From Ignavibacteria bacterium (lineage in GTDB: Bacteria > Bacteroidota > Ignavibacteria > Kapaibacteriales > UBA4661): a DNA stretch of 64,000 nt. This document shows, in pieces, positions 1 to 64,000 of the stretch. The translations under genes and the position numbers were made by a program. The DNA is taken from positions 1 through 64,000 of the forward strand of contig JACVZY010000071.1 of the NCBI GenBank assembly GCA_014654705.1. The letters are read 5' to 3'. The first letter of the stretch is position 1; every line of letters begins with the position of its first letter. The notes under the pieces are model-generated. The model saw only the letters and a list, made by a program, of their open reading frames with translations, ran no database searches and had not been told where the DNA came from.

Positions 1-5
1 AAGAA

Positions 6-57
6 TGTCTGTGCCACAAAGAAAAGTTTGACCACTTGTTTTTGACCCGTTCCTAGG
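6..57. repeat. Dispersed intergenic repeat, copy A
   Basis: A stretch beginning TGTCTGTGCCAC matches, at roughly 70% by eye, the segment at 5671-5722. The first 12 bases are identical, and later blocks (CACTT-TTTTTGA, TTCCT) stay in register. Copy A lies upstream of the response-regulator gene. Its function is unknown. The window start truncates any further upstream extent. Confidence 0.5.
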
Positions 58-103
58 CTATCAGACTATTCAGCACTGCATTGCACAGAAGCGAGAGAGG
101 GAT

Positions 104-1216
104 ATGAATCGAAAAAAAATAGTGGTCATTGACGACGACGAAACGACGCTGCGCACTATCTCGCGCATCTTGGAGACATACGACTACGTTACCTTTGGAG
201 CAGACAATGGGCGCGAAGGCGTAGAACTTGTTACCCGCACTCAGCCGGATATTGTCATTTGCGACGTGATGATGCCCGGCATGAATGGCTACGAGGTGTT
301 ATTAGAATTGCGCAATCATGCCGGCACGGCGACCATTCCCGTTCTCTTGCTCTCCGCCCGCCGCGATCCCGCAGAAATCCGGCACGGTATGAAGCTCGGC
401 GCAGACGATTATCTTACTAAGCCCTTTTCGACCGAAGACCTCTTGCGCTGCATAGAGGTACGGATTCAGCAGCGCGAGAAGATTGTCCGCCAGTCCTCGC
501 AGCAGTTGGAGCAACTCCGGCGCAGTATTGCGATGCGCCTCCCACACGAATTTCGGACTCCACTCAGTTCCATTATCGTTTTTGGAGAATTACTTGCCGG
601 CGATTACGACAGTCTCTCCCGCGAACAAGCAATGGAGATGATTGCAACGATTGTTTCATCAGGACACCGCTTGAGTGGATTGGTAGAGAATTTTATTTAT
701 CTGGCGCGGTTGGAAATTATGGCGGGGCAGCCTACAACAAAGGAGGAACTGACATCGTTTCCCTTGCCCGGTTGCGATGCCATTATAGCCGAAGCGGCAA
801 AGCATCAGGTCTTGATATATGGCAATTTTCATCTTCTGACGATGACTCTTGCGCCAGTTACACTCTGCATTTCTGATGCATATTTACGAAAAATTATTGC
901 CGAGCTGGTAAGTAATGCCTGTAAATTTTCCATGCCTAAAACTGCTATCACCATCACAGGGGGAATAGAACGGAATTTTTACGTCATTTCGATAACAGAT
1001 GAGGGACGCGGCATGAAGCTGGAGCAAATCTCGAATATCGGTGCCTATATGCAGTTCGACCGCGATCGCCACGAGCAACAGGGGCAAGGCTTGGGGCTGG
1101 AAATAGCCAAACGTATTACTGAGTTGCACGGTGGCGGTCTTGCCATCAAAAGCGCACCCGACGAAGGAACGACCGTGCAAGTATTCCTGCCTCTGCCCGA
1201 ACATCGTGAATTTTAG
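104..1216 (+). CDS. Response regulator fused to histidine kinase (REC-HisKA-HATPase)
   Basis: This is a cytoplasmic two-component hybrid of 370 aa. An N-terminal receiver domain (about 5-120) has the acidic pocket IDDDE, the phospho-acceptor Asp54 in VICDVMMPG and Lys106 in LTKP. A short linker leads to a HisKA segment with His148 in LPHEFRTPLS, then an HATPase domain with N-box ELVSNACKFS, G1 DEGRG and G2 GQGLGLEIAK. There is no transmembrane or sensor domain. With REC placed first, the kinase is probably controlled by phosphotransfer from another kinase. A purine-rich GAGAGAGGG precedes the ATG. No cognate partner is adjacent, so the signal and target are unknown. Confidence 0.9.
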   Translation: MNRKKIVVIDDDETTLRTISRILETYDYVTFGADNGREGVELVTRTQPDIVICDVMMPGMNGYEVLLELRNHAGTATIPVLLLSARRDPAEIRHGMKLGADDYLTKPFSTEDLLRCIEVRIQQREKIVRQSSQQLEQLRRSIAMRLPHEFRTPLSSIIVFGELLAGDYDSLSREQAMEMIATIVSSGHRLSGLVENFIYLARLEIMAGQPTTKEELTSFPLPGCDAIIAEAAKHQVLIYGNFHLLTMTLAPVTLCISDAYLRKIIAELVSNACKFSMPKTAITITGGIERNFYVISITDEGRGMKLEQISNIGAYMQFDRDRHEQQGQGLGLEIAKRITELHGGGLAIKSAPDEGTTVQVFLPLPEHREF

Positions 1217-1374
1217 AAGTGCTAAAAAACAGGTGAATCGGAATGTGTACGAAAAATTCTTACTCCAAGCATTGAATCTGGCATCAATCCTTAATAACAT
1301 TCGCTAGATTATTAGACCGAAACAGATACGCTTAATCTTGATTCTGTCCGTGACTATATTTCCTAATTTCTTTG

Positions 1375-1382
1375 TAAATTTG
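1375..1382 (+). promoter_or_regulatory. Possible Bacteroidota -7 box (TAAATTTG)
   Basis: TAAATTTG fits the TAnnTTTG -7 element and lies 62 bases before the start of the methyltransferase-MTHFR gene. I see no good TTG -33 element at the usual distance, so this is weaker than the other promoter calls here. Confidence 0.35.
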
Positions 1383-1444
1383 TCGCCCCAAGAACAACCA
1401 TTTAATCACATTTCTGTTCTTGGCATGGACATACTTTTGCCATT

Positions 1445-3289
1445 ATGCTCGTCACCACACCTGTTAAAACCTCATTTCTCGAACGCCTTGCCGACCAAAC
1501 ACCTCTTGTAACGGACGGTTCTATTGCAGCCGAACTCACGGCGCGTGGCTTTGGCGACTTCCCACCCTGCATTTACAATAGCAAGCAGTCGGTCCTTATC
1601 GAAGACATTCACCGAGCCTTCGTGGAAGCAGGCGCAGAACTGCTTCAGAGCAATACCGAGCACGCCAACCGCCTAACGCTTGAGCGTTATGGTTTTGCCG
1701 ATAAAGTCTATGAACTAAATCGCACAGGAGTTTGGATAGCCCGCTATGCCGCACTGCATAAAGCATACGTGGCGGGGGTGATGGGTCCGGTGGGGAAATT
1801 TCTCACGCCGCTTGGAGCACTGAACCGTGATGATGTTCGCGCCGCATTTGTGGAGCAGGCGACAGCACTCGTGGATGGCGGTGCGGACGTGCTGATGCTC
1901 AAGTCGTTTATTGACGTGGAAGAATTGGAAATTGCTATTGATGCCGCAAAATTTGTTGCGCCTGATGTACCCATCATCGCTCAAAAAACATTTCCCGAAG
2001 ACGGAGCTGTTTTAGCAACGTCGTACCCTTCGGACATCGCACAAAATCTGGTTAAAAAGGGTGTTGCTGTGATTGGCACAAACGGTACAGTCGGTCCGCA
2101 GCGCATGATGGATATTTTGAAGCATTTTCACGCCGAGGGTACGCCGCTTTGTTCTCAGCCTGATGTCGGCATACCGACGCTCGTCGACGGCAAAGCGATT
2201 TACAACGCCGAACCGCGCTATGTGGCACAGTCGGTGCGACGTTTGGTAGAGGCAGGAGCGCAAATTGTAGGCTGCGAAGGCGGTGGCACGGTGGAGCATA
2301 CCCGCGCCATAGCCGAGGCAATTCAAGGAGCAGTTGTTGGTTCGCGCAAGCCTGAAGTCAAAGTGTCGCATAATAACGAGCCGGAAGTAGCGAATGGCGC
2401 AACAACCAATTTTTTCGACAATCTTGGCAAAAAATTTCTTACGACTGTGGAACTCGACGTGCCGCGCGGCTTGGATTTATCCAGTATTCTGGAAGGCGCT
2501 GCATATTTGAAAACGAATGGCTTGGACGCAGTGAACATATCCGACGGCGCACGAGCACGATTGCGCATGAGTTCGATTGCAATTTCGCAAATCGTCCAGA
2601 CACAAGTAGGAATCGAATGTCTGGCGCACCTCGCCTGCCGTGACCGCAATATGATTGGCTTGCAATCGGAGTTGTTAGGTGCTCATGCGATGGGCATAAA
2701 AAATATCCTTGCCGTTACCGGCGACCCAACACAAATTGGCGATTTTCCCTACGCTACCTCCGTCTATGACGTAGATTCTATCGGACTTATTCGGGCGTTG
2801 GGGCAGATGAACGACGGGCGCGACCTCATGGGAAATCCGATTGGCGGCAAAACGCAATTTTGCATTGCATGTGCGTGCAATCCCGCCGCATACGACCTCG
2901 ACCGCGAAGCACGGCGTTTAGAAGAAAAAGCCGCCCAAGGCGCACACGTGGCTTTCTCGCAGCCTGTTTTCGACGAAGAAACGCTCAATCGCTTTTTGGA
3001 GCGGGCAAAGCACATTAAAATTCACATTATGCTGGGCGTGATTCCGCTCCGCTCCGCTCGCCATGCGGACTTTCTGCACCATGAAGTGCCGGGCATGTAC
3101 ATTCCGGACTGGGTCCGCTCGCGCATTCATGAGGCAAATGCGTCGGGAGGGCTGGAAGCCGCCACGCGCGAGGGTATTTCGCTAACGGTTGATTTTCTGC
3201 GCAAAGCAAAATCAATGATTCAAGGAGTTTATCTTATGCCGCCCTTTAAGAAATATTCTATGGCGGTTGAAATTTTGCAACAGGTGTAA
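1445..3289 (+). CDS. Homocysteine S-methyltransferase-like / methylenetetrahydrofolate reductase fusion
   Basis: A 614-aa fusion with the YitJ layout: an N-terminal homocysteine S-methyltransferase fold (about 10-290) and a C-terminal MTHFR barrel (about 320-614) that would reduce 5,10-methylene-THF to 5-methyl-THF using FAD. The MTHFR half carries AVTGDP and a C-terminal QGVYLMPPF segment. The N-terminal half keeps family landmarks (LLQSNTEHANRL, SQPDVGIP) but not the metal site. The usual GxNCxxGP reads IGTNGTVGP (Gly214), and the usual GGCCGTTPEH reads VGCEGGGTVEH. The three zinc cysteines are therefore absent or displaced, and the methyltransferase activity is doubtful, while MTHFR activity is likely. 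The gene is monocistronic and followed by a strong hairpin. Confidence 0.88.
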   Translation: MLVTTPVKTSFLERLADQTPLVTDGSIAAELTARGFGDFPPCIYNSKQSVLIEDIHRAFVEAGAELLQSNTEHANRLTLERYGFADKVYELNRTGVWIARYAALHKAYVAGVMGPVGKFLTPLGALNRDDVRAAFVEQATALVDGGADVLMLKSFIDVEELEIAIDAAKFVAPDVPIIAQKTFPEDGAVLATSYPSDIAQNLVKKGVAVIGTNGTVGPQRMMDILKHFHAEGTPLCSQPDVGIPTLVDGKAIYNAEPRYVAQSVRRLVEAGAQIVGCEGGGTVEHTRAIAEAIQGAVVGSRKPEVKVSHNNEPEVANGATTNFFDNLGKKFLTTVELDVPRGLDLSSILEGAAYLKTNGLDAVNISDGARARLRMSSIAISQIVQTQVGIECLAHLACRDRNMIGLQSELLGAHAMGIKNILAVTGDPTQIGDFPYATSVYDVDSIGLIRALGQMNDGRDLMGNPIGGKTQFCIACACNPAAYDLDREARRLEEKAAQGAHVAFSQPVFDEETLNRFLERAKHIKIHIMLGVIPLRSARHADFLHHEVPGMYIPDWVRSRIHEANASGGLEAATREGISLTVDFLRKAKSMIQGVYLMPPFKKYSMAVEILQQV

Positions 3290-3330
3290 AAACAGATAAA
3301 ACTCAGTTGAGTCTTGAATAAGGCATCATC

Positions 3331-3386
3331 AAAAAAAACACGGATGCAATGGCTCTTTGAGGTTCATTGCATCCATGCTTTTTTGA
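3331..3386. terminator. Bidirectional Rho-independent terminator
   Basis: GGATGCAATG (3342-3351) pairs with CATTGCATCC (3365-3374). The hairpin is flanked by an A run upstream and a T run downstream, so it can serve both the plus-strand MTHFR fusion gene and the convergent tonB-like gene. Confidence 0.85.
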
Positions 3387-3425
3387 GTAAATCAGACAGG
3401 AAGCTACTTGGGTAAGCGGCGCTTT

Positions 3426-4259
3426 CTACTTCATTCGGAAATTTATTGGAATACTAATCCAGCAATCAAGCGGTGTGTTACCCTGAATTGCAGGCGTGAA
3501 ACGGGAGGACATCACGGCATCGGCAGCGGCTTTATTGAGTAAGTCAGAATCGGTGGATTCAATAATATATTTTTTGGGATTGCCTTTTTTATCCACCAGA
3601 ACGCGGATATTGACTGTTCCTTCAATACCTGCTCGGCGCGCTATATCGGGATAGACAATGCGCTTTTGCAGTTCCGAAATATCAATGTACGGCTCTTTAT
3701 CAACTGCCATAAATTCATATGCATTCGGCTCCTCTTCCCGCACCTCTTCGCTGACCTCGCTGGCAAGACCCAGATACCCAGAATCTTCGCCACTACCACC
3801 AACGGCACTGGCACGAGAAATCTCGTCAACGTTGGCAAAATCTTTCACGTCCGGCGCAATGAGCGCGTCCGGCACTGGCACGGGCGTTCCGGCACGTGAA
3901 GCGGGTCCGGGGGCAACAGGCGGCGGCGGAACGACCTCTGCCTGAGCAGGCGGCGGCGGAAGCTGCGTGAGTTTCATTTTATTGATGACAGGACCTTTTA
4001 CTTTAGAAAGCGAATTGCTGGCGATAAAACCCGCATAGCCGCCTAGAATCAAAGACACACTCACCATCGCAACGGTGAAGCCGCGAAACGTCGCTTGCGG
4101 AATGTACTGCTTTAACTCCGTAGCACCATATCGCTGCATTTGCGCTGCGAATGATGAGGCAGGAATACTAAGAGCAGGCTTTGATGACTGCGCACGTTTA
4201 GAGGCGCGATGAGGCTCGCTCTCTAGAAGAACATCGAGATTTTCGAGTTCGGGGGTCAT
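3426..4259 (-). CDS. Energy transducer TonB family protein
   Basis: About 277 aa. The ORF-track start is a TTG; the ATG four codons in (MTPELENLDV) is preferred. A cytoplasmic N-terminus of about 65 residues is followed by one membrane segment (FTVAMVSVSLILGGYAGFIA), a proline-rich periplasmic spacer (PPPPAQ, PPPPVAPG), and a C-terminal TonB domain (about the last 90 residues) with YPDIARRAGIEGTVNIRV. It transmits proton-motive energy to TonB-dependent receptors such as the one at 9681. No exbB or exbD lies next to it, so the motor proteins are encoded elsewhere. The N-terminal extension is long for a TonB protein. Confidence 0.9.
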   Translation of the reverse strand: MTPELENLDVLLESEPHRASKRAQSSKPALSIPASSFAAQMQRYGATELKQYIPQATFRGFTVAMVSVSLILGGYAGFIASNSLSKVKGPVINKMKLTQLPPPPAQAEVVPPPPVAPGPASRAGTPVPVPDALIAPDVKDFANVDEISRASAVGGSGEDSGYLGLASEVSEEVREEEPNAYEFMAVDKEPYIDISELQKRIVYPDIARRAGIEGTVNIRVLVDKKGNPKKYIIESTDSDLLNKAAADAVMSSRFTPAIQGNTPLDCWISIPINFRMK

Positions 4260-4443
4260 GGTAATTCTCAAAAAGTGATAAAGAAATTAGATGACATAAC
4301 GTATCTGAAAACGCAGACACGAAGCAAAGCTGCGCTGAAATGTTTTCAGTTCTACATCTCTTTTACGCAAAATTCGCACTCTTGTTGCAAAGCACAAGAT
4401 TACGTTTTCGTAATGTTGACACATCAACCATTGCAGAAGCTAA

Positions 4444-4479
4444 AAAGCCGCATTGCCCACAAAGGCGCAATGCGGCTTT
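4444..4479 (-). terminator. Rho-independent terminator of the proline dehydrogenase gene
   Basis: AAAGCCGCATTGC (4444-4456) pairs perfectly with GCAATGCGGCTTT (4467-4479) over 13 bp. On the minus strand the stem runs straight into a U tract. The 301-bp gap 4272-4572 otherwise holds only this hairpin, a short tandem repeat at its far end, and presumably the tonB-like promoter, which I could not identify. Confidence 0.88.
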
Positions 4480-4553
4480 GAAACTATAATTCATTCTACG
4501 GTGCAAAACTTTCACTGTGCAAAGAGATGTGTCTCCTTCGCAAACATCTTCTT

Positions 4554-4581
4554 AGTCTTACCGTCCTGAGTCTTACCGTCC
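4554..4581. repeat. 15-bp-period tandem duplication at the proline dehydrogenase stop codon
   Basis: AGTCTTACCGTCC occurs at 4554-4566 and again at 4569-4581. On the coding (minus) strand this is GGACGGTAAGACT twice. The first copy carries the natural stop TAA, and the second places another TAA in the same frame 15 bases later. Confidence 0.8.
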
Positions 4582-5472
4582 ACCGGTAAACATTGCTTTG
4601 AAAATATGTCCCGCAACTTCGGGATTCTCCTTCAAGCGGCGCACGGAATAGCCATACCAATCATGCCCAAAGGGAACATAAATACGGGTTTTGTGTCCTT
4701 GCTTAATGAGCGCATCGCGCTTCTGCTCACGCACCCCAAGGAGCATCTGAAATTCGTAACGGTCGCGGGGCACGCCACGCTTAGCAATTTCTTCCAATGC
4801 GAAATCTAGCAAAACGTCATCGTGTGTGGCAATGCCGACGTACATATTGTTGTCGAAGAGGAGCCCTAAAAGCCGTTTGTAATTCGCCTGCACTTCCTCC
4901 CGCCCTCGGAAAGCGATTGTTTCCGACTCCACATAAATCCCCTTGCATAGGCGCACCGACGCACCCGCTTTCGCTAAAGCGCGAATATCATCCTCGCTGC
5001 GCCGCATATATGCTTGTATTACAACGCCGGTGTTGTCGAAGCCATCGGCGCGAAGGCGATGATAGAGCGCAATCGTTTTGTCGGTATAAGGCGAATTTTC
5101 CATATCAAGCCGTACAAAGCGCTTGATTGCTTGTGCCTTTGCAACAATGCTCCGCACATTATTATAGCAAAATTCATCGTCAATATCCAAACCAAGCGAG
5201 GTCAATTTTACCGACAAGCCTGATTGTAACTGGTTTGAGTTGATAGCATCCAGCACCGTTGAAGACATCTGTGCTTCCTGTTCGGCTTGAGAGCGCGAAC
5301 TGACAAATTCACCCAATACATCCACCGTACAGACCGCACCCAAACCATTCAGACGGCGAACAGTATTGACGGCATCAGGTACTGTTTCTCCGGCGATATA
5401 GCGACTGGAAACCTGACGAACAATCGGCTTCGGAACAATAGGTAGCGATTTGGCAATAAGCTCATTCAGCAT
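4573..5472 (-). CDS. Proline dehydrogenase (monofunctional, FAD-dependent)
   Basis: Oxidises L-proline to pyrroline-5-carboxylate, feeding electrons to the quinone pool. The 299-aa length fits the stand-alone enzyme rather than bifunctional PutA. Family features visible are the barrel strands VKLTSLGLDID and FVRLDMENS, the VRLCKGIY stretch, and the EFQMLLGVRE and YVPFG-WYGYSVRRL segments near the C-terminus. The ORF track extends 16 codons further upstream. I chose the ATG at 5472 because AAGGAAACGATC precedes it as a ribosome-binding site. No P5C dehydrogenase is adjacent. The gene ends in FTGGR-stop inside a small tandem duplication and is followed by a strong terminator. Confidence 0.92.
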   Translation of the reverse strand: MLNELIAKSLPIVPKPIVRQVSSRYIAGETVPDAVNTVRRLNGLGAVCTVDVLGEFVSSRSQAEQEAQMSSTVLDAINSNQLQSGLSVKLTSLGLDIDDEFCYNNVRSIVAKAQAIKRFVRLDMENSPYTDKTIALYHRLRADGFDNTGVVIQAYMRRSEDDIRALAKAGASVRLCKGIYVESETIAFRGREEVQANYKRLLGLLFDNNMYVGIATHDDVLLDFALEEIAKRGVPRDRYEFQMLLGVREQKRDALIKQGHKTRIYVPFGHDWYGYSVRRLKENPEVAGHIFKAMFTGGR

Positions 5473-5670
5473 GATCGTTTCCTTTTTGAAAATTTTTGGA
5501 GAAGAGAATATAGTGAACACACGTGTTAATCAAGCAATGTAGTCAAGCAGCTTAGAATTGCACAAAAAATAAAGTGTCGAAGTTTTTGGGCTTCGGTAGC
5601 ACAGACTGAGCGCGGCACTCATCTTGTCTGTGAGGTTTGAAGCAGCTTTCAAAAACTACACAGATAAGTA

Positions 5671-5722
5671 TGTCTGTGCCACTAAGAAAGATTTATTCAC
5701 TTATTTTTGAACGATTCCTTAG
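5671..5722. repeat. Dispersed intergenic repeat, copy B, with nearby CTGTG palindromes
   Basis: This is the partner of 6-57 and overlaps the last codon of the yciO-like gene. Just upstream, 5595-5685 contains several alternating CACAGA and TCTGTG words (for example CACAGA-N8-TCTGTG), so the transcript from either strand could fold. No gene lies in 5473-5718. I see no clear promoter box for proline dehydrogenase in it. Confidence 0.5.
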
Positions 5723-6360
5723 TCAAGCAATTCGGGCAGCTCAGCCAATACATCATTCACGCGAGCGCCGCGCCTCACGAGCGCAAATGCGTCATCGGTC
5801 ATGTCTATCACTGTGGATTCGCCCATGAAATGATACTCGTTAGGCGTAATGACGACGTCCACTACGGACGCAAAAGCAGCAACGAGGTCTTCCGGCGTTT
5901 CAAATTCATCCTCATCAGTACGTGCGGTGATGGAAATAAGCGGTGTAGAGAGTTCTTTGAGCAGTGCAAGTGCAATACGACTGTCCGGCACCCGAATACC
6001 GGTGGTCTTGCGCTTGGGGTCAACAGCGTAATGAGGAACCGATTTTGTGGCAGGAAGAATAAACGTGAACGGTCCCGGAATAAGGCGCTTGATGGCTCGG
6101 TACGCATGATTACTCACTCGGGCATATTCAGCAATATTTGCCAGTGAATCGCACAAAAACGTAAGATGCTTATGTTCTGGCAAATGCCGAATCTGGCGAA
6201 TTTTTGTAATAGCCGATTTCTGCGATAAACAGCACCCAAGCGCAAAGCCGGTATCGGTGGGATAGAGTGCCACCGCTCCGTCCCGCAATGCGGAGATAAC
6301 CTTACTCACTTTGTAGGTCTCCGGATTAGTGGCGTGCATATCGAATGTTAAAGAAGCCAT
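5719..6360 (-). CDS. yciO: YciO-like member of the Sua5/YrdC/YciO family
   Basis: A 213-aa protein with the double-stranded-RNA-binding YrdC fold. It contains YPTDTGFALGC, PGPFTFIL and STVIDMTDD, which follow the YciO pattern closely. In place of the KxR...KP substrate motif of TsaC/Sua5 it has RHLPEHKHLTFL, as in E. coli YciO, so it is probably not the main threonylcarbamoyl-AMP synthase. YciO proteins have an uncertain cellular role, possibly a weak form of this chemistry. The protein stands alone between proline dehydrogenase and the OmpA-FecR gene. A true tsaC/sua5 is expected elsewhere in the genome. Confidence 0.85.
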   Translation of the reverse strand: MASLTFDMHATNPETYKVSKVISALRDGAVALYPTDTGFALGCCLSQKSAITKIRQIRHLPEHKHLTFLCDSLANIAEYARVSNHAYRAIKRLIPGPFTFILPATKSVPHYAVDPKRKTTGIRVPDSRIALALLKELSTPLISITARTDEDEFETPEDLVAAFASVVDVVITPNEYHFMGESTVIDMTDDAFALVRRGARVNDVLAELPELLD

Positions 6361-6500
6361 GTACAGTCTTTGGTAGTGCCGAATATTGGGGGTTGAGTTT
6401 TGAGTGAACTGTGCTAGAAGGCTTCATTACAGGCATTGTAGATTTTTGAACTCAACACCCAAAACTTACCATTGCCTAGTTTTTTTCGGAGAATGATGGC

Positions 6501-8195
6501 TTACCACACCATATACGTTGCGATAAGAGCGCTGAGTGCGGCGATGGAACGCATAATAAGCAAGAGCGAGCGGTGGTCGAGCGCATAGCTCCGAATCCGA
6601 TACATGAGGTGGTTCATGTTTTCGGTAAAGGTAAATTGAAGATTATTGCCTTCCACTGCCCAAGAATTGATGTATCGCGCTTGAAAGGGCGTATTGATCA
6701 GGATGCTTACCCACAAAAGCACCGCCGAAAATAAAAACATCGCAAAGCCCATAGCACGAAAGACAAAGCCTTTACCGGTTCCGGCAATCATCAAAACACC
6801 CTCAATTGGCTTGCTTTCGATGCCGTAGTCGTCAATACTGGCAATACGGTAATAATACTGCCCCGAATCAAGGCTCATGGAAACAGAATCACCTGTCTGG
6901 AAGACATGACGATAGACAAGCGACGTGAAAGACGGGTCGTTTGCGACTTCCAGCCGTGTGAGCGGCGCTCGGTGTACCCACTGAAACAGCACTGGCGAAG
7001 GTACGGCAAGAAGCTCTGCAAGTGTGCGGTCTGGCGCTAGTAGTTCAGGTGTAGCGGGAATACGGCGCACGGTGTTATTACCACCCTGCATCGAAAAGCC
7101 GAACCCCTTTTCTACCTCGACTGTCGAATCGCTTGCACCGCTACCCAATTTTATCTTGGCATTGCTGCCCTCAAAGACCGAGACTGTTGAGCGCTGGTTG
7201 CTGTCCACCGTCACGTTGCCCGCATTGGTGCTGTCAAATTCAATAGCAGAGCCGGAGGTTTTAACGACCATCCCTTTTCCATTCAGTTTCACGAACATAT
7301 TGCCATTGAAAAGGCGGACGTTTTCTTGCGGTTTGTCCGATGCTCGGTCTTTGCTGGGGCTATAAATCAGCATAGACGTATTTTCGCTAATCTGAATCTT
7401 ACTGTTGTCAGTGAAGGTAATTTCAGCACGCGAGTTCTCGCCCGTATTGATGCGGTGATATTCGTACACGGCATCATTCGAGCGGGCAGTGTGAAAGTCC
7501 AGTTCCCACGGCGCACGAAGTTGTACTTTATTTTGAATTGTTGAGATTTTGCCGATACCCTCCGCGGCTTTGCCTGACTCAGTCGTCAGCGCTTGCTGCG
7601 TCACAGACGAAACACCGACTATCTCTACGCGGCGGTTCTGTGAGCGTCCTTTTTCGTCGGTGTTTGATTTGAGCGGGCGCGAATCGCCGAAGCCTTGGGT
7701 GCGAATACGACCGGGTAAAATACCAAAGCGCTCCATCAAATACTTCTTTGCGCCCTCTGCACGCTCTTTGGAAAGCTGGAGATTTTTTGCCGCATCGCCT
7801 TCCGATGAGGCGTGACCACGTATCTCAATTTCCAAGTCCGGACGCGCCATTAAGTATTCCCCCAGCGCATTGAAAAACGGAAGACTATTCGGCTCCAAGG
7901 CAGCACTTCCGACCTTAAACGCAGAATCCTGTACCGAAAGTTTCCCGCCAGGACCTAAGTCGAAGGCAATAACCCGTTGAGCGCTTGGCTGAACAGAAGA
8001 GGTCTGCGGAACTGCTTGTGGACGGCTCTGCGCAGGCGGATTACCAAGCTGTGGCACACGCATCTGTGGCTGCTGCTTGGAAGTCGCGCCTATTTGCGCA
8101 CGAAGATTGTCTGCTGAGAAACAGAACAATACTCCGCAAACGCAGAACAATAGCGTACGAAAAAAGTGGAGTCTATATGGTTTCTGCCAGATCAT
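6501..8195 (-). CDS. Envelope protein with OmpA-like and FecR domains, two C-terminal membrane segments
   Basis: About 564 aa. I prefer the ATG at 8195 (MIWQKPYR) to the track start at 8246, because a promoter at 8254-8284 would leave no leader for the longer form. A signal peptide ends in NLRA followed by Gln. An OmpA/MotB peptidoglycan-binding domain comes next (IEIRGHASSEGDAAKN, LSKERAEGAKKYL, NRRVEIVG). Then follows a FecR-like beta domain (RAEITFTDNSKIQI, ENTSMLIYS), an Ig/Fn-like stretch, and two hydrophobic segments near the end (AMFLFSAVLLWVSILI; LLLIMRSIAALSALIATYMVW). OmpA domains usually sit C-terminally, so this order is unusual. It may link peptidoglycan to a membrane-anchored sensor or scaffold. 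Function is not established. Confidence 0.75.
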   Translation of the reverse strand: MIWQKPYRLHFFRTLLFCVCGVLFCFSADNLRAQIGATSKQQPQMRVPQLGNPPAQSRPQAVPQTSSVQPSAQRVIAFDLGPGGKLSVQDSAFKVGSAALEPNSLPFFNALGEYLMARPDLEIEIRGHASSEGDAAKNLQLSKERAEGAKKYLMERFGILPGRIRTQGFGDSRPLKSNTDEKGRSQNRRVEIVGVSSVTQQALTTESGKAAEGIGKISTIQNKVQLRAPWELDFHTARSNDAVYEYHRINTGENSRAEITFTDNSKIQISENTSMLIYSPSKDRASDKPQENVRLFNGNMFVKLNGKGMVVKTSGSAIEFDSTNAGNVTVDSNQRSTVSVFEGSNAKIKLGSGASDSTVEVEKGFGFSMQGGNNTVRRIPATPELLAPDRTLAELLAVPSPVLFQWVHRAPLTRLEVANDPSFTSLVYRHVFQTGDSVSMSLDSGQYYYRIASIDDYGIESKPIEGVLMIAGTGKGFVFRAMGFAMFLFSAVLLWVSILINTPFQARYINSWAVEGNNLQFTFTENMNHLMYRIRSYALDHRSLLLIMRSIAALSALIATYMVW

Positions 8196-8253
8196 AATCA
8201 GAACAAATTCAAGAGTGAGATACGGCTGAAGAATACTTAATTTCAAGCGTCAG

Positions 8254-8284
8254 CAAAAATAGAGCCTTGCTAGGTATTATGCAA
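8254..8284 (-). promoter_or_regulatory. Bacteroidota-type promoter for the OmpA-FecR gene
   Basis: On the minus strand, CTTG, 20 bases, then TATTTTTGC. This fits TTTG-N19-21-TAnnTTTG. It overlaps the 3' end of the DegT aminotransferase gene and gives a leader of about 50 bases to the ATG at 8195. Confidence 0.6.
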
Positions 8285-9496
8285 GTAAAACACCGCAAGA
8301 GAATCCACGACATACCGAATCTGCGCTTCGGTAAGTTCGGGATAAATCGGCAGTGCCAATACGTGAGCCGCAAGGCAATTCGCTACGGGGAAATCGCTGT
8401 CCTGTGCTTGCAGAGAGGTAAAACACTCCTGGCGGTGAAACGGCACGGGATAATAAATTTCCGTGCCAATGCCACACGCGGATAAATGCTCACGAAGAGC
8501 ATCGCGGCGCGGGACACGAATGGTGTATTGATTGTAGATATGATGATTCCTCACGCCGGAGTCGGCATAGAGCACAGGCGGCAGCAAAATAGTATTATGG
8601 TCGTCAAAGCGCTCTATTGGTGAATCGGCACAGCGCGGGCACCCTCCAAAACCTGAACACGGCTTGTGCCGAGGGAATTCCTCCGCCAAACCCGCTTCCA
8701 CGAACAATCGCGTGTAGATGGCTGCATTCCGCGCACGCGCCGCGTGCCATGCTTCCAAATGCGGGAATTTTACGTTCAGCACGGCGGCTTGCAGCGCGTC
8801 CATGCGAAAATTTCCACCAATGAGTTTGTGGTAATAGCGTGGCTCCATACCGTGATTGCGAATGTGCTTCAGCTTGGTATAAAGTGCTTCGTCATTGGTG
8901 GTAACAAGTCCTGCGTCGCCGAAAGCGCCTAAATTTTTTGTCGGGTAAAAGGAGAAACATCCTATTTGCCCGATAGAACCCGCCTTGCGTCCGTCCTTGT
9001 AGGTTGTGCCGATAGCCTGTGCAGCATCTTCTACCACCGCCACACTATGCTTGTCCGCAATCCGCATAATTTCATCCATAGCGGCACATTGCCCGAAAAG
9101 GTGCACGGGAATAATGGCTTTTGTGCGAGGCGTGATGAGGCTTTCGAGAAGCGTGGGATTGATATTGAAGCCGTCCGGCTCGGAATCCACAAAAACAGGC
9201 GTTGCACCCACTCGCGCCACTGCGCCGGCAGTCGCAAAGAAGGAAAACGTGGGCACAAGAACTTCGTCGCCCGCACCAACATCCAGCGCCATGAGCGCCA
9301 TAATAAGCGCATCGGTGCCACTGGAAACACCAAGAGCAAAACGCGAACCTGTGTACTCTGCCATCGTGCGCTCTAGCGCATCGACTTCGCTGCCCAGAAT
9401 ACACACTTGAGATTCGGCAACGCGGATAAGAGCAGCATCCAAATCGGGCTTCAGAGCGCGATATTGTGTTTGAAGATCTAAAAGAGGAACAGTCAT
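8270..9496 (-). CDS. DegT/DnrJ/EryC1/StrS family sugar aminotransferase
   Basis: A PLP-dependent aminotransferase of 408 aa, probably acting on a nucleotide-linked keto-sugar for surface polysaccharide or nonulosonate synthesis. Visible are GVSSGTDAL near the N-terminus, EDAAQAIG, and the PLP lysine motif SFYPTKNLGAFGDAG. The C-terminal half contains an insertion with three cysteines (C-x5-C-x2-C in CSGFGGCPRC) that is not usual for the family and could bind a metal. No sugar-nucleotide genes are adjacent; an SpsF-like cytidylyltransferase lies 39 kb away. It is divergent from the TonB-dependent receptor gene. Confidence 0.9.
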   Translation of the reverse strand: MTVPLLDLQTQYRALKPDLDAALIRVAESQVCILGSEVDALERTMAEYTGSRFALGVSSGTDALIMALMALDVGAGDEVLVPTFSFFATAGAVARVGATPVFVDSEPDGFNINPTLLESLITPRTKAIIPVHLFGQCAAMDEIMRIADKHSVAVVEDAAQAIGTTYKDGRKAGSIGQIGCFSFYPTKNLGAFGDAGLVTTNDEALYTKLKHIRNHGMEPRYYHKLIGGNFRMDALQAAVLNVKFPHLEAWHAARARNAAIYTRLFVEAGLAEEFPRHKPCSGFGGCPRCADSPIERFDDHNTILLPPVLYADSGVRNHHIYNQYTIRVPRRDALREHLSACGIGTEIYYPVPFHRQECFTSLQAQDSDFPVANCLAAHVLALPIYPELTEAQIRYVVDSLAVFYLHNT

Positions 9497-9577
9497 AAAA
9501 TGGCGGAAATACGTACTGAAATTAGTTGAGGAATAAACGATAGTTTACAATTTATTAACATTTACACTTTTTCGCGC

Positions 9578-9605
9578 TTGATAAAGAGGTAAAATTGTAT
9601 TTTTG
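9578..9605 (+). promoter_or_regulatory. Bacteroidota-type promoter for the TonB-dependent receptor
   Basis: CTTG, 17 bases, then TATTTTTGC. The -7 element matches TAnnTTTGY exactly; the spacer is slightly short. It would give a leader of about 70 bases to the ATG at 9681. Confidence 0.6.
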
Positions 9606-9680
9606 CCTCAATTCAATCACGCATATTTATCGAACATTCGATGGATATTCTTTCACCTCAATTCTTTATGGAGAATTATT

Positions 9681-12600
9681 ATGAAAAGAAGTTTACTTCT
9701 TTGTCTCTTACTGGTTCTAGCTCCTGTACTTGCCTTTGCACAAGGTGTGACTACTGGTGCTATGACAGGTCTAGTAGCAGATAAAGCCGGCAAACCCATG
9801 ATCGGTGCACGAGTAATCATTACCCACGAACCATCTGGGACAAAATACGGTGCTATAACCGGTTCCACTGGTCGCTATACGGCACCTGGCTTGCGCACAG
9901 GTGGTCCTTTTACTGTGCAAATTAGTGCCGTTGGTATGAAAACGGCAAAATTTAGTGATATTTTTGTTAAACTCGGCGAAAACTTTGTGCAGAATGCTAC
10001 GATTGAAGAGGGTGAAGTAAAACTCTCTGAGATCACGGTTACCTCGAAAAAAGGTGCTGTGATGTCGAGTGAGCGCGTCGGTGCAGCAACCAATATTAGC
10101 AAAGAGACTATTCAAACGTTGCCAACTCTTAACCGTAGCGTGCAAGATTTTACCCGTACCACACCGCAAGCAAATGGTCTTTCCTTCGCCGGACAAGACG
10201 CTCGCTTCATTAACTTTACGGTGGACGGTTCTATTTACAACAATAGCTTCGGTTTGGCTTCGCTTCCAGGCGGTCAAGCAAACGCTACGCCGATTTCGCT
10301 GGATGCTATCGAAGAACTTCAAGTCAACCTTGCTCCCTTTGATGTTCGTCAAGGCGGCTTTGTTGGTGCCGGTGTGAACGCGATTACCCGCAAAGGCGAT
10401 AACCAGTTCCGTGCTTCTGCATTCTACAACACCCGTAGCAATAGCTTTCTTGGTGAATCTGTTACAGGGAGCGATGGAAACAGTACGAAAGTCTTAGCTC
10501 CCGGAGTAACGTTTAATGTGCAGCAGTATGGCTTCCGTTTCGGCGGACCGATTGTGGAAGACAAGTTGTTTTTCTTTGTGAACGGTGAGATTGAAAATCG
10601 TACCGACCCAGGTACAACCAATAGAGCTTCCACCAGCACAACTGATGCAGGAGCAAATGTCGTTCGCGCAGGAACCGCTCTTGCGGACTCTCTTACCCGA
10701 TTGAAGCAGTTTCTGATTGAGAGATTTCAATATGATCCTGGTGTATGGCAAGACTATCAACTCCAGACGTTCAGCGCGAAAGCCACTGCCCGATTTGACT
10801 ATAATATTGACGAGAACCAAAAGCTGGCTATTCGCTTCAATTATCTCCGTTCCTACCGCGATGTCCTTGCTTCCAGCAGCGGTGGTGTGAATGGTCGTAA
10901 CGGTAATCTTTTTGCGCTCAATTTCTCGAACTCCAATTACCGCATCAACAACGATATTTACTCCGCTATTGCAGAGTATAATGGCACATTTGGCGGCGAA
11001 TGGTATGTGAACGTAACAGGTGGTTTCACGGCAAACCGCGACTACCGCAATCTTTTGGGTAGTGTGCGCTTCCCGACGGTGGATATTTTGCAAGGCGGAC
11101 GGAACGTTACGACCTTCGGCGACGAGCCCTTCACGCCGAACAACGTTTTGAACACCGATACATGGCAAGCACAGGCAAACGTTACACGCTATTTGGGCGA
11201 CCACACCTTTACCGGTGGTATCAACTTTGAAAGTTTTGCTTTTGCAAACGGCTTCACACCACAAGTAAGTGGTTTGTACCAGTTTACATCGTTCCAAGAT
11301 TTCTATAATGCCGTTGCCGGTCAAAATGTGCGTACACAAGCATACACGCTTTGGTACTCGGCTCGTCCGGGTGGCGCAATACCGCTTGCGGAAACAAAAT
11401 CCTCGCAAATTGGTTTCTATTTGCAGGATGAATGGAACGTGAGCAAAGATTTCCGTTTGACGCTTGGTGTTCGCGCTGACTTGCAATCCTTTGCTCAAAC
11501 AGCACTAGCAAATCCTGAAGTACCGGGCTTTGCTTTCCCAACAAATGAAACATTTAACACCGACAAACTCCCACAAGCAGCCCTTTTGTGGTCGCCACGT
11601 TTAGGCTTTAATTGGGATGTAACGGGTGATCGCACAACGCAGATTCGTGGCGGTGCAGGTATCTTCACCGGTCGTGTACCGTTTGTGACTATCTCGAATC
11701 AAGTCGGCAATACCGGTATGTTTAATGGTCAGTACACTATTTCCGGTGCAGTCTTGAATTCAAGCCTCATTACCGGAACGACAACTCCTGTTCGTTGGTC
11801 GCCTGATGTAACAGCCAATATTCCTGCCAATGCTTCGGCAGCAGTTCCGCCTACATCGTACGGCTTGGCTATTTCCAACCCGAATTTCCGCTATCCGCAG
11901 GTATTCCGTGCAAACTTGGCAGTTGATCAAGAACTTCCGGGTGGCATTATTGCTACGGTGGAAGGTATATTTAGCCAAAACTTGAATGCAGTTTTATATC
12001 GTAATGCCAATCTTCGCAATGCCACAGGCACCTTTACTGGTGCAGATAACCGACCTCGCTATCCAGGTTCATACCGCCAGACAGCAACCGGTGGTCAGAC
12101 AGCGGGATTAGACAGTGCAAACCGCGCAGTATTTAAACTGACCGACGTAACGGTATTAGATAATACCAGCCAAGGCGGTTCTTTTGGTATTACTGGGCAA
12201 TTGCGCAAAGATTTTGATTTTGGTTTGAACCTTATGGTTGCCTATACCTATTCGGAAGCACGCGACCTTGCCAGTTTCGGTTCAATTGCCTTTTCGTCAT
12301 GGCGCGATGCACAATCTGTGCGTGGAAACAACTTTCTTGATTTATCATTCTCCGACAACGATTTGCGTCATCGCCTCATCGCATCAATTTCTTACGCTTT
12401 GAATTGGGGTAATCTTGGTTTACCGCGTGAGATTGGCATTACTCGTTTCAATATTTTTCTTCAAACCCAGAGCCAAAATCGTTTCAGTTTCATCGTCAAT
12501 GGTGACTTGAACGGCGATGGTGTTGCAACCAACGATCTGATGTTTGTACCGAATGACCCAAGCCAAATCAATCTTGTGCCGCTTACTATTGGTGCAGGTG

Positions 12601-13046
12601 CTACAGCACGGACATTTGACGCGACAGCACAGTATGCAGCATTGAATAATTTCATTAACCAAGATACATATCTTTCAACTCGTCGTGGTCAAGTTACAGA
12701 GCGCAATGGCGGCACCCGTCCGAACTTGCTGACTCGCATTGACGTTTCTGCTTCGCATGATGTTATCTTCTATGCAGGTGAAAAACCGACCAATATTCAA
12801 TTTCGTTTGGATATTTTCAACTTCGCTAACTTGCTGAATAACTCATGGGGTGTATCAGATGGTGTTGCTCTCAATGCTCCTCTGCAGTTCCAAGGTGTTA
12901 CTGCTGGCGGTGCGCCGCAATATCGTCTTGCCGGAGCAAGTGTCGGTACTGACGGTAACTTGACGCTTGGAAAAACTTTCCGCAGCAACGTCAGCATCTT
13001 TGATGTTTGGCAAATGCAGCTTGGTGTTCGCGTTACCTTCAACTAA
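9681..13046 (+). CDS. TonB-dependent receptor with carboxypeptidase-like regulatory domain (Oar-like)
   Basis: An outer-membrane beta-barrel of 1121 aa. The ORF-track start lies 26 codons upstream. GGAGAATTATT directly before the ATG at 9681 and the signal peptide (MKRSLLLCLL...LAFA, then Gln) fix the start. Residues about 25-105 form a carboxypeptidase-regulatory-like beta domain (GLVADKAGKPMIGARV). A plug domain follows, with the conserved DGSIYNN and NAITRKGDN stretches, then a barrel ending in VRVTFN. The layout matches Oar-like proteins rather than SusC, and no SusD partner is present. The substrate is unknown. Energy would come from TonB, for example the one at 3426. Confidence 0.92.
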   Translation: MKRSLLLCLLLVLAPVLAFAQGVTTGAMTGLVADKAGKPMIGARVIITHEPSGTKYGAITGSTGRYTAPGLRTGGPFTVQISAVGMKTAKFSDIFVKLGENFVQNATIEEGEVKLSEITVTSKKGAVMSSERVGAATNISKETIQTLPTLNRSVQDFTRTTPQANGLSFAGQDARFINFTVDGSIYNNSFGLASLPGGQANATPISLDAIEELQVNLAPFDVRQGGFVGAGVNAITRKGDNQFRASAFYNTRSNSFLGESVTGSDGNSTKVLAPGVTFNVQQYGFRFGGPIVEDKLFFFVNGEIENRTDPGTTNRASTSTTDAGANVVRAGTALADSLTRLKQFLIERFQYDPGVWQDYQLQTFSAKATARFDYNIDENQKLAIRFNYLRSYRDVLASSSGGVNGRNGNLFALNFSNSNYRINNDIYSAIAEYNGTFGGEWYVNVTGGFTANRDYRNLLGSVRFPTVDILQGGRNVTTFGDEPFTPNNVLNTDTWQAQANVTRYLGDHTFTGGINFESFAFANGFTPQVSGLYQFTSFQDFYNAVAGQNVRTQAYTLWYSARPGGAIPLAETKSSQIGFYLQDEWNVSKDFRLTLGVRADLQSFAQTALANPEVPGFAFPTNETFNTDKLPQAALLWSPRLGFNWDVTGDRTTQIRGGAGIFTGRVPFVTISNQVGNTGMFNGQYTISGAVLNSSLITGTTTPVRWSPDVTANIPANASAAVPPTSYGLAISNPNFRYPQVFRANLAVDQELPGGIIATVEGIFSQNLNAVLYRNANLRNATGTFTGADNRPRYPGSYRQTATGGQTAGLDSANRAVFKLTDVTVLDNTSQGGSFGITGQLRKDFDFGLNLMVAYTYSEARDLASFGSIAFSSWRDAQSVRGNNFLDLSFSDNDLRHRLIASISYALNWGNLGLPREIGITRFNIFLQTQSQNRFSFIVNGDLNGDGVATNDLMFVPNDPSQINLVPLTIGAGATARTFDATAQYAALNNFINQDTYLSTRRGQVTERNGGTRPNLLTRIDVSASHDVIFYAGEKPTNIQFRLDIFNFANLLNNSWGVSDGVALNAPLQFQGVTAGGAPQYRLAGASVGTDGNLTLGKTFRSNVSIFDVWQMQLGVRVTFN

Positions 13047-13078
13047 TACATCCAGAGCTAATAACTAAGCAAACCTCC

Positions 13079-13124
13079 AAAGCCCCTGTATCCAAGCGCT
13101 CTCGCTACGATACAGGGGCTTTTG
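13079..13124. terminator. Bidirectional terminator between convergent genes
   Basis: AAAGCCCCTGTATC (13079-13092) pairs perfectly with GATACAGGGGCTTT (13109-13122) and is followed by T-rich sequence. It serves the TonB-dependent receptor and the convergent FMN reductase operon. Confidence 0.9.
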
Positions 13125-13142
13125 CTTTGTAGAACATTACTT

Positions 13143-13718
13143 TTACCGATACTTCGCCATAAACGTTGCACCTTCCGTGCTTTGTAAGTCCCGTGCACGC
13201 TGTTCGCTGATAAGCGAACCATACACGACCATATCCCGTGCCAGCATCCTGAGGCGCTCTGCCACACGGACGCTCACGATAGCGCCATCCGAAACATCAT
13301 CATCGGACATATTCACTCCAAAGGGCAGCGACCAGCCGTAGCACTGACGCACACACGTCCGCACATGATCCATCGCCGTTAAGCCCTTGTCGAAGGAGGA
13401 GCAAACATAGCCAAAGACCTTGCCCGCAAATTCCATCCAGAAATAATCCAGAAAGTTCTTGAGCGTTCCCGACATCGAGCCGTGATAATCGGGTGTTGCC
13501 AGCACAAAAGCATCTGCCGCCAGCACCAACTGACGCACGTACGGAAGATGCTCCGGCTCCTGTTCAGCAGAAGGATTCAGAAGCGGCAGGGGAGTTTTGC
13601 GCAGGTCAAGAATGTGAACGGTTGCACCACGCTCGCGGGCAGCACCCGCGACGGTCTCTAAGGCAAGCGAAGTAATTGATTCATTGTCGTTACTGCTCAG
13701 GACGCAAAGAATGTTCAT
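13143..13718 (-). CDS. NAD(P)H-dependent FMN reductase family protein
   Basis: A flavodoxin-fold protein of 191 aa. The track ORF is extended upstream into the neighbouring gene; the natural start is MNILCVLSS at 13718. It shows the N-terminal phosphate loop region (SSNDNESITSLALE) and the flavin-binding segment ATPDYHGSMSGTLKNFLDYF typical of the NADPH-dependent FMN/azoreductase family. It is the last gene of an operon behind the Lrp-like regulator and a small conserved protein. The likely role is flavin or quinone reduction; the substrate is not evident. Confidence 0.85.
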   Translation of the reverse strand: MNILCVLSSNDNESITSLALETVAGAARERGATVHILDLRKTPLPLLNPSAEQEPEHLPYVRQLVLAADAFVLATPDYHGSMSGTLKNFLDYFWMEFAGKVFGYVCSSFDKGLTAMDHVRTCVRQCYGWSLPFGVNMSDDDVSDGAIVSVRVAERLRMLARDMVVYGSLISEQRARDLQSTEGATFMAKYR

Positions 13719-13764
13719 AACATCATCGTTGATAATTGAGTGGCGGTGAAATACCAGAAAAATA

Positions 13765-14205
13765 TCAGTCCAGTGCGCAAATGTCTGGCTCCGCCCACAT
13801 AGCGCGTGCTTCAGGCGAAAACAATAGCTCTTTTGTGTAGAAGCGAAGAGGGTACTCACGCTTGGCAATATCGCTTTCCAGCATCGTTTCCACAAGGGAT
13901 TCCGTCGGCAACCCCGAAGTGGCAGTTTCTACAAAACGCTTCATCGCGCGGATGTAAAACAGCGTAAGCGTCTCGTGATAGCCACTGGTGGGGGTAGAAA
14001 CAACACCCACAGCAACGTTGTAATGTTTGATGCCGTCACGAATACGGCGAACCGCTTCGTCTGCTGGATAATGGACAAGATACCAAAGTGCCACTGTCAG
14101 GTGCGCAGCGTGTGTCCATTCTTCGCGGGGCAGGGTTCCGTCTTCAAAGCCTGCGACCAAATCGTGTACTGGACGTTGGTTATTCTTGCTAGAGAAGTTT
14201 ATCAT
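13765..14205 (-). CDS. Conserved protein of unknown function (WTHAAHL family)
   Basis: A soluble protein of 146 aa that I do not recognise as a named family. Distinct conserved-looking features are EEWTHAAHLTVALWYL in the first third and GYHETLTLFYIRAMKRF in the middle; the histidines could form a metal or substrate site. Its ATG overlaps the stop of the Lrp-like gene (ATGA), which indicates translational coupling. The FMN reductase follows after 46 bases. The operon suggests a role in the same Lrp-controlled response. Confidence 0.75.
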   Translation of the reverse strand: MINFSSKNNQRPVHDLVAGFEDGTLPREEWTHAAHLTVALWYLVHYPADEAVRRIRDGIKHYNVAVGVVSTPTSGYHETLTLFYIRAMKRFVETATSGLPTESLVETMLESDIAKREYPLRFYTKELLFSPEARAMWAEPDICALD

Positions 14206-14669
14206 GGCAAGATATTGGATAGGATGGGAAGATTACTTGTTTCTTTTGGCGAAGACAGTGCGATTGCGGTGTGTGTTCGGGCAATACCGGGAACAGTTTT
14301 CAAGCCTTGCTTGAGAAATGTTTCGAGTGCAGCTGTCGTGCGAACGCGAACTTTGAGCAAATACGAAAATTCACCCGTGATATGATGACATTCCTGTATT
14401 TCCTGAAGTTCGCTCACACGCTGCAAAAATTTATCTTCGTATTCCGGTGTTATAAGTAGAACATGGATAAACGCACAGACATCAAATCCTGCTTGGGCAG
14501 CATTGATACGGACGGTGTAATGCTCCACATATCCTTGCGCGTCCAGTTTTTTCAATCGCTCATTCACCGCCGATACCGACAAGCCAACAGCCTTGCCAAG
14601 CTCTGCGTAGGAAAGCCGCGCATTGCGCTGAAGCAAATCCAAAAGATGATTGTCAGTTGAGTCGAGCAT
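14202..14669 (-). CDS. Lrp/AsnC family transcriptional regulator
   Basis: About 155 aa, starting at MLDSTDNHLL rather than at the track start 17 codons upstream. An N-terminal winged helix-turn-helix (DNHLLDLLQRNARLSYAELGKAVGLSVSAVNERLKKL) is followed by a RAM/effector domain (VCAFIHVLL, ECHHITGEFSYLLKV). Such proteins bind amino acids and act as local regulators. It heads a three-gene operon with overlapping start and stop codons. The AT-rich direct repeat just upstream is a plausible self-regulatory site. Confidence 0.92.
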   Translation of the reverse strand: MLDSTDNHLLDLLQRNARLSYAELGKAVGLSVSAVNERLKKLDAQGYVEHYTVRINAAQAGFDVCAFIHVLLITPEYEDKFLQRVSELQEIQECHHITGEFSYLLKVRVRTTAALETFLKQGLKTVPGIARTHTAIALSSPKETSNLPILSNILP

Positions 14670-14670
14670 A

Positions 14671-14695
14671 AAAAAGTATATCGTAAAAAGTATAT
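14671..14695 (-). promoter_or_regulatory. AT-rich direct repeat upstream of the Lrp-like gene
   Basis: AAAAAGTATAT occurs at 14671-14681 and 14685-14695, a 14-base period, right at the start of the Lrp-like gene. Spaced AT-rich repeats are compatible with Lrp-family binding; that role is inference. Confidence 0.4.
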
Positions 14696-14807
14696 TATGC
14701 GGTAAAAATTTCAACAACAAGAAAAATTACTAATAATATATCAAAAAACAATAAATTTTATTTTTACTATCTAAAAAATCGGCAAATTACTCGCTCTGCA
14801 TTAACAT

Positions 14808-14855
14808 AAAAGCCCCTGCAACGAGGAAGTTTTTCGCTTCAGATGCAGAGGCTTT
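14808..14855 (-). terminator. Terminator of the trans-sulfuration enzyme gene
   Basis: AAAGCCCCTGCA and TGCAGAGGCTTT form a 12-bp stem. The single imperfect position becomes a G-U wobble in the minus-strand RNA, which fits termination of the minus-strand gene ending at 14875. Confidence 0.8.
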
Positions 14856-14874
14856 GTCTGTCCATTAATTATTC

Positions 14875-15993
14875 TTAGCCAAGCGCTTGCGCCAAGTCCG
14901 CCTGCAAGTCTTCATAATGCTCCAATCCTATCGAAAGGCGTAGCAATCCTTTCGGTGTGGGCGAATCTACGCCTTCGACCGAGGCACGATGCTCAATCAG
15001 GCTCTCAACCGCACCAAGACTTGTGGCGCACGTAAAAAGTTTTACTTTGCCACAGACAGCGATTGCCGCATCCCAGCCGCCTTTAATTTCCACCGAGAGC
15101 ATCCCGCCAAAGCCTTTCATCTGTCGCTTTGCCAACTCGTGAAAACGGTTATTCGGCAGCCCCGGATAATGCACTTTTTCCACGTTTGGGTGCTGCGCCA
15201 AATACTCCGCTATCTTCATTGCGTTCTCCGAGTGTGCTTTCATGCGCTGCGGAAGCGTGGAGATGCTGCGCAAGGTAAGCCAGCAATCAAACGGCGAAGG
15301 CACACCGCCGCCCACCTTCTGGAACAAACGAATTTTTTCATAGACCGCACCCGCCTCGCGTGTAACAATGATGCCGCCTAGCACGTCGCTGTGTCCGGCA
15401 AGATATTTGGTTGTAGAATGAAACACGGCATCGCAGCCAAGTTCGAGAGGCTTTTGCAAAAGCGGCGTTGCCCACGTATTGTCGCAAACACAGAGTGCGC
15501 CCGCCTTGTGAGCAATGTCGGCTACTGCTGCAATATCGGTCAGAAACAAGCCCGGATTAGACGGTGTTTCTGTCCATATCAGGCGCGTATTTGGTCGGAC
15601 GGCTGCTTGTACTGCCTGAAGGTTGCTCATATCCACAAAACTCGCCTCCAGCCCCCACGCACCATACAACTCAGTTACAAGGCGGCGCATGGTAAAATAG
15701 CAGTCTGTCGGCATTATCACGTGGTCGCCAGCCTTCAGCATCGTGTGAACAAGCGCTGTTGCGGCTGCCATGCCGGAAGCGAACGCAATTCCTTCAGCTC
15801 CGCCTTCCAGTCCAGCAAGACATTGCTCCAGTGCCCCACGGTTAGGATTGTCGTAGCGCGAATACAAGTATTGGTCGTAGGTGCTGTCCGGCGCGTGCTG
15901 GAATGTCGTGGAAAGGACAATAGCGGGTGCAACGGCTTTGGTGATGGGGTCAATCGCTCGTCCTGCGTGTATGGCAAAAGTTTCGGTGTGCAT
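14875..15993 (-). CDS. Trans-sulfuration family PLP enzyme (cystathionine gamma-synthase/beta-lyase type)
   Basis: A Cys/Met metabolism PLP enzyme of 372 aa. The natural start is MHTETFAIHAG; the track ORF adds 71 non-family residues. Key motifs are YSRYDNPNR, the glycine-rich FASGMAAATALV, and the PLP lysine in HSTTKYLAGHSDVLGG. It either makes or cleaves cystathionine; the exact reaction cannot be told from the sequence. It is monocistronic, divergent from the DUF4397 protein gene, and ends in a good terminator. Confidence 0.9.
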   Translation of the reverse strand: MHTETFAIHAGRAIDPITKAVAPAIVLSTTFQHAPDSTYDQYLYSRYDNPNRGALEQCLAGLEGGAEGIAFASGMAAATALVHTMLKAGDHVIMPTDCYFTMRRLVTELYGAWGLEASFVDMSNLQAVQAAVRPNTRLIWTETPSNPGLFLTDIAAVADIAHKAGALCVCDNTWATPLLQKPLELGCDAVFHSTTKYLAGHSDVLGGIIVTREAGAVYEKIRLFQKVGGGVPSPFDCWLTLRSISTLPQRMKAHSENAMKIAEYLAQHPNVEKVHYPGLPNNRFHELAKRQMKGFGGMLSVEIKGGWDAAIAVCGKVKLFTCATSLGAVESLIEHRASVEGVDSPTPKGLLRLSIGLEHYEDLQADLAQALG

Positions 15994-16227
15994 AGCGAAA
16001 AAAAAACGTGGTTTCACAAATAAAATTAAACGCCTACAATCTACATATTTCCTACGAAACGACCACATTCGGTGAGATTTTGCGGAGAGTCGGGATTTTC
16101 TCCCTGTGTATTCAAGCCGAGATTTCGTATATTGCGATGTAATCACTTGACCATTCAGGTCTTTCTTCAGGTATGCTTTTCGTTCAATTTCTTCACCTTT
16201 TCTCATTTCGCCTTTAAGGAGTAGTGT

Positions 16228-18183
16228 ATGGTACGCTTTTTTCGCCTACGAATAGCGGTTGTTGCATTGGGAATCCTCACAGCATGGAGCAGGACAGTTA
16301 TCGCTCAAAACAATTCCGTCAGCACCTCGTTGCAATTTATTCACCTCTCGCCTGACCCGGCGACTAGCCCGATTGCTGTCTGGGCGGGGGTTCCTGTTTT
16401 TGGTTCACTCCAATTCTTTCCCGCAACATCAAATATCTCTTTTCGCGGCGCAACTCCCGTCATTTCAGGCGTTGCAAGTCCTTTTGGGCAAATCTCCGTA
16501 GCACAATTTATCGGGCAACCTCTTTCGGCAAATCTTACCGCTACGACAAGCACATCGGCAACGCCGACAATTCAAGGCGGACAATTTAGCGGATTAGTGC
16601 TTAGTACGGGCGCAAACGTAGCATTTGTGCGCGGTGTGGTGGATTCAGCCGCATATTCGGCGAACCCCAACGGACGACCGACGCGCCTGACCATCAGCGT
16701 CGTTACTGACCCTGCGGCTCCACCGGCTGCCACAACAACACGAGTCCTCTTCTATCACGGTGCTACTGATGCGCCACCGATTGATGTCATTATCCGCGAA
16801 ACAGGTGACATTGTGGCTTCACAGCTTACATTTGACCAAGTTGTCGGCTACAATGTACCCACAGGAAACTACACGATAGATATTTATAGAAGTTCCCCGA
16901 AAACGCTTATCGCCTCATACAATGCTCCGCTCCAAACACTCGGTTATGCCGGGCAGCGCGTGACGATTTGCGCAAGCGGATTTTTGACCCCTGCACAAAA
17001 CCGCAATGGTGCTGCGTTTGGATTGGTCGCCGTGCCAAACACGGAGGTTATTGCCACACCGTTTATCTTAACAACTGCAGCGCCGCCATCAGCAGGTACA
17101 ATGCTTCCGGCAATTAGCCTCCAAACCATTCACGCTTCCGCCGATCCGACGCTCAGCCCGATTGCCTTTTGGTTGAACACCACTCCCTTCGGCGGAGCGC
17201 AGTTCTTCCCAATAAGTACGAATCTTGCTTTTCGCACTGCTACACCTGTACGAACCAGTATTTCTGCCGGAACGCTTCAAGTGCCACTTGCAGGAAACAC
17301 TGGTCGCCCGACCGATGCACTTATTACGTCGGTTACAACCGGAACGCTCCCCGGCGCAAGTATCATTCGCGTCCCCAATTACACCTTTGCTCCCTTAGCA
17401 AACTTCACCCTGCTTGAGGGAGTAGCAGATTCGACGCGCTTTGCTCCGAACCCAAGCGGACGCAGCACGCGTTTTCAGCTTCGCACCTTGCCCGATACCG
17501 CGACCTTCGTGCCGAGTACGCAAACACGACTACTTTTGTCAAATTCTGTTACCGATTCGCCGGATATTCTTTTTGATGTGCGCGATGCTTCCGGCAATGT
17601 CCTAGGAACACTAGGTTCACTTGTGTACGGACTTAGCTTTGTTACGACCAATTTTAATGTCGGCAATTACACGCTCGCACTGCGTCCAAACGGTTCCACG
17701 ACTGTTCTGGGAACGTTCAGTCTCAACCTCCTCTCCGAGAATTTGGGTGGTAAACGTATCCTCCTCACCGCGACGGGTTTTGCCAATCCCGCACAAAATC
17801 TGGGTGGTCCCGGAGTACGTATTCTTGCGGCTGTCAACGACAGCACGGGGCGAACCTTTTTGCTTCCGGGTGGCTTTACTGCTGTCCGCGAAGTACAGGG
17901 AGCGCAGCAGAATACGGGCGGCATGATGCTCCATCTCATCTCCCCCAACCCCATACGCGATGAAGCGACAATCCGCTACGAACTCAGCGAACCCAAAGAG
18001 GTCGCTGTGAGCGTCGTGGATGCACAAGGAAAAACTCTGTGGAACACAGAAAGCGTTTTCATGGCAGCCGGAGAGCACATCATCATACTTGATGCCAGCA
18101 CATTTGCACAAGGAGCATACACCGTGCGCCTTCGCGATGCACGAGGGAATACCGTTTCGACGCGGCTCATTGTTGTCCGTTAA
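16228..18183 (+). CDS. Secreted DUF4397-repeat protein with T9SS sorting domain
   Basis: A 651-aa exported protein with AAGGAG just before its ATG. The signal peptide ends SRTVIA, then Gln. Two DUF4397-type beta-rich units follow (about 35-275 and 290-545); both contain RVLFYHGATDAPPID-like or RLLLSNSVTDSPDILF-like strands and FSLNLLSEN/YNAPLQTLG-like strands. The last about 80 residues are a type A T9SS sorting domain beginning SPNPIRDEATIRYEL and ending in GAYTVRLRDARG...RLIVVR. It should be exported by type IX secretion and either released or attached to the surface. The molecular role of DUF4397 is not known. Confidence 0.88.
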   Translation: MVRFFRLRIAVVALGILTAWSRTVIAQNNSVSTSLQFIHLSPDPATSPIAVWAGVPVFGSLQFFPATSNISFRGATPVISGVASPFGQISVAQFIGQPLSANLTATTSTSATPTIQGGQFSGLVLSTGANVAFVRGVVDSAAYSANPNGRPTRLTISVVTDPAAPPAATTTRVLFYHGATDAPPIDVIIRETGDIVASQLTFDQVVGYNVPTGNYTIDIYRSSPKTLIASYNAPLQTLGYAGQRVTICASGFLTPAQNRNGAAFGLVAVPNTEVIATPFILTTAAPPSAGTMLPAISLQTIHASADPTLSPIAFWLNTTPFGGAQFFPISTNLAFRTATPVRTSISAGTLQVPLAGNTGRPTDALITSVTTGTLPGASIIRVPNYTFAPLANFTLLEGVADSTRFAPNPSGRSTRFQLRTLPDTATFVPSTQTRLLLSNSVTDSPDILFDVRDASGNVLGTLGSLVYGLSFVTTNFNVGNYTLALRPNGSTTVLGTFSLNLLSENLGGKRILLTATGFANPAQNLGGPGVRILAAVNDSTGRTFLLPGGFTAVREVQGAQQNTGGMMLHLISPNPIRDEATIRYELSEPKEVAVSVVDAQGKTLWNTESVFMAAGEHIIILDASTFAQGAYTVRLRDARGNTVSTRLIVVR

Positions 18184-18362
18184 TACCATTAGAATCAAAC
18201 ACTCTTCTTGTTGTCTTGGCTTTTCGCAGTTGCCACTAATGCTTGATATACATGGCGTTACACCACAACGCACAAGCAAAACGGTAATGATGCGAAAGCA
18301 GGGTTTACGTCATTAAGATAACGAGATAATTTTTTACCTTTCACTCCATTTCTTTCAATAGT

Positions 18363-19280
18363 ATGCTTAAATTCAAAGCCGATAGGCGCTCAATTGCCTT
18401 CATGTCCGTTACAACGGCGTTGCTCTTTGTTCAGTGGAATATGCCGTTTAATCTGTTTATCAGCCCCTTGCTGTACATTCTTGGACTTTATTTGGCGATT
18501 ACCGTTGCCGTTATAGCGCACAACCACAACCACCTGCCGATGTGGAAAAATCAGACCATGAATCTCTTCATGGACTACTGGATAACGCTTTTCTACGGTT
18601 TTCCCGTCTTTGTCTGGATACCGACGCACAACCGCAATCACCACCACTACACCAACCGCGAAGGCGATTACACCATCACCTATCGCTACAGCGAAGGAAA
18701 TAATTTGGTAACGCTGCTCAGCTATCCTGCCATTAGCAGCTATTTCCAACAGCACCCTATCACGGAGTATTTGCGCGACCTCTGGATGCGTAACCGCACC
18801 AAATTCTTCCAATCCATTGGGCAATACGGTGCTTTAGGGATTATGTATATCATCGCACTGGCGATTGATTGGAAAAAAGCTCTTTTGTTCATTGTCGTCC
18901 CACATCAAACGGCGCTGTTCTCCGTTCTCATTTTCAATTATCTTCAGCACGTCCACGCCGATGAAGAATCAGAGTACAACCACTCGCGCAACTTTGTGAG
19001 CAAATTCACCAATATCTGCCTCTTCAATAACGGTTTGCACACAGCCCACCATATCCGTGCAAACGTTCATTGGAGCGAAGTTCCGGCTCTTCATGCGAAA
19101 ATTGAGCATTTGATAGCGCCCGAACTAAAAGAGCGTGGCTTCTGGCCCTATGTCTTCCGCGTTTACATTGGCGGTCTTTTCAGCGCTAAATATCGCGGAA
19201 CATCAATGCGTCTTGAGCGCAAGGCAAATGAAACCTCATCAAGCATGGTCGGTCATCACGAAATGGCATCGGCAGCATAA
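18363..19280 (+). CDS. Membrane fatty acid desaturase
   Basis: A 305-aa integral-membrane di-iron desaturase. Three histidine boxes are seen: HNHNH (about 53-57), HNRNHHH (about 89-95) and HTAHH (about 225-229), with an extra QHVHAD in between. Hydrophobic segments sit at about 12-50, 70-88 and 155-190. It would introduce a double bond into an acyl chain of membrane lipids. The position of the double bond and the substrate (acyl-lipid or acyl-CoA) are not evident. It is monocistronic and followed by a strong hairpin. Confidence 0.9.
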   Translation: MLKFKADRRSIAFMSVTTALLFVQWNMPFNLFISPLLYILGLYLAITVAVIAHNHNHLPMWKNQTMNLFMDYWITLFYGFPVFVWIPTHNRNHHHYTNREGDYTITYRYSEGNNLVTLLSYPAISSYFQQHPITEYLRDLWMRNRTKFFQSIGQYGALGIMYIIALAIDWKKALLFIVVPHQTALFSVLIFNYLQHVHADEESEYNHSRNFVSKFTNICLFNNGLHTAHHIRANVHWSEVPALHAKIEHLIAPELKERGFWPYVFRVYIGGLFSAKYRGTSMRLERKANETSSSMVGHHEMASAA

Positions 19281-19332
19281 AGAAGCAAAGGGCGCTTTAC
19301 AAGGCGCTGACAACGTACTCTTCAGAGCAAAG

Positions 19333-19369
19333 AAAACCCCGCAATGTTACCGAACATTGCGGGGTTTTT
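19333..19369. terminator. Strong bidirectional terminator
   Basis: AAAACCCCGCAATGTT, loop ACCG, AACATTGCGGGGTTTTT: a perfect 16-bp stem with a four-base loop and T/A tails on both sides. It separates the convergent desaturase and caspase-like genes. Confidence 0.95.
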
Positions 19370-19410
19370 CATTTTTTGTGAGAATTGGTGCTTCTTGTGT
19401 TCCAGATTGT

Positions 19411-22400
19411 TTACTTCTTTGTTATCGGCACAATCTCAAAATCTTTACCCGAAAGCTGCCCAAACGGCGTTTGCTCCTTGCCTTTGAGTAACTGCCGTGT
19501 TAGTTCCGGCACTTGCTCCTCGACATAATTTTTCAACGCATTGACGGTAACTTTGCCTTTTTCGTTCTTCACCTCGCCGCCGAGCGCTTTGAGGAGTGTA
19601 TAAGAAAAAACACCGTGCTGAATGGATGTTACCTGATTGGCGGCTTGGTCGGAGGATGCCGATGCAATAACAGCGCTACCCGTCTTACGCGCCACGCCTT
19701 TGACGGATTTCGACTGCATAAAATCATCCAGCGCCGCACCGGACTGACAGGCATCAAAAAGTACCAACTGGCGCGCTGCCGGAACATTCGTCAGCAGAAC
19801 GCTCAGTTCCTTTGCTGATAGTCCACGTGCTTCCAAATCCTGCTCGTTTTTCACATCCTGCATGACGAGATAGAACGTTGACTGCTCGTCAGCCGCCACA
19901 ACTTTACCATGCCCGGCATAGAAAAACACAAACACATCCTGACGTTGCGCGTTCGCAGTGATTTTTTTGAAGATTTCCTGCACTTTCTCTTTTTTCGCAT
20001 CCGCATCGTAGAGTTCGTACTTGAATACTTTGTCGTAGCCGCCTTGCGCAGCATTACCGACAATTGTTTTCAAAACGTCCTGCGCGTCGGTGCGAGCATA
20101 CGGCAGATTGTATTCTTTGTTGAGATAATCATTCACACCGATTGCAAAAACATGCAAATTTGTCGTCTGAACGGGAATATTGCACACGACGCTTACTTCA
20201 CTCGCGTTTGATTCGGTCTTGTCAGTGTTGATGGCAATAACTTTGAGGTCATTTTTGCCAGGCAGAAGCAGAATCGTGTAATCGCGCAGAATCGTAAAGC
20301 CTTGCGCAGAGGGCAAATTCCTGAATTCTTCAGGGAACAGCAATTTCCCATTTTGGAAAATACGGATTTCCGCAATCTGGGATCCTCTATCTTTTACGCC
20401 AACGGTTATGTTCACGCGCGGCGACGCCAGCGTATCGGCGGGGCGAGGAGCAAGAATTTCCACCAGAGGCGGCAATTTGAAATCCCGTGCAATGTCGGGG
20501 GCCATTTGCACACCGGCAACGGGATTAGCGATTTCCGCTGAAGCGGCTGCAAGGGCAGCTTCTTGCTGCTTTTTCAGTTCTGCTTGCCTGAGCGCAAGTG
20601 CTTCAGCATCTTGCTTGGCTTTTGCTTCCGCCGCAAGTCGGGCTTTCGCTTCGCTTTCCTGCTTCGCTTTCAAGTCTGCTTGCTGCTTGGCGAGTGCATC
20701 AGCTTCTTGTTTGGCTTTGGCTTCTGCCGCAAGACGTTCTTTCGTTTCGGCTTCTTGTTTTGCCTTTAGCTCTGCTTGCTGCTTGGCAAGCGCATCCTGA
20801 GCTGCTTTCTCTTTGGCTGCGGCTTGCTGTTTGGCGAGTGCTTCGGCATCTTGTTTGGCTTTAGCTTCCGCCGCAAGTCGGGCTTTCGCTTCGCTTTCCT
20901 GCTTTGCTTTCAAGTCTGCTTGCTGCTTGGCAAGCGCATCAGCTTCACGTTTAGCTTTTGCTTCGGCTTCGGCGCGAGCTTTTGTTTCAGCTTCTTGCTG
21001 TGCTTTGAGCGCAATCTGCTGTTTGGCAATTTCAGCGGCTTCACGCTTGGCTTCGGCTTCGGCTTCACGTTTGGCTTTTGCGGCACCTTCTTTGGCAGCT
21101 TTTTCTTGTTGTGCCTTCAAAGCCAGCGTTGCGGGCGACGTTGGGAAAATACGCGAAAGAAGTTTTGGCGAATAAAAACGCTCAAAGAACGCATCCAACT
21201 GTACCGGCTGACCGTCCACGACCCAATGCAAGAGCTTCGTGCCGTCTTCCGAACCGTCAAACTGCCCGTCGGGCGTTACAACGACCCAGTCGCCTCTGTC
21301 TAAGCCGACCAACGTCGCATTTTCTTTGCCTTCCACGGCATCCCACACAATGACCTTCGCATCAGCGCTGGCGCTGGCAAGGGTGCGATTGTTGGGATGG
21401 AACGACGTTGCCAGAACCCAGTTTGCATGACCTTTCAACGTTTTGGTTTCTTTGCCGCTCGCCACATCCCAGATTTTTACGTCGTCGTCGGTAGCACCGC
21501 TTGCGGCATACTTACCGTCATTGCTGAGAGAAACAGCCATGACCTCGCCTTTATGTCCCGTAAAGGTCTTTACTGCTTGTCCGGAGGCAACGTCCCATAC
21601 TTTCACTGTGCGGTCGGCGCTACCGGAAATAAGCTGCTTCCCGTTGGCAGAAAACGCAACGCTGTTGATAAGTTCGGTATGCCCCACGAGCGCCTTGAGT
21701 TCTTTGCCGCTTGCCACGTCCCATAGGCGCACACTGCGGTCGGAGGATGCCGTTGCAAGTGTTTTACCATCGGGACTAAAAGCAACAGAATAGACGCTTT
21801 TTTTATGCCCACGCAGTTTCTTGTCCAATTTGCCGCTTGCCACACTCCACAGGCTGACGACAGAATCAATCGCACCGCTTGCAATCATGCTGCCATCGGG
21901 CGAAATAGCCACTGCTTGAATCGGACTGTCGTCGGTGGTAATGGTCTTCGTGATTTTACTTGTTTCCACATTCCACACTACGATACTCTTATTGTCCAGC
22001 GACGTACCGCCTGCGGCAAGCGTCTTGCCATCGGCAGTATAGGACAGGCTTGCTACTTGAATAAGTGGTGCTTTGAGGTCGGCAGGCTCCGTACCTTTTT
22101 CCAAATCCCAAAGGCGAATGTTATTGCCGTCCTTGTCAGAGTGCGCCGTTGCGAGGTGATTACCCGTTTTATCGAAGGCAACAGCTTTAATAACTTTGCG
22201 ATAGCCGTTGAACTCGCTTGCATCGCGCCCTGTGGCTACGTCGTAGGTGCGCATAGCGCGGTCTGCGCCGCCCGTCGTTATCTTTGTGCCGTCAGGCGAA
22301 AAAGCGAAGCAGAGCACACGCGGCGAGTTCCCGATAAAGGTGCGAAGTTTCTTGCCGTTGAAAACATTCCACAGCGCTACGGTGCGGCGAATGTCCATGT

Positions 22401-23259
22401 CATCGTCTTCCTGCGAGGATTTGTCCACACTGGCGAGAATACGACCGTTGGGGCTAATAGCCGCCTGCTTTGCCACGCCGACGACTTCACGCAAAAAGGC
22501 TTTTTTTGCGGCATCGTATATTTTCACCGCTTGATTATCGCACTGCGCAATCAGCAATGAGCCATCAGCGCTGTACGCCAGATTGGTAATGCCGGCTCCG
22601 GCATCAAGCGTAACAACGCTATTTTGCTGGATATTCAGCAAACGAATGGTATTGTCATCGCCCCCCACAGCAAGCGTTTGTCCGTCGGGGCTGAATGCAA
22701 GCGTGTTTTGGGGTTTTGTCAAGCCTGTGATAGGAATGGGAATTTCTTTCCCAATGCGAATATCCCAGAGTTTGACGGTCTTGTCAATGCTGCAACTCGC
22801 AATAATGTTGTTCGTGGGGCTGAATGCGACTGCCGAAGCATAAAATGAATGTCCGGGCAGGGAGCGTACTTCCGTACCTTTGCGCACATCCCATATCCGA
22901 ATGGTATTGTCTTTCGCTGCCGTCACAAGCATATCGCCTGATGCGCTGAAATCAAGCGCCGTGATATATCCTCGATGCGCTACCAGCGTACGCACAACTT
23001 TTCCGGTGGTAACATCCCAGAGTTTGACCGTGTTATCTTCGCTACCACTGGCGATAAAGCTACCATTGGGGCTATATTTGACAACGACCACATCGCCAAA
23101 ATGCCCCGTCTGAACAATAAGCTCCGGTTTGGCGGGTGCGGGTGCAGCCGTTGCAGGTGCTTGCGCAGAGGCATTCGAGAAAGAGCCTCCCAAAAGTGCC
23201 ACCCAAAGCGCCATACACAGCAGCCTCAGGCGTTGCACAAAAGAAGTTCGTCGGTTCAT
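19411..23259 (-). CDS. Secreted WD40-repeat / coiled-coil / caspase-like protein
   Basis: A giant of 1282 aa starting at MNRRTSFVQR. The signal peptide ends SNASA, then Gln, so the protein is exported. From about 45 to 680 run some fourteen WD40 repeats (many ending in KLWDV or RLWDV), probably two propellers. A short linker is followed by an Ala/Lys/Glu-rich coiled coil (about 725-915) built from AKQQADLKAKQE-type units, then an Ig-like beta region, and a C-terminal caspase-family p20-like domain (about 1035-1275). Its dyad is visible as His in FFYAGHG (about 1117) and Cys in LFDACQSG (about 1171). Bacterial caspase homologues often cleave after Arg/Lys and act in cell death or signalling; the role here is unknown. 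Confidence 0.9.
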   Translation of the reverse strand: MNRRTSFVQRLRLLCMALWVALLGGSFSNASAQAPATAAPAPAKPELIVQTGHFGDVVVVKYSPNGSFIASGSEDNTVKLWDVTTGKVVRTLVAHRGYITALDFSASGDMLVTAAKDNTIRIWDVRKGTEVRSLPGHSFYASAVAFSPTNNIIASCSIDKTVKLWDIRIGKEIPIPITGLTKPQNTLAFSPDGQTLAVGGDDNTIRLLNIQQNSVVTLDAGAGITNLAYSADGSLLIAQCDNQAVKIYDAAKKAFLREVVGVAKQAAISPNGRILASVDKSSQEDDDMDIRRTVALWNVFNGKKLRTFIGNSPRVLCFAFSPDGTKITTGGADRAMRTYDVATGRDASEFNGYRKVIKAVAFDKTGNHLATAHSDKDGNNIRLWDLEKGTEPADLKAPLIQVASLSYTADGKTLAAGGTSLDNKSIVVWNVETSKITKTITTDDSPIQAVAISPDGSMIASGAIDSVVSLWSVASGKLDKKLRGHKKSVYSVAFSPDGKTLATASSDRSVRLWDVASGKELKALVGHTELINSVAFSANGKQLISGSADRTVKVWDVASGQAVKTFTGHKGEVMAVSLSNDGKYAASGATDDDVKIWDVASGKETKTLKGHANWVLATSFHPNNRTLASASADAKVIVWDAVEGKENATLVGLDRGDWVVVTPDGQFDGSEDGTKLLHWVVDGQPVQLDAFFERFYSPKLLSRIFPTSPATLALKAQQEKAAKEGAAKAKREAEAEAKREAAEIAKQQIALKAQQEAETKARAEAEAKAKREADALAKQQADLKAKQESEAKARLAAEAKAKQDAEALAKQQAAAKEKAAQDALAKQQAELKAKQEAETKERLAAEAKAKQEADALAKQQADLKAKQESEAKARLAAEAKAKQDAEALALRQAELKKQQEAALAAASAEIANPVAGVQMAPDIARDFKLPPLVEILAPRPADTLASPRVNITVGVKDRGSQIAEIRIFQNGKLLFPEEFRNLPSAQGFTILRDYTILLLPGKNDLKVIAINTDKTESNASEVSVVCNIPVQTTNLHVFAIGVNDYLNKEYNLPYARTDAQDVLKTIVGNAAQGGYDKVFKYELYDADAKKEKVQEIFKKITANAQRQDVFVFFYAGHGKVVAADEQSTFYLVMQDVKNEQDLEARGLSAKELSVLLTNVPAARQLVLFDACQSGAALDDFMQSKSVKGVARKTGSAVIASASSDQAANQVTSIQHGVFSYTLLKALGGEVKNEKGKVTVNALKNYVEEQVPELTRQLLKGKEQTPFGQLSGKDFEIVPITKK
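20598..20946. repeat. Intragenic long direct repeat, 240-bp offset
   Basis: Two near-identical blocks of about 109 bp, at 20598-20706 and 20838-20946, encode the same coiled-coil segment of the caspase-like protein exactly 80 residues apart. Shorter partial copies lie between and beyond them. Such a repeat can expand or contract by slippage or recombination. Confidence 0.8.
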
Positions 23260-23384
23260 AGACCTATCCCTTCGCAATGAAAAATTAAAGAAAAGAAATG
23301 AGTTGAGATTGATTGCAATTTTGACGCGAAGCAGACTCGATGCGGTTTAAGGGAACATGACACCGCATTCGTGCATTTGACCTG

Positions 23385-24569
23385 CTACGCAATTTCCCTG
23401 AGTGATTCGATTACCGAGTGCATTTCGTCTATCGTATTATAGCAGTGCGGCGCAAAACGCAATCGCCCTTCACGCCATGAAACTGTGATGCGGCGCTCTG
23501 CAAGCTCTGCCAGCATACGCTCTCCGCGCGAGGCATCACGCAAGCGCCCGCTTACAATGCCGGCTCGCTGTGCCGAAGGAAAAGTGCTTATTTCCTCAAA
23601 CACGTCCAGAGTGGGAAGTTCAGCAATAAGATACTCCGTCAGAACGGATAAATGTTGCTCTGTGCGGCGCGGGTCAATTTCCAGCAAGGTCTTGAGCGAT
23701 GCGCCAAGCCCGATAATACCCGGAAAATTGAGTGTACCGTTTTCGTAGCGCACAGCGCTTTTGTTCAAAGGCTGGTCATATTTGAAAAAATCCCACGGCT
23801 TTGCGACTGAAATCCACCCCATAGTTGCTTGCTCAATACGGCTTTGCAGTTCTTCGGTAAGATAGAGAAATGCAATGCCCGTCGTTGCCATGAGCCACTT
23901 TTGCCCGCCACAAGCAAGCGCATCAATGCACATTGCCTGTACGTCAATCGGCACAGCACCTGCGGCTTGGATGGCATCTACCACGAATATCACGCCGTGC
24001 CGCCTGCATATTGCACCGATAGTTGCTAGGTCGGGACGGTAACCGCTTAGAAACTGTACCGCACTAAGCGAAACCAGCTTCACACGCCCTCCAGAGCTGA
24101 CGATTGCTTTTTCTACCATCTCCGGCGTTACTACGCCGTCGTGCGTTGGCATTATCTCAACATCCACCCCAAAACGCCGTACATTCAGGTACGGATACAC
24201 ATTCGAGGGAAATTCTTGGTCATTAAGCACAATGCGATCGCCTGTCTGCCATGAAAGCCCGGCGGGAATGATATTGAGCGCATCGGACGTGTTCATCACA
24301 AACGCAATACGCTCCGGCGATTCGGCATTGATAAGCTGCGAGACAAGGCTTCGGCACTCACGAGCAAGTTCAATATCACGAAAAAACGTGTTCACATCGC
24401 CCTCAGAACGATTCTGCAAATGCGCATCAATAGCACCGCGCACCTTGACCGAAAGCGGTCCGATAGAAGCATGGTCTATGTAGATTTTTCCTTGAGCGGT
24501 GTGAGGAAAAAGAGCGCGAAGCGCTTCAGAAGCGCAAGCCAGTCGAGATTCTGTTTCAAAATCTTGCAT
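23385..24569 (-). CDS. Class V (cysteine desulfurase-like) aminotransferase family protein
   Basis: About 394 aa; the ATG at 24569 (MQDFETES) is preferred over the TTG start in the track. It belongs to the PLP-dependent SufS/isopenicillin-N-epimerase-like superfamily: YIDHASIGPLS near the N-terminus, VMNTSDALN, VVDAIQAAGAVPID, and the PLP lysine in CGGQKWLMATTG. I see no clear catalytic cysteine loop of SufS type, so it need not be a desulfurase. It starts 44 bases after the mrdA stop and is probably co-transcribed with it. The substrate is unknown. Confidence 0.85.
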   Translation of the reverse strand: MQDFETESRLACASEALRALFPHTAQGKIYIDHASIGPLSVKVRGAIDAHLQNRSEGDVNTFFRDIELARECRSLVSQLINAESPERIAFVMNTSDALNIIPAGLSWQTGDRIVLNDQEFPSNVYPYLNVRRFGVDVEIMPTHDGVVTPEMVEKAIVSSGGRVKLVSLSAVQFLSGYRPDLATIGAICRRHGVIFVVDAIQAAGAVPIDVQAMCIDALACGGQKWLMATTGIAFLYLTEELQSRIEQATMGWISVAKPWDFFKYDQPLNKSAVRYENGTLNFPGIIGLGASLKTLLEIDPRRTEQHLSVLTEYLIAELPTLDVFEEISTFPSAQRAGIVSGRLRDASRGERMLAELAERRITVSWREGRLRFAPHCYNTIDEMHSVIESLREIA

Positions 24570-24613
24570 GAAAGGGAAATCGTTCTGAAAAATGGGAAAA
24601 ATCAAGTCGTTGT

Positions 24614-26461
24614 TTACCGTGCTTGTGCAATTTCTTTCGTCACCTTCGTCGAATCCGATACTTGCTGTTTCTTTGCCTTCTCACGGTCAAGTTTTTGGAG
24701 TGCGAAGTAGCGCTCCATGATTTTCTGCGCTATCGGTGCAGCAATTGTGCCGCCCGTTGCCCCAGCGTTTTCAATCATTACACAGATGGCTATTTGTGGA
24801 TTCTCTCTGGGGGCAAAGCAGATGAACCATGCGTGGTCTTTATTCTGAGAGTTTTGCGCAGTGCCCGTCTTACCGCATACTACCACACCTTCCACTGCCG
24901 CATTTAGCCCCGTACCACCGCGTCCGACCGATGCTTCCATGCCATCGTGAACAATGTCAAAATACTCCTGCTTAATCGGAATCTGCTTGGAAGCGTAGCC
25001 CAGCACCTGCTCTGCGCCGGTTCGTCTGTCAATGAGCGAACGGACAATGTGCGGCTGATTCCATACACCTTTATTGGCAAGCGCCGCAGTGTAACTTGCC
25101 ATTTGGAGCGGTGTTACCCCGACTTCGCCCTGTCCGATACCCCAGTTGACCAGCACACCGTCTCCCCAGCCGTTTTTCCCGTATCGGCGGTTCATGTATT
25201 GCGCCGACGGCAAATTTCCTGTTCCTTCGTCTATCACATCTGCACTTGTTTTTGCGCCGAAGCCGAACATTTTGCCATATTGCTCAAAGCGCTTCACACC
25301 GAGTTTCAAATTCAGTTGGTAGAAAAAAGAATTACACGACACCTGAATAGCACGGCGAACATTGATTGCTCCATGCGAGCCGCCGTGACACTTGAACGAT
25401 TTATTGCCAAACTGGAAAACGCCATTGCAAGTTAAGGTCGAATTTTCATCAATAATGCCTTCCTGCAATCCAGCAAGCGCCATGAGCATTTTCCACGTCG
25501 AACCGGGCGGATACGACGTCTGCGTAGCGCGGTTGAACATTGGAGTTTCGGGGTCGTTTGCAATCGAATCGTAAATTGCTTTCGGAGTGCGTCCGCTAAA
25601 TTTGCGCAAGTCGTAATCGGGCTTGCTGACAAGTGCGAGAATTTCACCGGACTTTGGCTCTATTACCACTGCTGCTCCGCGCCGATTGATGAGCGAATCA
25701 ATATAATCTTGCAGGCGAGCGTCTATACCGAGTTTGAGGCTAAAGCCATCTTCGGGAGCAACGTCATTTCTACCGTTATTGAAACTGGAAACGCGCTGAC
25801 CAAGCACGTTCACTGCCGCAAACTCAATGCCTTTGCGCCCGCGCATAAAATTCTCGTAGCCCGCTTCAATACCCGTATAGCCAATAGCATCGCCGGGACG
25901 GTAATAATCGCCAAGCTGTGCGAGTTGCTGCTCAGCAATCTCTTTGGTATAGCCGAAAAGGTGCGGAGAATCACCCTTGAAATCATACACCCGCTTTGAT
26001 TCCGACAGTATCGCCACTCCGGGCAGGTCGTTGCGGTTTTCCTCGATGGCGGCAATAATTTTTGCATCGGCATCGCGGAAAATTTTCACGGGAATTGTTG
26101 GCGAGGTCTTGCGGTAGCGGTCAATTTTTGTGCGAAGTTCGTCTTCGTCCATACCCAAGACCGTTGCCAGAAATGGCAGCGTACGCACGTCGAACTCAGC
26201 GGGCGTGATAGTAACAGCCTGCGAGGGTGTATTGTGAACGATGAGCGTACCGGTGCGGTCGTAAATAGCACCGCGCACAGGCTCGCGGACAATTTGCTTG
26301 ATTGCCTGCATCTCTGATTTGGAGCGGTATTCTTCGCCTTCGATAATTTGCAGTTGCACCAAGCGCCCGACATAAATAGCACTAATGAGTAAAATGACGC
26401 CGTACAAAATTCGGCGGCGCTTGGACGTACCAAATTCGCCGGATGAATTGAGAAGTTCCAT
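24614..26461 (-). CDS. mrdA: Penicillin-binding protein 2 (elongasome transpeptidase)
   Basis: A 615-aa class B PBP. After a short cytoplasmic tail it has one membrane anchor (ILYGVILLISAIYVGRL, about 18-34), a pedestal/dimerisation region, and a transpeptidase domain with Ser321 in PPGSTWKM, SCN at 375-377 and KTGTAQ at 531. It cross-links peptidoglycan during rod elongation with RodA. In many genomes mrdA sits beside mreC/mreD and rodA; none of these is here, and a class V aminotransferase follows instead. It is divergent from egtB. Confidence 0.93.
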   Translation of the reverse strand: MELLNSSGEFGTSKRRRILYGVILLISAIYVGRLVQLQIIEGEEYRSKSEMQAIKQIVREPVRGAIYDRTGTLIVHNTPSQAVTITPAEFDVRTLPFLATVLGMDEDELRTKIDRYRKTSPTIPVKIFRDADAKIIAAIEENRNDLPGVAILSESKRVYDFKGDSPHLFGYTKEIAEQQLAQLGDYYRPGDAIGYTGIEAGYENFMRGRKGIEFAAVNVLGQRVSSFNNGRNDVAPEDGFSLKLGIDARLQDYIDSLINRRGAAVVIEPKSGEILALVSKPDYDLRKFSGRTPKAIYDSIANDPETPMFNRATQTSYPPGSTWKMLMALAGLQEGIIDENSTLTCNGVFQFGNKSFKCHGGSHGAINVRRAIQVSCNSFFYQLNLKLGVKRFEQYGKMFGFGAKTSADVIDEGTGNLPSAQYMNRRYGKNGWGDGVLVNWGIGQGEVGVTPLQMASYTAALANKGVWNQPHIVRSLIDRRTGAEQVLGYASKQIPIKQEYFDIVHDGMEASVGRGGTGLNAAVEGVVVCGKTGTAQNSQNKDHAWFICFAPRENPQIAICVMIENAGATGGTIAAPIAQKIMERYFALQKLDREKAKKQQVSDSTKVTKEIAQAR

Positions 26462-26663
26462 GACAAATTGTTGTAGAAAAGTAATGCGAATAATGAACGC
26501 TTAAAATTACACACTTCGCCGCTTCTAACCAATTTTTACGCGGACATTTTATCAAGCCGAAACTCTGTTTATTCAGCAATAATCCTGTATCTTGCGCGTT
26601 GTACAGTGAACAGCACAAAGTAAACAACGCAAGCACTCACCTCACTCATCTCAATACCTTGTT

Positions 26664-28049
26664 ATGCCAGCAACGACATCTCTTCAAAATGGAGCACTGA
26701 ACCACGCTTCCCCCGCAATTTCTTCGCTCGAAGAAGTTCGTGAGCGCTTGCGTGAGGATTTCAGCGCCGTGCGTATTGCCACGATAGAACTCTGCCAGCC
26801 GCTTGCGATTGAAGATTACGTCATTCAGACCGCACCCTTTATGAGTCCACCGCGCTGGCATTTGGGGCATACATCGTGGTTTTTTGAAATGCTTCTGAAG
26901 CGCTTCGTACCAGAATACAAAATTTACTCCGATGCGTTTTTGTATTATTTCAATTCGTACTATGAAGGCTTCGGAGCGCGTATCAATCGCCAGAAGCGTG
27001 GTGCGGTCTCGCGTCCGACGGTTCAGGAAACGTTACTTTACCGCACACGCATTGACGGGCATTGCAAGATTTTGCTGGAACGCTTGCCGTATTTGGCAGA
27101 CGCACACGAGGCAGCACGGCTTTTTCGTTTGGGGCTTGAGCACGAAATGCAGCATCAGGAATTGTTAGTCTATGACATCAAACATCTTCTTGCCGATGAG
27201 TACAAACCGCTTCTGATGCAGGAAATGCCGAAAGCGCAGCTGGTGATAGAAGGCGAGGTTGAGTTTGCGGGTGGAGTTATTGAATTAGGTGCAAATGCCG
27301 ATGAACACGCGTTTGTGTGGGACAACGAAGCACCACGCCACAAAGTTTATGTGAACAATTTTGCTCTCGAAAAGCGCATGATTACCAATAGCGAGTTTCT
27401 TGAATTTATGCGGGATGGCGGCTACACAAATTACAAATGGTGGCTTTCGGCAGCATGGGACTGGGTGAAAGCGGAAAGCGTCGAAGCGCCCATGTATTGG
27501 GAAAAAGCAGGCACGGAAAGCGGCGCAGGATGGCACATCCGCGATTATCGGGGCTTGCGAAACGCAGACAATAATGAACCCGTGCAGCACATCAGCTATT
27601 ACGAAGCCTCAGCATTTGCAAAATGGCGTGGCAAACGTCTGCCCACCGAAGCAGAGTGGGAATATGCCTGCACAATCAACTCTGGAAACAGTATAAAACA
27701 AGCCTTTCCGTGGGGAAATAGCAGTTTGGCAGCACAGCATGGTAATTTTCTGGAAAATAATCTTTGGAGTGCTTCCGAAGCGGGCGCATTCCCCGCAGGC
27801 GCTACCGCAAGCGGTCTTTGGCAAATGACGGGCGACCTTTGGGAATGGACAAGCAGCGATTACGCGCCCTATCCGGGCTTCACGCCGCAATTCGACGAGT
27901 ACAACGACAAATGGTTTGTCAATCAAAAAGTGCTTCGTGGCGGCTCATTCGCTACGCCGCGAGCAAGTATGCGCTCCACGTACCGAAACTTTTTCCACCC
28001 CAACGAGCGCTGGATGGCTTCAGGCTTTCGATGCGCGAGAACATTGTGA
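26664..28049 (+). CDS. egtB: Ergothioneine biosynthesis protein EgtB (sulfoxide synthase family)
   Basis: A non-haem iron enzyme of 461 aa that would join hercynine to a thiol donor with oxygen. The N-terminal DinB-like helical part (about 25-180) carries the iron ligands in PPRWHLGHTSWFFE and HEMQHQE. FNSYYEGFGAR and KRGAVSRPT are characteristic of the EgtB family. The C-terminal part (about 195-460) is an FGE-sulfatase/SUMF1-like domain with RLPTEAEWEYA, FPWGN, GDLWEWTSSDY and the closing GFRCARTL. No egtD methyltransferase lies next to it, which is unusual; OvoA-like activity is an alternative, but the OvoA methyltransferase domain is missing. Confidence 0.88.
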   Translation: MPATTSLQNGALNHASPAISSLEEVRERLREDFSAVRIATIELCQPLAIEDYVIQTAPFMSPPRWHLGHTSWFFEMLLKRFVPEYKIYSDAFLYYFNSYYEGFGARINRQKRGAVSRPTVQETLLYRTRIDGHCKILLERLPYLADAHEAARLFRLGLEHEMQHQELLVYDIKHLLADEYKPLLMQEMPKAQLVIEGEVEFAGGVIELGANADEHAFVWDNEAPRHKVYVNNFALEKRMITNSEFLEFMRDGGYTNYKWWLSAAWDWVKAESVEAPMYWEKAGTESGAGWHIRDYRGLRNADNNEPVQHISYYEASAFAKWRGKRLPTEAEWEYACTINSGNSIKQAFPWGNSSLAAQHGNFLENNLWSASEAGAFPAGATASGLWQMTGDLWEWTSSDYAPYPGFTPQFDEYNDKWFVNQKVLRGGSFATPRASMRSTYRNFFHPNERWMASGFRCARTL

Positions 28050-28120
28050 TGGACAGTGCTGAGTTTTGAAGTTGAGTTTTGAGCTTGAAAAGCACACAAC
28101 GACGGTAAAACTGCTGTCCA

Positions 28121-28193
28121 AAAACATTGTGATACCAAAACATTGTGATACCAAAACATTGTGATACCAAAACATTGTGATACCGTTGTGATA
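28121..28193. repeat. 16-bp tandem repeat, four exact units plus a partial
   Basis: AAAACATTGTGATACC is repeated exactly at 28121, 28137, 28153 and 28169, followed by a partial GTTGTGATA. An 11-base piece of the unit (AACATTGTGAT) also occurs at 28040-28050, spanning the egtB stop codon. The 505-bp gap 28050-28554 holds this repeat, a promoter at 28377, and nothing else I can recognise. Confidence 0.95.
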
Positions 28194-28376
28194 GCTCTCA
28201 TTGGATTCAGTTGGAAACATAAGTGCGAATAGCTCAAACGCACGGAATGACAAACTCTTTGTGGCGAAGAGTTTCAACACGCTATCCTCAATTGCCTTGA
28301 ACGTGAGAAAACATCGTGCTTCTTGACCGAATTGTTGAATCCGGCGAAAAAATTGTTCCTAATATGAATTTCTTCA

Positions 28377-28406
28377 TTTGAGCATAGCAAAAAATTATTA
28401 AGTTTG
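28377..28406 (+). promoter_or_regulatory. Bacteroidota-type promoter for the nucleotidyltransferase fusion
   Basis: TTTG, 18 bases, then TAAGTTTG. Both elements match the consensus. It would give a leader of about 140 bases to the ATG at 28555. Confidence 0.65.
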
Positions 28407-28554
28407 TTTGCCTGTATCTCTCATCTCTTGCACCGTATTTCAATTATACAAGCCACGCTTTTATGCGCTTTCGAGAGACGGCGCGTGTGTTCGTCAGGAA
28501 ACAATTCTCAATTCATCGGTCATTCTTTCTCACCTTCTAAATCCGCATTGTACT

Positions 28555-31059
28555 ATGATGAAAAAAGCTGTAATTATGGCAGGTGGCTTCGGTACACGCC
28601 TACGCCCCATAACCATGAACCTCCCCAAGCCGATGGTTCCCATGATGAATGTACCGATGATGGAACATATCGTCAATCTGCTCAAAAAAAACAATATCAC
28701 TGACATCGTATCACTGCTTTACTTTCAGCCGGAGAAAATTACATCGTATTTCGGCACCGGTTCAAATTTCGGTATCACCATGAAGTATATGCAGGCAATG
28801 GCGGATTACGGCACGGCTGGCGCTGTGCGGTATGCGCAAGAACACCTGACCGAGCGCTTCATCATCATCTCCGGTGATGTGCTAACGGATTTTGATTTGG
28901 GTGCAGCCATCCAATTCCACGAAGAGAAAAAAGCGAAAGCAACGATTGTGCTGACACAAGCCTCCAACCCACTTGCATTCGGGATTGTAATGACTGACAA
29001 AGACGGAAAAATCAACCGCTTCTTGGAGAAGCCGTCGTGGGGCGAGGTGTTTTCTGATACCATCAATACCGGCATTTACATTTTGGAGCCGGAAGTTCTT
29101 GATCTTATTCCATACCAAAAAGACTTCGATTTTAGCAAAGACCTCTTTCCGCTCATGCTCCAGCAAGGGCTTCCGCTCTATGGCTACACGGCATCAGGAT
29201 ACTGGCAGGATGTGGGTAACCTTGACCAATATCAGCAAGCGCAGGCAGATGCCATCGGCGGCAAGGTGCAGGTTGAAATCAAAGGCGTGAAGCAAGAGGG
29301 CAGCTATGTGGCTGCTTCGGCACAAGTCCATGAAACCGCAAAACTCATCGGGACAGTGATTATTGGCGAAAATGTGGTAGTAGGTCCGCGCACCGAAATA
29401 ACCAATTCTTCGCTGGGTGATAATTGCCACGTCGGATATGGTGCAAAAATTGACAACTCGGTAATATGGGAGCGCACAAAAATTGGTGATTATGCCTCGC
29501 TGACAAACGATGTTGTGACGAATGACGTAACTATTGGCGATTACGTCAAGGTAGCAGAGAACGTCTTCATTTCGGATGGCTGTACGATTGGTGATTATGC
29601 AAAACTCGTTTCCAATATCAAACTCTGGCCCGGTAAAGAAGTCGAATCCCGCGCAATACTGACGCGGAGTCTTGTCCAAGAAGAAAAATGGATGCGCGAT
29701 CTCTTCACCGATGCTCGCGTGACGGGTGCATCGAATATTGAGATGAACCCAGAGTTTGGAGCAAAATTCGGTGCGGCGCTTGGGAACTCGCTCGGCGCAG
29801 ACAAAACGGTTATCGGTAGCCGCGATGCCAATGAGGTCTGCCGGATGATCAAACGCGCTATGGCTGCGGGATTGATGTCGGTGGGGACGAATGTGGTAGA
29901 TTTGCAGACGACACCGCTTCCACTTACGCGGCAAGCATTGCTGGACGGCAAGGCTGTGGCTGGCTTTCACGTCCGGCAGTCGCCTTATTACCCGCGTCAA
30001 ATTGATATTATTTTGCTCAATTCCGACGGGCGTGATATGCAGACAAGCGCTCTCAAGAAAATTGAGCGTCTCTTTTTTGGAGAAGACATTAAGCGTGTAG
30101 CGCCCGAAGACATTGGTAGCCTGATTTTCCCAGAGCGCACCGCAGAGGCATACACCAACGCCTACACAAGCGCACTTGATGTGAAGCGCATTGCGGAGCG
30201 TCAGTTCAGCATCGTCGTGGACTATGCGTACGGTATGACTTCTGCAATCTTTCCGCGACTGTTGGGTGAATTGCAATGTCAGGTGGTCGGTTTGAACGGC
30301 TACATAGACACGCGGCGCTCCATTCGTGGCGACGAGCAGTCTAAAGCCGCACGAGAGCAAATGGGACAAGTGATGAGTTCGCTCAAGTACGAAATCGGTT
30401 TTATTATTGACCCCGGCGTAGAAAAAATTTCTGTCGTGGACGGAAGCGGGCGTTGGTACGATAATCGCTTGTTGCCAATTGTCGCAAAGTTGTTTATGGA
30501 AACCAACAAAGACCGAGCACCGTATAAGATAGCACTTTCGGTTGTGGCATCAAGTGAAATCGAAGAAGCATCAAAGGCGTACAACAACGTAACAATCGTC
30601 CGTATTCCCAACTCGCACTCAGCAATGATGGAGGCAACACGAGATAAAGATATTTTGTTCTTGGGCGATATGCGCGGAAGACTTATTTTTAGCGAATTTT
30701 TCTTTGCCAGCGATTCAATGTTTGCCATCGGCAAAATACTTGATATGTTGGCAAAAACGGGCAAAACTATCGGCGAAGTAGATAAAGAACTGCCCAGACG
30801 CTACCAGTTCAATCATCAAGCACCCTGCCCATGGGAGAAAAAAGGCTTGATTATGCGCCGCGCTATGGAATACAGCGAAGGTAAAAAGCGTGAACTGATA
30901 GACGGTGTGAAAATTATTGATGGCGACGTATCGGTGCTGTTTCTGCCGGACAAAGAGCGTGGTATTTTCCATGTTACCGCCGAAGCCGCCGAAAAAGACA
31001 AAGCAAAATCTGCTGCCGAAGAACACATCAAACTCGTAGAGCAGTGGCGCGACGAGTAA
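28555..31059 (+). CDS. Sugar-1-phosphate nucleotidyltransferase fused to hexapeptide repeats and a degenerate phosphomutase
   Basis: About 834 aa starting at MMKKAVIMAGG; the track ORF begins at a TTG 49 codons earlier. Domain 1 (1-235) is a nucleotidyltransferase with the GGFGTRLRPIT loop and LEKPSWGE. Domain 2 (about 250-375) is a left-handed beta-helix of hexapeptides (IGENVVVGPRTEI, IGDYVKVAENVFI). Domain 3 (about 385-815) has the alpha-phosphohexomutase fold. Its catalytic TASHNP loop is replaced by HVRQSPYYP, and the metal loop DGDxDR by GDMRGR, so the mutase is probably inactive. The protein likely makes GDP-mannose or a related activated sugar, with domain 3 perhaps regulatory. Confidence 0.85.
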   Translation: MMKKAVIMAGGFGTRLRPITMNLPKPMVPMMNVPMMEHIVNLLKKNNITDIVSLLYFQPEKITSYFGTGSNFGITMKYMQAMADYGTAGAVRYAQEHLTERFIIISGDVLTDFDLGAAIQFHEEKKAKATIVLTQASNPLAFGIVMTDKDGKINRFLEKPSWGEVFSDTINTGIYILEPEVLDLIPYQKDFDFSKDLFPLMLQQGLPLYGYTASGYWQDVGNLDQYQQAQADAIGGKVQVEIKGVKQEGSYVAASAQVHETAKLIGTVIIGENVVVGPRTEITNSSLGDNCHVGYGAKIDNSVIWERTKIGDYASLTNDVVTNDVTIGDYVKVAENVFISDGCTIGDYAKLVSNIKLWPGKEVESRAILTRSLVQEEKWMRDLFTDARVTGASNIEMNPEFGAKFGAALGNSLGADKTVIGSRDANEVCRMIKRAMAAGLMSVGTNVVDLQTTPLPLTRQALLDGKAVAGFHVRQSPYYPRQIDIILLNSDGRDMQTSALKKIERLFFGEDIKRVAPEDIGSLIFPERTAEAYTNAYTSALDVKRIAERQFSIVVDYAYGMTSAIFPRLLGELQCQVVGLNGYIDTRRSIRGDEQSKAAREQMGQVMSSLKYEIGFIIDPGVEKISVVDGSGRWYDNRLLPIVAKLFMETNKDRAPYKIALSVVASSEIEEASKAYNNVTIVRIPNSHSAMMEATRDKDILFLGDMRGRLIFSEFFFASDSMFAIGKILDMLAKTGKTIGEVDKELPRRYQFNHQAPCPWEKKGLIMRRAMEYSEGKKRELIDGVKIIDGDVSVLFLPDKERGIFHVTAEAAEKDKAKSAAEEHIKLVEQWRDE

Positions 31060-31195
31060 AATTTTATGCTCTACGTGATCACGAAAGTCTTGATCAGAAT
31101 AAACAATAGTATGGCTTCACACCATACTATTGTTCATTCTCAAAATCTGTATCACTGTAATTTGTCCTTTATCATTCGTAATTCCGACGACCCAA

Positions 31196-31666
31196 ATGCG
31201 TATCACCGACGTTTTGAATGCCTCCTCGGTGGCTGTCCACCAAACCCATCCGACCAAGAACGATGCTCTGCATTTTATGGTTGATATGATTAGTCAGCGC
31301 GGCGGCGTTGCCGATGTGGCAAAAGTAGAATCTCTGATTTTGGAACGTGAGAATATCATGTCCACCGGTGTCGGCAAAGGCTTTGCATTTCCCCATGCCA
31401 AGACCGATGCGGTCGCGCAACCCATCGGCGCACTCATCACGCTGGATGAGCCGGTCGAATACCAGGCGCTTGATAATAAGCCAGTCAATATTATTTTTAT
31501 GCTTTTGGGGCAGGAAAGTGCCGTTGGTACTCATTTGCGCTTGCTTTCGCGGGTTTCGCGATTGATGAGCAGCGATGAATTTCGCGAAAGGCTCCTCGGA
31601 GCAAGTTCAGCAGCAGAAGCACTGGAAATTATTGGCGAGGAAGAATCACAAAAGCTGGATTTGTAA
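31196..31666 (+). CDS. PTS EIIA-type regulatory protein (IIA-Ntr/fructose-like)
   Basis: A 156-aa protein starting at MRITDVLNAS, 22 codons inside the track ORF. It has the EIIA type 2 fold with phosphorylatable His67 in GFAFPHAKTD and the conserved STGVGKG just before it. No EIIB or EIIC transporter is present, so it is likely a regulatory PTS component (PtsN-like) rather than a sugar importer. It begins a run of same-strand genes with glutaminyl cyclase, lgt and a YkvA-like protein. Confidence 0.88.
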   Translation: MRITDVLNASSVAVHQTHPTKNDALHFMVDMISQRGGVADVAKVESLILERENIMSTGVGKGFAFPHAKTDAVAQPIGALITLDEPVEYQALDNKPVNIIFMLLGQESAVGTHLRLLSRVSRLMSSDEFRERLLGASSAAEALEIIGEEESQKLDL

Positions 31667-31725
31667 CCGTACCATTTTTCACACTTTGCACGTTCACACT
31701 TCGTACTTGCACCTTTCGTACCTCT

Positions 31726-32625
31726 ATGGACTTCCTGCGCACACACGCCGCTAAAATTGCCATTGCTATTGTTACCTTGTTCGTTGTTTTGCTCCTCGGT
31801 GAGCAACTCATCGTTAACCGTTCCAGCCGCATGAGTACTGATGTTCCTGCTAATACTCCAGCACAACAAGCTGATGATGCTTCCGTAACGACCAATACTC
31901 CACCACCTGCGACGGCGCCGCTTCCCACCTACGGCATCGAAGTTATTCGCACCATTCCTCACGATACTCAGGCATTTACACAAGGCTTGACGTTCTTTAA
32001 TGGTGATTTATACGAAAGCACGGGGCAGTACGGCACGTCTTCATTCCGCAAGCTCGATCCGCAAACAGGTAAAGTCCTCAAAAAAGTTGGTGTTGATGCT
32101 GCTTATTTTGCAGAAGGAATGGTCGTTGTGGGGGGGAAAGCATATCAGCTTACGTGGCAGTCCGGCATTGGTTTTGTCTATGATATCAAAACGTTTCAGC
32201 AACTCCGCACCTTCAGCTATTTTGGCGAAGGTTGGGGGCTTACCTACGACGGTAAAAGTATGATTATGAGCGACGGCACCAGCAGCATACGCTTTCTTGA
32301 CCCCGATTCGCTTTTAATTCGCAAAATGCTTACCGTGACTGCCAATGGCGTTCCAGTGAAAAATCTCAATGAACTGGAAGTCGTTAATGGTGAGCTTTGG
32401 GCAAATATTTGGCAAACAGATTCTATTGCTCGCATTAATCCCCAAACAGGGAATGTCCTTGGATGGATAGATTGCTCCGGCTTACTGACACCGCAAGAGC
32501 GCTCACAGGCTGATGTTCTGAACGGTATTGCCTACGATTCTAAGCGTGACGTGCTCCTGCTCACAGGAAAAAATTGGTCAAAAATGTTCGAAGTGCGCGT
32601 GAAGAATAAGGAAAAGATGCAGTAA
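31726..32625 (+). CDS. Glutaminyl-peptide cyclotransferase (plant-type glutamine cyclase)
   Basis: A 299-aa enzyme anchored by an N-terminal membrane segment (about 11-28, IAIAIVTLFVVLLLG). A low-complexity linker of about 40 residues is followed by a five-bladed beta-propeller typical of the family: FTQGLTFFNGDLYESTGQYG, FGEGWGLTYDG, LNELEVVNGELWANIW and VLNGIAYD. It converts N-terminal Gln of exported proteins to pyroglutamate. The context supports this: all eight signal peptides I could read in the window leave Gln at +1. It stands just before lgt, another periplasm-facing protein-maturation enzyme. Confidence 0.92.
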   Translation: MDFLRTHAAKIAIAIVTLFVVLLLGEQLIVNRSSRMSTDVPANTPAQQADDASVTTNTPPPATAPLPTYGIEVIRTIPHDTQAFTQGLTFFNGDLYESTGQYGTSSFRKLDPQTGKVLKKVGVDAAYFAEGMVVVGGKAYQLTWQSGIGFVYDIKTFQQLRTFSYFGEGWGLTYDGKSMIMSDGTSSIRFLDPDSLLIRKMLTVTANGVPVKNLNELEVVNGELWANIWQTDSIARINPQTGNVLGWIDCSGLLTPQERSQADVLNGIAYDSKRDVLLLTGKNWSKMFEVRVKNKEKMQ

Positions 32626-32708
32626 AGATGTAGTTTTGTGCTGCTATTGTTGTTGATTCGGATTCCAGCTTGAATTCAAGCAAATTTTTTCACGACACTT
32701 GACTCATA

Positions 32709-33614
32709 ATGATTATACCTACTCTTTCATTGCTTTCCATTGCTGCTATTACGTGGGATGTAAAGCCTGAAATGTTTACTTTTGGTTCGGTAACGATTCG
32801 CTGGTACGGACTGCTCTTTTCTTCCGGCTTTTTCTTGGGCTATCTTCTCATGTCGCGGATGTTTGTGCGAGAATACCGCCCCGTTACCGATATGGAGCCG
32901 CTTACGTTCTATATGATTGGCGGTACTATTCTTGGGATGCGCTTAGGGCATTGCCTCTTCTATCAGCCCGATTACTACCTTGCGAATCCCCTCGAAATTC
33001 TCCAAATATGGAAGGGCGGCTATGCCAGTCATGGTGCGGTCGTTGGGATTTCCATAGCACTCTGGCTCTATGCGCGAAAGCGTCCTGCACAGCCTTTCCT
33101 GTGGATTATTGACCGAATTGCGATTGTCGTCGCACTCGCGGCATTTCTTATTCGCGTCGGAAACTTTTTCAACCACGAAATGATTGGTCATCCGACCGAC
33201 CTTCCGTGGGCGGTTATTTTCACCCAGCGCGACCTTCTTCCGCGCCACCCATCGCAATTATACGAAGCTGTGTGCTATATTCTCACTTTCGCACTGATGC
33301 GCTTCATGTACAACCGTTACGATGCCAAAACACCGAATGGTCTGCTCTTGGGCGTATTTTTTATCTGCATTTTCGGCGCTCGGTTTGCAATTGAATTTAC
33401 AAAAGAGAATCAAGTGGCTTTTGAAAATGGTTTGCCGTTCAACATGGGACAAATACTGAGTGTGCCACTCGTTGCCTTAGGCGTGTTTTTGATGTGGCGC
33501 TCGCTTGCTCATCCCGTCATCACCTCCGACAAGCCCACAAGAGCCGCAAACACTAAACCAAACGGAAAAATATCGCATCCAAGCGAAAAATCGCAATCCA
33601 CTAAACGCCGCTAA
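32709..33614 (+). CDS. lgt: Prolipoprotein diacylglyceryl transferase
   Basis: An integral-membrane enzyme of 301 aa that transfers diacylglycerol to the lipobox cysteine of lipoprotein precursors. Family landmarks are IRWYGLLF, GGYASHGAVVG, LIRVGNFFNHEMIG and RHPSQLYEA. Seven hydrophobic stretches are visible. The C-terminal tail of about 40 residues is polar and basic. It lies 83 bases after the glutaminyl cyclase gene and only 5 bases before the YkvA-like gene. One likely client in the window is the lipoprotein cyclophilin at 40034. Confidence 0.95.
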   Translation: MIIPTLSLLSIAAITWDVKPEMFTFGSVTIRWYGLLFSSGFFLGYLLMSRMFVREYRPVTDMEPLTFYMIGGTILGMRLGHCLFYQPDYYLANPLEILQIWKGGYASHGAVVGISIALWLYARKRPAQPFLWIIDRIAIVVALAAFLIRVGNFFNHEMIGHPTDLPWAVIFTQRDLLPRHPSQLYEAVCYILTFALMRFMYNRYDAKTPNGLLLGVFFICIFGARFAIEFTKENQVAFENGLPFNMGQILSVPLVALGVFLMWRSLAHPVITSDKPTRAANTKPNGKISHPSEKSQSTKRR

Positions 33615-33619
33615 TACCA

Positions 33620-34060
33620 ATGGACACCATGAAAGAAACGCCTATTTCCGCCGAGCAGCAACAACGCCTAGAGCAAGAGCTTTTTGAACGGGCAAAGAAT
33701 GTTTCGCGCGAAGACGAAAAAGTTGTGGTAGAAGAACTCCCCGAGAAGGTTGCAAAGGTCTTAGACTCCGTTAATCAGCGCCTTCCTATTGTGAAAAATC
33801 TGCTCGGCAAGGTAAAAACGCTCTATGCTATGCTCCGCGATAAAGAATTTGCAATGGCATGGTCGAGCAAGACGATGGTGATTGCAGGGCTGCTGTATTT
33901 CATCTCGCCGATTGATCTTCTGCCGGACTATATTCCCATTCTGGGCTATATTGATGATGCTTTTGTGATGAGCGTTGTGATGAATGCAATGGCTTCCGAA
34001 ATTGAGCGCTACAAGGCGTATATGGAGCAGAAAAGCTTCGGGAAAATTGCTTCAGAATGA
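33620..34060 (+). CDS. YkvA/DUF1232 family small membrane protein
   Basis: 146 aa. A charged N-terminal half (about 1-75) precedes a DUF1232 segment with the characteristic LLYFISPIDLLPDYIPILGYIDD (about 90-115) and a further amphipathic helix. The family's function is unknown. It is tightly linked to lgt (5 bases) and followed by a terminator, so it is the last gene of that operon. Confidence 0.85.
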   Translation: MDTMKETPISAEQQQRLEQELFERAKNVSREDEKVVVEELPEKVAKVLDSVNQRLPIVKNLLGKVKTLYAMLRDKEFAMAWSSKTMVIAGLLYFISPIDLLPDYIPILGYIDDAFVMSVVMNAMASEIERYKAYMEQKSFGKIASE

Positions 34061-34078
34061 GATTTGAACGATAAAATC

Positions 34079-34127
34079 AAACCCGCTTCCCGTCGTAAAG
34101 CAGACAGGAAGCGGGTTTGTCGTTTTT
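34079..34127 (+). terminator. Rho-independent terminator after the lgt/YkvA operon
   Basis: AAACCCGCTTCC (34079-34090) pairs perfectly with GGAAGCGGGTTT (34107-34118), followed by GTCGTTTTTTG. Confidence 0.9.
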
Positions 34128-34193
34128 TGAACTCTGGCATACTTCTTGCTTATTTGAGTAAAAAACTGCATACCACTTTTGCCGTACTGCCCC

Positions 34194-36392
34194 ATGAATA
34201 CTTGGAATACTTGCTTTCGATTGTCTTGTTTTTTTGTCTGGTGCTTGCTTGCTCTGAAGCCTGCATCAGCACAAGTTTTTACCGCGCCCACTATACAGAA
34301 TTTCGGCTCGCTCTCCTGCACAAGCGGCGTAATAACAACGACGATTGCTATTCAGAACACGGGAGTTGCCACGCTCATTCTCTCCGGCGGGGCAGTCAGT
34401 CCTACCAATGCCGATTTTAGCATTGTTTCTCCGGCAAGTATTTCTCAAGCAACCCCGATATTCATTACTCCAGGCGTAACGCAAGCAATCGTTATTGCCT
34501 ACAACCCCAGTCGTATCGGTGCTATCAATGCCTCGCTCGTCTTTGCCTCCAATGCTGTCAACGCTTCGGGTGGTATCAATTCTATTTTGCTTTCGGCACA
34601 GCGCGATTCTACGGGCTTTGTACTTTCAACAACGAATATTGTACTGAACAATATTGCTATCAACACCCCAACAACGACCATTATCACCTTGCGCAACACC
34701 GGCACAGTACCGCTTTCATTTGGGACACCGATTTTTTCGGGTGCATTTTCTCTTGACTCGATTACCCCTGCGGTCGTCTTGCCAAATGCACAGGCGCAAG
34801 TATTTGTGCGCTTTTTCGGCGCTCCGGCTGGTGTAACGACTGCTACGACATTTACCCTGCCGGATGCCTGTGGGCGAACAACGCAAATACGGGCTTTTGC
34901 GGCGGTACAGGCGCAGCCCGTTATCACAAGCATCGCTCCAAGCATCGGTACAGTCGGCACACCAATCACTATTACAGGCACGAATCTGGGTAATGCTCAA
35001 TCCATCCTGTTTGGTGATGTACAAGCACAATCATTCCGCATTGTAAGCGATACGCAGCTAACAGCAGTGGTGGGACAGGGCGCAACAGGTCTGGTGAATG
35101 TTAGCGTCGGAGGCATCGTGGCAACTGCCCCGCAAGCCTTTACGTTTATCGCACCGCCGACTGCATTGTTTGCATCGCCTCTCACGGGCGGCGCCGGAAC
35201 GGTGGTCACAATTATCGGCACCAACCTGAGCAATGTAACAAGTGTTTCTTTTGGCGGTACGCCGGCATCGTTTACGATTAACAGTCCGACGCAGATTACT
35301 GCTGTTATTGGCAATGGTGCAAGTGGTGTTATCGCTCTCTCTACGCTTGTTAGCACGGTGTCTTCTACTTTACGCTTTACGTTTGTACCCGCACCAAACG
35401 TACTATTTATTACGCCTCAGTCCGGAGCTGCCGGCACAGTAGTGACTATTGTCGGCACGAACCTCGATAGTACGCGCAGTGTAGCCTTTGGCGGTATTGC
35501 GGCACAATCCTTTACCCAAATAAGCCCAACGCAGCTTACAGCCGTCGTCGGTGCAAACGGAGCGACCGGAACGGTAAGTGTTACCACACAAGGCGGTACA
35601 TCGTCGTCGCAGCAAATTTTTACGTTTGTGGCACCGCCTGTGATTACGTTTGTCTCGCCGACAACGGGCGGAACAGGAACGATTGTCAACATCATCGGCA
35701 CGAATTTTACGAATGTAACAGGCGTGAGCTTTGGCGGCACTCCGGCTCAAAATTATATTGTCAGTAGTCCATCGCAAATTATTGCAACCCTTGGCAATGG
35801 CTCTAGCGGTGCAATTACCGTTACGACGCAAACCGGCTCTACGAGCGCCACACAGCAGTTTGTTTTTACCGCACCGCCCACTGTCACATTTTTTTCACCC
35901 ACATTTGGCGGACCCGGCACGGTGGTGAATATTTTCGGCTCGTTTTTTAACGGCGTTAGTGCTGTTACCTTCGGTGGTATTCCGGCACGGTCGTTTACGG
36001 TTCTGTCGCCCACGCAAATTCAGGCAGTCCTCGCTCAGGGTGCAAGTGGCTCTATTGCTGTCGTTGCGCAAGGTGGTGTCGGATTTTCCACCTCACAATT
36101 CATGTTCACTCCGACCAGTGTGCGCACCAGTGATGCTGTTGCATTTGAAGTATTACCCAATCCTATCAGTCATTCTGCGGTCTTGCGCTATACACTGAAG
36201 TCTGTGCAGTCCGTGAGGCTTGATATTTTTTCGATGCTTGGCGAGCACATTGCCACACTTGACGAAGGCGTACGACCTGCAGGGACACATTCGCTCAATT
36301 GGTCGGTGGGGAATATTGCACAAGGCGTATATTCGTGCCGCTTGCAGATAGGGCAGGATTGGCAAACATTACTGCTCTATGTAGTAAAATAA
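34194..36392 (+). CDS. Secreted TIG/IPT-repeat protein with T9SS sorting domain
   Basis: About 732 aa; the ATG at 34194 (MNTWNTCFRL) is preferred to the TTG in the track. The signal peptide ends KPASA, then Gln. The N-terminal part (about 30-240) has ASH/Hydin-like strands (NTGVATLILSGG, NTGTVPLSFG). Five IPT/TIG Ig-like repeats of about 82-88 residues follow (about 245-650), each with PxxGxxGTxVTIxGTNL and a VSFGGTPA-like strand. The last about 80 residues are a type A T9SS sorting domain (LPNPISHSAVLRYTL ... GVYSCRLQIG). It is probably a surface or secreted adhesin-like structural protein; the ligand is unknown. Confidence 0.88.
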   Translation: MNTWNTCFRLSCFFVWCLLALKPASAQVFTAPTIQNFGSLSCTSGVITTTIAIQNTGVATLILSGGAVSPTNADFSIVSPASISQATPIFITPGVTQAIVIAYNPSRIGAINASLVFASNAVNASGGINSILLSAQRDSTGFVLSTTNIVLNNIAINTPTTTIITLRNTGTVPLSFGTPIFSGAFSLDSITPAVVLPNAQAQVFVRFFGAPAGVTTATTFTLPDACGRTTQIRAFAAVQAQPVITSIAPSIGTVGTPITITGTNLGNAQSILFGDVQAQSFRIVSDTQLTAVVGQGATGLVNVSVGGIVATAPQAFTFIAPPTALFASPLTGGAGTVVTIIGTNLSNVTSVSFGGTPASFTINSPTQITAVIGNGASGVIALSTLVSTVSSTLRFTFVPAPNVLFITPQSGAAGTVVTIVGTNLDSTRSVAFGGIAAQSFTQISPTQLTAVVGANGATGTVSVTTQGGTSSSQQIFTFVAPPVITFVSPTTGGTGTIVNIIGTNFTNVTGVSFGGTPAQNYIVSSPSQIIATLGNGSSGAITVTTQTGSTSATQQFVFTAPPTVTFFSPTFGGPGTVVNIFGSFFNGVSAVTFGGIPARSFTVLSPTQIQAVLAQGASGSIAVVAQGGVGFSTSQFMFTPTSVRTSDAVAFEVLPNPISHSAVLRYTLKSVQSVRLDIFSMLGEHIATLDEGVRPAGTHSLNWSVGNIAQGVYSCRLQIGQDWQTLLLYVVK

Positions 36393-36467
36393 TGTGCTTG
36401 AAGAAAAAAAACGTCGCGTCAATGACCATGCTAGAACGTTGGTATTGCGATATGATTACAGATGATA

Positions 36468-36499
36468 TTTTAACGGGATAGAATTTAGTTGTATTTTTG
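36468..36499 (+). promoter_or_regulatory. Bacteroidota-type promoter for gcvT
   Basis: TTTT, 20 bases, then TATTTTTGC. The -7 box is an exact match; the -33 box is one base off TTTG. It gives a leader of about 95 bases before gcvT. Confidence 0.55.
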
Positions 36500-36601
36500 C
36501 AGCGCTGCGGGGTCAAATTCGGTCGCCATCAACATTGAGTAGCCGATTTAGAAAGTGCAGCATCAAGTTCAATCCCCCCATCCACTCCTTTTCTCAGCAC
36601 T

Positions 36602-37702
36602 ATGGAAGCCTCAAGCCAACGCACCAATTTTTATGACATCCACAAAGCACTCGGCGCAAAAATTATCCCCTTTGCCGGGTTTGATATGCCGGTGAATTAT
36701 TCTAAGGGAATTTTGCAAGAACATTTTGCAGTGCGTAATAGTGTCGGCATCTTCGATGTTTCCCATATGGGAGAAGTAGAAATACACGGTAAAAATGCAC
36801 TGGCTTTTTTGCAAAAGCTTACCGTGAATGACGCATCAAAGCTAGAGACAGGGAAAGCCCAGTATTCTGCTATGTGCTACCGCGAGGGCGGAATTGTGGA
36901 TGATTTGCTGGTCTATCATAGAGGCGACCATTACTTTCTCGTCATCAATGCCTCGAACATCGCGAAAGACCTTGCGTGGATGCACGAAGTAGCGAAGGGT
37001 ATGGACGATATAGAAATCCGAAATATCAGCGATGAAATGAACTTGCTTGCTGTGCAGGGTCCGAAATCACTCGCAACCTTACAGAAGCTGACCGCGACGG
37101 CGCTGGAACCGATTGCATATTATAGCTTTGCCGATGGGGTCGTGGCGGGGATCCCGATGCTCATTTCGCGAACAGGATATACAGGCGAATTGGGATTTGA
37201 ACTCTATTTTCGCGGCGGTGCGGATGTTGCTGCCAACGTGTGGAATGCAATTATGAACGCCGGAGCAGAGTTTAGCATTGAACCATGCGGCTTGGGAGCA
37301 CGCGACACCTTGCGCTTGGAAAAAGGGTATTGTCTCTACGGAAATGATATTGACCAAACCACGAACCCGCTTGAAGCAGGCTTGGGCTGGATTACCAAAC
37401 TCGCTAAAGATGATTTCACGGGCAAGACACCTATTGCGGCAGCAAAGGAGCAAGGTCTCAAGCGAAAATTGGTTGGATTCAAACTGCAACAAGAAAAAGT
37501 TATTCCGCGCCAAGGATACACCTTGCACCACGACGGCAAGCAAATTGGCACAGTAACAAGTGGAGGCATCTCGCCGATACTGAACATCGGTATTGGCATG
37601 GGATACGTGGATGCGGCTTGTAGTGCGGTCGGCACAATTATTCAGTTGGCGGTACGCGGTAAAGAATTTCCGGCAGAAGTCGTAAAGATGCCGTTTGTGT
37701 AA
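36602..37702 (+). CDS. gcvT: Aminomethyltransferase (glycine cleavage T protein)
   Basis: A 366-aa folate-binding enzyme of the glycine cleavage system that releases ammonia from the aminomethyl-lipoyl H protein and forms 5,10-methylene-THF. Landmarks are IPFAGFDMPVNY, VGIFDVSHMGEV, SRTGYTGELGFELY, CGLGARDTLRLEKGYCLYG and GIGMGYV. Length and composition are normal. gcvH and gcvP are not adjacent. Its product is the substrate of the MTHFR domain encoded at 1445. Confidence 0.95.
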   Translation: MEASSQRTNFYDIHKALGAKIIPFAGFDMPVNYSKGILQEHFAVRNSVGIFDVSHMGEVEIHGKNALAFLQKLTVNDASKLETGKAQYSAMCYREGGIVDDLLVYHRGDHYFLVINASNIAKDLAWMHEVAKGMDDIEIRNISDEMNLLAVQGPKSLATLQKLTATALEPIAYYSFADGVVAGIPMLISRTGYTGELGFELYFRGGADVAANVWNAIMNAGAEFSIEPCGLGARDTLRLEKGYCLYGNDIDQTTNPLEAGLGWITKLAKDDFTGKTPIAAAKEQGLKRKLVGFKLQQEKVIPRQGYTLHHDGKQIGTVTSGGISPILNIGIGMGYVDAACSAVGTIIQLAVRGKEFPAEVVKMPFV

Positions 37703-37737
37703 AAAACAGCGATGGCTTTTTTGTATAGTATCGCGGC

Positions 37738-38565
37738 TTATCCACCAAACGCTGAATAGCGCATTATTCCTCGTTTCCAGACGAAAAGCGTGATGCCGTA
37801 CAGAAGAATCATCCACACGAACGCGCCGGCAAAATACGGCAAGGCAGCACTTGCCGGAATAGTCCCGACGATAAGCGATGCCGGAATATATGCCAAATAC
37901 TGGAACGGAAGCATATTGGAAACGCGCAGCACATCGGGCGGCAAGGTAGAGAGCGGCAAAAGCTGCCCGGATAAAAACCAAAAGCTAATGTCCTTCACGA
38001 CGTGAAACGTCCAAACTTCATCAAGCCAGAAGGCAAAATACGACAGCATGAGCGCAATGAGGCTATGAATCATCATGCCGCAAAGCAAGATTGGCAAGGC
38101 ACAAAGCGCTCCCGTCCATGAAAGTGATACGCCCGCCGTGAGCGTAAGCGGAACACCGACAACTATCACGAGAATTACAGTAAGCTGGAGTGAGACGATG
38201 CGCTCTGCAGTAGCTGCTGCGAGGACATAGCCAATGTGGGTGATAGGCTTGACGAGGTATTTGTTAAGTTCGCCATTGCGAATTTCTTCACCGGTGGCAC
38301 GCTCAAAGCGACCTTTCCGGCAAATGGAAGCGCATAATGTGGCGCAGACGATATAGGAGAGCATCTGCGGCAGCGTGATAGATGCAAGCGTCGTTTGGGA
38401 AGATGATTCATAGACGGCATACCAGAGATACATATTCACCGCAGCAGAAACCACCAACCACGCCAACGTATCAATCAAAAAATTTGTGCGATATTCCACT
38501 GCGTTGGCGAGTCCGGCGCGAATTACCCCCCTGTACGGTCTCCATACTTCACTCCAACGGCGCAT
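37738..38565 (-). CDS. ABC-2 type transporter permease
   Basis: A 275-aa membrane protein with about six hydrophobic segments, of the ABC-2 family permease class with the N-terminal YRTNFLIDTLAWLVVSA and the mid-protein GEEIRNGELNKYLVKPI stretch typical of the DUF990-like subgroup. It needs a separate ATPase, which is not adjacent. The gene begins 4 bases after the MarR-type regulator and is probably controlled by it. The substrate is unknown; drug or lipid export is possible. Confidence 0.85.
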   Translation of the reverse strand: MRRWSEVWRPYRGVIRAGLANAVEYRTNFLIDTLAWLVVSAAVNMYLWYAVYESSSQTTLASITLPQMLSYIVCATLCASICRKGRFERATGEEIRNGELNKYLVKPITHIGYVLAAATAERIVSLQLTVILVIVVGVPLTLTAGVSLSWTGALCALPILLCGMMIHSLIALMLSYFAFWLDEVWTFHVVKDISFWFLSGQLLPLSTLPPDVLRVSNMLPFQYLAYIPASLIVGTIPASAALPYFAGAFVWMILLYGITLFVWKRGIMRYSAFGG

Positions 38566-38569
38566 AGCG

Positions 38570-39031
38570 TCACTCTTCCAGTTGTTTGATAATGCCGGAG
38601 CGTACTTTTTTTGTTAGGCTGATAAGCGCTTCGTGTTCTTCTGCGCTCAGTTCATTCATTACCGATTCTACAGCGCTGGTGTAGCGCTTATCGAGTTTGT
38701 TCACCACTCGCCGTCCCTCGCGCGTTAGCTCAATGTGATAGCTGCGGCGGTCGCCCTCTACGTTGGTACGGACAAGAAGACCTTGCTTTTCCAATCGGTC
38801 AAGTAATCCGGTGATGTTAGATTTATCAACAAGCAATTTACGACTCAAGTCGTTTTGTGTCAGAGGCTTATGAGCTTCTTTGAGCAAAACGAGAATATTG
38901 AACTGCGCTTCGGAAGCCAGTTCGGGCTGGAAAATTTTGGTAGAAATTTTCTTCAGCATCAGCGATGTCCACCAAACGCTCATCAGCGCTTCATGCGGCT
39001 TGTCGTTCAGACGGATGGGGAGTTCGACCAT
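38570..39031 (-). CDS. MarR family transcriptional regulator
   Basis: About 153 aa, from the ATG at 39031 (MVELPIRL); the track start is a GTG 4 codons earlier. A winged helix-turn-helix is clear: PLTQNDLSRKLLVDKSNITGLLDRLEKQGLLVR, then the wing EGDRRSYHIELTREGRRV. Flanking helices serve dimerisation. It likely responds to a small molecule and controls the adjacent ABC-2 permease gene. Confidence 0.92.
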   Translation of the reverse strand: MVELPIRLNDKPHEALMSVWWTSLMLKKISTKIFQPELASEAQFNILVLLKEAHKPLTQNDLSRKLLVDKSNITGLLDRLEKQGLLVRTNVEGDRRSYHIELTREGRRVVNKLDKRYTSAVESVMNELSAEEHEALISLTKKVRSGIIKQLEE

Positions 39032-39195
39032 GGTAGAACACACGAAAAAAATAGTGCGGAAATGCTGGGGTTAAGCGAGACATTATGCCTCTTTGAGCTG
39101 CAATATACGGAAAGTCGTTGAGTTCTCAACAGTGTTTTTGTAAACTGTTGGTAATGTATTGTGCGGTGTGCGCTGGGCGAGTACGATAAGTATCA

Positions 39196-39244
39196 CAACA
39201 AAAAACGCCTTTGCTGCCGAAAGGAGCAAAGGCGTTTTTTGTTG
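39196..39244 (-). terminator. Very strong terminator of the uppP-cyclophilin operon
   Basis: CAACAAAAAACGCCTTTGCT (39196-39215) and its perfect 20-bp complement at 39225-39244, with a nine-base loop. The A and T tracts inside the arms let it act in both directions; on the minus strand it ends the cyclophilin gene. Confidence 0.93.
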
Positions 39245-39300
39245 CGAAGCCGTTTGTGCGGAGACGCTTGGTACTTAACTTTTGTAGAAACTGGCAAGCA

Positions 39301-39984
39301 TTATTTTTTTACAATTTTCATCTCAACTTTTTCAACTGGGCTGGAAAGGTCTCCGCCGCCTGCTTGCTCGCACGGAACACGAGCGATTTGGTCAACGACT
39401 TCCATGCCGCTAATGACTTTTCCATAAATCGAATACTGTCCGTCCAAGTGCGCGGGGCTGCCATGGCAAATAAAGAACTGTGAGGTAGCACTGTTCGGGT
39501 CAGCAGTGCGGGCGGCAGAAATAATGCCTGGCTCATGCTTGAGCGTCTGGCTGAACTCCGATGGCACGGTGCGTTGTCCGGGTTCGCCCATTCCCCAGAA
39601 CATTTTCGGTTTTCCGCTATTCGGGCGCGAATTTGGGTCGCCGCCTTGAATCATAAAGCCGGGAATAATACGGTGAAACGCTGTGCCGTCGTAGAACTTT
39701 GCCGCAACAAGGCTATCAAAATTTGCAGCGTGTTTTGGCGCAAGATCATTGTAAATTTCAATCGTCATGTTGCCAAGGGGTCTGCCACCGTGGGTAACAC
39801 TAATCACATACTGCGGGCGTGCGGGTGTCGTGCTCATTTTGGATGAAGTAGTAGTTTTGGATGAAGATGATTTCTCTTTCGAGGCTTTTTTCTGTGCGAA
39901 TACCGATAAGGCTGTAAAGCTGCTGAGTACGATAGTGGCAAGCGCCAGCAACGAGATAGAATTGAATACTCGTCGTGTTGTCAT
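39301..39984 (-). CDS. Exported cyclophilin-type peptidyl-prolyl isomerase
   Basis: About 227 aa starting at MTTRRVFNS. The signal peptide ends LSVFA, then Gln. After a Ser/Lys/Thr-rich linker (about 30-60), the cyclophilin domain carries DLAPKHAANFDSL, GTAFHRIIPGFMIQGGDP, TSQFFICHGSPAHLDGQYSIYGKV. It assists folding of periplasmic or outer-membrane proteins. It is the third gene of the operon uppP / lipoprotein cyclophilin / cyclophilin, 49 bases behind the second. Confidence 0.92.
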   Translation of the reverse strand: MTTRRVFNSISLLALATIVLSSFTALSVFAQKKASKEKSSSSKTTTSSKMSTTPARPQYVISVTHGGRPLGNMTIEIYNDLAPKHAANFDSLVAAKFYDGTAFHRIIPGFMIQGGDPNSRPNSGKPKMFWGMGEPGQRTVPSEFSQTLKHEPGIISAARTADPNSATSQFFICHGSPAHLDGQYSIYGKVISGMEVVDQIARVPCEQAGGGDLSSPVEKVEMKIVKK

Positions 39985-40033
39985 GGTGTGTATCCTCAAA
40001 TTTGTTGAACAAAGTTATTTACTGATATTTTTT

Positions 40034-40780
40034 CTATTTCCGTGCAAGGGCGCGTACTTTCGACACCGCGACGGACTTAATAGCAATTACTTTGACGGGA
40101 CGGCCGTCATTTTCGTTTAATTGTGGTGTAATTTCAACCCCACCAATACTGTCCAACACGTCCTGCCCGTGCAGCACTTCACCAAAGATGGTAAACTGCT
40201 GTGGCAGCTCCGGGACATCGCGCAGGCAAATAAAAAACTGGCTGGTGTTCGCATCCGGGCTGCGGTTTGCCATAGCGACTGTACCGCGCTTGTAGCCGCG
40301 CTTGACGCTCGGAGCATCGGTAAAAATTTCATCTGGGAACGGCTCACCGAAAGCACTTTCGCCACCTGAGCCCCATTCGTCTTTTTTACGCTTGTCTTTG
40401 GTTTTTGGGTCGCCGGTCTGAACGACAAAGTTCTTTGCCACGCGGTGAAAAAGAATACCGCGAAAAAATTTTCGCTCTGACAATTTCACAAAATTCTCGA
40501 CCGCCTGCGGTGCATCCTTGCCATACAAACCAATGGTGATTTCGCCGAAGGTGGTGCGGATGACCGCACGGTGCGTCAGAAGTGGTATTGTATCAGGTTT
40601 TGCCGATGAATCTGACGGGCTTTCGGGTAACTTCGTGCTTACGCTTTTGGAGGGCGTTGATGTTTGCTGGAGTGCAGCAAAGCGTCGTAATCGCTCAGGC
40701 TGTCCATATTTTTGACAAGCGACGCCCGCCCATACAAACAAGAGAGCTACTGCAAGACCGAATGAGAAGGGAAGACGCAT
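40034..40780 (-). CDS. Lipoprotein cyclophilin-type peptidyl-prolyl isomerase
   Basis: A 248-aa isomerase with a lipoprotein signal (hydrophobic FGLAVALLFVWAGVAC, lipobox Cys at about 22), so lgt should lipidate it. A Ser/Pro-rich linker leads to a cyclophilin domain with DAPQAVENFVKL, GILFHRVAKNFVVQTGDP and NTSQFFICL...QFTIFGEV. The insertion KTKDKRKKDEWGSGG is typical of a subset of bacterial cyclophilins. It starts 12 bases after uppP and is followed by a second cyclophilin gene. Confidence 0.92.
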   Translation of the reverse strand: MRLPFSFGLAVALLFVWAGVACQKYGQPERLRRFAALQQTSTPSKSVSTKLPESPSDSSAKPDTIPLLTHRAVIRTTFGEITIGLYGKDAPQAVENFVKLSERKFFRGILFHRVAKNFVVQTGDPKTKDKRKKDEWGSGGESAFGEPFPDEIFTDAPSVKRGYKRGTVAMANRSPDANTSQFFICLRDVPELPQQFTIFGEVLHGQDVLDSIGGVEITPQLNENDGRPVKVIAIKSVAVSKVRALARK

Positions 40781-40792
40781 AGCGGCATCCGC

Positions 40793-41632
40793 CTAAAAAA
40801 GTGATTTCCAGATGGTGAGAAGCGCCACGCCCAGCGCCACGCGATAGATGACAAATACTGCCGTTGAGTGCGTTTGGAGATAGCGTAGCAAGAGTGCGAT
40901 AGTGGCGTAACCCGCAATGCCGGACACGACAGTCGCCACGACAAGCGTTGTCAAATCCTGTGTGTTCATAAAGCCAAGTGCCTGCTTGAGTTGCAAGAGT
41001 CCACTAGCCAAAACTGCCGGAATACTGAGCAAAAAGGAAAATCGCGCGGCAATATCGCGCTTCAAGCCAATAAACAAGCCCGCTGTAATCGTCGTGCCGG
41101 AGCGCGACGCACCCGGAAAGAGCGCCAGCGTCTGAGCAAAACCAATAACGAGAGCATCACGCCATGTAACAGCCTCAAAGCCGCGCATTTGCTTGCCGAC
41201 ACGCTCGGCAAAAAGCAGTACGAGTGCAAGCACAATGAGCGTCCATGCAATAAGGGTAACGTCTTTGGTGAGGCTGCTTTCAATCACCTTTTTGAGCAGA
41301 AGCCCAATAGTAACAATCGGGAGAGTGCCAATAATTACGTACCATCCCATTTTTGACTCGTGCGATTGCTCGGCGAGCGGTTTGCGAGCGGTAAGATTGT
41401 CACGGAAAAATGCCGTCGAAATCTGAGCAATATCCCGTGCAAAATAGAGCAGCACCGCCATAAGCGTCCCAAGCTGAATCACAGCCACAAATGCCGTCCA
41501 CGATTCGGGATGTTCCGGTGAAATCAAGCCCATTGCCTTGCCGACAAGTGTCAAATGCGCGGAACTGCTGACAGGCAAAAATTCTGTGAGACCTTGGACA
41601 AGACCAAGAATAATAGCTTGTAAAATTGTCAT
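40793..41632 (-). CDS. uppP: Undecaprenyl-diphosphatase
   Basis: A 279-aa polytopic enzyme (BacA/UppP) that dephosphorylates undecaprenyl diphosphate to recycle the lipid carrier for peptidoglycan and surface glycans. The start MTILQAIILG at 41632 is nine codons inside the track ORF. The two signature loops are visible: GLTEFLPVSSSAHL near the N-terminus and FPGASRSGTTITAG in the middle. It is the first gene of an operon with two cyclophilins. Confidence 0.95.
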   Translation of the reverse strand: MTILQAIILGLVQGLTEFLPVSSSAHLTLVGKAMGLISPEHPESWTAFVAVIQLGTLMAVLLYFARDIAQISTAFFRDNLTARKPLAEQSHESKMGWYVIIGTLPIVTIGLLLKKVIESSLTKDVTLIAWTLIVLALVLLFAERVGKQMRGFEAVTWRDALVIGFAQTLALFPGASRSGTTITAGLFIGLKRDIAARFSFLLSIPAVLASGLLQLKQALGFMNTQDLTTLVVATVVSGIAGYATIALLLRYLQTHSTAVFVIYRVALGVALLTIWKSLF

Positions 41633-41662
41633 TGGTAAAAGCGACAACAAAAAATACAAAAA

Positions 41663-41703
41663 AAGAGCCTTGTTCGCGTTTTAGTGTGCGGCACAAGGCT
41701 CTT
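41663..41703 (-). terminator. Terminator of the C9-methyltransferase-like gene
   Basis: AAGAGCCTTGT (41663-41673) pairs with ACAAGGCTCTT (41693-41703). The minus-strand stem is followed by a U-rich stretch, just past the stop at 41717. Confidence 0.85.
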
Positions 41704-41716
41704 GTTATTGGTCTCT

Positions 41717-42901
41717 TTAGAGTTCCATCGGAACGGCTATGTCGAGTGCACGTTCGCCGAGATTGAGTTTGCCGAGATACTCATTGCGATTGGTCTCGTT
41801 AAAGTTTTTGTGAGCGATAATGCCCCAGCACGTTGACGAGCCTTGCGCACCAATATCCACCGACCAGCGCAAGAAAATCTGCCACAAGCGGAACCACCAA
41901 ACACCATAACTGCTATTGATAAATTCTTCATTCTCCATCCAGTTATCGTACCATTTCTGAATTGTGTGCGAGTAGTGGATGCCGAGGTTCTCAACGGTGT
42001 TCACTTCAAAATTTGCGTTTTGCAATGAACGAGTAAGGAATGCAAGCGGTGTGCTGGCATCGGCACCGGAGAAGATGTATTCGTTCATAAACAAGCCCCA
42101 AATCAAGTCTTCCCAATGCTGACCACTTTGGAAAATACCCGGATTAGCACGTAAGCCGGCTTGCTGGATGTAGAATTTTCCATCATCTTCCAGAAGACCA
42201 TAAATCTGCTCAATAAAGCCTTGAAACTTGCGAATACCAACGTGTTCGCCCATTTCCAAGCAGGTGATTTTGTCGAATTTTTGCTTTGGGATGTCGCGGT
42301 AATCCATACGCAAAATACGTGCACGGTCGCTTACGCCATTATCAGCAATTTGCTTCATTCCCCAGTTGTAGCCTTCTTGAGCGATTGTTACGCCGGTAGA
42401 ATTTGCGCCAAAATGCTTTGCGGAGTATGTTACGAGCGTTCCCCAGCCGCAACCGATATCCAAATGGCGATCACCCTCTTTCATATGGAGTTTTTGGCAG
42501 ACCATTTGCATTTTGCGGTCTTGCGCCATTTCGAGAGTATCTGTTTCCAAATCCACAAAAAAGCCGCTTGTATAGACCATACGTGGACCCAAGAATGCGC
42601 GGAAGAAGTCATTGCCACGGTCATAGTGCTCACGAACAATGCGCTCATCTTGTTTCTTTGAGTGGATAAGTACCTCAGGAATCATTCGGCGAATGATGAA
42701 ACTGAGGTGATGCGGGATGAGTTTATAGTCGAAGTATGTGTCGCGCACGGTCATAAAATCGGAGAAGTTGCCCTGTACATCAACTTCTTGACTGATGTAG
42801 TCCTCCACAAATTGCGCGAAGGATGGACGGTTGCCGGCTTTGTACCGCGCACGTGTTGCCGCTGTTTTGGGAACGAGGTAATCAAGTGCTGATTTGCTCA
42901 T
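41717..42901 (-). CDS. SAM methyltransferase of the CFA-synthase / sphingolipid C9-methyltransferase type
   Basis: About 394 aa, starting at MSKSALDYLV, 18 codons inside the track ORF. SAM-binding motif LDIGCGWGTL and CFA-family stretches YDRGNDFF, CLEMGEHVGIRKF are present. The regions FLGPRMVYTSG, EDLIWGLFMNEYIFSGADAS and the C-terminal LGIHYSHTIQKWYDNW recall fungal sphingolipid C9-methyltransferases more than ordinary cyclopropane synthases, by memory of those proteins. It therefore may methylate or cyclopropanate a lipid chain, possibly a sphingoid base. Fungal enzymes have N-terminal membrane spans; this one has none that I see. Confidence 0.85.
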   Translation of the reverse strand: MSKSALDYLVPKTAATRARYKAGNRPSFAQFVEDYISQEVDVQGNFSDFMTVRDTYFDYKLIPHHLSFIIRRMIPEVLIHSKKQDERIVREHYDRGNDFFRAFLGPRMVYTSGFFVDLETDTLEMAQDRKMQMVCQKLHMKEGDRHLDIGCGWGTLVTYSAKHFGANSTGVTIAQEGYNWGMKQIADNGVSDRARILRMDYRDIPKQKFDKITCLEMGEHVGIRKFQGFIEQIYGLLEDDGKFYIQQAGLRANPGIFQSGQHWEDLIWGLFMNEYIFSGADASTPLAFLTRSLQNANFEVNTVENLGIHYSHTIQKWYDNWMENEEFINSSYGVWWFRLWQIFLRWSVDIGAQGSSTCWGIIAHKNFNETNRNEYLGKLNLGERALDIAVPMEL

Positions 42902-43018
42902 AGAAAATAACAAATGAGATGATAAAAAGACAGTATCCCACGTGAGGGGGTACATCTTGCTTAAATTGTTTTTGAAGTTGCTACTTTAGGGGAATATGGT
43001 GATTCTCCGCAGCATCGT

Positions 43019-43447
43019 TTAAGGACGCTCAATACTACACGTCCACGAAACAGCGCACCCGCTTCGCTTAATCATTGCAAAGGCGCTACAATACTGGTCT
43101 TGCGAGAGTTCGCACGCACGAGTAAGGTCGCCTTCGGTAGCGTCGGGGCTGACGAGGGTATAGTTCACTGCAATAGAGGTGTACACGTGTGGATGCTCTT
43201 CCGCACGCTCACCTTCGATTGCAATGCGTAAGTTGCTGACGGTTTTCCGCTTTTTGCGAATAATACTTAAAATATCCATGCCTGAGCACGCTGCTGCCGA
43301 CTGAAGAAAAACTTCCATCGGTGAAGCCGCTGAGCCGTTTCCACCGTTTTCTGCCATTACATCAAAAGCAGTGGTTTGCCCTGATTCGTTTGTTCCAACA
43401 AGGCGCATTGCGCCATCGTCCAGATTGAGAATTGCTTTTTTCGTCAT
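43019..43447 (-). CDS. OsmC/Ohr family protein
   Basis: A 142-aa protein of the OsmC-like peroxidase superfamily. The two conserved cysteines are seen in AAACSGMD and DQYCSAFAMI, the pair used to reduce organic hydroperoxides. Features such as GSAASPMEVFLQSAAAC are typical of the YhfA-like branch. It lies 32 bases downstream of the LamG-like gene and may share its transcript. Confidence 0.9.
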   Translation of the reverse strand: MTKKAILNLDDGAMRLVGTNESGQTTAFDVMAENGGNGSAASPMEVFLQSAAACSGMDILSIIRKKRKTVSNLRIAIEGERAEEHPHVYTSIAVNYTLVSPDATEGDLTRACELSQDQYCSAFAMIKRSGCAVSWTCSIERP

Positions 43448-43479
43448 AACCGTATAAATCTTGCGTTATTTCGTCAGTA

Positions 43480-44409
43480 TTACTGGGCTTGTTTGTTCAA
43501 CTTATACTTTGCTGTCAGGTAGCTTTCCACCTGCTTTTGCTCGTCGGCAGAAAGTGCGCGGTTAAAGAGCAGAATTTCACCAAGCTGACCAGAGAAAAAC
43601 TGTACCGGTCCGTGATTCAAGCGCCCAATCATAAAGCGGCGCAAATCCACAGGCTGAACAGAAATGTTTTTGTGCAATTTCGGTTCGGTCGGCGGTCCCA
43701 TTGGTTGATTGTTCGCGTCGGGCACGTCAGTTCCATCGCCTTTTGGGTCGTATGCGCTAAAGTATATGCCGTTGTATGCGGGCTGACCAGCAGGTGCAGA
43801 TTTAGCATTCTCGTAATCTGTACCAAAAGCACCGCTTGAATAGAGGCGCTGGAAACCCGCACCACCGTATTCTTTACGCTTCCAGACAGCATAGACCGTT
43901 GCTGGGCTTACGCCAAAATTACTTTCAAAGTAATAGAATGAATCTTTACCGTCGAAATGCAAAGCATCTTTGCCGTTGATTTCGCCCTGCGAGTATCGAG
44001 GACGGCTTACAGGGTACATTTGGCGGGCATCATTACGCAAGGGCGACGCATCGGGGAGCACAGCGACGAGGTCGGCGTGTTTGGTACCCTGCTGCACGGC
44101 GTCCGCACGAAGCCACAATACCAGACCCTCACGAACTTTAAGATTCGGGTCGTCCGCAGGAGCAGGAAGTTTAATTTTCGCAATTTCGTCGAGAGAATTG
44201 GTCGGCTGCGGGTTCGCCTCGACAATCACCGGGTGGGGGGTTTTGAGGACAGTTTCACCATAACGTTCCGGCTTGCCTTTCAACCAGGGATTGATATATG
44301 CTTCAGCATAAAAGCCTCCAAAAATAATTCCCATCATACACACTAAACCGATGCCGACAAACGTCGCCATCTTTGCGAAATCAGAACGTTGCTCAGGGTT
44401 TGTACTCAT
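43480..44409 (-). CDS. Membrane-anchored LamG/concanavalin A-like protein
   Basis: About 309 aa from the ATG at 44409 (MSTNPEQRSD). One membrane segment (about 12-35, MATFVGIGLVCMMGIIFGGFYAEA) anchors it. A proline-containing spacer precedes a concanavalin-like beta-sandwich of the LamG/laminin-G-like type (about 90-305): GLVLWLRADAV, ALHFDGKDSF, GQLGEILLFNRALSADEQKQVESYL. Such domains often bind carbohydrate. Function is not established. OsmC follows after 32 bases. Confidence 0.75.
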   Translation of the reverse strand: MSTNPEQRSDFAKMATFVGIGLVCMMGIIFGGFYAEAYINPWLKGKPERYGETVLKTPHPVIVEANPQPTNSLDEIAKIKLPAPADDPNLKVREGLVLWLRADAVQQGTKHADLVAVLPDASPLRNDARQMYPVSRPRYSQGEINGKDALHFDGKDSFYYFESNFGVSPATVYAVWKRKEYGGAGFQRLYSSGAFGTDYENAKSAPAGQPAYNGIYFSAYDPKGDGTDVPDANNQPMGPPTEPKLHKNISVQPVDLRRFMIGRLNHGPVQFFSGQLGEILLFNRALSADEQKQVESYLTAKYKLNKQAQ

Positions 44410-44588
44410 AGCGTATTCAACAAAAAGTTCCAAATAAAAGAGATTGTAAGACTACAAGTGGAAGGTAACAATTTATTTGCATAATCACTTGTGTTTTAGC
44501 AAAACAGCCTCTAAATTACACAAAATTTCCAACCTACGGCAAAATTTATCAAGACCCTCTAAAAAAACGATAGATATCCGAACACGTT

Positions 44589-45509
44589 ATGCAACAGCCA
44601 GAGACCATTCTTACACGCATTGAACGCTATTTGCTTCAGCGCCAAGCGTTAGCGGGTAATATTGCCTATATCGGACCTTACCGTAAAGCGGACAGTAAAT
44701 TAGACTCCGAACTAGACATTACCGTAATACCGACCATGGATATTAAGCACGGCAAGCCAGCACGTTCAGACGAACAAACGGCACCGGTAACCTCTACTTC
44801 TTCCACTAAAGACTTTCCAGTCATGCCTAAAGCCTACAATCCACCTGCCGACGTGCCTGCGCCCTCGCTTTTTGGTGAAACCGTACAAGCGCCAGCACCA
44901 GAAAAAAAACAGCCATCGGCATACGCTAATGCCGCTTGGCAGAGCGCTCTGAGCCTGCCTGCTCTCCGTGAGCAAATCCACACGTGTCAGAACTGTAAAC
45001 TCGGCGCAACGCGCACAAACTTTGTCTTTGGTGTTGGTAATCCCAATGCAGGTCTGATGGTCATTGGTGAAGCGCCCGGAGCGGACGAGGATGCACAGGG
45101 CGAGCCTTTTGTGGGGCGTGGTGGTCAGTTGCTAACAAAGATTTTGGAAGCCATAGATTTCAAGCGCGAGGATGTGTATATCGCAAATATTATCAAATGC
45201 CGCCCACCGGAGAATCGCCGCCCTGAATCGGATGAAGTTGCTGAATGTGAACCGTATTTGTATAAGCAAATTGACCTTGTAAAGCCTAAATTTATTCTCG
45301 CACTGGGGCTTACTGCCGTTAATACGCTGCTCAAGTCGAAGCATACAATGGGGGTGATTCGTGGTAAAGTGCTGGAATTTCGCGGAATCCCAATGATGAC
45401 GACGTATCATCCTGCCGCTCTGCTCCGCAATCCCGAATGGAAAAGGGCTGCATGGGAAGACGTACAACTTCTGCGAAAACTCTATGACGAAACCTTGCAA
45501 AGCAAATAA
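44589..45509 (+). CDS. Type 4 (family 4) uracil-DNA glycosylase
   Basis: A 306-aa repair enzyme that removes uracil from DNA. A low-complexity N-terminal region of about 110 residues precedes the catalytic domain, which contains [20 protein letters not shown] and the C-terminal [13 protein letters not shown]. Cysteines for an iron-sulfur cluster are visible in CQNCKLG and in KCRPPENRR...AEC. The N-terminal extension is common in Bacteroidota homologues. It is followed by the rpoD promoter region. Confidence 0.92.
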
Positions 45510-45639
45510 TTGTCATACTGCTAAGAGCCATCAAAAATAAAGCCATTGAATCCATGCAAACAAAGCAGAGAGAAATCTGGTACAATAAATCTTCTTGTGT
45601 TTCGTTTAATTGAAGGAAGAATGTGTAGCACAAAAACTC

Positions 45640-45671
45640 TTTGGTAAACCGATAATAAATCCGTACTTTTG
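45640..45671 (+). promoter_or_regulatory. Bacteroidota-type promoter for rpoD
   Basis: TTTG, 20 bases, then TACTTTTG. Both boxes match the consensus exactly. It gives a leader of about 115 bases. The rest of 45510-45793 shows no other feature that I can identify. Confidence 0.7.
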
Positions 45672-45793
45672 AGGTTTGCCTTTTCAGGCTACGTTGCTTC
45701 GTTTATATCGAAGCAATGTCATAAAAAGACGGTTTTATCACGGATTAAGAAGACTTTGACCACGACAGAATATCGGAGAATTGTACAAGTACC

Positions 45794-46657
45794 ATGCGCA
45801 TAACCAAACAATACACAAACCGCGAAAGCCAGTCCCTCGATAAGTATTTGCAGGAAATCGGGCGAGTTGAGCTTTTAACGGGCGACGAAGAAATTGAAAT
45901 TGCGAAGCAAATTAAAAAGGGTGGCGACGAAGGTCAGTACGCAATGGAGCGTTTGACAAAAGCCAACTTGCGATTTGTCGTCTCGGTAGCAAAGCAATAT
46001 CAAAATCAGGGGCTTTCACTTGGCGACCTTATTAACGAAGGCAATTTAGGCTTAATTAAAGCGGCAAAACGTTTCGACGAAACACGCGGCTTCAAATTTA
46101 TTTCCTACGCTGTCTGGTGGATCCGCCAGTCTATCTTGCAGGCATTGGCAGAACAATCCCGTATTGTTCGCCTGCCGCTCAACCGGGTCGGTGCGCTTAA
46201 TAAAATCGGTAAAAAATACAGCGAGCTTGAGCAAGCGTATGAACGCGAACCCACAAGCGCCGAACTTGCCGAACAGCTTGATATGAGCATGAGTGAAGTG
46301 ACCGATACTATCAAAATTTCCGGTCGTCACCTGTCGGTAGATGCGCCCTTCAACGATGGTGAAGATAATCGCCTTCTGGATGTACTTCCTAACGAACAGC
46401 AGCCACCGCCAGACCACGGACTTATGGCGGAGTCGTTGCGCGTAGAAGTTCGTCGTGCGCTCTCGACGCTCTCCGAGCGCGAAGCGGAAGTCGTTCGTCT
46501 CTATTTTGGGTTGGACAATGAACATTCGCTTACACTGGAAGAAATTGGAGAACGCTTCAATCTTACCCGCGAGCGAGTCCGTCAAATCAAGGAAAAAGCC
46601 ATTCGGCGCTTGCGCCACGCCTCGCGCTCCAAAGCGCTTCGGGCGTATCTCGGCTAA
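45794..46657 (+). CDS. rpoD: Primary RNA polymerase sigma factor (RpoD/SigA)
   Basis: A 287-aa sigma-70 family factor in the short form seen in Bacteroidota, without region 1.1. Region 1.2 starts at [16 protein letters not shown]. Region 2 holds [38 protein letters not shown] and the [14 protein letters not shown] melting segment. Region 3 is [14 protein letters not shown], and region 4 has [30 protein letters not shown]. Its promoter preference (TTTG...TAnnTTTG) agrees with the boxes found in this window. Confidence 0.95.
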
Positions 46658-46762
46658 TGTTGTGTCCTTGATTATTCGCAGTCTTGGGCTTGGCAGAAGT
46701 ATGCAATCATGCGCTGCCGTCCCTATTTTCCCCTTACTTCATTAGGTATATCCTACTTGCAG

Positions 46763-46801
46763 ACCCGAAAACAAGACCAAATCTTGCTTTTCGGGTTTTT
46801 C
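46763..46801 (+). terminator. Terminator after rpoD
   Basis: ACCCGAAAA (46763-46771) pairs with TTTTCGGGT (46788-46796), with an inner AAG/CTT extension, followed by a T tract. It lies between rpoD and ftsY. Confidence 0.8.
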
Positions 46802-46860
46802 TTGTTCATTGGTGATATTCAACACGCGAAATTTAATACTTACAATATCTCTTCAAGACA

Positions 46861-47922
46861 ATGGCACTTTTCGACAAATTCAAAGAAAAAGTAAGTTCTG
46901 CCAAGGACAAAATGTCCGATAAAATGGCGGAAACGCGCGAAAAGGTTGGCGCGGCGGTAAGCAATACAAAAGAAAAACTCAAATTCACCCGCCTCCGTGA
47001 GGGGCTTACCAAGACACGGACAAATCTGGTCAATCGTCTGGCGGGCGCTCTTTTGCCCGGTCGCAAGATTGACGAAGCGCTTATTCAGGAAATTGAAGAA
47101 ATTCTTATTACCGCCGATATTGGCGTGAAAACGACGACCGCGCTTATTGCATCGGTGCGCAACCGTGTTCGCAAAGAAGGATTAGACAATGCAGCCGAAC
47201 TTTACGATTTTATCAAGCAGGAGATTCTTGCCATTTTGCAGCAAGGACGAGATGGTATCAAATCGTTGGATGATGCAAAGCCTATGGTCATTATGGTTGT
47301 CGGTGTGAACGGTGTTGGCAAAACGACGAGCATCGGCAAACTAGCGCTGAATTTCAAAGATAATGGCAAAAAGGTCATTATCGGCGCTGCCGATACCTTC
47401 CGCGCTGCCGCAAGTGAGCAGCTCGAAGTCTGGGCTGAACGTGCCGATGTGCCAATCATCAAACAGCAGCAAGGTGCAGACCCAGCTGCCGTTGCTTTCG
47501 ATACTCTTCAGGCAGCAATTGCCCGTGAGTCCGATATTGTGATGATTGACACCGCAGGGCGCTTGCACAACAAAACCGGACTTATGGCGGAACTCGAAAA
47601 AATCAGTCGCGTAATGAAAAAACTTCGTCCTACTGCGCCCGAAGAAGTATTTCTTGTGCTGGACGCAACAACGGGGCAAAACGCTATTCAGCAAGCAAAA
47701 GAGTTTACGAAAGTTGCGCCCGTAACAGGTTTGATTCTGACCAAACTTGACGGTACGGCAAAGGGCGGTGTGGTGATTGCGATTGCCAACGAATTCAAAA
47801 TTCCCGTGCGGTACATCGGCGTTGGCGAAAAGATTGCCGACCTTCAGGAATTTGACCCTGCTGAATTCGTCAATGCGCTTTTTGAAACAGAAGGTGAGAG
47901 CGAAGAGTCCGCAAATACCTAA
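46861..47922 (+). CDS. ftsY: Signal recognition particle receptor FtsY
   Basis: A 353-aa SRP GTPase that docks ribosome-SRP complexes at the membrane. The acidic A domain is minimal (MALFDKFKEKVSS), followed by the N helical bundle and the G domain: GVNGVGKTTSIGKLA (P loop), AADTFRAAASEQLE, MIDTAGRLHN, LTKLDGTAKGG and GVGEKIADLQEFDP. It begins a same-strand run with a GNAT, an SpsF-like enzyme and an ABC-F ATPase. Confidence 0.95.
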   Translation: MALFDKFKEKVSSAKDKMSDKMAETREKVGAAVSNTKEKLKFTRLREGLTKTRTNLVNRLAGALLPGRKIDEALIQEIEEILITADIGVKTTTALIASVRNRVRKEGLDNAAELYDFIKQEILAILQQGRDGIKSLDDAKPMVIMVVGVNGVGKTTSIGKLALNFKDNGKKVIIGAADTFRAAASEQLEVWAERADVPIIKQQQGADPAAVAFDTLQAAIARESDIVMIDTAGRLHNKTGLMAELEKISRVMKKLRPTAPEEVFLVLDATTGQNAIQQAKEFTKVAPVTGLILTKLDGTAKGGVVIAIANEFKIPVRYIGVGEKIADLQEFDPAEFVNALFETEGESEESANT

Positions 47923-47974
47923 TGCTATCACGCCAATGTAAGCTTGTTTCGCTAATCCTGTACTATTGTTAAAT

Positions 47975-48556
47975 ATGAACACTATCTCCAATCTCGACGA
48001 GCGCGACATTTTTATTCGTGGGAAAAGTATTGTTTTGAAGGCATTAAGCGAAAGCGATGTGCTGGAAAGCGGTTGGTACGGCTGGTTCAATAGTGAAGAA
48101 GCCACTGAGTTTGTGCAGCAGCGTTATTTCCCGAACACGCTTCAGAAGCAAATGGAGTTTTATCGCTCCGGCATCGCCAGTTCTTCCACCAAAATTCAGC
48201 TTGGAATTGTACCACACGGTATGCTGACTATCGTTGGTGTGGTGAGTCTGAGCAATATTGATTTTCTCAACCGTAAGGCAGAATTTGGCATTATGGTTGG
48301 CGACAAATCTGCACGGGGCAAGGGGTACGGTACGGAAGCCTGTGAGTTGATTATACGGCACGGATTTGAGCGTCTCAGTCTGAACAAAATTTATCTTGGC
48401 GTTCACGCAGATCATAAAGCCGCGATTCACAGTTACGAAAAAGCAGGCTTTCGGCAAGATGGTGTCTTGCGCGAGGATGTATTGATGAATGGGAAATATG
48501 CTGACACCGTGATAATGAGCATTCTTGCCAGTGAATTTCGTACTCAATCGAAATAA
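47975..48556 (+). CDS. GNAT family N-acetyltransferase
   Basis: About 193 aa from the ATG at 47975; the track uses a TTG 3 codons earlier. The acetyl-CoA loop is seen as DKSARGKGYGTEA, and the RimJ/PseH-like C-terminus as HADHKAAIHSYEKAGFRQDG. The substrate may be a ribosomal-protein N-terminus or an amino-sugar. The next gene, 29 bases on, is an SpsF-like cytidylyltransferase, which makes an amino-sugar substrate (PseH-like role) plausible. Confidence 0.85.
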   Translation: MNTISNLDERDIFIRGKSIVLKALSESDVLESGWYGWFNSEEATEFVQQRYFPNTLQKQMEFYRSGIASSSTKIQLGIVPHGMLTIVGVVSLSNIDFLNRKAEFGIMVGDKSARGKGYGTEACELIIRHGFERLSLNKIYLGVHADHKAAIHSYEKAGFRQDGVLREDVLMNGKYADTVIMSILASEFRTQSK

Positions 48557-48585
48557 AAATCTATTGCAATAATTTTGTATCTCGT

Positions 48586-49347
48586 ATGACCTCTCAATAC
48601 CGCATCGTCGCAAGCATTGAAGCCCGCATGACCAGTTCCCGACTGCCGGGCAAAGTTCTGATGATGGCAGGCGGCAAGCCGCTTTTGCAGATTTTGATAG
48701 AACGCCTCAAAAAGTCGCGTTTTATTCACGACATCGTTGTCGCCACAACGGTCAACACTCAGGATGACCCAATTATAGCGCTTGCCGAGCAACTTGGCGT
48801 GAAGTCTTTTCGCGGAAGCGAATTGAATGTCTTGGATCGCGTGTGCGGTGCGGCAAAGTCCGTTAATGCGGAGGCGTTGGTTGAAATTACGGGTGACTGT
48901 CCGCTTATTGACGTTGGGCTTGTGGATGGCGTAATTGAAGCGTTTCTTGCTCATTTCCCTGAACACCGCTATTTCTCCAATACCGGATCAGAAATTTCTA
49001 TGCCGTGGGGATTCGATGCGCAGGTGTTTCTTGCCGAAGACCTCTACGATATTAACGCAAACAACCCCGACAAAGAAGACCAAGAACATGTTTCGTACCG
49101 CTTTTACCGCAAAGAAAGCGGCGACAAATACAAGCCGTTTCACATCAAATACACAGGCGAACTCAATCGCCCCGAACTCCGCGTTACGCTCGACTACCGC
49201 GAAGATTACGAACTCATCAAAGCCGCTTACGAAGCGCTGACACCGCAGAATCCCGATTTTACGGCTGTGGATGTCATTCGCTGGCTTGACCAAAATCCGA
49301 GTGTACGTGATGCAGCTATACGCATCCGCGAGGAGCGCGAAAAATAA
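48586..49347 (+). CDS. SpsF-like cytidylyltransferase family protein
   Basis: A 253-aa nucleotidyltransferase of the SpsF/CMP-sugar type: IEARMTSSRLPGKVLM near the N-terminus, DRVCGAAKSV, EITGDCPLIDVGLVD and VTLDYREDYELIKAAYE. Homologues activate acidic sugars such as pseudaminic acid with CMP. It sits between a GNAT enzyme (PseH-like) and an ABC-F ATPase. The DegT aminotransferase at 8270 could belong to the same surface-sugar pathway, but the other pathway genes are not in the window. Confidence 0.85.
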   Translation: MTSQYRIVASIEARMTSSRLPGKVLMMAGGKPLLQILIERLKKSRFIHDIVVATTVNTQDDPIIALAEQLGVKSFRGSELNVLDRVCGAAKSVNAEALVEITGDCPLIDVGLVDGVIEAFLAHFPEHRYFSNTGSEISMPWGFDAQVFLAEDLYDINANNPDKEDQEHVSYRFYRKESGDKYKPFHIKYTGELNRPELRVTLDYREDYELIKAAYEALTPQNPDFTAVDVIRWLDQNPSVRDAAIRIREEREK

Positions 49348-49410
49348 GGCTACAAGCGCCTTCTCTATCAATTCAGAATTCAATATCCATCACTCAAAAT
49401 TTCTTCGATT

Positions 49411-51024
49411 ATGATTACTGTCGCCAACTTAGCCAAATCTTTCGGCAGCAAAATGCTTTTCGAGGACGTAACAGTAACGTTCTCATCGGGCAATCGTTAC
49501 GGCTTGACCGGACCCAATGGAGCGGGCAAATCTACATTCCTGAAAATTGTGCAGGGCGAGGAAGAAGCCTCTGCCGGAACCGTCTCGCTTCCGAAGCGCA
49601 CAGGCAGCTTGAAGCAAAATCAATTCGCTTACGATGAACACCGCATTGTTGACACGGTGCTTATGGGCAATGCCGTGCTCTGGGAAGCAATGCAGGAGCG
49701 CGAAGGGCTGTGGAATGCAACCGATTTTACCGATGAAATGGGTATTCGCTTGGGTGAATTGGAAGGCATTATCGGGGATGAAAACGGCTACGAAGCCGAG
49801 ACCGAAGCGGAACAGCTTTTGGAGGGCATTGGTATTCCATCGGACAAGCACACCGACCTTATGAAAACGTTGCCGACGGACTTGAAATTCCGCGTTCTTC
49901 TCGCGCAAGCACTTTTTGGCAGCCCTGAAGCACTTCTGCTGGACGAGCCGACGAACTATTTGGATTTGTCGTCGGTGCAGTGGTTGGAAGAAAAGCTCAT
50001 GGCATATAAAGGCACACTGATTGTGATTTCCCACGATCGCCACTTCCTGAACGCCGTTTGTACGCACATTGCGGATATTGACTACGACACCGTGATTATT
50101 TATCCCGGCAATTACGACGACATGGTGGATATGAAAATGCAAGCACGGTCGAAAATCGAATCGGAAAACCGCGAAAAATCTAAGAAAGTGGCACAACTGC
50201 AAGATTTCGTTGCTCGCTTCGGTGCAGGCACACGCGCAAGCCAGGTACAATCGCGCAAGAAGGAAATTGAGCGCTTGGAAGCAACGGACTTAAAAAAATC
50301 AAACATCCAACGCCCCTACATTCGCTTCGATGTGAAAAAGCAGTCAGGGCGCGAAACGCTTACCGCGACAAAACTCAACAAATCGTACGTTCAGCCCGAC
50401 GGCTCAACGCTGCACGTCATCAAGGATTTGGACGTGTCCATCGGGCGCGGCGACCGTATTGCAGTCATCGGGAACAACGGTGTGGGCAAAACAACGCTCT
50501 TGCGTATGCTTGCGGGCGATATTGCGCCGGATAGCGGCACGGTAGTCTATGGACACGAAGCAAGCGTTGGCTATTTTCCACAGGACTATAAAGACGGCAT
50601 CCAGCGCGGCATGACGGCATACAAATGGCTGGAAGGCTTTGCGACACCGGAAGACGGTAATGAGGTCTTAAGCGGCTTGCTGGGACGGATGCTCTTTAGC
50701 GGCGAAGCACGTCTGAAAATGACCGATAATCTCTCCGGTGGCGAGTCGGCACGTCTTATCATTGCCAAACTCATGCTTCAGCAAAACAACCTTCTCATTC
50801 TCGACGAACCCACGAACCACCTTGATTTGGAGTCCGTGAGCGCACTGGCGGAAAGTTTGGAGAAGTTCCAAGGCACTGCTATTGTGGTCAGCCACGACCG
50901 TGACCTTGTAAGTCGCTTTGCGACCCGCGTTATCGAGATGACGCACGGTGAAGTGATGGATTATAGCGGCACATACGATGAGTTTATCGAATGGAAGCAG
51001 CGGACACGCGGGGAGAAGAAGTAA
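49411..51024 (+). CDS. ABC-F family ATPase (YbiT-like)
   Basis: A soluble twin-ABC protein of 537 aa that acts on ribosomes rather than in transport. The first domain has GPNGAGKST and LLLDEPTNYLD, but its signature is degenerate (LPTDLKFRVLLAQALF instead of LSGGQ), as in YbiT. The linker (about 235-300) is charged and helical. The second domain has GNNGVGKTT, LSGGESARL and LDEPTNHLD. A role in translation control or ribosome rescue is likely; antibiotic protection is possible but not shown. Confidence 0.93.
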   Translation: MITVANLAKSFGSKMLFEDVTVTFSSGNRYGLTGPNGAGKSTFLKIVQGEEEASAGTVSLPKRTGSLKQNQFAYDEHRIVDTVLMGNAVLWEAMQEREGLWNATDFTDEMGIRLGELEGIIGDENGYEAETEAEQLLEGIGIPSDKHTDLMKTLPTDLKFRVLLAQALFGSPEALLLDEPTNYLDLSSVQWLEEKLMAYKGTLIVISHDRHFLNAVCTHIADIDYDTVIIYPGNYDDMVDMKMQARSKIESENREKSKKVAQLQDFVARFGAGTRASQVQSRKKEIERLEATDLKKSNIQRPYIRFDVKKQSGRETLTATKLNKSYVQPDGSTLHVIKDLDVSIGRGDRIAVIGNNGVGKTTLLRMLAGDIAPDSGTVVYGHEASVGYFPQDYKDGIQRGMTAYKWLEGFATPEDGNEVLSGLLGRMLFSGEARLKMTDNLSGGESARLIIAKLMLQQNNLLILDEPTNHLDLESVSALAESLEKFQGTAIVVSHDRDLVSRFATRVIEMTHGEVMDYSGTYDEFIEWKQRTRGEKK

Positions 51025-51091
51025 TTTTCGCTCCAAATATGCAAAATCTCACGGTATTCCAATGTTTGGCAATGGAAGAGAGGATACGACT

Positions 51092-52256
51092 ATGAAACAC
51101 GTTGTTTTGACTGCTCTGGGCTTTGTTCTGTCTTTTGTCGTCAGCGTGGTGTGTAATCCTTTTGCAGCATGGCTTCTGCCTGTGGGGACGTATTTGGGGG
51201 ATTTTCGTGCGTTACTTCCAAATAGTAATATCTTTAACTCAGCGAGTATTCTTTTTGCTCCATCAATACTCTTTGCATACAGTTCCTTTGTTGGGCGGAT
51301 GTGTCGAGATGATAAGAAAATAAGAGTCTTCCAAGTCTATCTAGTAATGGGATGTTTTGCTGGATTCATCTATTTGATGGTAAGTTCTGTCAATAAAATA
51401 CGAGATGTGGTAAATTTTGCCTCTGGAGGATTTGGCTTATTGCCGTTAATCTTTCTTATGGGAACACTGGGAGTTATTGTTGGAATCTTGTATTTAGGTT
51501 TTATGGGAGGAGTATTACTAGGCAATGTTGGTGCGATTGTTTTGGGAAGTTATGCTGCATATGACAGGCAACATATCAACTATAAAGGTGTGGCAGCAGT
51601 ATTTTTAATATTTTTTTGCTTTTGTACTGTATTCACCTATGGGGTTTTTCCTTTGGCAGATGTTAAGAAAACTACTCTAAGCAGGAACACCACTGAAATG
51701 ATAGTACAGGACTGGACAATACATTCGGATAGCGTGCATCAATATGTGTACAGAATGGAACATATTAGAAATGGCTATATTGCCGAATATACAAAAGAAA
51801 CCTCGCCCGCTGAAAAACCTCTCCGATAGCGTGCATCAATATGTGTACAGAATGGAACATATTAGAAATGGCTATATTGCCGAATATACAAAAGAAACCT
51901 CGCCCGCTGAAAAACCTCTCCGATTATGCTATAAAGTGTACGATAAAAACAGGAAACTCATTGCTGAAAATTATTACTCTCCTCAGATATTGGAAAACTA
52001 TCTGCCAAATATCAAAAAACTAAGCAATCAAGACGTCCTAATGCAGATAGTGCGCTATCGCCGCAAAGAAATTTCTTTGAAAGACTTGGTTACGTGGGCA
52101 CATTGTGTCTTTTTTGATGGCAGTATTTCTGAAAAGAGTCCCAATGAGATTATATATGTCGTTGGACGTATTGGTCTTGTTGACGTACCAGAATTCGGAT
52201 TATCTGAAGAAATAATTCGTGAGTTAACCGCCAGGCTTACTGTCGGCACACAATAA
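51092..52256 (+). pseudogene. Multi-pass membrane protein gene split by a 97-bp tandem duplication
   Basis: The gene begins at ATG 51092 (AGGA before it) and encodes a protein with about five membrane segments in its first 200 residues. Its frame ends at 51829, inside an exact direct repeat (51728-51824 and 51825-51921). Because the unit is 97 bp, it shifts the frame. The second ORF (51744-52256) reads the same repeat and then a unique soluble tail of about 110 residues (LCYKVYDKNRKL...). Removing one copy would give one protein of about 355 aa. The family is not recognised. By eye the region is more AT-rich than its neighbours, which suggests a foreign origin. It could be a real mutation, phase variation, or an assembly error. 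Confidence 0.8.
51728..51921. repeat. Exact 97-bp tandem duplication, two copies
   Basis: Two identical 97-bp units, 51728-51824 and 51825-51921, followed by the first three bases of a third. Each begins GATAGCGTGCATC and ends CCTCTCC. It lies inside a coding region and causes a frameshift. Confidence 0.97.
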
Positions 52257-52295
52257 ACCAACAAATTCCCCCAACATCTTCAAAACCCCAAGCAG

Positions 52296-53495
52296 ATGCC
52301 CAACGTTTTCATCATTGACCCCATCCGCACGCCCGTCGGCAAATACGGTGGCGCTCTTTCCTCCGTCCGTCCCGACGACCTCGCTGCATACGTGATAGCA
52401 AGCCTCGTCCAGCGTACTGCCATTCCGCCCGAAGCCATTGACGATGTGATTTTGGGCTGCTCTAATCAAGCGGGCGAAGACAATCGCAATGTTGCTCGTA
52501 TGGCGGCGCTCTTGGCGGGGCTGCCGGAAACAGTGCCCGGAGTGACGGTGAATCGTCTTTGCGCATCGTCGCTGGAAACGGTGATACAAGGCGCACGGGC
52601 GATTCAAACAGGTGAAGCGGAACTGATTGTTGCCGGAGGTGTGGAGTCCATGAGCCGCGCTCCTTATGCCATGCCCAAAAACGTGAGCGGACAAGCGATG
52701 TTCGGCAATCTCACCGCCTACGATACCGCGCTCGGCTGGCGTTTCCCGAATGAACGCCTGAAAGCAAAATTTCCGCTTGAAGCAATGGGCGAAACGGCAG
52801 AAAACCTCGCCGAAGAGTACCATATCAAGCGCGAAGACCAAGATGCCTTTGCCGTGCAATCCCACGAAAAAGCTGTCAAAGCACGTTCAGCAGGTATTTT
52901 TGCTGAAGAAATCGTTCCTGTGCCCCTTCAGAGCAAGGCAGGTACGACGTTTGCCGATACGGACGAACAGCCTCGTCCCGACGCAAGCATAGAAGCACTC
53001 GCCAAACTCAAGCCCGCATTCCGTCAAGGCGGAACAGTAACGGCGGGTAATGCCTCGTCGCTCAACGACGGCGCGGCAGCCGTACTGCTTGCCAGCGAAG
53101 AAGCCGTGAAAAAATACAACCTAAAGCCGCTTGCTCGCTACGTTTCGTCAGGCGTTGCCGGAGTGAATCCACGCACGATGGGCATCGGTCCTGTGCCGGC
53201 AATTTCCAAAGCGCTTTCTCGCGCAAACCTTCGCTTGGAAGACATCGGGCTGGTGGAAATAAACGAAGCATTTGCAGCGCAAGTGCTGTCGTGTGTGCAA
53301 GCATTGAAGCTAGATACAAGCCGTTTGAACATACACGGTGGCGCTATTGCGCTGGGGCATCCGCTCGGCATGAGTGGTGCGCGGCTTGTGGGAACGCTTA
53401 CGCGCTCCATGCAGCGCGAGAATGTGCGTTATGGCGTTGCCTCGCTCTGCATTGGTGTTGGGCAGGGCTTGGCTGCTGTGTTTGAGAAGGTATAG
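52296..53495 (+). CDS. Acetyl-CoA C-acyltransferase (thiolase)
   Basis: A 399-aa thiolase that cleaves 3-oxoacyl-CoA or condenses acyl-CoA units. The nucleophilic cysteine lies in [12 protein letters not shown], the conserved histidine in [16 protein letters not shown], and the second cysteine in SLCIGVGQG. The N-terminal [15 protein letters not shown] and [13 protein letters not shown] are typical. It resembles 3-oxoadipyl-CoA/degradative thiolases, but the physiological pathway is not shown by the neighbours, which are unrelated. Confidence 0.93.
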
Positions 53496-53609
53496 CGTCT
53501 TGTGCGATGACTCGGATCTTTCAAGAACTTCGCAGCCCTGCCCTCCACGTTGTGAATCGGCACTCTTCAGGAAGTTTTCAGGTAATCCCTACGGTGTGGA
53601 TAACCCATA

Positions 53610-53640
53610 TTTTTCCTTTCCGAAAGTTTCTCTATCTTTG
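53610..53640 (+). promoter_or_regulatory. Bacteroidota-type promoter for the SF2 helicase
   Basis: TTTT, 19 bases, then TATCTTTGT. The -7 box matches TAnnTTTGY exactly. It lies inside the 220-bp gap before the helicase start at 53716, supporting that start over the track's 53374. Confidence 0.6.
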
Positions 53641-53715
53641 TTGCCCGTTTCATGCAGGAGGGATTTGTTTCTCGACCTTGATTCACAGAGCAGAGTTTCA
53701 CAGAGCAGCAGCATA

Positions 53716-55617
53716 ATGAGCCTTTTCCATTCCGCAGAGCTTTTTTCAGGCGTTGTCAGCAGTAATACTATTGCCGAACAGCTTCCTGACACACACACGG
53801 CAGCACTTCCCGGCATTACCCTACAAGAAGGGTTTCGTCTTCGTGCGGGGCAGTTTGCTTTTTTGCAAAAACTCGCGAGTGCGCTCCAAAGCGGCAACGT
53901 ATCGCACTTGGGCGTGTTCGTGCCGGGTTATGGAAAAACTATCACCGCACTTGCATCCTTCGCCATTGCGCGGCACTTGGGCTTGGCGACCAAGCTCGTC
54001 GTCTTTGTGCCACGCGGCAATTTGCGAGACCAATACGCGGATGCCCGTGAGCTTGCCTCTGTTTTCCGCAATCTCGGCGCTCCGGCACTATCCTTCTGCG
54101 TTGCCGACTCTGAGCGGACATTTCTGAAAAATCTCCACACCGATATCATCATCACCACGTACCAGTACGCAAGCGGCAAGGGCGGGAATGAAGCATTGAA
54201 GCGCTTTTGCCTCAGTGCGGCGTGTATGTTTGTGTTCGATGAAGTGCATCACCTTTCTGAGGACGGCTCATGGGCTGGGAGCATCACGAAGTTTCCTTTT
54301 ACTTGCAGCGTGGCGCTTTCCGGTACGCCGATGCGCTCGGATAATAAATCTCTTTTTGGCGTTCCCACCGAAACTCGTACCGGAGCAGACGGACGCCAAA
54401 CACAATTCTACACCCCGCTCCACGAGACACTTCTGCGCGATGCCCATGCTGAGGGTAGCATTCTGAAGCGCGTCGCGGTTCATGTTATTGACTATACCGT
54501 GAAGCTAAAGAATACCGACACGGGCGAAATTGTCGAACTTTCCCTCGATAAACTGAGCAAAGAAGCCGCCGGTAGTGCCGAAGTGGATGCGTTTCTTGCT
54601 CGTAAGAAACTGCGCTTTCACGAGGTGTATTTGGATGCCCTTTTGCGCCCTGCTTTTGAGCGGTTCACCGAAAAGCGACGAACACTGGAACAAAGCGCAC
54701 GCGCCGAACGGCAGCATCAGATGTTGATAATTGCCATGAGTAACAAACACGCCGAAGCAATGCTGGACTACGTGCAGGCACACTTTCCCGAAGTGCGTTC
54801 GGGGCGCATCGGGCAGGATGTTCCCGAAGAAGAGCGCCGTGCATTGCTTGCCGACTACCGCGACGGGCGCTTGGACGTGATGGTGCAAGTGGATATGATT
54901 GGGGAAGGTACAGATATTAAGCCGATAAGCGTGATTGTGAAGGCAGATTTGGTGCGGGCTTTTTCGAAGACAATGCAGCAAATTTTTCGCGGCATGAGAT
55001 ATTATCCGGGCTTCAGCGAAGAAGCAAATGTGTGCGATATTTATGCCTCCAACGACGCAGATTTGGTGCAGGTACTTGATTGGATTTCCAGCGAAGAACA
55101 AATCGGCGTAGCGCTCCGCAAGCCGCGAACAAACGACGAGCAGCGCTCACGGACGAACGCCCCCGAACACAAGGAACTCTGGCAACTCACCTCGGTAGAG
55201 CATCAATCCATCGAAACGCACGGACTAACACTCTTCGAGGGCTATTTACGTCCAACGCCTGTGGTAAAGCGCTCTGCAAAGAAATCCTCTGTCCAAAGTG
55301 CCCTTGTCTTTCGCAATACCCCTCTGGAAAACGGTTTATACCAAGGCTTGCAGCCCTCAACAGCGCTCAATCCCGATGCTCACCTGAACATTGCCGAACG
55401 CGAACGACTACTACGGCAGGAGTGCTCCGCGATGGCAGCACGTCTGGCACGAATACTGGAAAGCAGCAATGCGGCTGACACGCGCACGATGATAAGCAAA
55501 ATTCACACGGCTGCTATTCGGAAGTTTGCGAAAGCACAAGAGCAGATGAGCGTTCCGGAGCTTCTCAAAAAGCGCGACTGGCTGGAACAGTGCCTTGCAG
55601 CAAGGCGGATTGTGTAA
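53716..55617 (+). CDS. DEAD/DEAH-type superfamily 2 helicase of unknown role
   Basis: About 633 aa from MSLFHSAELF; the track ORF reaches back into the thiolase gene. RecA-like domain 1 has Walker A in VFVPGYGKTITALA, motif Ia VVFVPRGNLRDQY, DEVHH and LSGTPMRS. Domain 2 has IIAMSNKHAEAML, VDMIGEGTDIK and QQIFRGMRY. The last about 200 residues match no family I recognise. It does not resemble RecG, UvrB or RecQ, and is closer to type III restriction/phage-type SF2 proteins, but no nuclease or methylase is adjacent. It may take part in DNA repair or defence; this is not established. Confidence 0.8.
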   Translation: MSLFHSAELFSGVVSSNTIAEQLPDTHTAALPGITLQEGFRLRAGQFAFLQKLASALQSGNVSHLGVFVPGYGKTITALASFAIARHLGLATKLVVFVPRGNLRDQYADARELASVFRNLGAPALSFCVADSERTFLKNLHTDIIITTYQYASGKGGNEALKRFCLSAACMFVFDEVHHLSEDGSWAGSITKFPFTCSVALSGTPMRSDNKSLFGVPTETRTGADGRQTQFYTPLHETLLRDAHAEGSILKRVAVHVIDYTVKLKNTDTGEIVELSLDKLSKEAAGSAEVDAFLARKKLRFHEVYLDALLRPAFERFTEKRRTLEQSARAERQHQMLIIAMSNKHAEAMLDYVQAHFPEVRSGRIGQDVPEEERRALLADYRDGRLDVMVQVDMIGEGTDIKPISVIVKADLVRAFSKTMQQIFRGMRYYPGFSEEANVCDIYASNDADLVQVLDWISSEEQIGVALRKPRTNDEQRSRTNAPEHKELWQLTSVEHQSIETHGLTLFEGYLRPTPVVKRSAKKSSVQSALVFRNTPLENGLYQGLQPSTALNPDAHLNIAERERLLRQECSAMAARLARILESSNAADTRTMISKIHTAAIRKFAKAQEQMSVPELLKKRDWLEQCLAARRIV

Positions 55618-55721
55618 GCACTTTAGAGAACAATTCGTAGCACAATTCTTTTTGTCAATGCCGAAGGCTTGTGTAAATTCTGCCGTAATCGTTTGCCCCT
55701 TCACCGTCAAGGCTTGCATTC

Positions 55722-56687
55722 ATGCCCACCAGCGAATATTCCTCCGTCTTCCGCGCCGAAGAAGAACTTCTCGACCACGCCAAAGCAGTGAGCAGTGCGG
55801 CAACCGAAAGCCTGACGCTCACCGCTCTGCACGATGAATACCGCATCTTGGCAGAGCGCTACGCCGTGATGCTCCGCGAAAGTACGCAGCTTACGCGCAT
55901 TAGCGACTTCACACAGACCAAACTCATTCGCCTCCAAACCCAACTGGAAAAGGCACTTGCCGAATCTGAAGCGAACTTGAAAAAAGCTGAAGATGCCAAT
56001 AGCCGTAAGACGGAGCTTCTCAGCGTGGTGTCGCACGACCTCAAAAGCCCGCTTGCATCGGTGCTTGCGGCAGTGCAGCTCATCGAAATGGGCGACATTA
56101 CGAGTGAAGAATTTCCTGAATCTGGTGCGAGAATCCGCGAAATATGCGAACGGATGCTTGCTTTAATTGAGAGCCTCCTCGCAAGTTCGGCAATGGAAAT
56201 GGGTAAAATTCAGGTGAATAAGTCTTTCTGCAATGCGAAAAAACTTCTCGATGCTGTTATCGAACAAAACCGCCTCCGTGCACAAGAAAAAGACCAAATT
56301 CTTACCGTTAGCGCCACAGGTGATGATTTCACGTTCTATGCTGATGCCATTCTTGTTCAGCAGGTGCTGGAAAATTTTGTGAGCAATGCGCTAAAATACT
56401 CACCACGCGGCGCAACCGTGCAGACCCGCGTAATAGCTCTATCGGAGACAATTCGCTTTGAAGTGCAGGACGAAGGTCCCGGATTCACGGAGGAAGATAA
56501 GCAAAAACTTTTTGGCTTTTTCCAACGCCTCTCGGCGCGTCCCACAGGTGGCGAATCCTCACACGGCGTGGGCTTGGCAATCACCAAGCGCGTGGTGGAA
56601 CTGCACAACGGACAAATCTGGGTGGAAAGCGAGCAAGGGCAAGGCTCTACGTTTGTGGTTCTCCTACCGCGCAAGGGTGAGGTTTGA
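55722..56687 (+). CDS. Soluble sensor histidine kinase
   Basis: A 321-aa kinase without membrane segments. An N-terminal helical region (about 10-95, ending in a coiled coil ESEANLKKAEDANS) leads to HisKA with His105 in SVVSHDLKSPLASV, and then an HATPase domain with ENFVSNALKYSP, DEGPGF and HGVGLAITKRVVELHNG. No response regulator is adjacent. The REC-kinase hybrid at 104 could be a partner, but this is speculation. The gene ends in a clear terminator. Confidence 0.9.
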   Translation: MPTSEYSSVFRAEEELLDHAKAVSSAATESLTLTALHDEYRILAERYAVMLRESTQLTRISDFTQTKLIRLQTQLEKALAESEANLKKAEDANSRKTELLSVVSHDLKSPLASVLAAVQLIEMGDITSEEFPESGARIREICERMLALIESLLASSAMEMGKIQVNKSFCNAKKLLDAVIEQNRLRAQEKDQILTVSATGDDFTFYADAILVQQVLENFVSNALKYSPRGATVQTRVIALSETIRFEVQDEGPGFTEEDKQKLFGFFQRLSARPTGGESSHGVGLAITKRVVELHNGQIWVESEQGQGSTFVVLLPRKGEV

Positions 56688-56696
56688 TGTGATATA

Positions 56697-56735
56697 ACAA
56701 GACCCTGTTTTTCAGATGCAGGGTCTGTTTGAAAA
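56697..56735 (+). terminator. Terminator after the histidine kinase gene
   Basis: AGACCCTG (56700-56707) pairs with CAGGGTCT (56719-56726). The hairpin is followed by GTTTG and has an AACA-rich upstream side. It is short but clearly placed. Confidence 0.7.
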
Positions 56736-56857
56736 AAGTGTCTCCCTCTGAAACTAATTACGAAACTCTTCGTAGGCAATATATTATTTGCCGCGCTTCT
56801 TCCTCGCAGGCAATTATTTTTCCTTATTCTCAACACATACTCATCTGTGGAGCAACC

Positions 56858-58189
56858 ATGCAAGCTACTTTTGCTATCGCCGCCGCCCTTGTTGTCATAC
56901 TTTTTCGGCAACTTCCCGCGCAAACGGACTCGACACATAACCATGCACCAGTGAAAACAATCTCTGCAGATTCGACACTCACCCCTGCTACTGATTCTAT
57001 GAGCAGTGGCGCACCAAAGCTCTTTCTCAACTGTACAGGGTGGTGTTTTGAGGATTATGTCAAAACGGAGTTGTCATTTTTCAATTTTGTTCGTGACCGC
57101 TTCCAAGCCGATGTACAGCTGCTGATTATCCGTCAAGCCACCGGAAGTGATGGTAGCCTTTTTACCGTCAATTTTTTAGGTCAGCATCAATTTCAAGGGA
57201 TGTCGGATACGCTCACATTTAATCTCGACCAATCGGCAAGCGATGAAATGATTCGCAGTGAACTCGCCAAGGTCTTGCAGGCAGGCTTGGTACGCTTTGT
57301 GGCAAAAACGCCGCTTCGGAGCAAAATGTCGTTCACGTTCCCCAAGCGCGAGCAATCAACGATTTCGTCTATCAAAGACGTATGGGATTATTGGACATTT
57401 ACCATAGGGGCAAACGGAAACACTTCCGGCGAATCGAATAATCGTTTTATTTGGCTCAATAGCTTTCTCACCGTGCGGCGCATCACTAATGAAAACAAAA
57501 TCATTGCCAATGGTTTCTTTCGCCGAAATTCCAGCGAGTTCACTATTGATGGCGAGCAGTATTTTGCTGCGACTGATTCTTATGGCGCAAATGCGTTATA
57601 TGCTCACAGCCTCAGCGATCACTGGTCTCTGGGCGGTTTATACATTGGCGAACACTCTGTTTTCCGGAATATCAATTTTTCCCATCGCATTGCTCCTATC
57701 ATCGAGTACAACGTCTTTCCGTACACCGAAAACACCTATCGTCAACTCCGTATTTCCTACGAAGCAGGAGCACAACAGTTGAATTATCTGGAAGAAACGG
57801 TGTTCAGTCGGATGCAGGAATTACGTCCCTATCAGCGTCTGGCTGTATCGCTGGACTTAACACAGCAATGGGGAACCATTTACACAGGAGTGAAAAGTAC
57901 AAATTTCATTGATAATTTCTCCCAATATCGCGTTACATTCGATACGCAACTGAGCTTGCGGCTTGCCGAAGGCTTGTCTATTCAGCTCTACGGCTCGGCT
58001 GCTCTGATTCAAGATCAAATCTCGCTTGCGAAATCCGACCTCAATACCACAACGGTACTGCTGCAAGGACGACAACTGCCGACGAGTTTTTCGTACTGGG
58101 CATATTTTGGCATCAATTACACGTTTGGCTCTATCTACAACTCTATTGTCAACACTCGCTTTAATGGCTTAACCGAGCAGCAGAATTAA
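56858..58189 (+). CDS. Predicted outer-membrane beta-barrel protein
   Basis: About 443 aa from MQATFAIAAALVV; the track start is 43 codons upstream. The signal peptide ends RQLPA, then Gln. An N-terminal soluble part (about 45-170, NCTGWCFEDYVKTELSFFNFVRD) has two cysteines, and the rest (about 180-440) shows alternating aromatic/polar strands typical of a barrel, such as KIIANGFFRRNSSEF and SYWAYFGINYTFGSIY. I do not recognise the family beyond Bacteroidota-type outer-membrane proteins. Function is unknown. It follows a terminator, so it has its own promoter. Confidence 0.7.
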   Translation: MQATFAIAAALVVILFRQLPAQTDSTHNHAPVKTISADSTLTPATDSMSSGAPKLFLNCTGWCFEDYVKTELSFFNFVRDRFQADVQLLIIRQATGSDGSLFTVNFLGQHQFQGMSDTLTFNLDQSASDEMIRSELAKVLQAGLVRFVAKTPLRSKMSFTFPKREQSTISSIKDVWDYWTFTIGANGNTSGESNNRFIWLNSFLTVRRITNENKIIANGFFRRNSSEFTIDGEQYFAATDSYGANALYAHSLSDHWSLGGLYIGEHSVFRNINFSHRIAPIIEYNVFPYTENTYRQLRISYEAGAQQLNYLEETVFSRMQELRPYQRLAVSLDLTQQWGTIYTGVKSTNFIDNFSQYRVTFDTQLSLRLAEGLSIQLYGSAALIQDQISLAKSDLNTTTVLLQGRQLPTSFSYWAYFGINYTFGSIYNSIVNTRFNGLTEQQN

Positions 58190-58395
58190 ATGCTCTCAAA
58201 ACGCAAGTTTTTGCCAAGAAATTACGGAATGCAGAATCTGCGAAGGTCAACATATTGCTGTGACGTAGATTGGGTCGCAACACAATCTGCATTCCAAAAA
58301 CATTTGATGAAAGCCCAATGCTATTTTTTTCAAAACATAAAGATTCATCTACACTTCAAAATTAAAACTTCTTGCATTAAAACGTCTCTTCAATC

Positions 58396-58950
58396 ATGCT
58401 TATCCAAGAATATCAAGAACGGTGGAAAGAAGATTTCCACAGCATCAAAACAGTTATTTCGGAAGCACTTGATAATTATGATGTTACCATAGAACATATT
58501 GGCAGTACGGCAGTTACTCAGCTTGCAGCCAAGCCGATTATTGATATTGATGTGGTGTATGCAAAAAGCGACGAATTTGATGCAATCAAGGCAGGCTTAG
58601 AGCGCGGCGGCTACGTTCACAAGGGGAATCAAGGAATTTCTCAGAGAGAAGTGTTTAAGCGGCATAGTGCGGTGAAAGTACATCCGATTTTGGATTCTAT
58701 CGCCCATCACCTTTACGTTTGTCCGATTGATAGCAAAGAATTACAACGGCACATCCTCTTCAGAGATTATCTCATCAAGCATGAAGCCGCACGAGTGCAA
58801 TATCAAGCCCTCAAATACACAATTGCCGATGAAGTGAGCCAAGACCGAAAGAAATATGCGCATGTGAAAGAAGTAAAACTGAGAACATTCGTGGAAGCTA
58901 TTATCGCAAAAGCTCAAGAGGAGAACATCGGAGCATCTTTATCTCGGTGA
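58396..58950 (+). CDS. GrpB family protein (UPF0157 nucleotidyltransferase fold)
   Basis: A 184-aa protein with the GrpB/UPF0157 features EHIGSTAVTQLAAKPIIDIDVV and HHLYVCPIDSKELQRHILFRDYL. The family has a nucleotidyltransferase-like fold and no settled function. It is convergent with the dioxygenase gene, with only 9 bases between the stop codons. The 206-bp gap before it (58190-58395) shows no feature that I recognise. Confidence 0.9.
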   Translation: MLIQEYQERWKEDFHSIKTVISEALDNYDVTIEHIGSTAVTQLAAKPIIDIDVVYAKSDEFDAIKAGLERGGYVHKGNQGISQREVFKRHSAVKVHPILDSIAHHLYVCPIDSKELQRHILFRDYLIKHEAARVQYQALKYTIADEVSQDRKKYAHVKEVKLRTFVEAIIAKAQEENIGASLSR

Positions 58951-58959
58951 ACTGCAATC

Positions 58960-59748
58960 TCACCCCCAAAACCGAAACGCCGCCATTGAAAGATTCTTCC
59001 ATTGGAATCCGGCGTTTATCTGCTCGTACCGGCTGCCCATTGCGCTCACGAAGACAAGCGGCAAGAAGTGCTCCGAGGTGGGATGCGCTTGCCGAAATGT
59101 GGGATGCTGGTACAATTCTGCTAGGCGTTCTGCGTACCCGCCATCATTTGCGCCAGCCGCTAACGTATCCAAAACTAATTTCTCAAAGTCCGCTGCCCAT
59201 GCGTCCGGCGGCAGTGCCGAGCCGCCAAAGCGTACAATTTCGTGCCGATTATGCACCAAGCCACCACTTCCGATGAAGAGAACATTTTCTTTCAGAAGCG
59301 GTGCAAGCGCTTGTGCGATGTTGGCGTGATACGTGGGGTCAAGGCTTTGGTGCAAGGAAATCTGCACCATCGGCACATCTGCCTCTGGAAACATCGTCAT
59401 CAGCGGAATAAGTGCACCGTGGTCGAGTTCGGCAAATTTATCAAGCGAAACCGCTACGCCAGCCTTCTGAAGTCGCTCTGCGATGCTCTGTGCTAATACA
59501 GGACTACCTTTGGGGGAATATGTGCTACGGAACTCTGGTGGAAAGCCCTCATTCGCTTGAACAAGCTGCTGCGCAGTGCTGATTGAGACATTCGGCGCAA
59601 TCCAATGCCCCGACACCATGACGATAGCGTCAGGCGTTTGAGGCACAGCGCGTTCACGCACGACGCGAAACATTTCGGGAACGTCAGTACTTTTGAATGC
59701 CTCGTAAATAGTGCCGTGCGAGACGAAAAGAGCGGGTTGAGATTTCAT
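58960..59748 (-). CDS. DODA-type (LigB) extradiol ring-cleavage dioxygenase
   Basis: A 262-aa iron(II) enzyme of the 4,5-DOPA dioxygenase/YgiD family, which opens aromatic rings next to a diol. The conserved histidines are seen in FVSHGTIYE, SGHWIAPN, LDHGALIPL and HPTSEHFLPL. It heads downstream of an SRPBCC protein and pirin on the same strand, a neighbourhood of redox/stress-type genes. The physiological substrate is unknown. Confidence 0.92.
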   Translation of the reverse strand: MKSQPALFVSHGTIYEAFKSTDVPEMFRVVRERAVPQTPDAIVMVSGHWIAPNVSISTAQQLVQANEGFPPEFRSTYSPKGSPVLAQSIAERLQKAGVAVSLDKFAELDHGALIPLMTMFPEADVPMVQISLHQSLDPTYHANIAQALAPLLKENVLFIGSGGLVHNRHEIVRFGGSALPPDAWAADFEKLVLDTLAAGANDGGYAERLAELYQHPTFRQAHPTSEHFLPLVFVSAMGSRYEQINAGFQWKNLSMAAFRFWG

Positions 59749-59783
59749 CTGGTAATGAAGTGCTGGGAAATGTTTGTGGAGAG

Positions 59784-59821
59784 TTATTGCTGCTCACAAT
59801 ACTTATTGCTGCTCGCAATAC
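59784..59821. repeat. 19-bp tandem duplication spanning an SRPBCC stop codon
   Basis: TTATTGCTGCTCACAATAC (59784-59802) and TTATTGCTGCTCGCAATAC (59803-59821) are directly adjacent and differ at one base. On the coding strand the first copy contains YCEQQ-stop, and the second repeats it just after the stop. Confidence 0.9.
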
Positions 59822-60315
59822 CGTTTAAGTTCAGTATTCATCAACTCAAAGCCTTCGGGCGCATTTTTCATCATGGGCAAATTCCTGATAATAAGCGAGA
59901 GCACACCGCGATATTCCTCACGGTTCACGACAAGCGTTTTGCCGTTGCCCATGTCTTGCAGTTCAAAAAAATGTTCGCCGTCGAACACACGCGGGAAGCC
60001 TGTTTCCGCCAGCCATGCAAAACGTTTATTCTCTTCCCAATAGCTCACCAGTGGCGTAAATTCGTAAGGGTCTGTACCCTTCACCGAGAGTTTCAGGTGC
60101 AATGTGCCGTGCGGCTTTGCCTCACCGCCCAAGTACGCTAATTGGCTGTTCCATGCTTTGTAATTCTTGAAATCAACGACGGCGTTCCAGACCTTTTCCG
60201 GCGGGGCGTTGATAACGACATCCTTGCGGATTTCAAACTGTGTGCGGCTGAGTCCGAGAATTGCCAAAAGCGCAATTCCGGCGGAAATAAGGAAGATTCT
60301 TTTTGTATTCATCAT
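59803..60315 (-). CDS. SRPBCC (START-like) domain protein with N-terminal membrane segment
   Basis: A 170-aa protein. An N-terminal hydrophobic segment (about 6-22, IFLISAGIALLAILGLS) anchors it or acts as a signal. The rest is a START-like hydrophobic-ligand domain: VINAPPEKVWNAVVDFKNYKAWN and GEHFFELQDMGNGKTLVVN. Substrate is unknown. It starts 16 bases after the pirin gene. Its stop lies within a 19-bp duplication. Confidence 0.85.
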   Translation of the reverse strand: MMNTKRIFLISAGIALLAILGLSRTQFEIRKDVVINAPPEKVWNAVVDFKNYKAWNSQLAYLGGEAKPHGTLHLKLSVKGTDPYEFTPLVSYWEENKRFAWLAETGFPRVFDGEHFFELQDMGNGKTLVVNREEYRGVLSLIIRNLPMMKNAPEGFELMNTELKRYCEQQ

Positions 60316-60331
60316 TACTGCTCAGTGATAA

Positions 60332-61204
60332 TTATGATGTTTTGAAAACAGAAGATGCCTCTAAATGCCCCATTTCACCTTTGCCGTAGCGCAATCGCGT
60401 CAGGTGCATTTGCTCGTTAGTGGACATCACAAATGGTCCTCCGAAAAGAGTTTGTTCGTTGAAAGGCTTGCCTGTGCCGAGAAGAAAGGTTGCGGAATCG
60501 TCGGTTGTCGTAATGTCAATCACACTTCCTTCACTGCTGAATTTTACGCACGTTGATTGACCATCCGTTTTTTCCAACACTGTTTCGCCCGCAAAAGCTC
60601 TACCGCTGACCATCATCACAAAAGATATGTTTCCGTCAGGAACGTGGTGTGTAAAGGATGCGTTTGGTTTCATCTGAACATCAAGCAATTCAACATCAGG
60701 CAAAGGCTTGATAGCCGCTTGGGTTGTGCCGTACTGCCCAAGCAATATCCGCACTTCCACATCCGCATTTGGGTGGACGACAGGTACAGCGTGAGAATCT
60801 ACGTGCATAGCTTTGGGTTCGGCAAATCTATCTTCCGAGGAGTGATTCAGCCACATCTGTAAACCATGACAGACTTTCCCTTCAATTTCAGGAATTTCTT
60901 CGTGTAAAATTCCTATTCCCGCTTGGGTGAGATGAATTGCTCCGGCTTCAATTCTGCTGTGGTCGCCCAAACTATCCCGATTGATGAATGCACCTTCGCT
61001 ATCCAAAAACATATACGTCATCACCGAAAATCCTGCGTGAGGATGGGGCGGAAAGAAGGCTCTCGGCATCCAAAATTCGGTAAGGATGATGAATGGGTCA
61101 ATGCTTCCTAATTCCGAGGTCAACCCGAAATTTCTAAAGCCATTTGTTTGTTCCTGAAGGCGCACCACCTTAGCAACTCGCTTGGTTTCAGGTTTGCTAT
61201 CCAT
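60332..61204 (-). CDS. Pirin family protein
   Basis: A 290-aa bicupin. The metal-binding histidines are seen in FPPHPHAGFSVMTYMF and in the HEEIPE stretch; the overall size and the FGGPFVM segment near the end are typical. Pirins can act as quercetin dioxygenases or as redox-sensitive regulators. It precedes the SRPBCC protein in what looks like an operon. Confidence 0.9.
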   Translation of the reverse strand: MDSKPETKRVAKVVRLQEQTNGFRNFGLTSELGSIDPFIILTEFWMPRAFFPPHPHAGFSVMTYMFLDSEGAFINRDSLGDHSRIEAGAIHLTQAGIGILHEEIPEIEGKVCHGLQMWLNHSSEDRFAEPKAMHVDSHAVPVVHPNADVEVRILLGQYGTTQAAIKPLPDVELLDVQMKPNASFTHHVPDGNISFVMMVSGRAFAGETVLEKTDGQSTCVKFSSEGSVIDITTTDDSATFLLGTGKPFNEQTLFGGPFVMSTNEQMHLTRLRYGKGEMGHLEASSVFKTS

Positions 61205-61254
61205 AAATGTATCAAAAATTCTGTGGAGAAAAATTTGAAAATGAGCTATTCACC

Positions 61255-62013
61255 TTACAAAATACCGCCATTTGCTTGAATCACCTGCCCCGTTATCCAT
61301 GCCGTTTCCGGCAGACATAAGGCGAGTACCGCTCCTGCCACATCGTTCGGCTGCCCCAAACGACCAAACGGCGTTTGCGCAACAAGTGCTTGCACCATTT
61401 CTTGCGGCGCAACCAAACCTTCGGTTTCCGTCACGCCGGGCGAAACCACATTGACAGAAATACGTTTCGCACCAAGCTCCTTAGCAAGAGAAATGGCGAA
61501 TTTCTCCAATGCAGATTTTGCTCCGGAATACGCGCCACTTGCAATACCGGGCATTGCAGCCGCTCCACTGGAAAGAACAATAATTCGCCCGCCTTCCTTG
61601 ACGTGATGTGCTGCCTGTTGCAACGCGAAATAATGCCCTTTCACGGCAGCAAACATTCGGTCGTAGCCATCTTCGGTCATCAATGCCGTTGGCGCAAAGA
61701 CCGCTTCAGAAAAAGCGTTGGCGATATAGATGTCTGCTTCGCCGCCAAAGTTTGTAGGCAAAAATTCAAAAACGCTTTTCATTGCGTTTGCGTTGCTTGC
61801 GTCGGCTTGCATTGCCACAACGTAAGAGCTGAACTGCTTTGCTTCCGCTTCGGTCGTTTTGGCGGCATCAGCATTGCTGTTGTAGGTAAAAAGGATATGT
61901 GCACCTTCTTTCGCCAGCGCGTGGACAATTGCCTTGCCGATACCGCGGCTGCCACCAGTAACGATAACTTTTTTGTTCTCCAGTTTGCCGCTTTGTGTAC
62001 TTGTCATAGCCAT
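61255..62013 (-). CDS. Short-chain dehydrogenase/reductase (SDR)
   Basis: A 252-aa NAD(P)-dependent oxidoreductase. The cofactor motif is TGGSRGIGKAI, the catalytic serine and YxxxK lie in VLSSGAAAMPG and GAYSGAKSALEKF, and SPGVTETEG completes the family pattern. The substrate is unknown. It is divergent from an HxlR regulator gene, and a candidate operator overlaps its promoter, so redox or aldehyde/quinone control is plausible. Confidence 0.93.
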   Translation of the reverse strand: MAMTSTQSGKLENKKVIVTGGSRGIGKAIVHALAKEGAHILFTYNSNADAAKTTEAEAKQFSSYVVAMQADASNANAMKSVFEFLPTNFGGEADIYIANAFSEAVFAPTALMTEDGYDRMFAAVKGHYFALQQAAHHVKEGGRIIVLSSGAAAMPGIASGAYSGAKSALEKFAISLAKELGAKRISVNVVSPGVTETEGLVAPQEMVQALVAQTPFGRLGQPNDVAGAVLALCLPETAWITGQVIQANGGIL

Positions 62014-62059
62014 AGTATTCTTCTCTCGTTTTTGTTTTTGAATGAATTGATGGTATATT

Positions 62060-62092
62060 CAAACTTACTAATAGTCACTATCCTTTAGCAAG
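62060..62092 (-). promoter_or_regulatory. Bacteroidota-type promoter for the SDR gene
   Basis: On the minus strand, CTTG, 21 bases, then TAAGTTTG. It lies 46 bases before the SDR start. The inverted repeat at 62077-62111 falls inside the spacer and -33 region. Confidence 0.6.
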
Positions 62093-62111
62093 TAGTTGCC
62101 TAAATGGATAC
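62077..62111. promoter_or_regulatory. Candidate HxlR operator (inverted repeat)
   Basis: ACTATCCTTTAG (62077-62088) and CTAAATGGATAC (62100-62111) form an imperfect inverted repeat with one bulged base. A second small palindrome TATC-N6-GATA lies at 62115-62128. They sit between the divergent SDR and HxlR genes and overlap the SDR promoter. Confidence 0.5.
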
Positions 62112-62197
62112 TAGTATCGTAAAAGATAGCTTTTGACTACGTAAGCGATAGAAGACGTAAATAAATTTCATCATAAGCATTATTTGAGGAAAAACCG

Positions 62198-62626
62198 ATG
62201 ACTAAGGTCGTACAAAATAGCCGTAAATTTACTGCAGCCGTGTTTTCGCCGCCGGAATCCAGTGGGGCGACGTGTTCGCAAAAGAGTGATATTTCTTGCC
62301 CTGTGCAATTAACGTTGGAACTGTTGGGCGGGAGGTGGAAATTGGCGATTATTCACAGCCTCTACAACGGCATGAAACGCTTTAAGGAGCTGGAGCGCGA
62401 CGTAGCGGGCGTTACGCCCAAAATGCTCACCAAGCAGCTCAAAGACTTGGAAGCAAACGACATTGTACATCGGGAATATCACGCCACCATCCCGCCGACG
62501 GTGGAATATAGCCTCACCGAATACGGACATAGCGTGGTACCGCTTGTGCTGGAAATAAAAAAATGGGGCTTGCAGCATCAGGAGCGGATGAGTAAGCCGA
62601 AAGGAAAGAAGGTCAAGAAGACTTGA
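62198..62626 (+). CDS. HxlR family transcriptional regulator
   Basis: A 142-aa winged-helix protein. The HxlR core is clear: CPVQLTLELLGGRWKLAIIHSL, then RFKELERDVAGVTPKMLTKQLKDLEANDIVHR and YSLTEYGHSVVPLV. A cysteine in the N-terminal DISCPV segment is at the position used as a redox or electrophile sensor in several members. GAGG precedes the ATG. It is divergent from the SDR gene and probably represses it. Confidence 0.93.
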   Translation: MTKVVQNSRKFTAAVFSPPESSGATCSQKSDISCPVQLTLELLGGRWKLAIIHSLYNGMKRFKELERDVAGVTPKMLTKQLKDLEANDIVHREYHATIPPTVEYSLTEYGHSVVPLVLEIKKWGLQHQERMSKPKGKKVKKT

Positions 62627-62762
62627 TTTCAAGAGAGCTATGACAGCGATTGAAAAAAGAAATTCTATGGGTCAATAATGCTTTTGTGACTTTTTTTCGT
62701 GTTGTGCTTCCTACGTTTATCCAGAACAACATTGTCTTACTTTCACAAAAGGTTTACCTACC

Positions 62763-64000
62763 ATGATGCACCATACCATGATGCGAAGCTCTATCACAGG
62801 TTTTCTTTCTTTCCTGTTTTTCATCGGCTCTTCGGCAGCCGCATTTTCTCAAAACACTATCGTTTGGCAGCAGACGAGCGGTCCGGCGGGTGGCAGCGTA
62901 AACGCTTTTGCAGAAGCACAGACCGGCTTGGGTTACACACATCAATATGCCGCGACTAATGGCGGCTTGTACACAGCAAATTCATCCGAACGCGGTAGAA
63001 CGTGGAAACGGGCGGGCTTAACGGGTCTTTCCATCAAAGATGTCTCCGCATATTCAAACCACGTCATCGCTGTTGCAGACACATCGCCGCAAAAAGTTTA
63101 TTATTCCGATAATGCCGGACAAGCATGGCGAGAAATCGCTGCGCCGGCTCGTATATTCTCGGCAGTGTTGTTGCCAGTTTCGGAGAGGTCGCCCGCGATT
63201 GTCATCAGCACGGCTCAGGGCGTGTATCGCTACGAAAACGCACAATGGAAGCAGCTTGCAACGGCGAGTACACTGGGAATACAGCAATTCGCAGGCAAAG
63301 TCTTGTGCAATTCTAAAGGACATATCTTTGTCAATGCCGGAGCAAGCCTCTGGCGCTCCACCGACGACGGCGCAACGTGGAAAAAAGTAGCAAATCATTT
63401 CCCACAACAACTTTCTGTGGCAATAAATCAGCAAGACGAAATGGTGATTGCCTACAACTGCGGAGGTATTTTTCGTTCCACCGACAACGGCGAAACGTGG
63501 CAAGATATTCGCTATAACAGTACCGAACTCTGCATACATTCTGTCGGCATCGCCTTCGACGGCACTATTTTTTGCGCACCGTTCCAAGGCGGAGTCAAAA
63601 AACTCGTCTCCGGTGTTGCGGGTTGGAGTTGGTTGCCAATTTCTGAGGGCTTACCCCAATATAAATATCCCAATAGAACAGTTGTCAACGAACCTTCGGT
63701 GATGTTTGTCAACTCCGGAATGCTTGCCGATTTGAGTATCGGTACGGATGTTTTTATTTCGCGTATTGAAGGCTCAACTGCGCCTGCCATGAGACTGAAT
63801 CAAGAAAAAAACACGTGGGAAGCGATTGGCACAACATCATTATTAAACAGTAACATTCTCCAGTTGAAAACTGCTGCCGACGGCACATTATACGCCGCAA
63901 CAGAACAAGGAATGTTTCGTTCGTCCGATACCGATAACGGCTCGTTTTGGGTTTCGATACAAAACGATTTGCCTGCGATACCACGACAAGCGTTGGAAAT
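62763..64000 (+). CDS. Secreted BNR/Asp-box repeat protein (partial, runs off the window)
   Basis: Not in the ORF track because no stop occurs before the window end. The open frame from ATG 62763 covers 412 codons. The signal peptide ends in AAFS, then Gln. The mature part has repeated strands with Asp-box motifs such as STDDGATW and STDNGETW and hits of the kind GLYTANSSERGRTW, suggesting a sialidase/sortilin-type beta-propeller. A C-terminal T9SS domain may lie beyond the window. Function is unknown; the enzyme class cannot be told from the part seen. Confidence 0.8.
   Translation, partial: MMHHTMMRSSITGFLSFLFFIGSSAAAFSQNTIVWQQTSGPAGGSVNAFAEAQTGLGYTHQYAATNGGLYTANSSERGRTWKRAGLTGLSIKDVSAYSNHVIAVADTSPQKVYYSDNAGQAWREIAAPARIFSAVLLPVSERSPAIVISTAQGVYRYENAQWKQLATASTLGIQQFAGKVLCNSKGHIFVNAGASLWRSTDDGATWKKVANHFPQQLSVAINQQDEMVIAYNCGGIFRSTDNGETWQDIRYNSTELCIHSVGIAFDGTIFCAPFQGGVKKLVSGVAGWSWLPISEGLPQYKYPNRTVVNEPSVMFVNSGMLADLSIGTDVFISRIEGSTAPAMRLNQEKNTWEAIGTTSLLNSNILQLKTAADGTLYAATEQGMFRSSDTDNGSFWVSIQNDLPAIPRQALE

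Follow-up and report, generated by a model that had tools for sequence, protein, structure and literature searches.

The gene at positions 1445 to 3289 of the window (the whole stretch of DNA that was analysed, 64,000 nucleotides from an Ignavibacteria bacterium) joins a homocysteine S-methyltransferase (HMT) domain to a methylenetetrahydrofolate reductase (MTHFR). The HMT domain lacks the residues with which its family binds zinc, and this raises the question of what such a domain still does. The 614-aa open reading frame has the YitJ-type architecture, an N-terminal HMT barrel followed by a C-terminal MTHFR barrel:

1445..3289, forward strand: HMT-MTHFR fusion gene, 614 aa, ATG start (open reading frame; match to NF006396/PRK08645)
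1505..2323, forward strand: HMT TIM-barrel domain, aa 21-293, catalytic site gone (PF02574, 1.1e-43, 150 bits; AF2 and Foldseek to MmuM 5dmm, BHMT and MetH)
2429..3277, forward strand: MTHFR TIM-barrel domain, aa 329-611 (PF02219, 2.3e-30; Foldseek TM 0.84 to T. thermophilus MTHFR)

The source genome (5.7 Mb, 99% complete) has Candidatus Kapaibacterium and Ignavibacteria MAGs as its nearest named relatives. A response-regulator/histidine-kinase hybrid protein is encoded immediately upstream on the same strand at 104..1216, approximately 230 bases from the fusion gene, and shows no sign of belonging to it.

The predicted structure was used to judge the fold, which the preliminary description had thought intact. 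The AF2 model of the window protein (mean pLDDT 85, pTM 0.71) bears this out. In Foldseek the N-terminal half matched MmuM (5dmm) with a TM of 0.78 by target length, and BHMT and MetH were also found; the C-terminal half matched the MTHFR 8eac. A sister protein with an intact site (L052) was modelled with a pLDDT of 84 and a pTM of 0.52. At a pTM of 0.71 the placement of the HMT and MTHFR halves in the window protein is no reliable sign of an interface. Tested against PF02574, the N-terminal half matched both fold and profile, and the three zinc cysteines and the glutamate at the position of E. coli MetH E181 were absent.

Reading the sequence again returned the motifs IGTNGTVGP, IVGCEGGGTVEH and MLKSFIDVEE as well as the open reading frame coordinates, all as described before. 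The altered positions are:

1514..1531, forward strand: DGSIAA, aa 24-29, at the ancestral DGAMGT motif (sequence comparison of relatives)
1901..1903, forward strand: K153 at the conserved Glu position (alignment, T. maritima MetH E146 / E. coli MetH E181)
2084..2086, forward strand: G214 at the first zinc Cys position (alignment, T. maritima MetH C207)
2162..2164, forward strand: D240 at the Asn of PNAG (alignment, T. maritima MetH N234)
2273..2281, forward strand: C277-E278-G279 at (G)CC, the second and third zinc Cys (alignment, T. maritima MetH C272, C273)

Aligned to T. maritima MetH, C207 corresponds to G214, C272/C273 to E278/G279, E146 to K153 and N234 to D240. The asparagine at the N234 position of T. 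maritima MetH is presumably an endogenous zinc ligand prior to homocysteine binding. The mapping obtained from E. coli MetH and MmuM agrees with this one; for E. coli MetH the pairs are C247 and G214, C310 and E278, C311 and G279, E181 and K153, N274 and D240, and Y71 and F59. F59 stands at a conserved tyrosine and S26 falls within DGxxGT. It had been proposed that one zinc cysteine remains in a shifted position. The loss of the site stands, but the alignments to MetH and MmuM show that all three ligand cysteines are gone and that C277 is not one of them. It sits at a Gly/Ala position beside the zinc-ligand positions, where relatives mostly carry alanine. The suspected change at the acidic position was recovered as the replacement of the conserved glutamate by K153. 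S26 and D240, a gained and near-invariant acidic residue, go beyond the changes listed earlier. Compared with the MetH homocysteine domain, BHMT and MmuM, the window protein shares the TIM-barrel fold and most motif positions, whereas zinc triad, glutamate and asparagine are replaced. The chemistry of the HMT family is a zinc activation of the homocysteine thiol (PMC4101490). Because none of the three cysteines is present and lysine replaces glutamate, this activation is not expected of the HMT half, and from its residues zinc-dependent methylation of homocysteine by this half is judged very unlikely.

The preliminary description had suggested to look for the same loss in relatives. Orthologs were collected from 396 genomes of the phylum, from genome contigs and from 391 genomes of the class; the fusion was matched in 206 of these 391. 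Residues were counted in 109 distinct proteins of the class, leaving out L097 and L127. The loss of the zinc site is common to all 58 distinct proteins of one Ignavibacteria (Kapaibacteria-like) clade, hereafter the lost clade. All three cysteines and the glutamate are present in 49 others, and two (L076 and L077) show a partial loss. Since the 58 distinct proteins, the window protein included, have the same change, an assembly, sequencing or frameshift error behind the altered motifs is ruled out.

Within the lost clade (n = 58) S26 is found in every protein. Position 153 is K in 51, R in 4, S in 2 and L in 1 (K/R in 55 of 58), position 214 is G in 54 and S in 4, position 240 is D in 57 and E in 1, and position 279 is G in 54 and R in 4. 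Other positions are less uniform: D24, N213 and residue 278 vary, D24 is missing in about a quarter of the clade by weight, and position 277 is alanine in about three quarters. At position 278, D (35 proteins) and E (12) occur beside five other residues. As a candidate, a new acidic metal site at this second zinc Cys position was rejected, because residue 278 (D/E/S/C/A/Y/F) is too variable across the clade. K153 and D240 lie at the C-terminal ends of strands 4 and 7 of the model; judged from these positions and the aligned pocket residues, the two are probably paired as ions at the old zinc/substrate site. The three of 58 members with Ser or Leu at 153 keep Asp240; the aspartate is therefore not retained only to pair with the lysine.

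The history of the site was followed on a tree calculated from the MTHFR half only, with the root placed on a distant, mostly intact subfamily. On this tree the zinc-site state changes 2 times, compared with a mean of 36 after shuffling. The acidic residue at 240 needs one change and the state at 153 three. The branch uniting the whole lost clade had an SH-aLRT of 94 in the smaller tree and is not starred. The direction from CCC to the lost state depends on this mostly intact outgroup and on the presence of CCC in MetH and MmuM. This tree needs two independent losses, one in the Kapaibacteria-like clade and one in a single genus of another family (g11, family f5). The latter comprises L076 and L077, in which two zinc cysteines are lost (triad S, C, L/V), the glutamate is kept and PNAG has become PSAG. 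Possibly the same process is seen here at a less advanced stage. The intact fusions of Ignavibacteria and Kryptonia (L052, L056-L059, L064 and others) belong to the same class, have the same architecture, share 40-48% identity with the window protein in the HMT half and, like it, are as a rule the only MTHFR of their genome. They differ from the window protein in that CCC, the glutamate and DGAMGT are kept, with Ala at 240.

The MTHFR half gives a different picture. Its catalytic residues E336, H395, D427 and Q506 are kept and correspond to E28, H88, D120 and Q183 of E. coli MetF; the first three were present in 35 of 35 representatives and Q506 in 34, with one gap. From these residues and the absence of any other MTHFR, this half would be an NAD(P)H- and FAD-dependent reductase. 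By family search, the fusion is the only MTHFR of the source genome. Likewise, 33 of the 34 other fusion genomes tested contain no second MTHFR, the exception being G228, where the second copy is broken. In this second HMT-MTHFR fusion (L086, G228:C23) the HMT motifs are intact but three stop codons lie in frame; it is apparently a pseudogene or an assembly error.

A search for another MetH or MetE, also suggested earlier, yielded a MetH with intact zinc motifs, and no MetE was found in the source genome by family search. This MetH (943 aa) is the only other protein of the genome with an HMT domain, and its motifs ETIFD, GLNCSLGP and GGCCGTTP are intact (CCC and E). It stops after the B12 domain; a separate gene of the same contig, at a distance of about 60 kb, encodes the AdoMet reactivation domain:

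G000:C118:42042-42980 and 103026-103844 (L087:4201-7032, reverse strand, and L088): split MetH and reactivation-domain gene

Within the order, MetH reading frames are repeatedly about 860-970 aa long in families f1 and f2, compared with about 1210-1245 aa in f3 and others. In all lost-clade genomes tested, except for the MAG G248, another HMT-domain protein was present, as a rule MetH. One genome of the same order (G288) has no fusion but adjacent metH and metF genes (L129:4518-9118). Thus, a plain MetF is able to replace the fusion. In an engineered strain of Bacillus subtilis, E. coli metF was substituted for yitJ (PMC9618320). Together with the gene set of G288, this replacement identifies the MTHFR as the indispensable part of the fusion.

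Is the HMT half then simply decaying? The ratio of HMT to MTHFR divergence is 1.41 in the lost clade versus 0.83 in the intact sister. Since the distant, mostly intact group also reaches 1.45, relaxation cannot be read from this ratio alone. Better evidence comes from comparing single columns with the direct sister: 26 HMT columns, versus 3 in the MTHFR half, are fixed in the intact sister and relaxed in the lost clade. At the same time the HMT half is under purifying selection. Within the lost clade, most pairwise dN/dS values of this half fell in the range 0.02-0.10; one close pair, which is noisy, gave 0.19, and silent sites were saturated in many pairs. In the same clade 47 HMT columns are at least 95% conserved. 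Loops of the catalytic face (1.11 bits) are more conserved than those of the back face (1.99 bits). The domain is thus constrained, and its pocket has been re-specified rather than erased. For all the relaxation of the HMT half, this pocket holds newly fixed residues and does not show simple decay.

In our reading, the fusion is probably the essential, sole MTHFR of the cell, carrying a pseudoenzyme HMT barrel as a structural or regulatory partner, with Lys, Asp and Ser now occupying the old zinc/homocysteine pocket. The fusion would supply 5-methyl-THF to the separate B12-dependent MetH. Zinc and homocysteine activation would have been lost once, in the ancestor of the Kapaibacteria-like clade, and the barrel would have been kept for its part in the folding, oligomerisation or control of the MTHFR half. 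The conserved set of Ser26, Lys153 and Asp240 would then fill the emptied zinc/homocysteine pocket. We infer a role that may be structural or, via the remodelled pocket, regulatory, and the re-fixed residues would fit either a structural or a ligand-binding role.

A further reading takes the remodelled pocket as a sensor that binds a methyl-cycle metabolite (e.g. methionine, AdoMet, AdoHcy or a folate) and exerts allosteric control on the MTHFR. We regard this as possible but doubtful. The new residues are fixed at old substrate positions, and the catalytic face, still among the most conserved parts of the barrel, is compatible with ligand binding too. The variation within the clade at pocket positions such as D24, N213 and 278 speaks against it. 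Control at the RNA level was also considered. A SAM-I riboswitch of B. subtilis yitJ is described in PMC8603990. No Rfam match was obtained in the window, and among 11 sampled relatives only a tRNA was matched. The lack of a known riboswitch at the fusion gene and these relatives would suit control by the protein itself, but the intact sister proteins in the sample are likewise without a riboswitch match. The regulatory domain of eukaryotic MTHFR has a fold unrelated to the HMT barrel and lies at the opposite end of the protein. Eukaryotic MTHFR likewise combines the reductase barrel with an extra non-reductase domain, there C-terminal, AdoMet-binding and regulatory, and the enzyme is inhibited by AdoMet (PMC11183114). 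By analogy, the HMT domain might regulate the bacterial enzyme. Tentatively, it could have been exapted as a metal-free allosteric sensor of the MTHFR around Ser26, Lys153 and Asp240, a bacterial counterpart, with a different fold, of the eukaryotic AdoMet domain.

Improbable, in our judgement, is a new zinc-free chemistry or substrate of the HMT half. Type-II shifts at S26, K153, S154 and D240 of the active site would agree with it, but the clade has no invariant candidate catalytic set: three members carry S or L at 153, about a quarter of the clade by weight lacks D24, and 278 takes seven residues. The rate of the HMT domain is relaxed, and the sequence comparison of the clade gave no supporting evidence for new catalysis. 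Conserved neighbour genes that could hint at a substrate were not found either; the neighbourhood is uninformative, with a downstream glycosyltransferase and epimerase in one subclade only and a LysA-like decarboxylase upstream in some intact sisters.

There is little to recommend the view of the HMT half as a decaying passenger, functionless beyond its attachment to an essential MTHFR. The faster evolution of this half with its 26 relaxed columns would be expected of a passenger, as would the independent loss in genus g11, where MetH is present. However, the 47 conserved columns, the low dN/dS and the new fixation of S26 and D240 argue against it, and the many full-length matches reveal no trend toward a truncated HMT half. 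That the HMT half still methylates homocysteine with a metal held by C277 and acidic residues is scarcely credible: C277, E278 and D240 do lie close to the old site, but 277 is mostly alanine and 278 is not conserved, the glutamate is a lysine, and the genome encodes a MetH whose site is intact.

We return to the reading of an MTHFR with a pseudoenzyme partner, which also bears on the name of the protein. It shares domain order, length and the MTHFR role with YitJ/SamT of B. subtilis, the protein of PRK08645 (NF006396), but lacks the zinc-binding residues and the glutamate of the HMT family. SamT/YitJ is described as an (R,S)-AdoMet homocysteine S-methyltransferase and MTHFR (PMC6302742); an annotation review of 2017 words this activity as presumed (PMC5743806). 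In the NCBIfam equivalog model for bifunctional HMT/MTHFR (NF006396/PRK08645) the window protein reaches 615 bits, above the cut-off of 453, with aa 10-613 aligned to model positions 3-601; automatic annotation would therefore name it bifunctional. This label is very probably wrong. As the architecture is of the YitJ type and the catalytic residues of the HMT half are missing, the protein should be named MTHFR with a pseudo-HMT domain. A literature search, largely outside subscription journals, found no paper on a pseudoenzyme HMT or on a methionine synthase of Kapabacteria.

The conversion to a pseudoenzyme is documented here across a clade and inside a core enzyme of one-carbon metabolism. 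As the sister clade is cleanly intact and the loss occurred a second time independently, the function of the YitJ-type HMT half can be tested by comparison. An equivalog-level automatic name on proteins without the catalytic site introduces false methyltransferase assignments when the metabolism of these bacteria is modelled.
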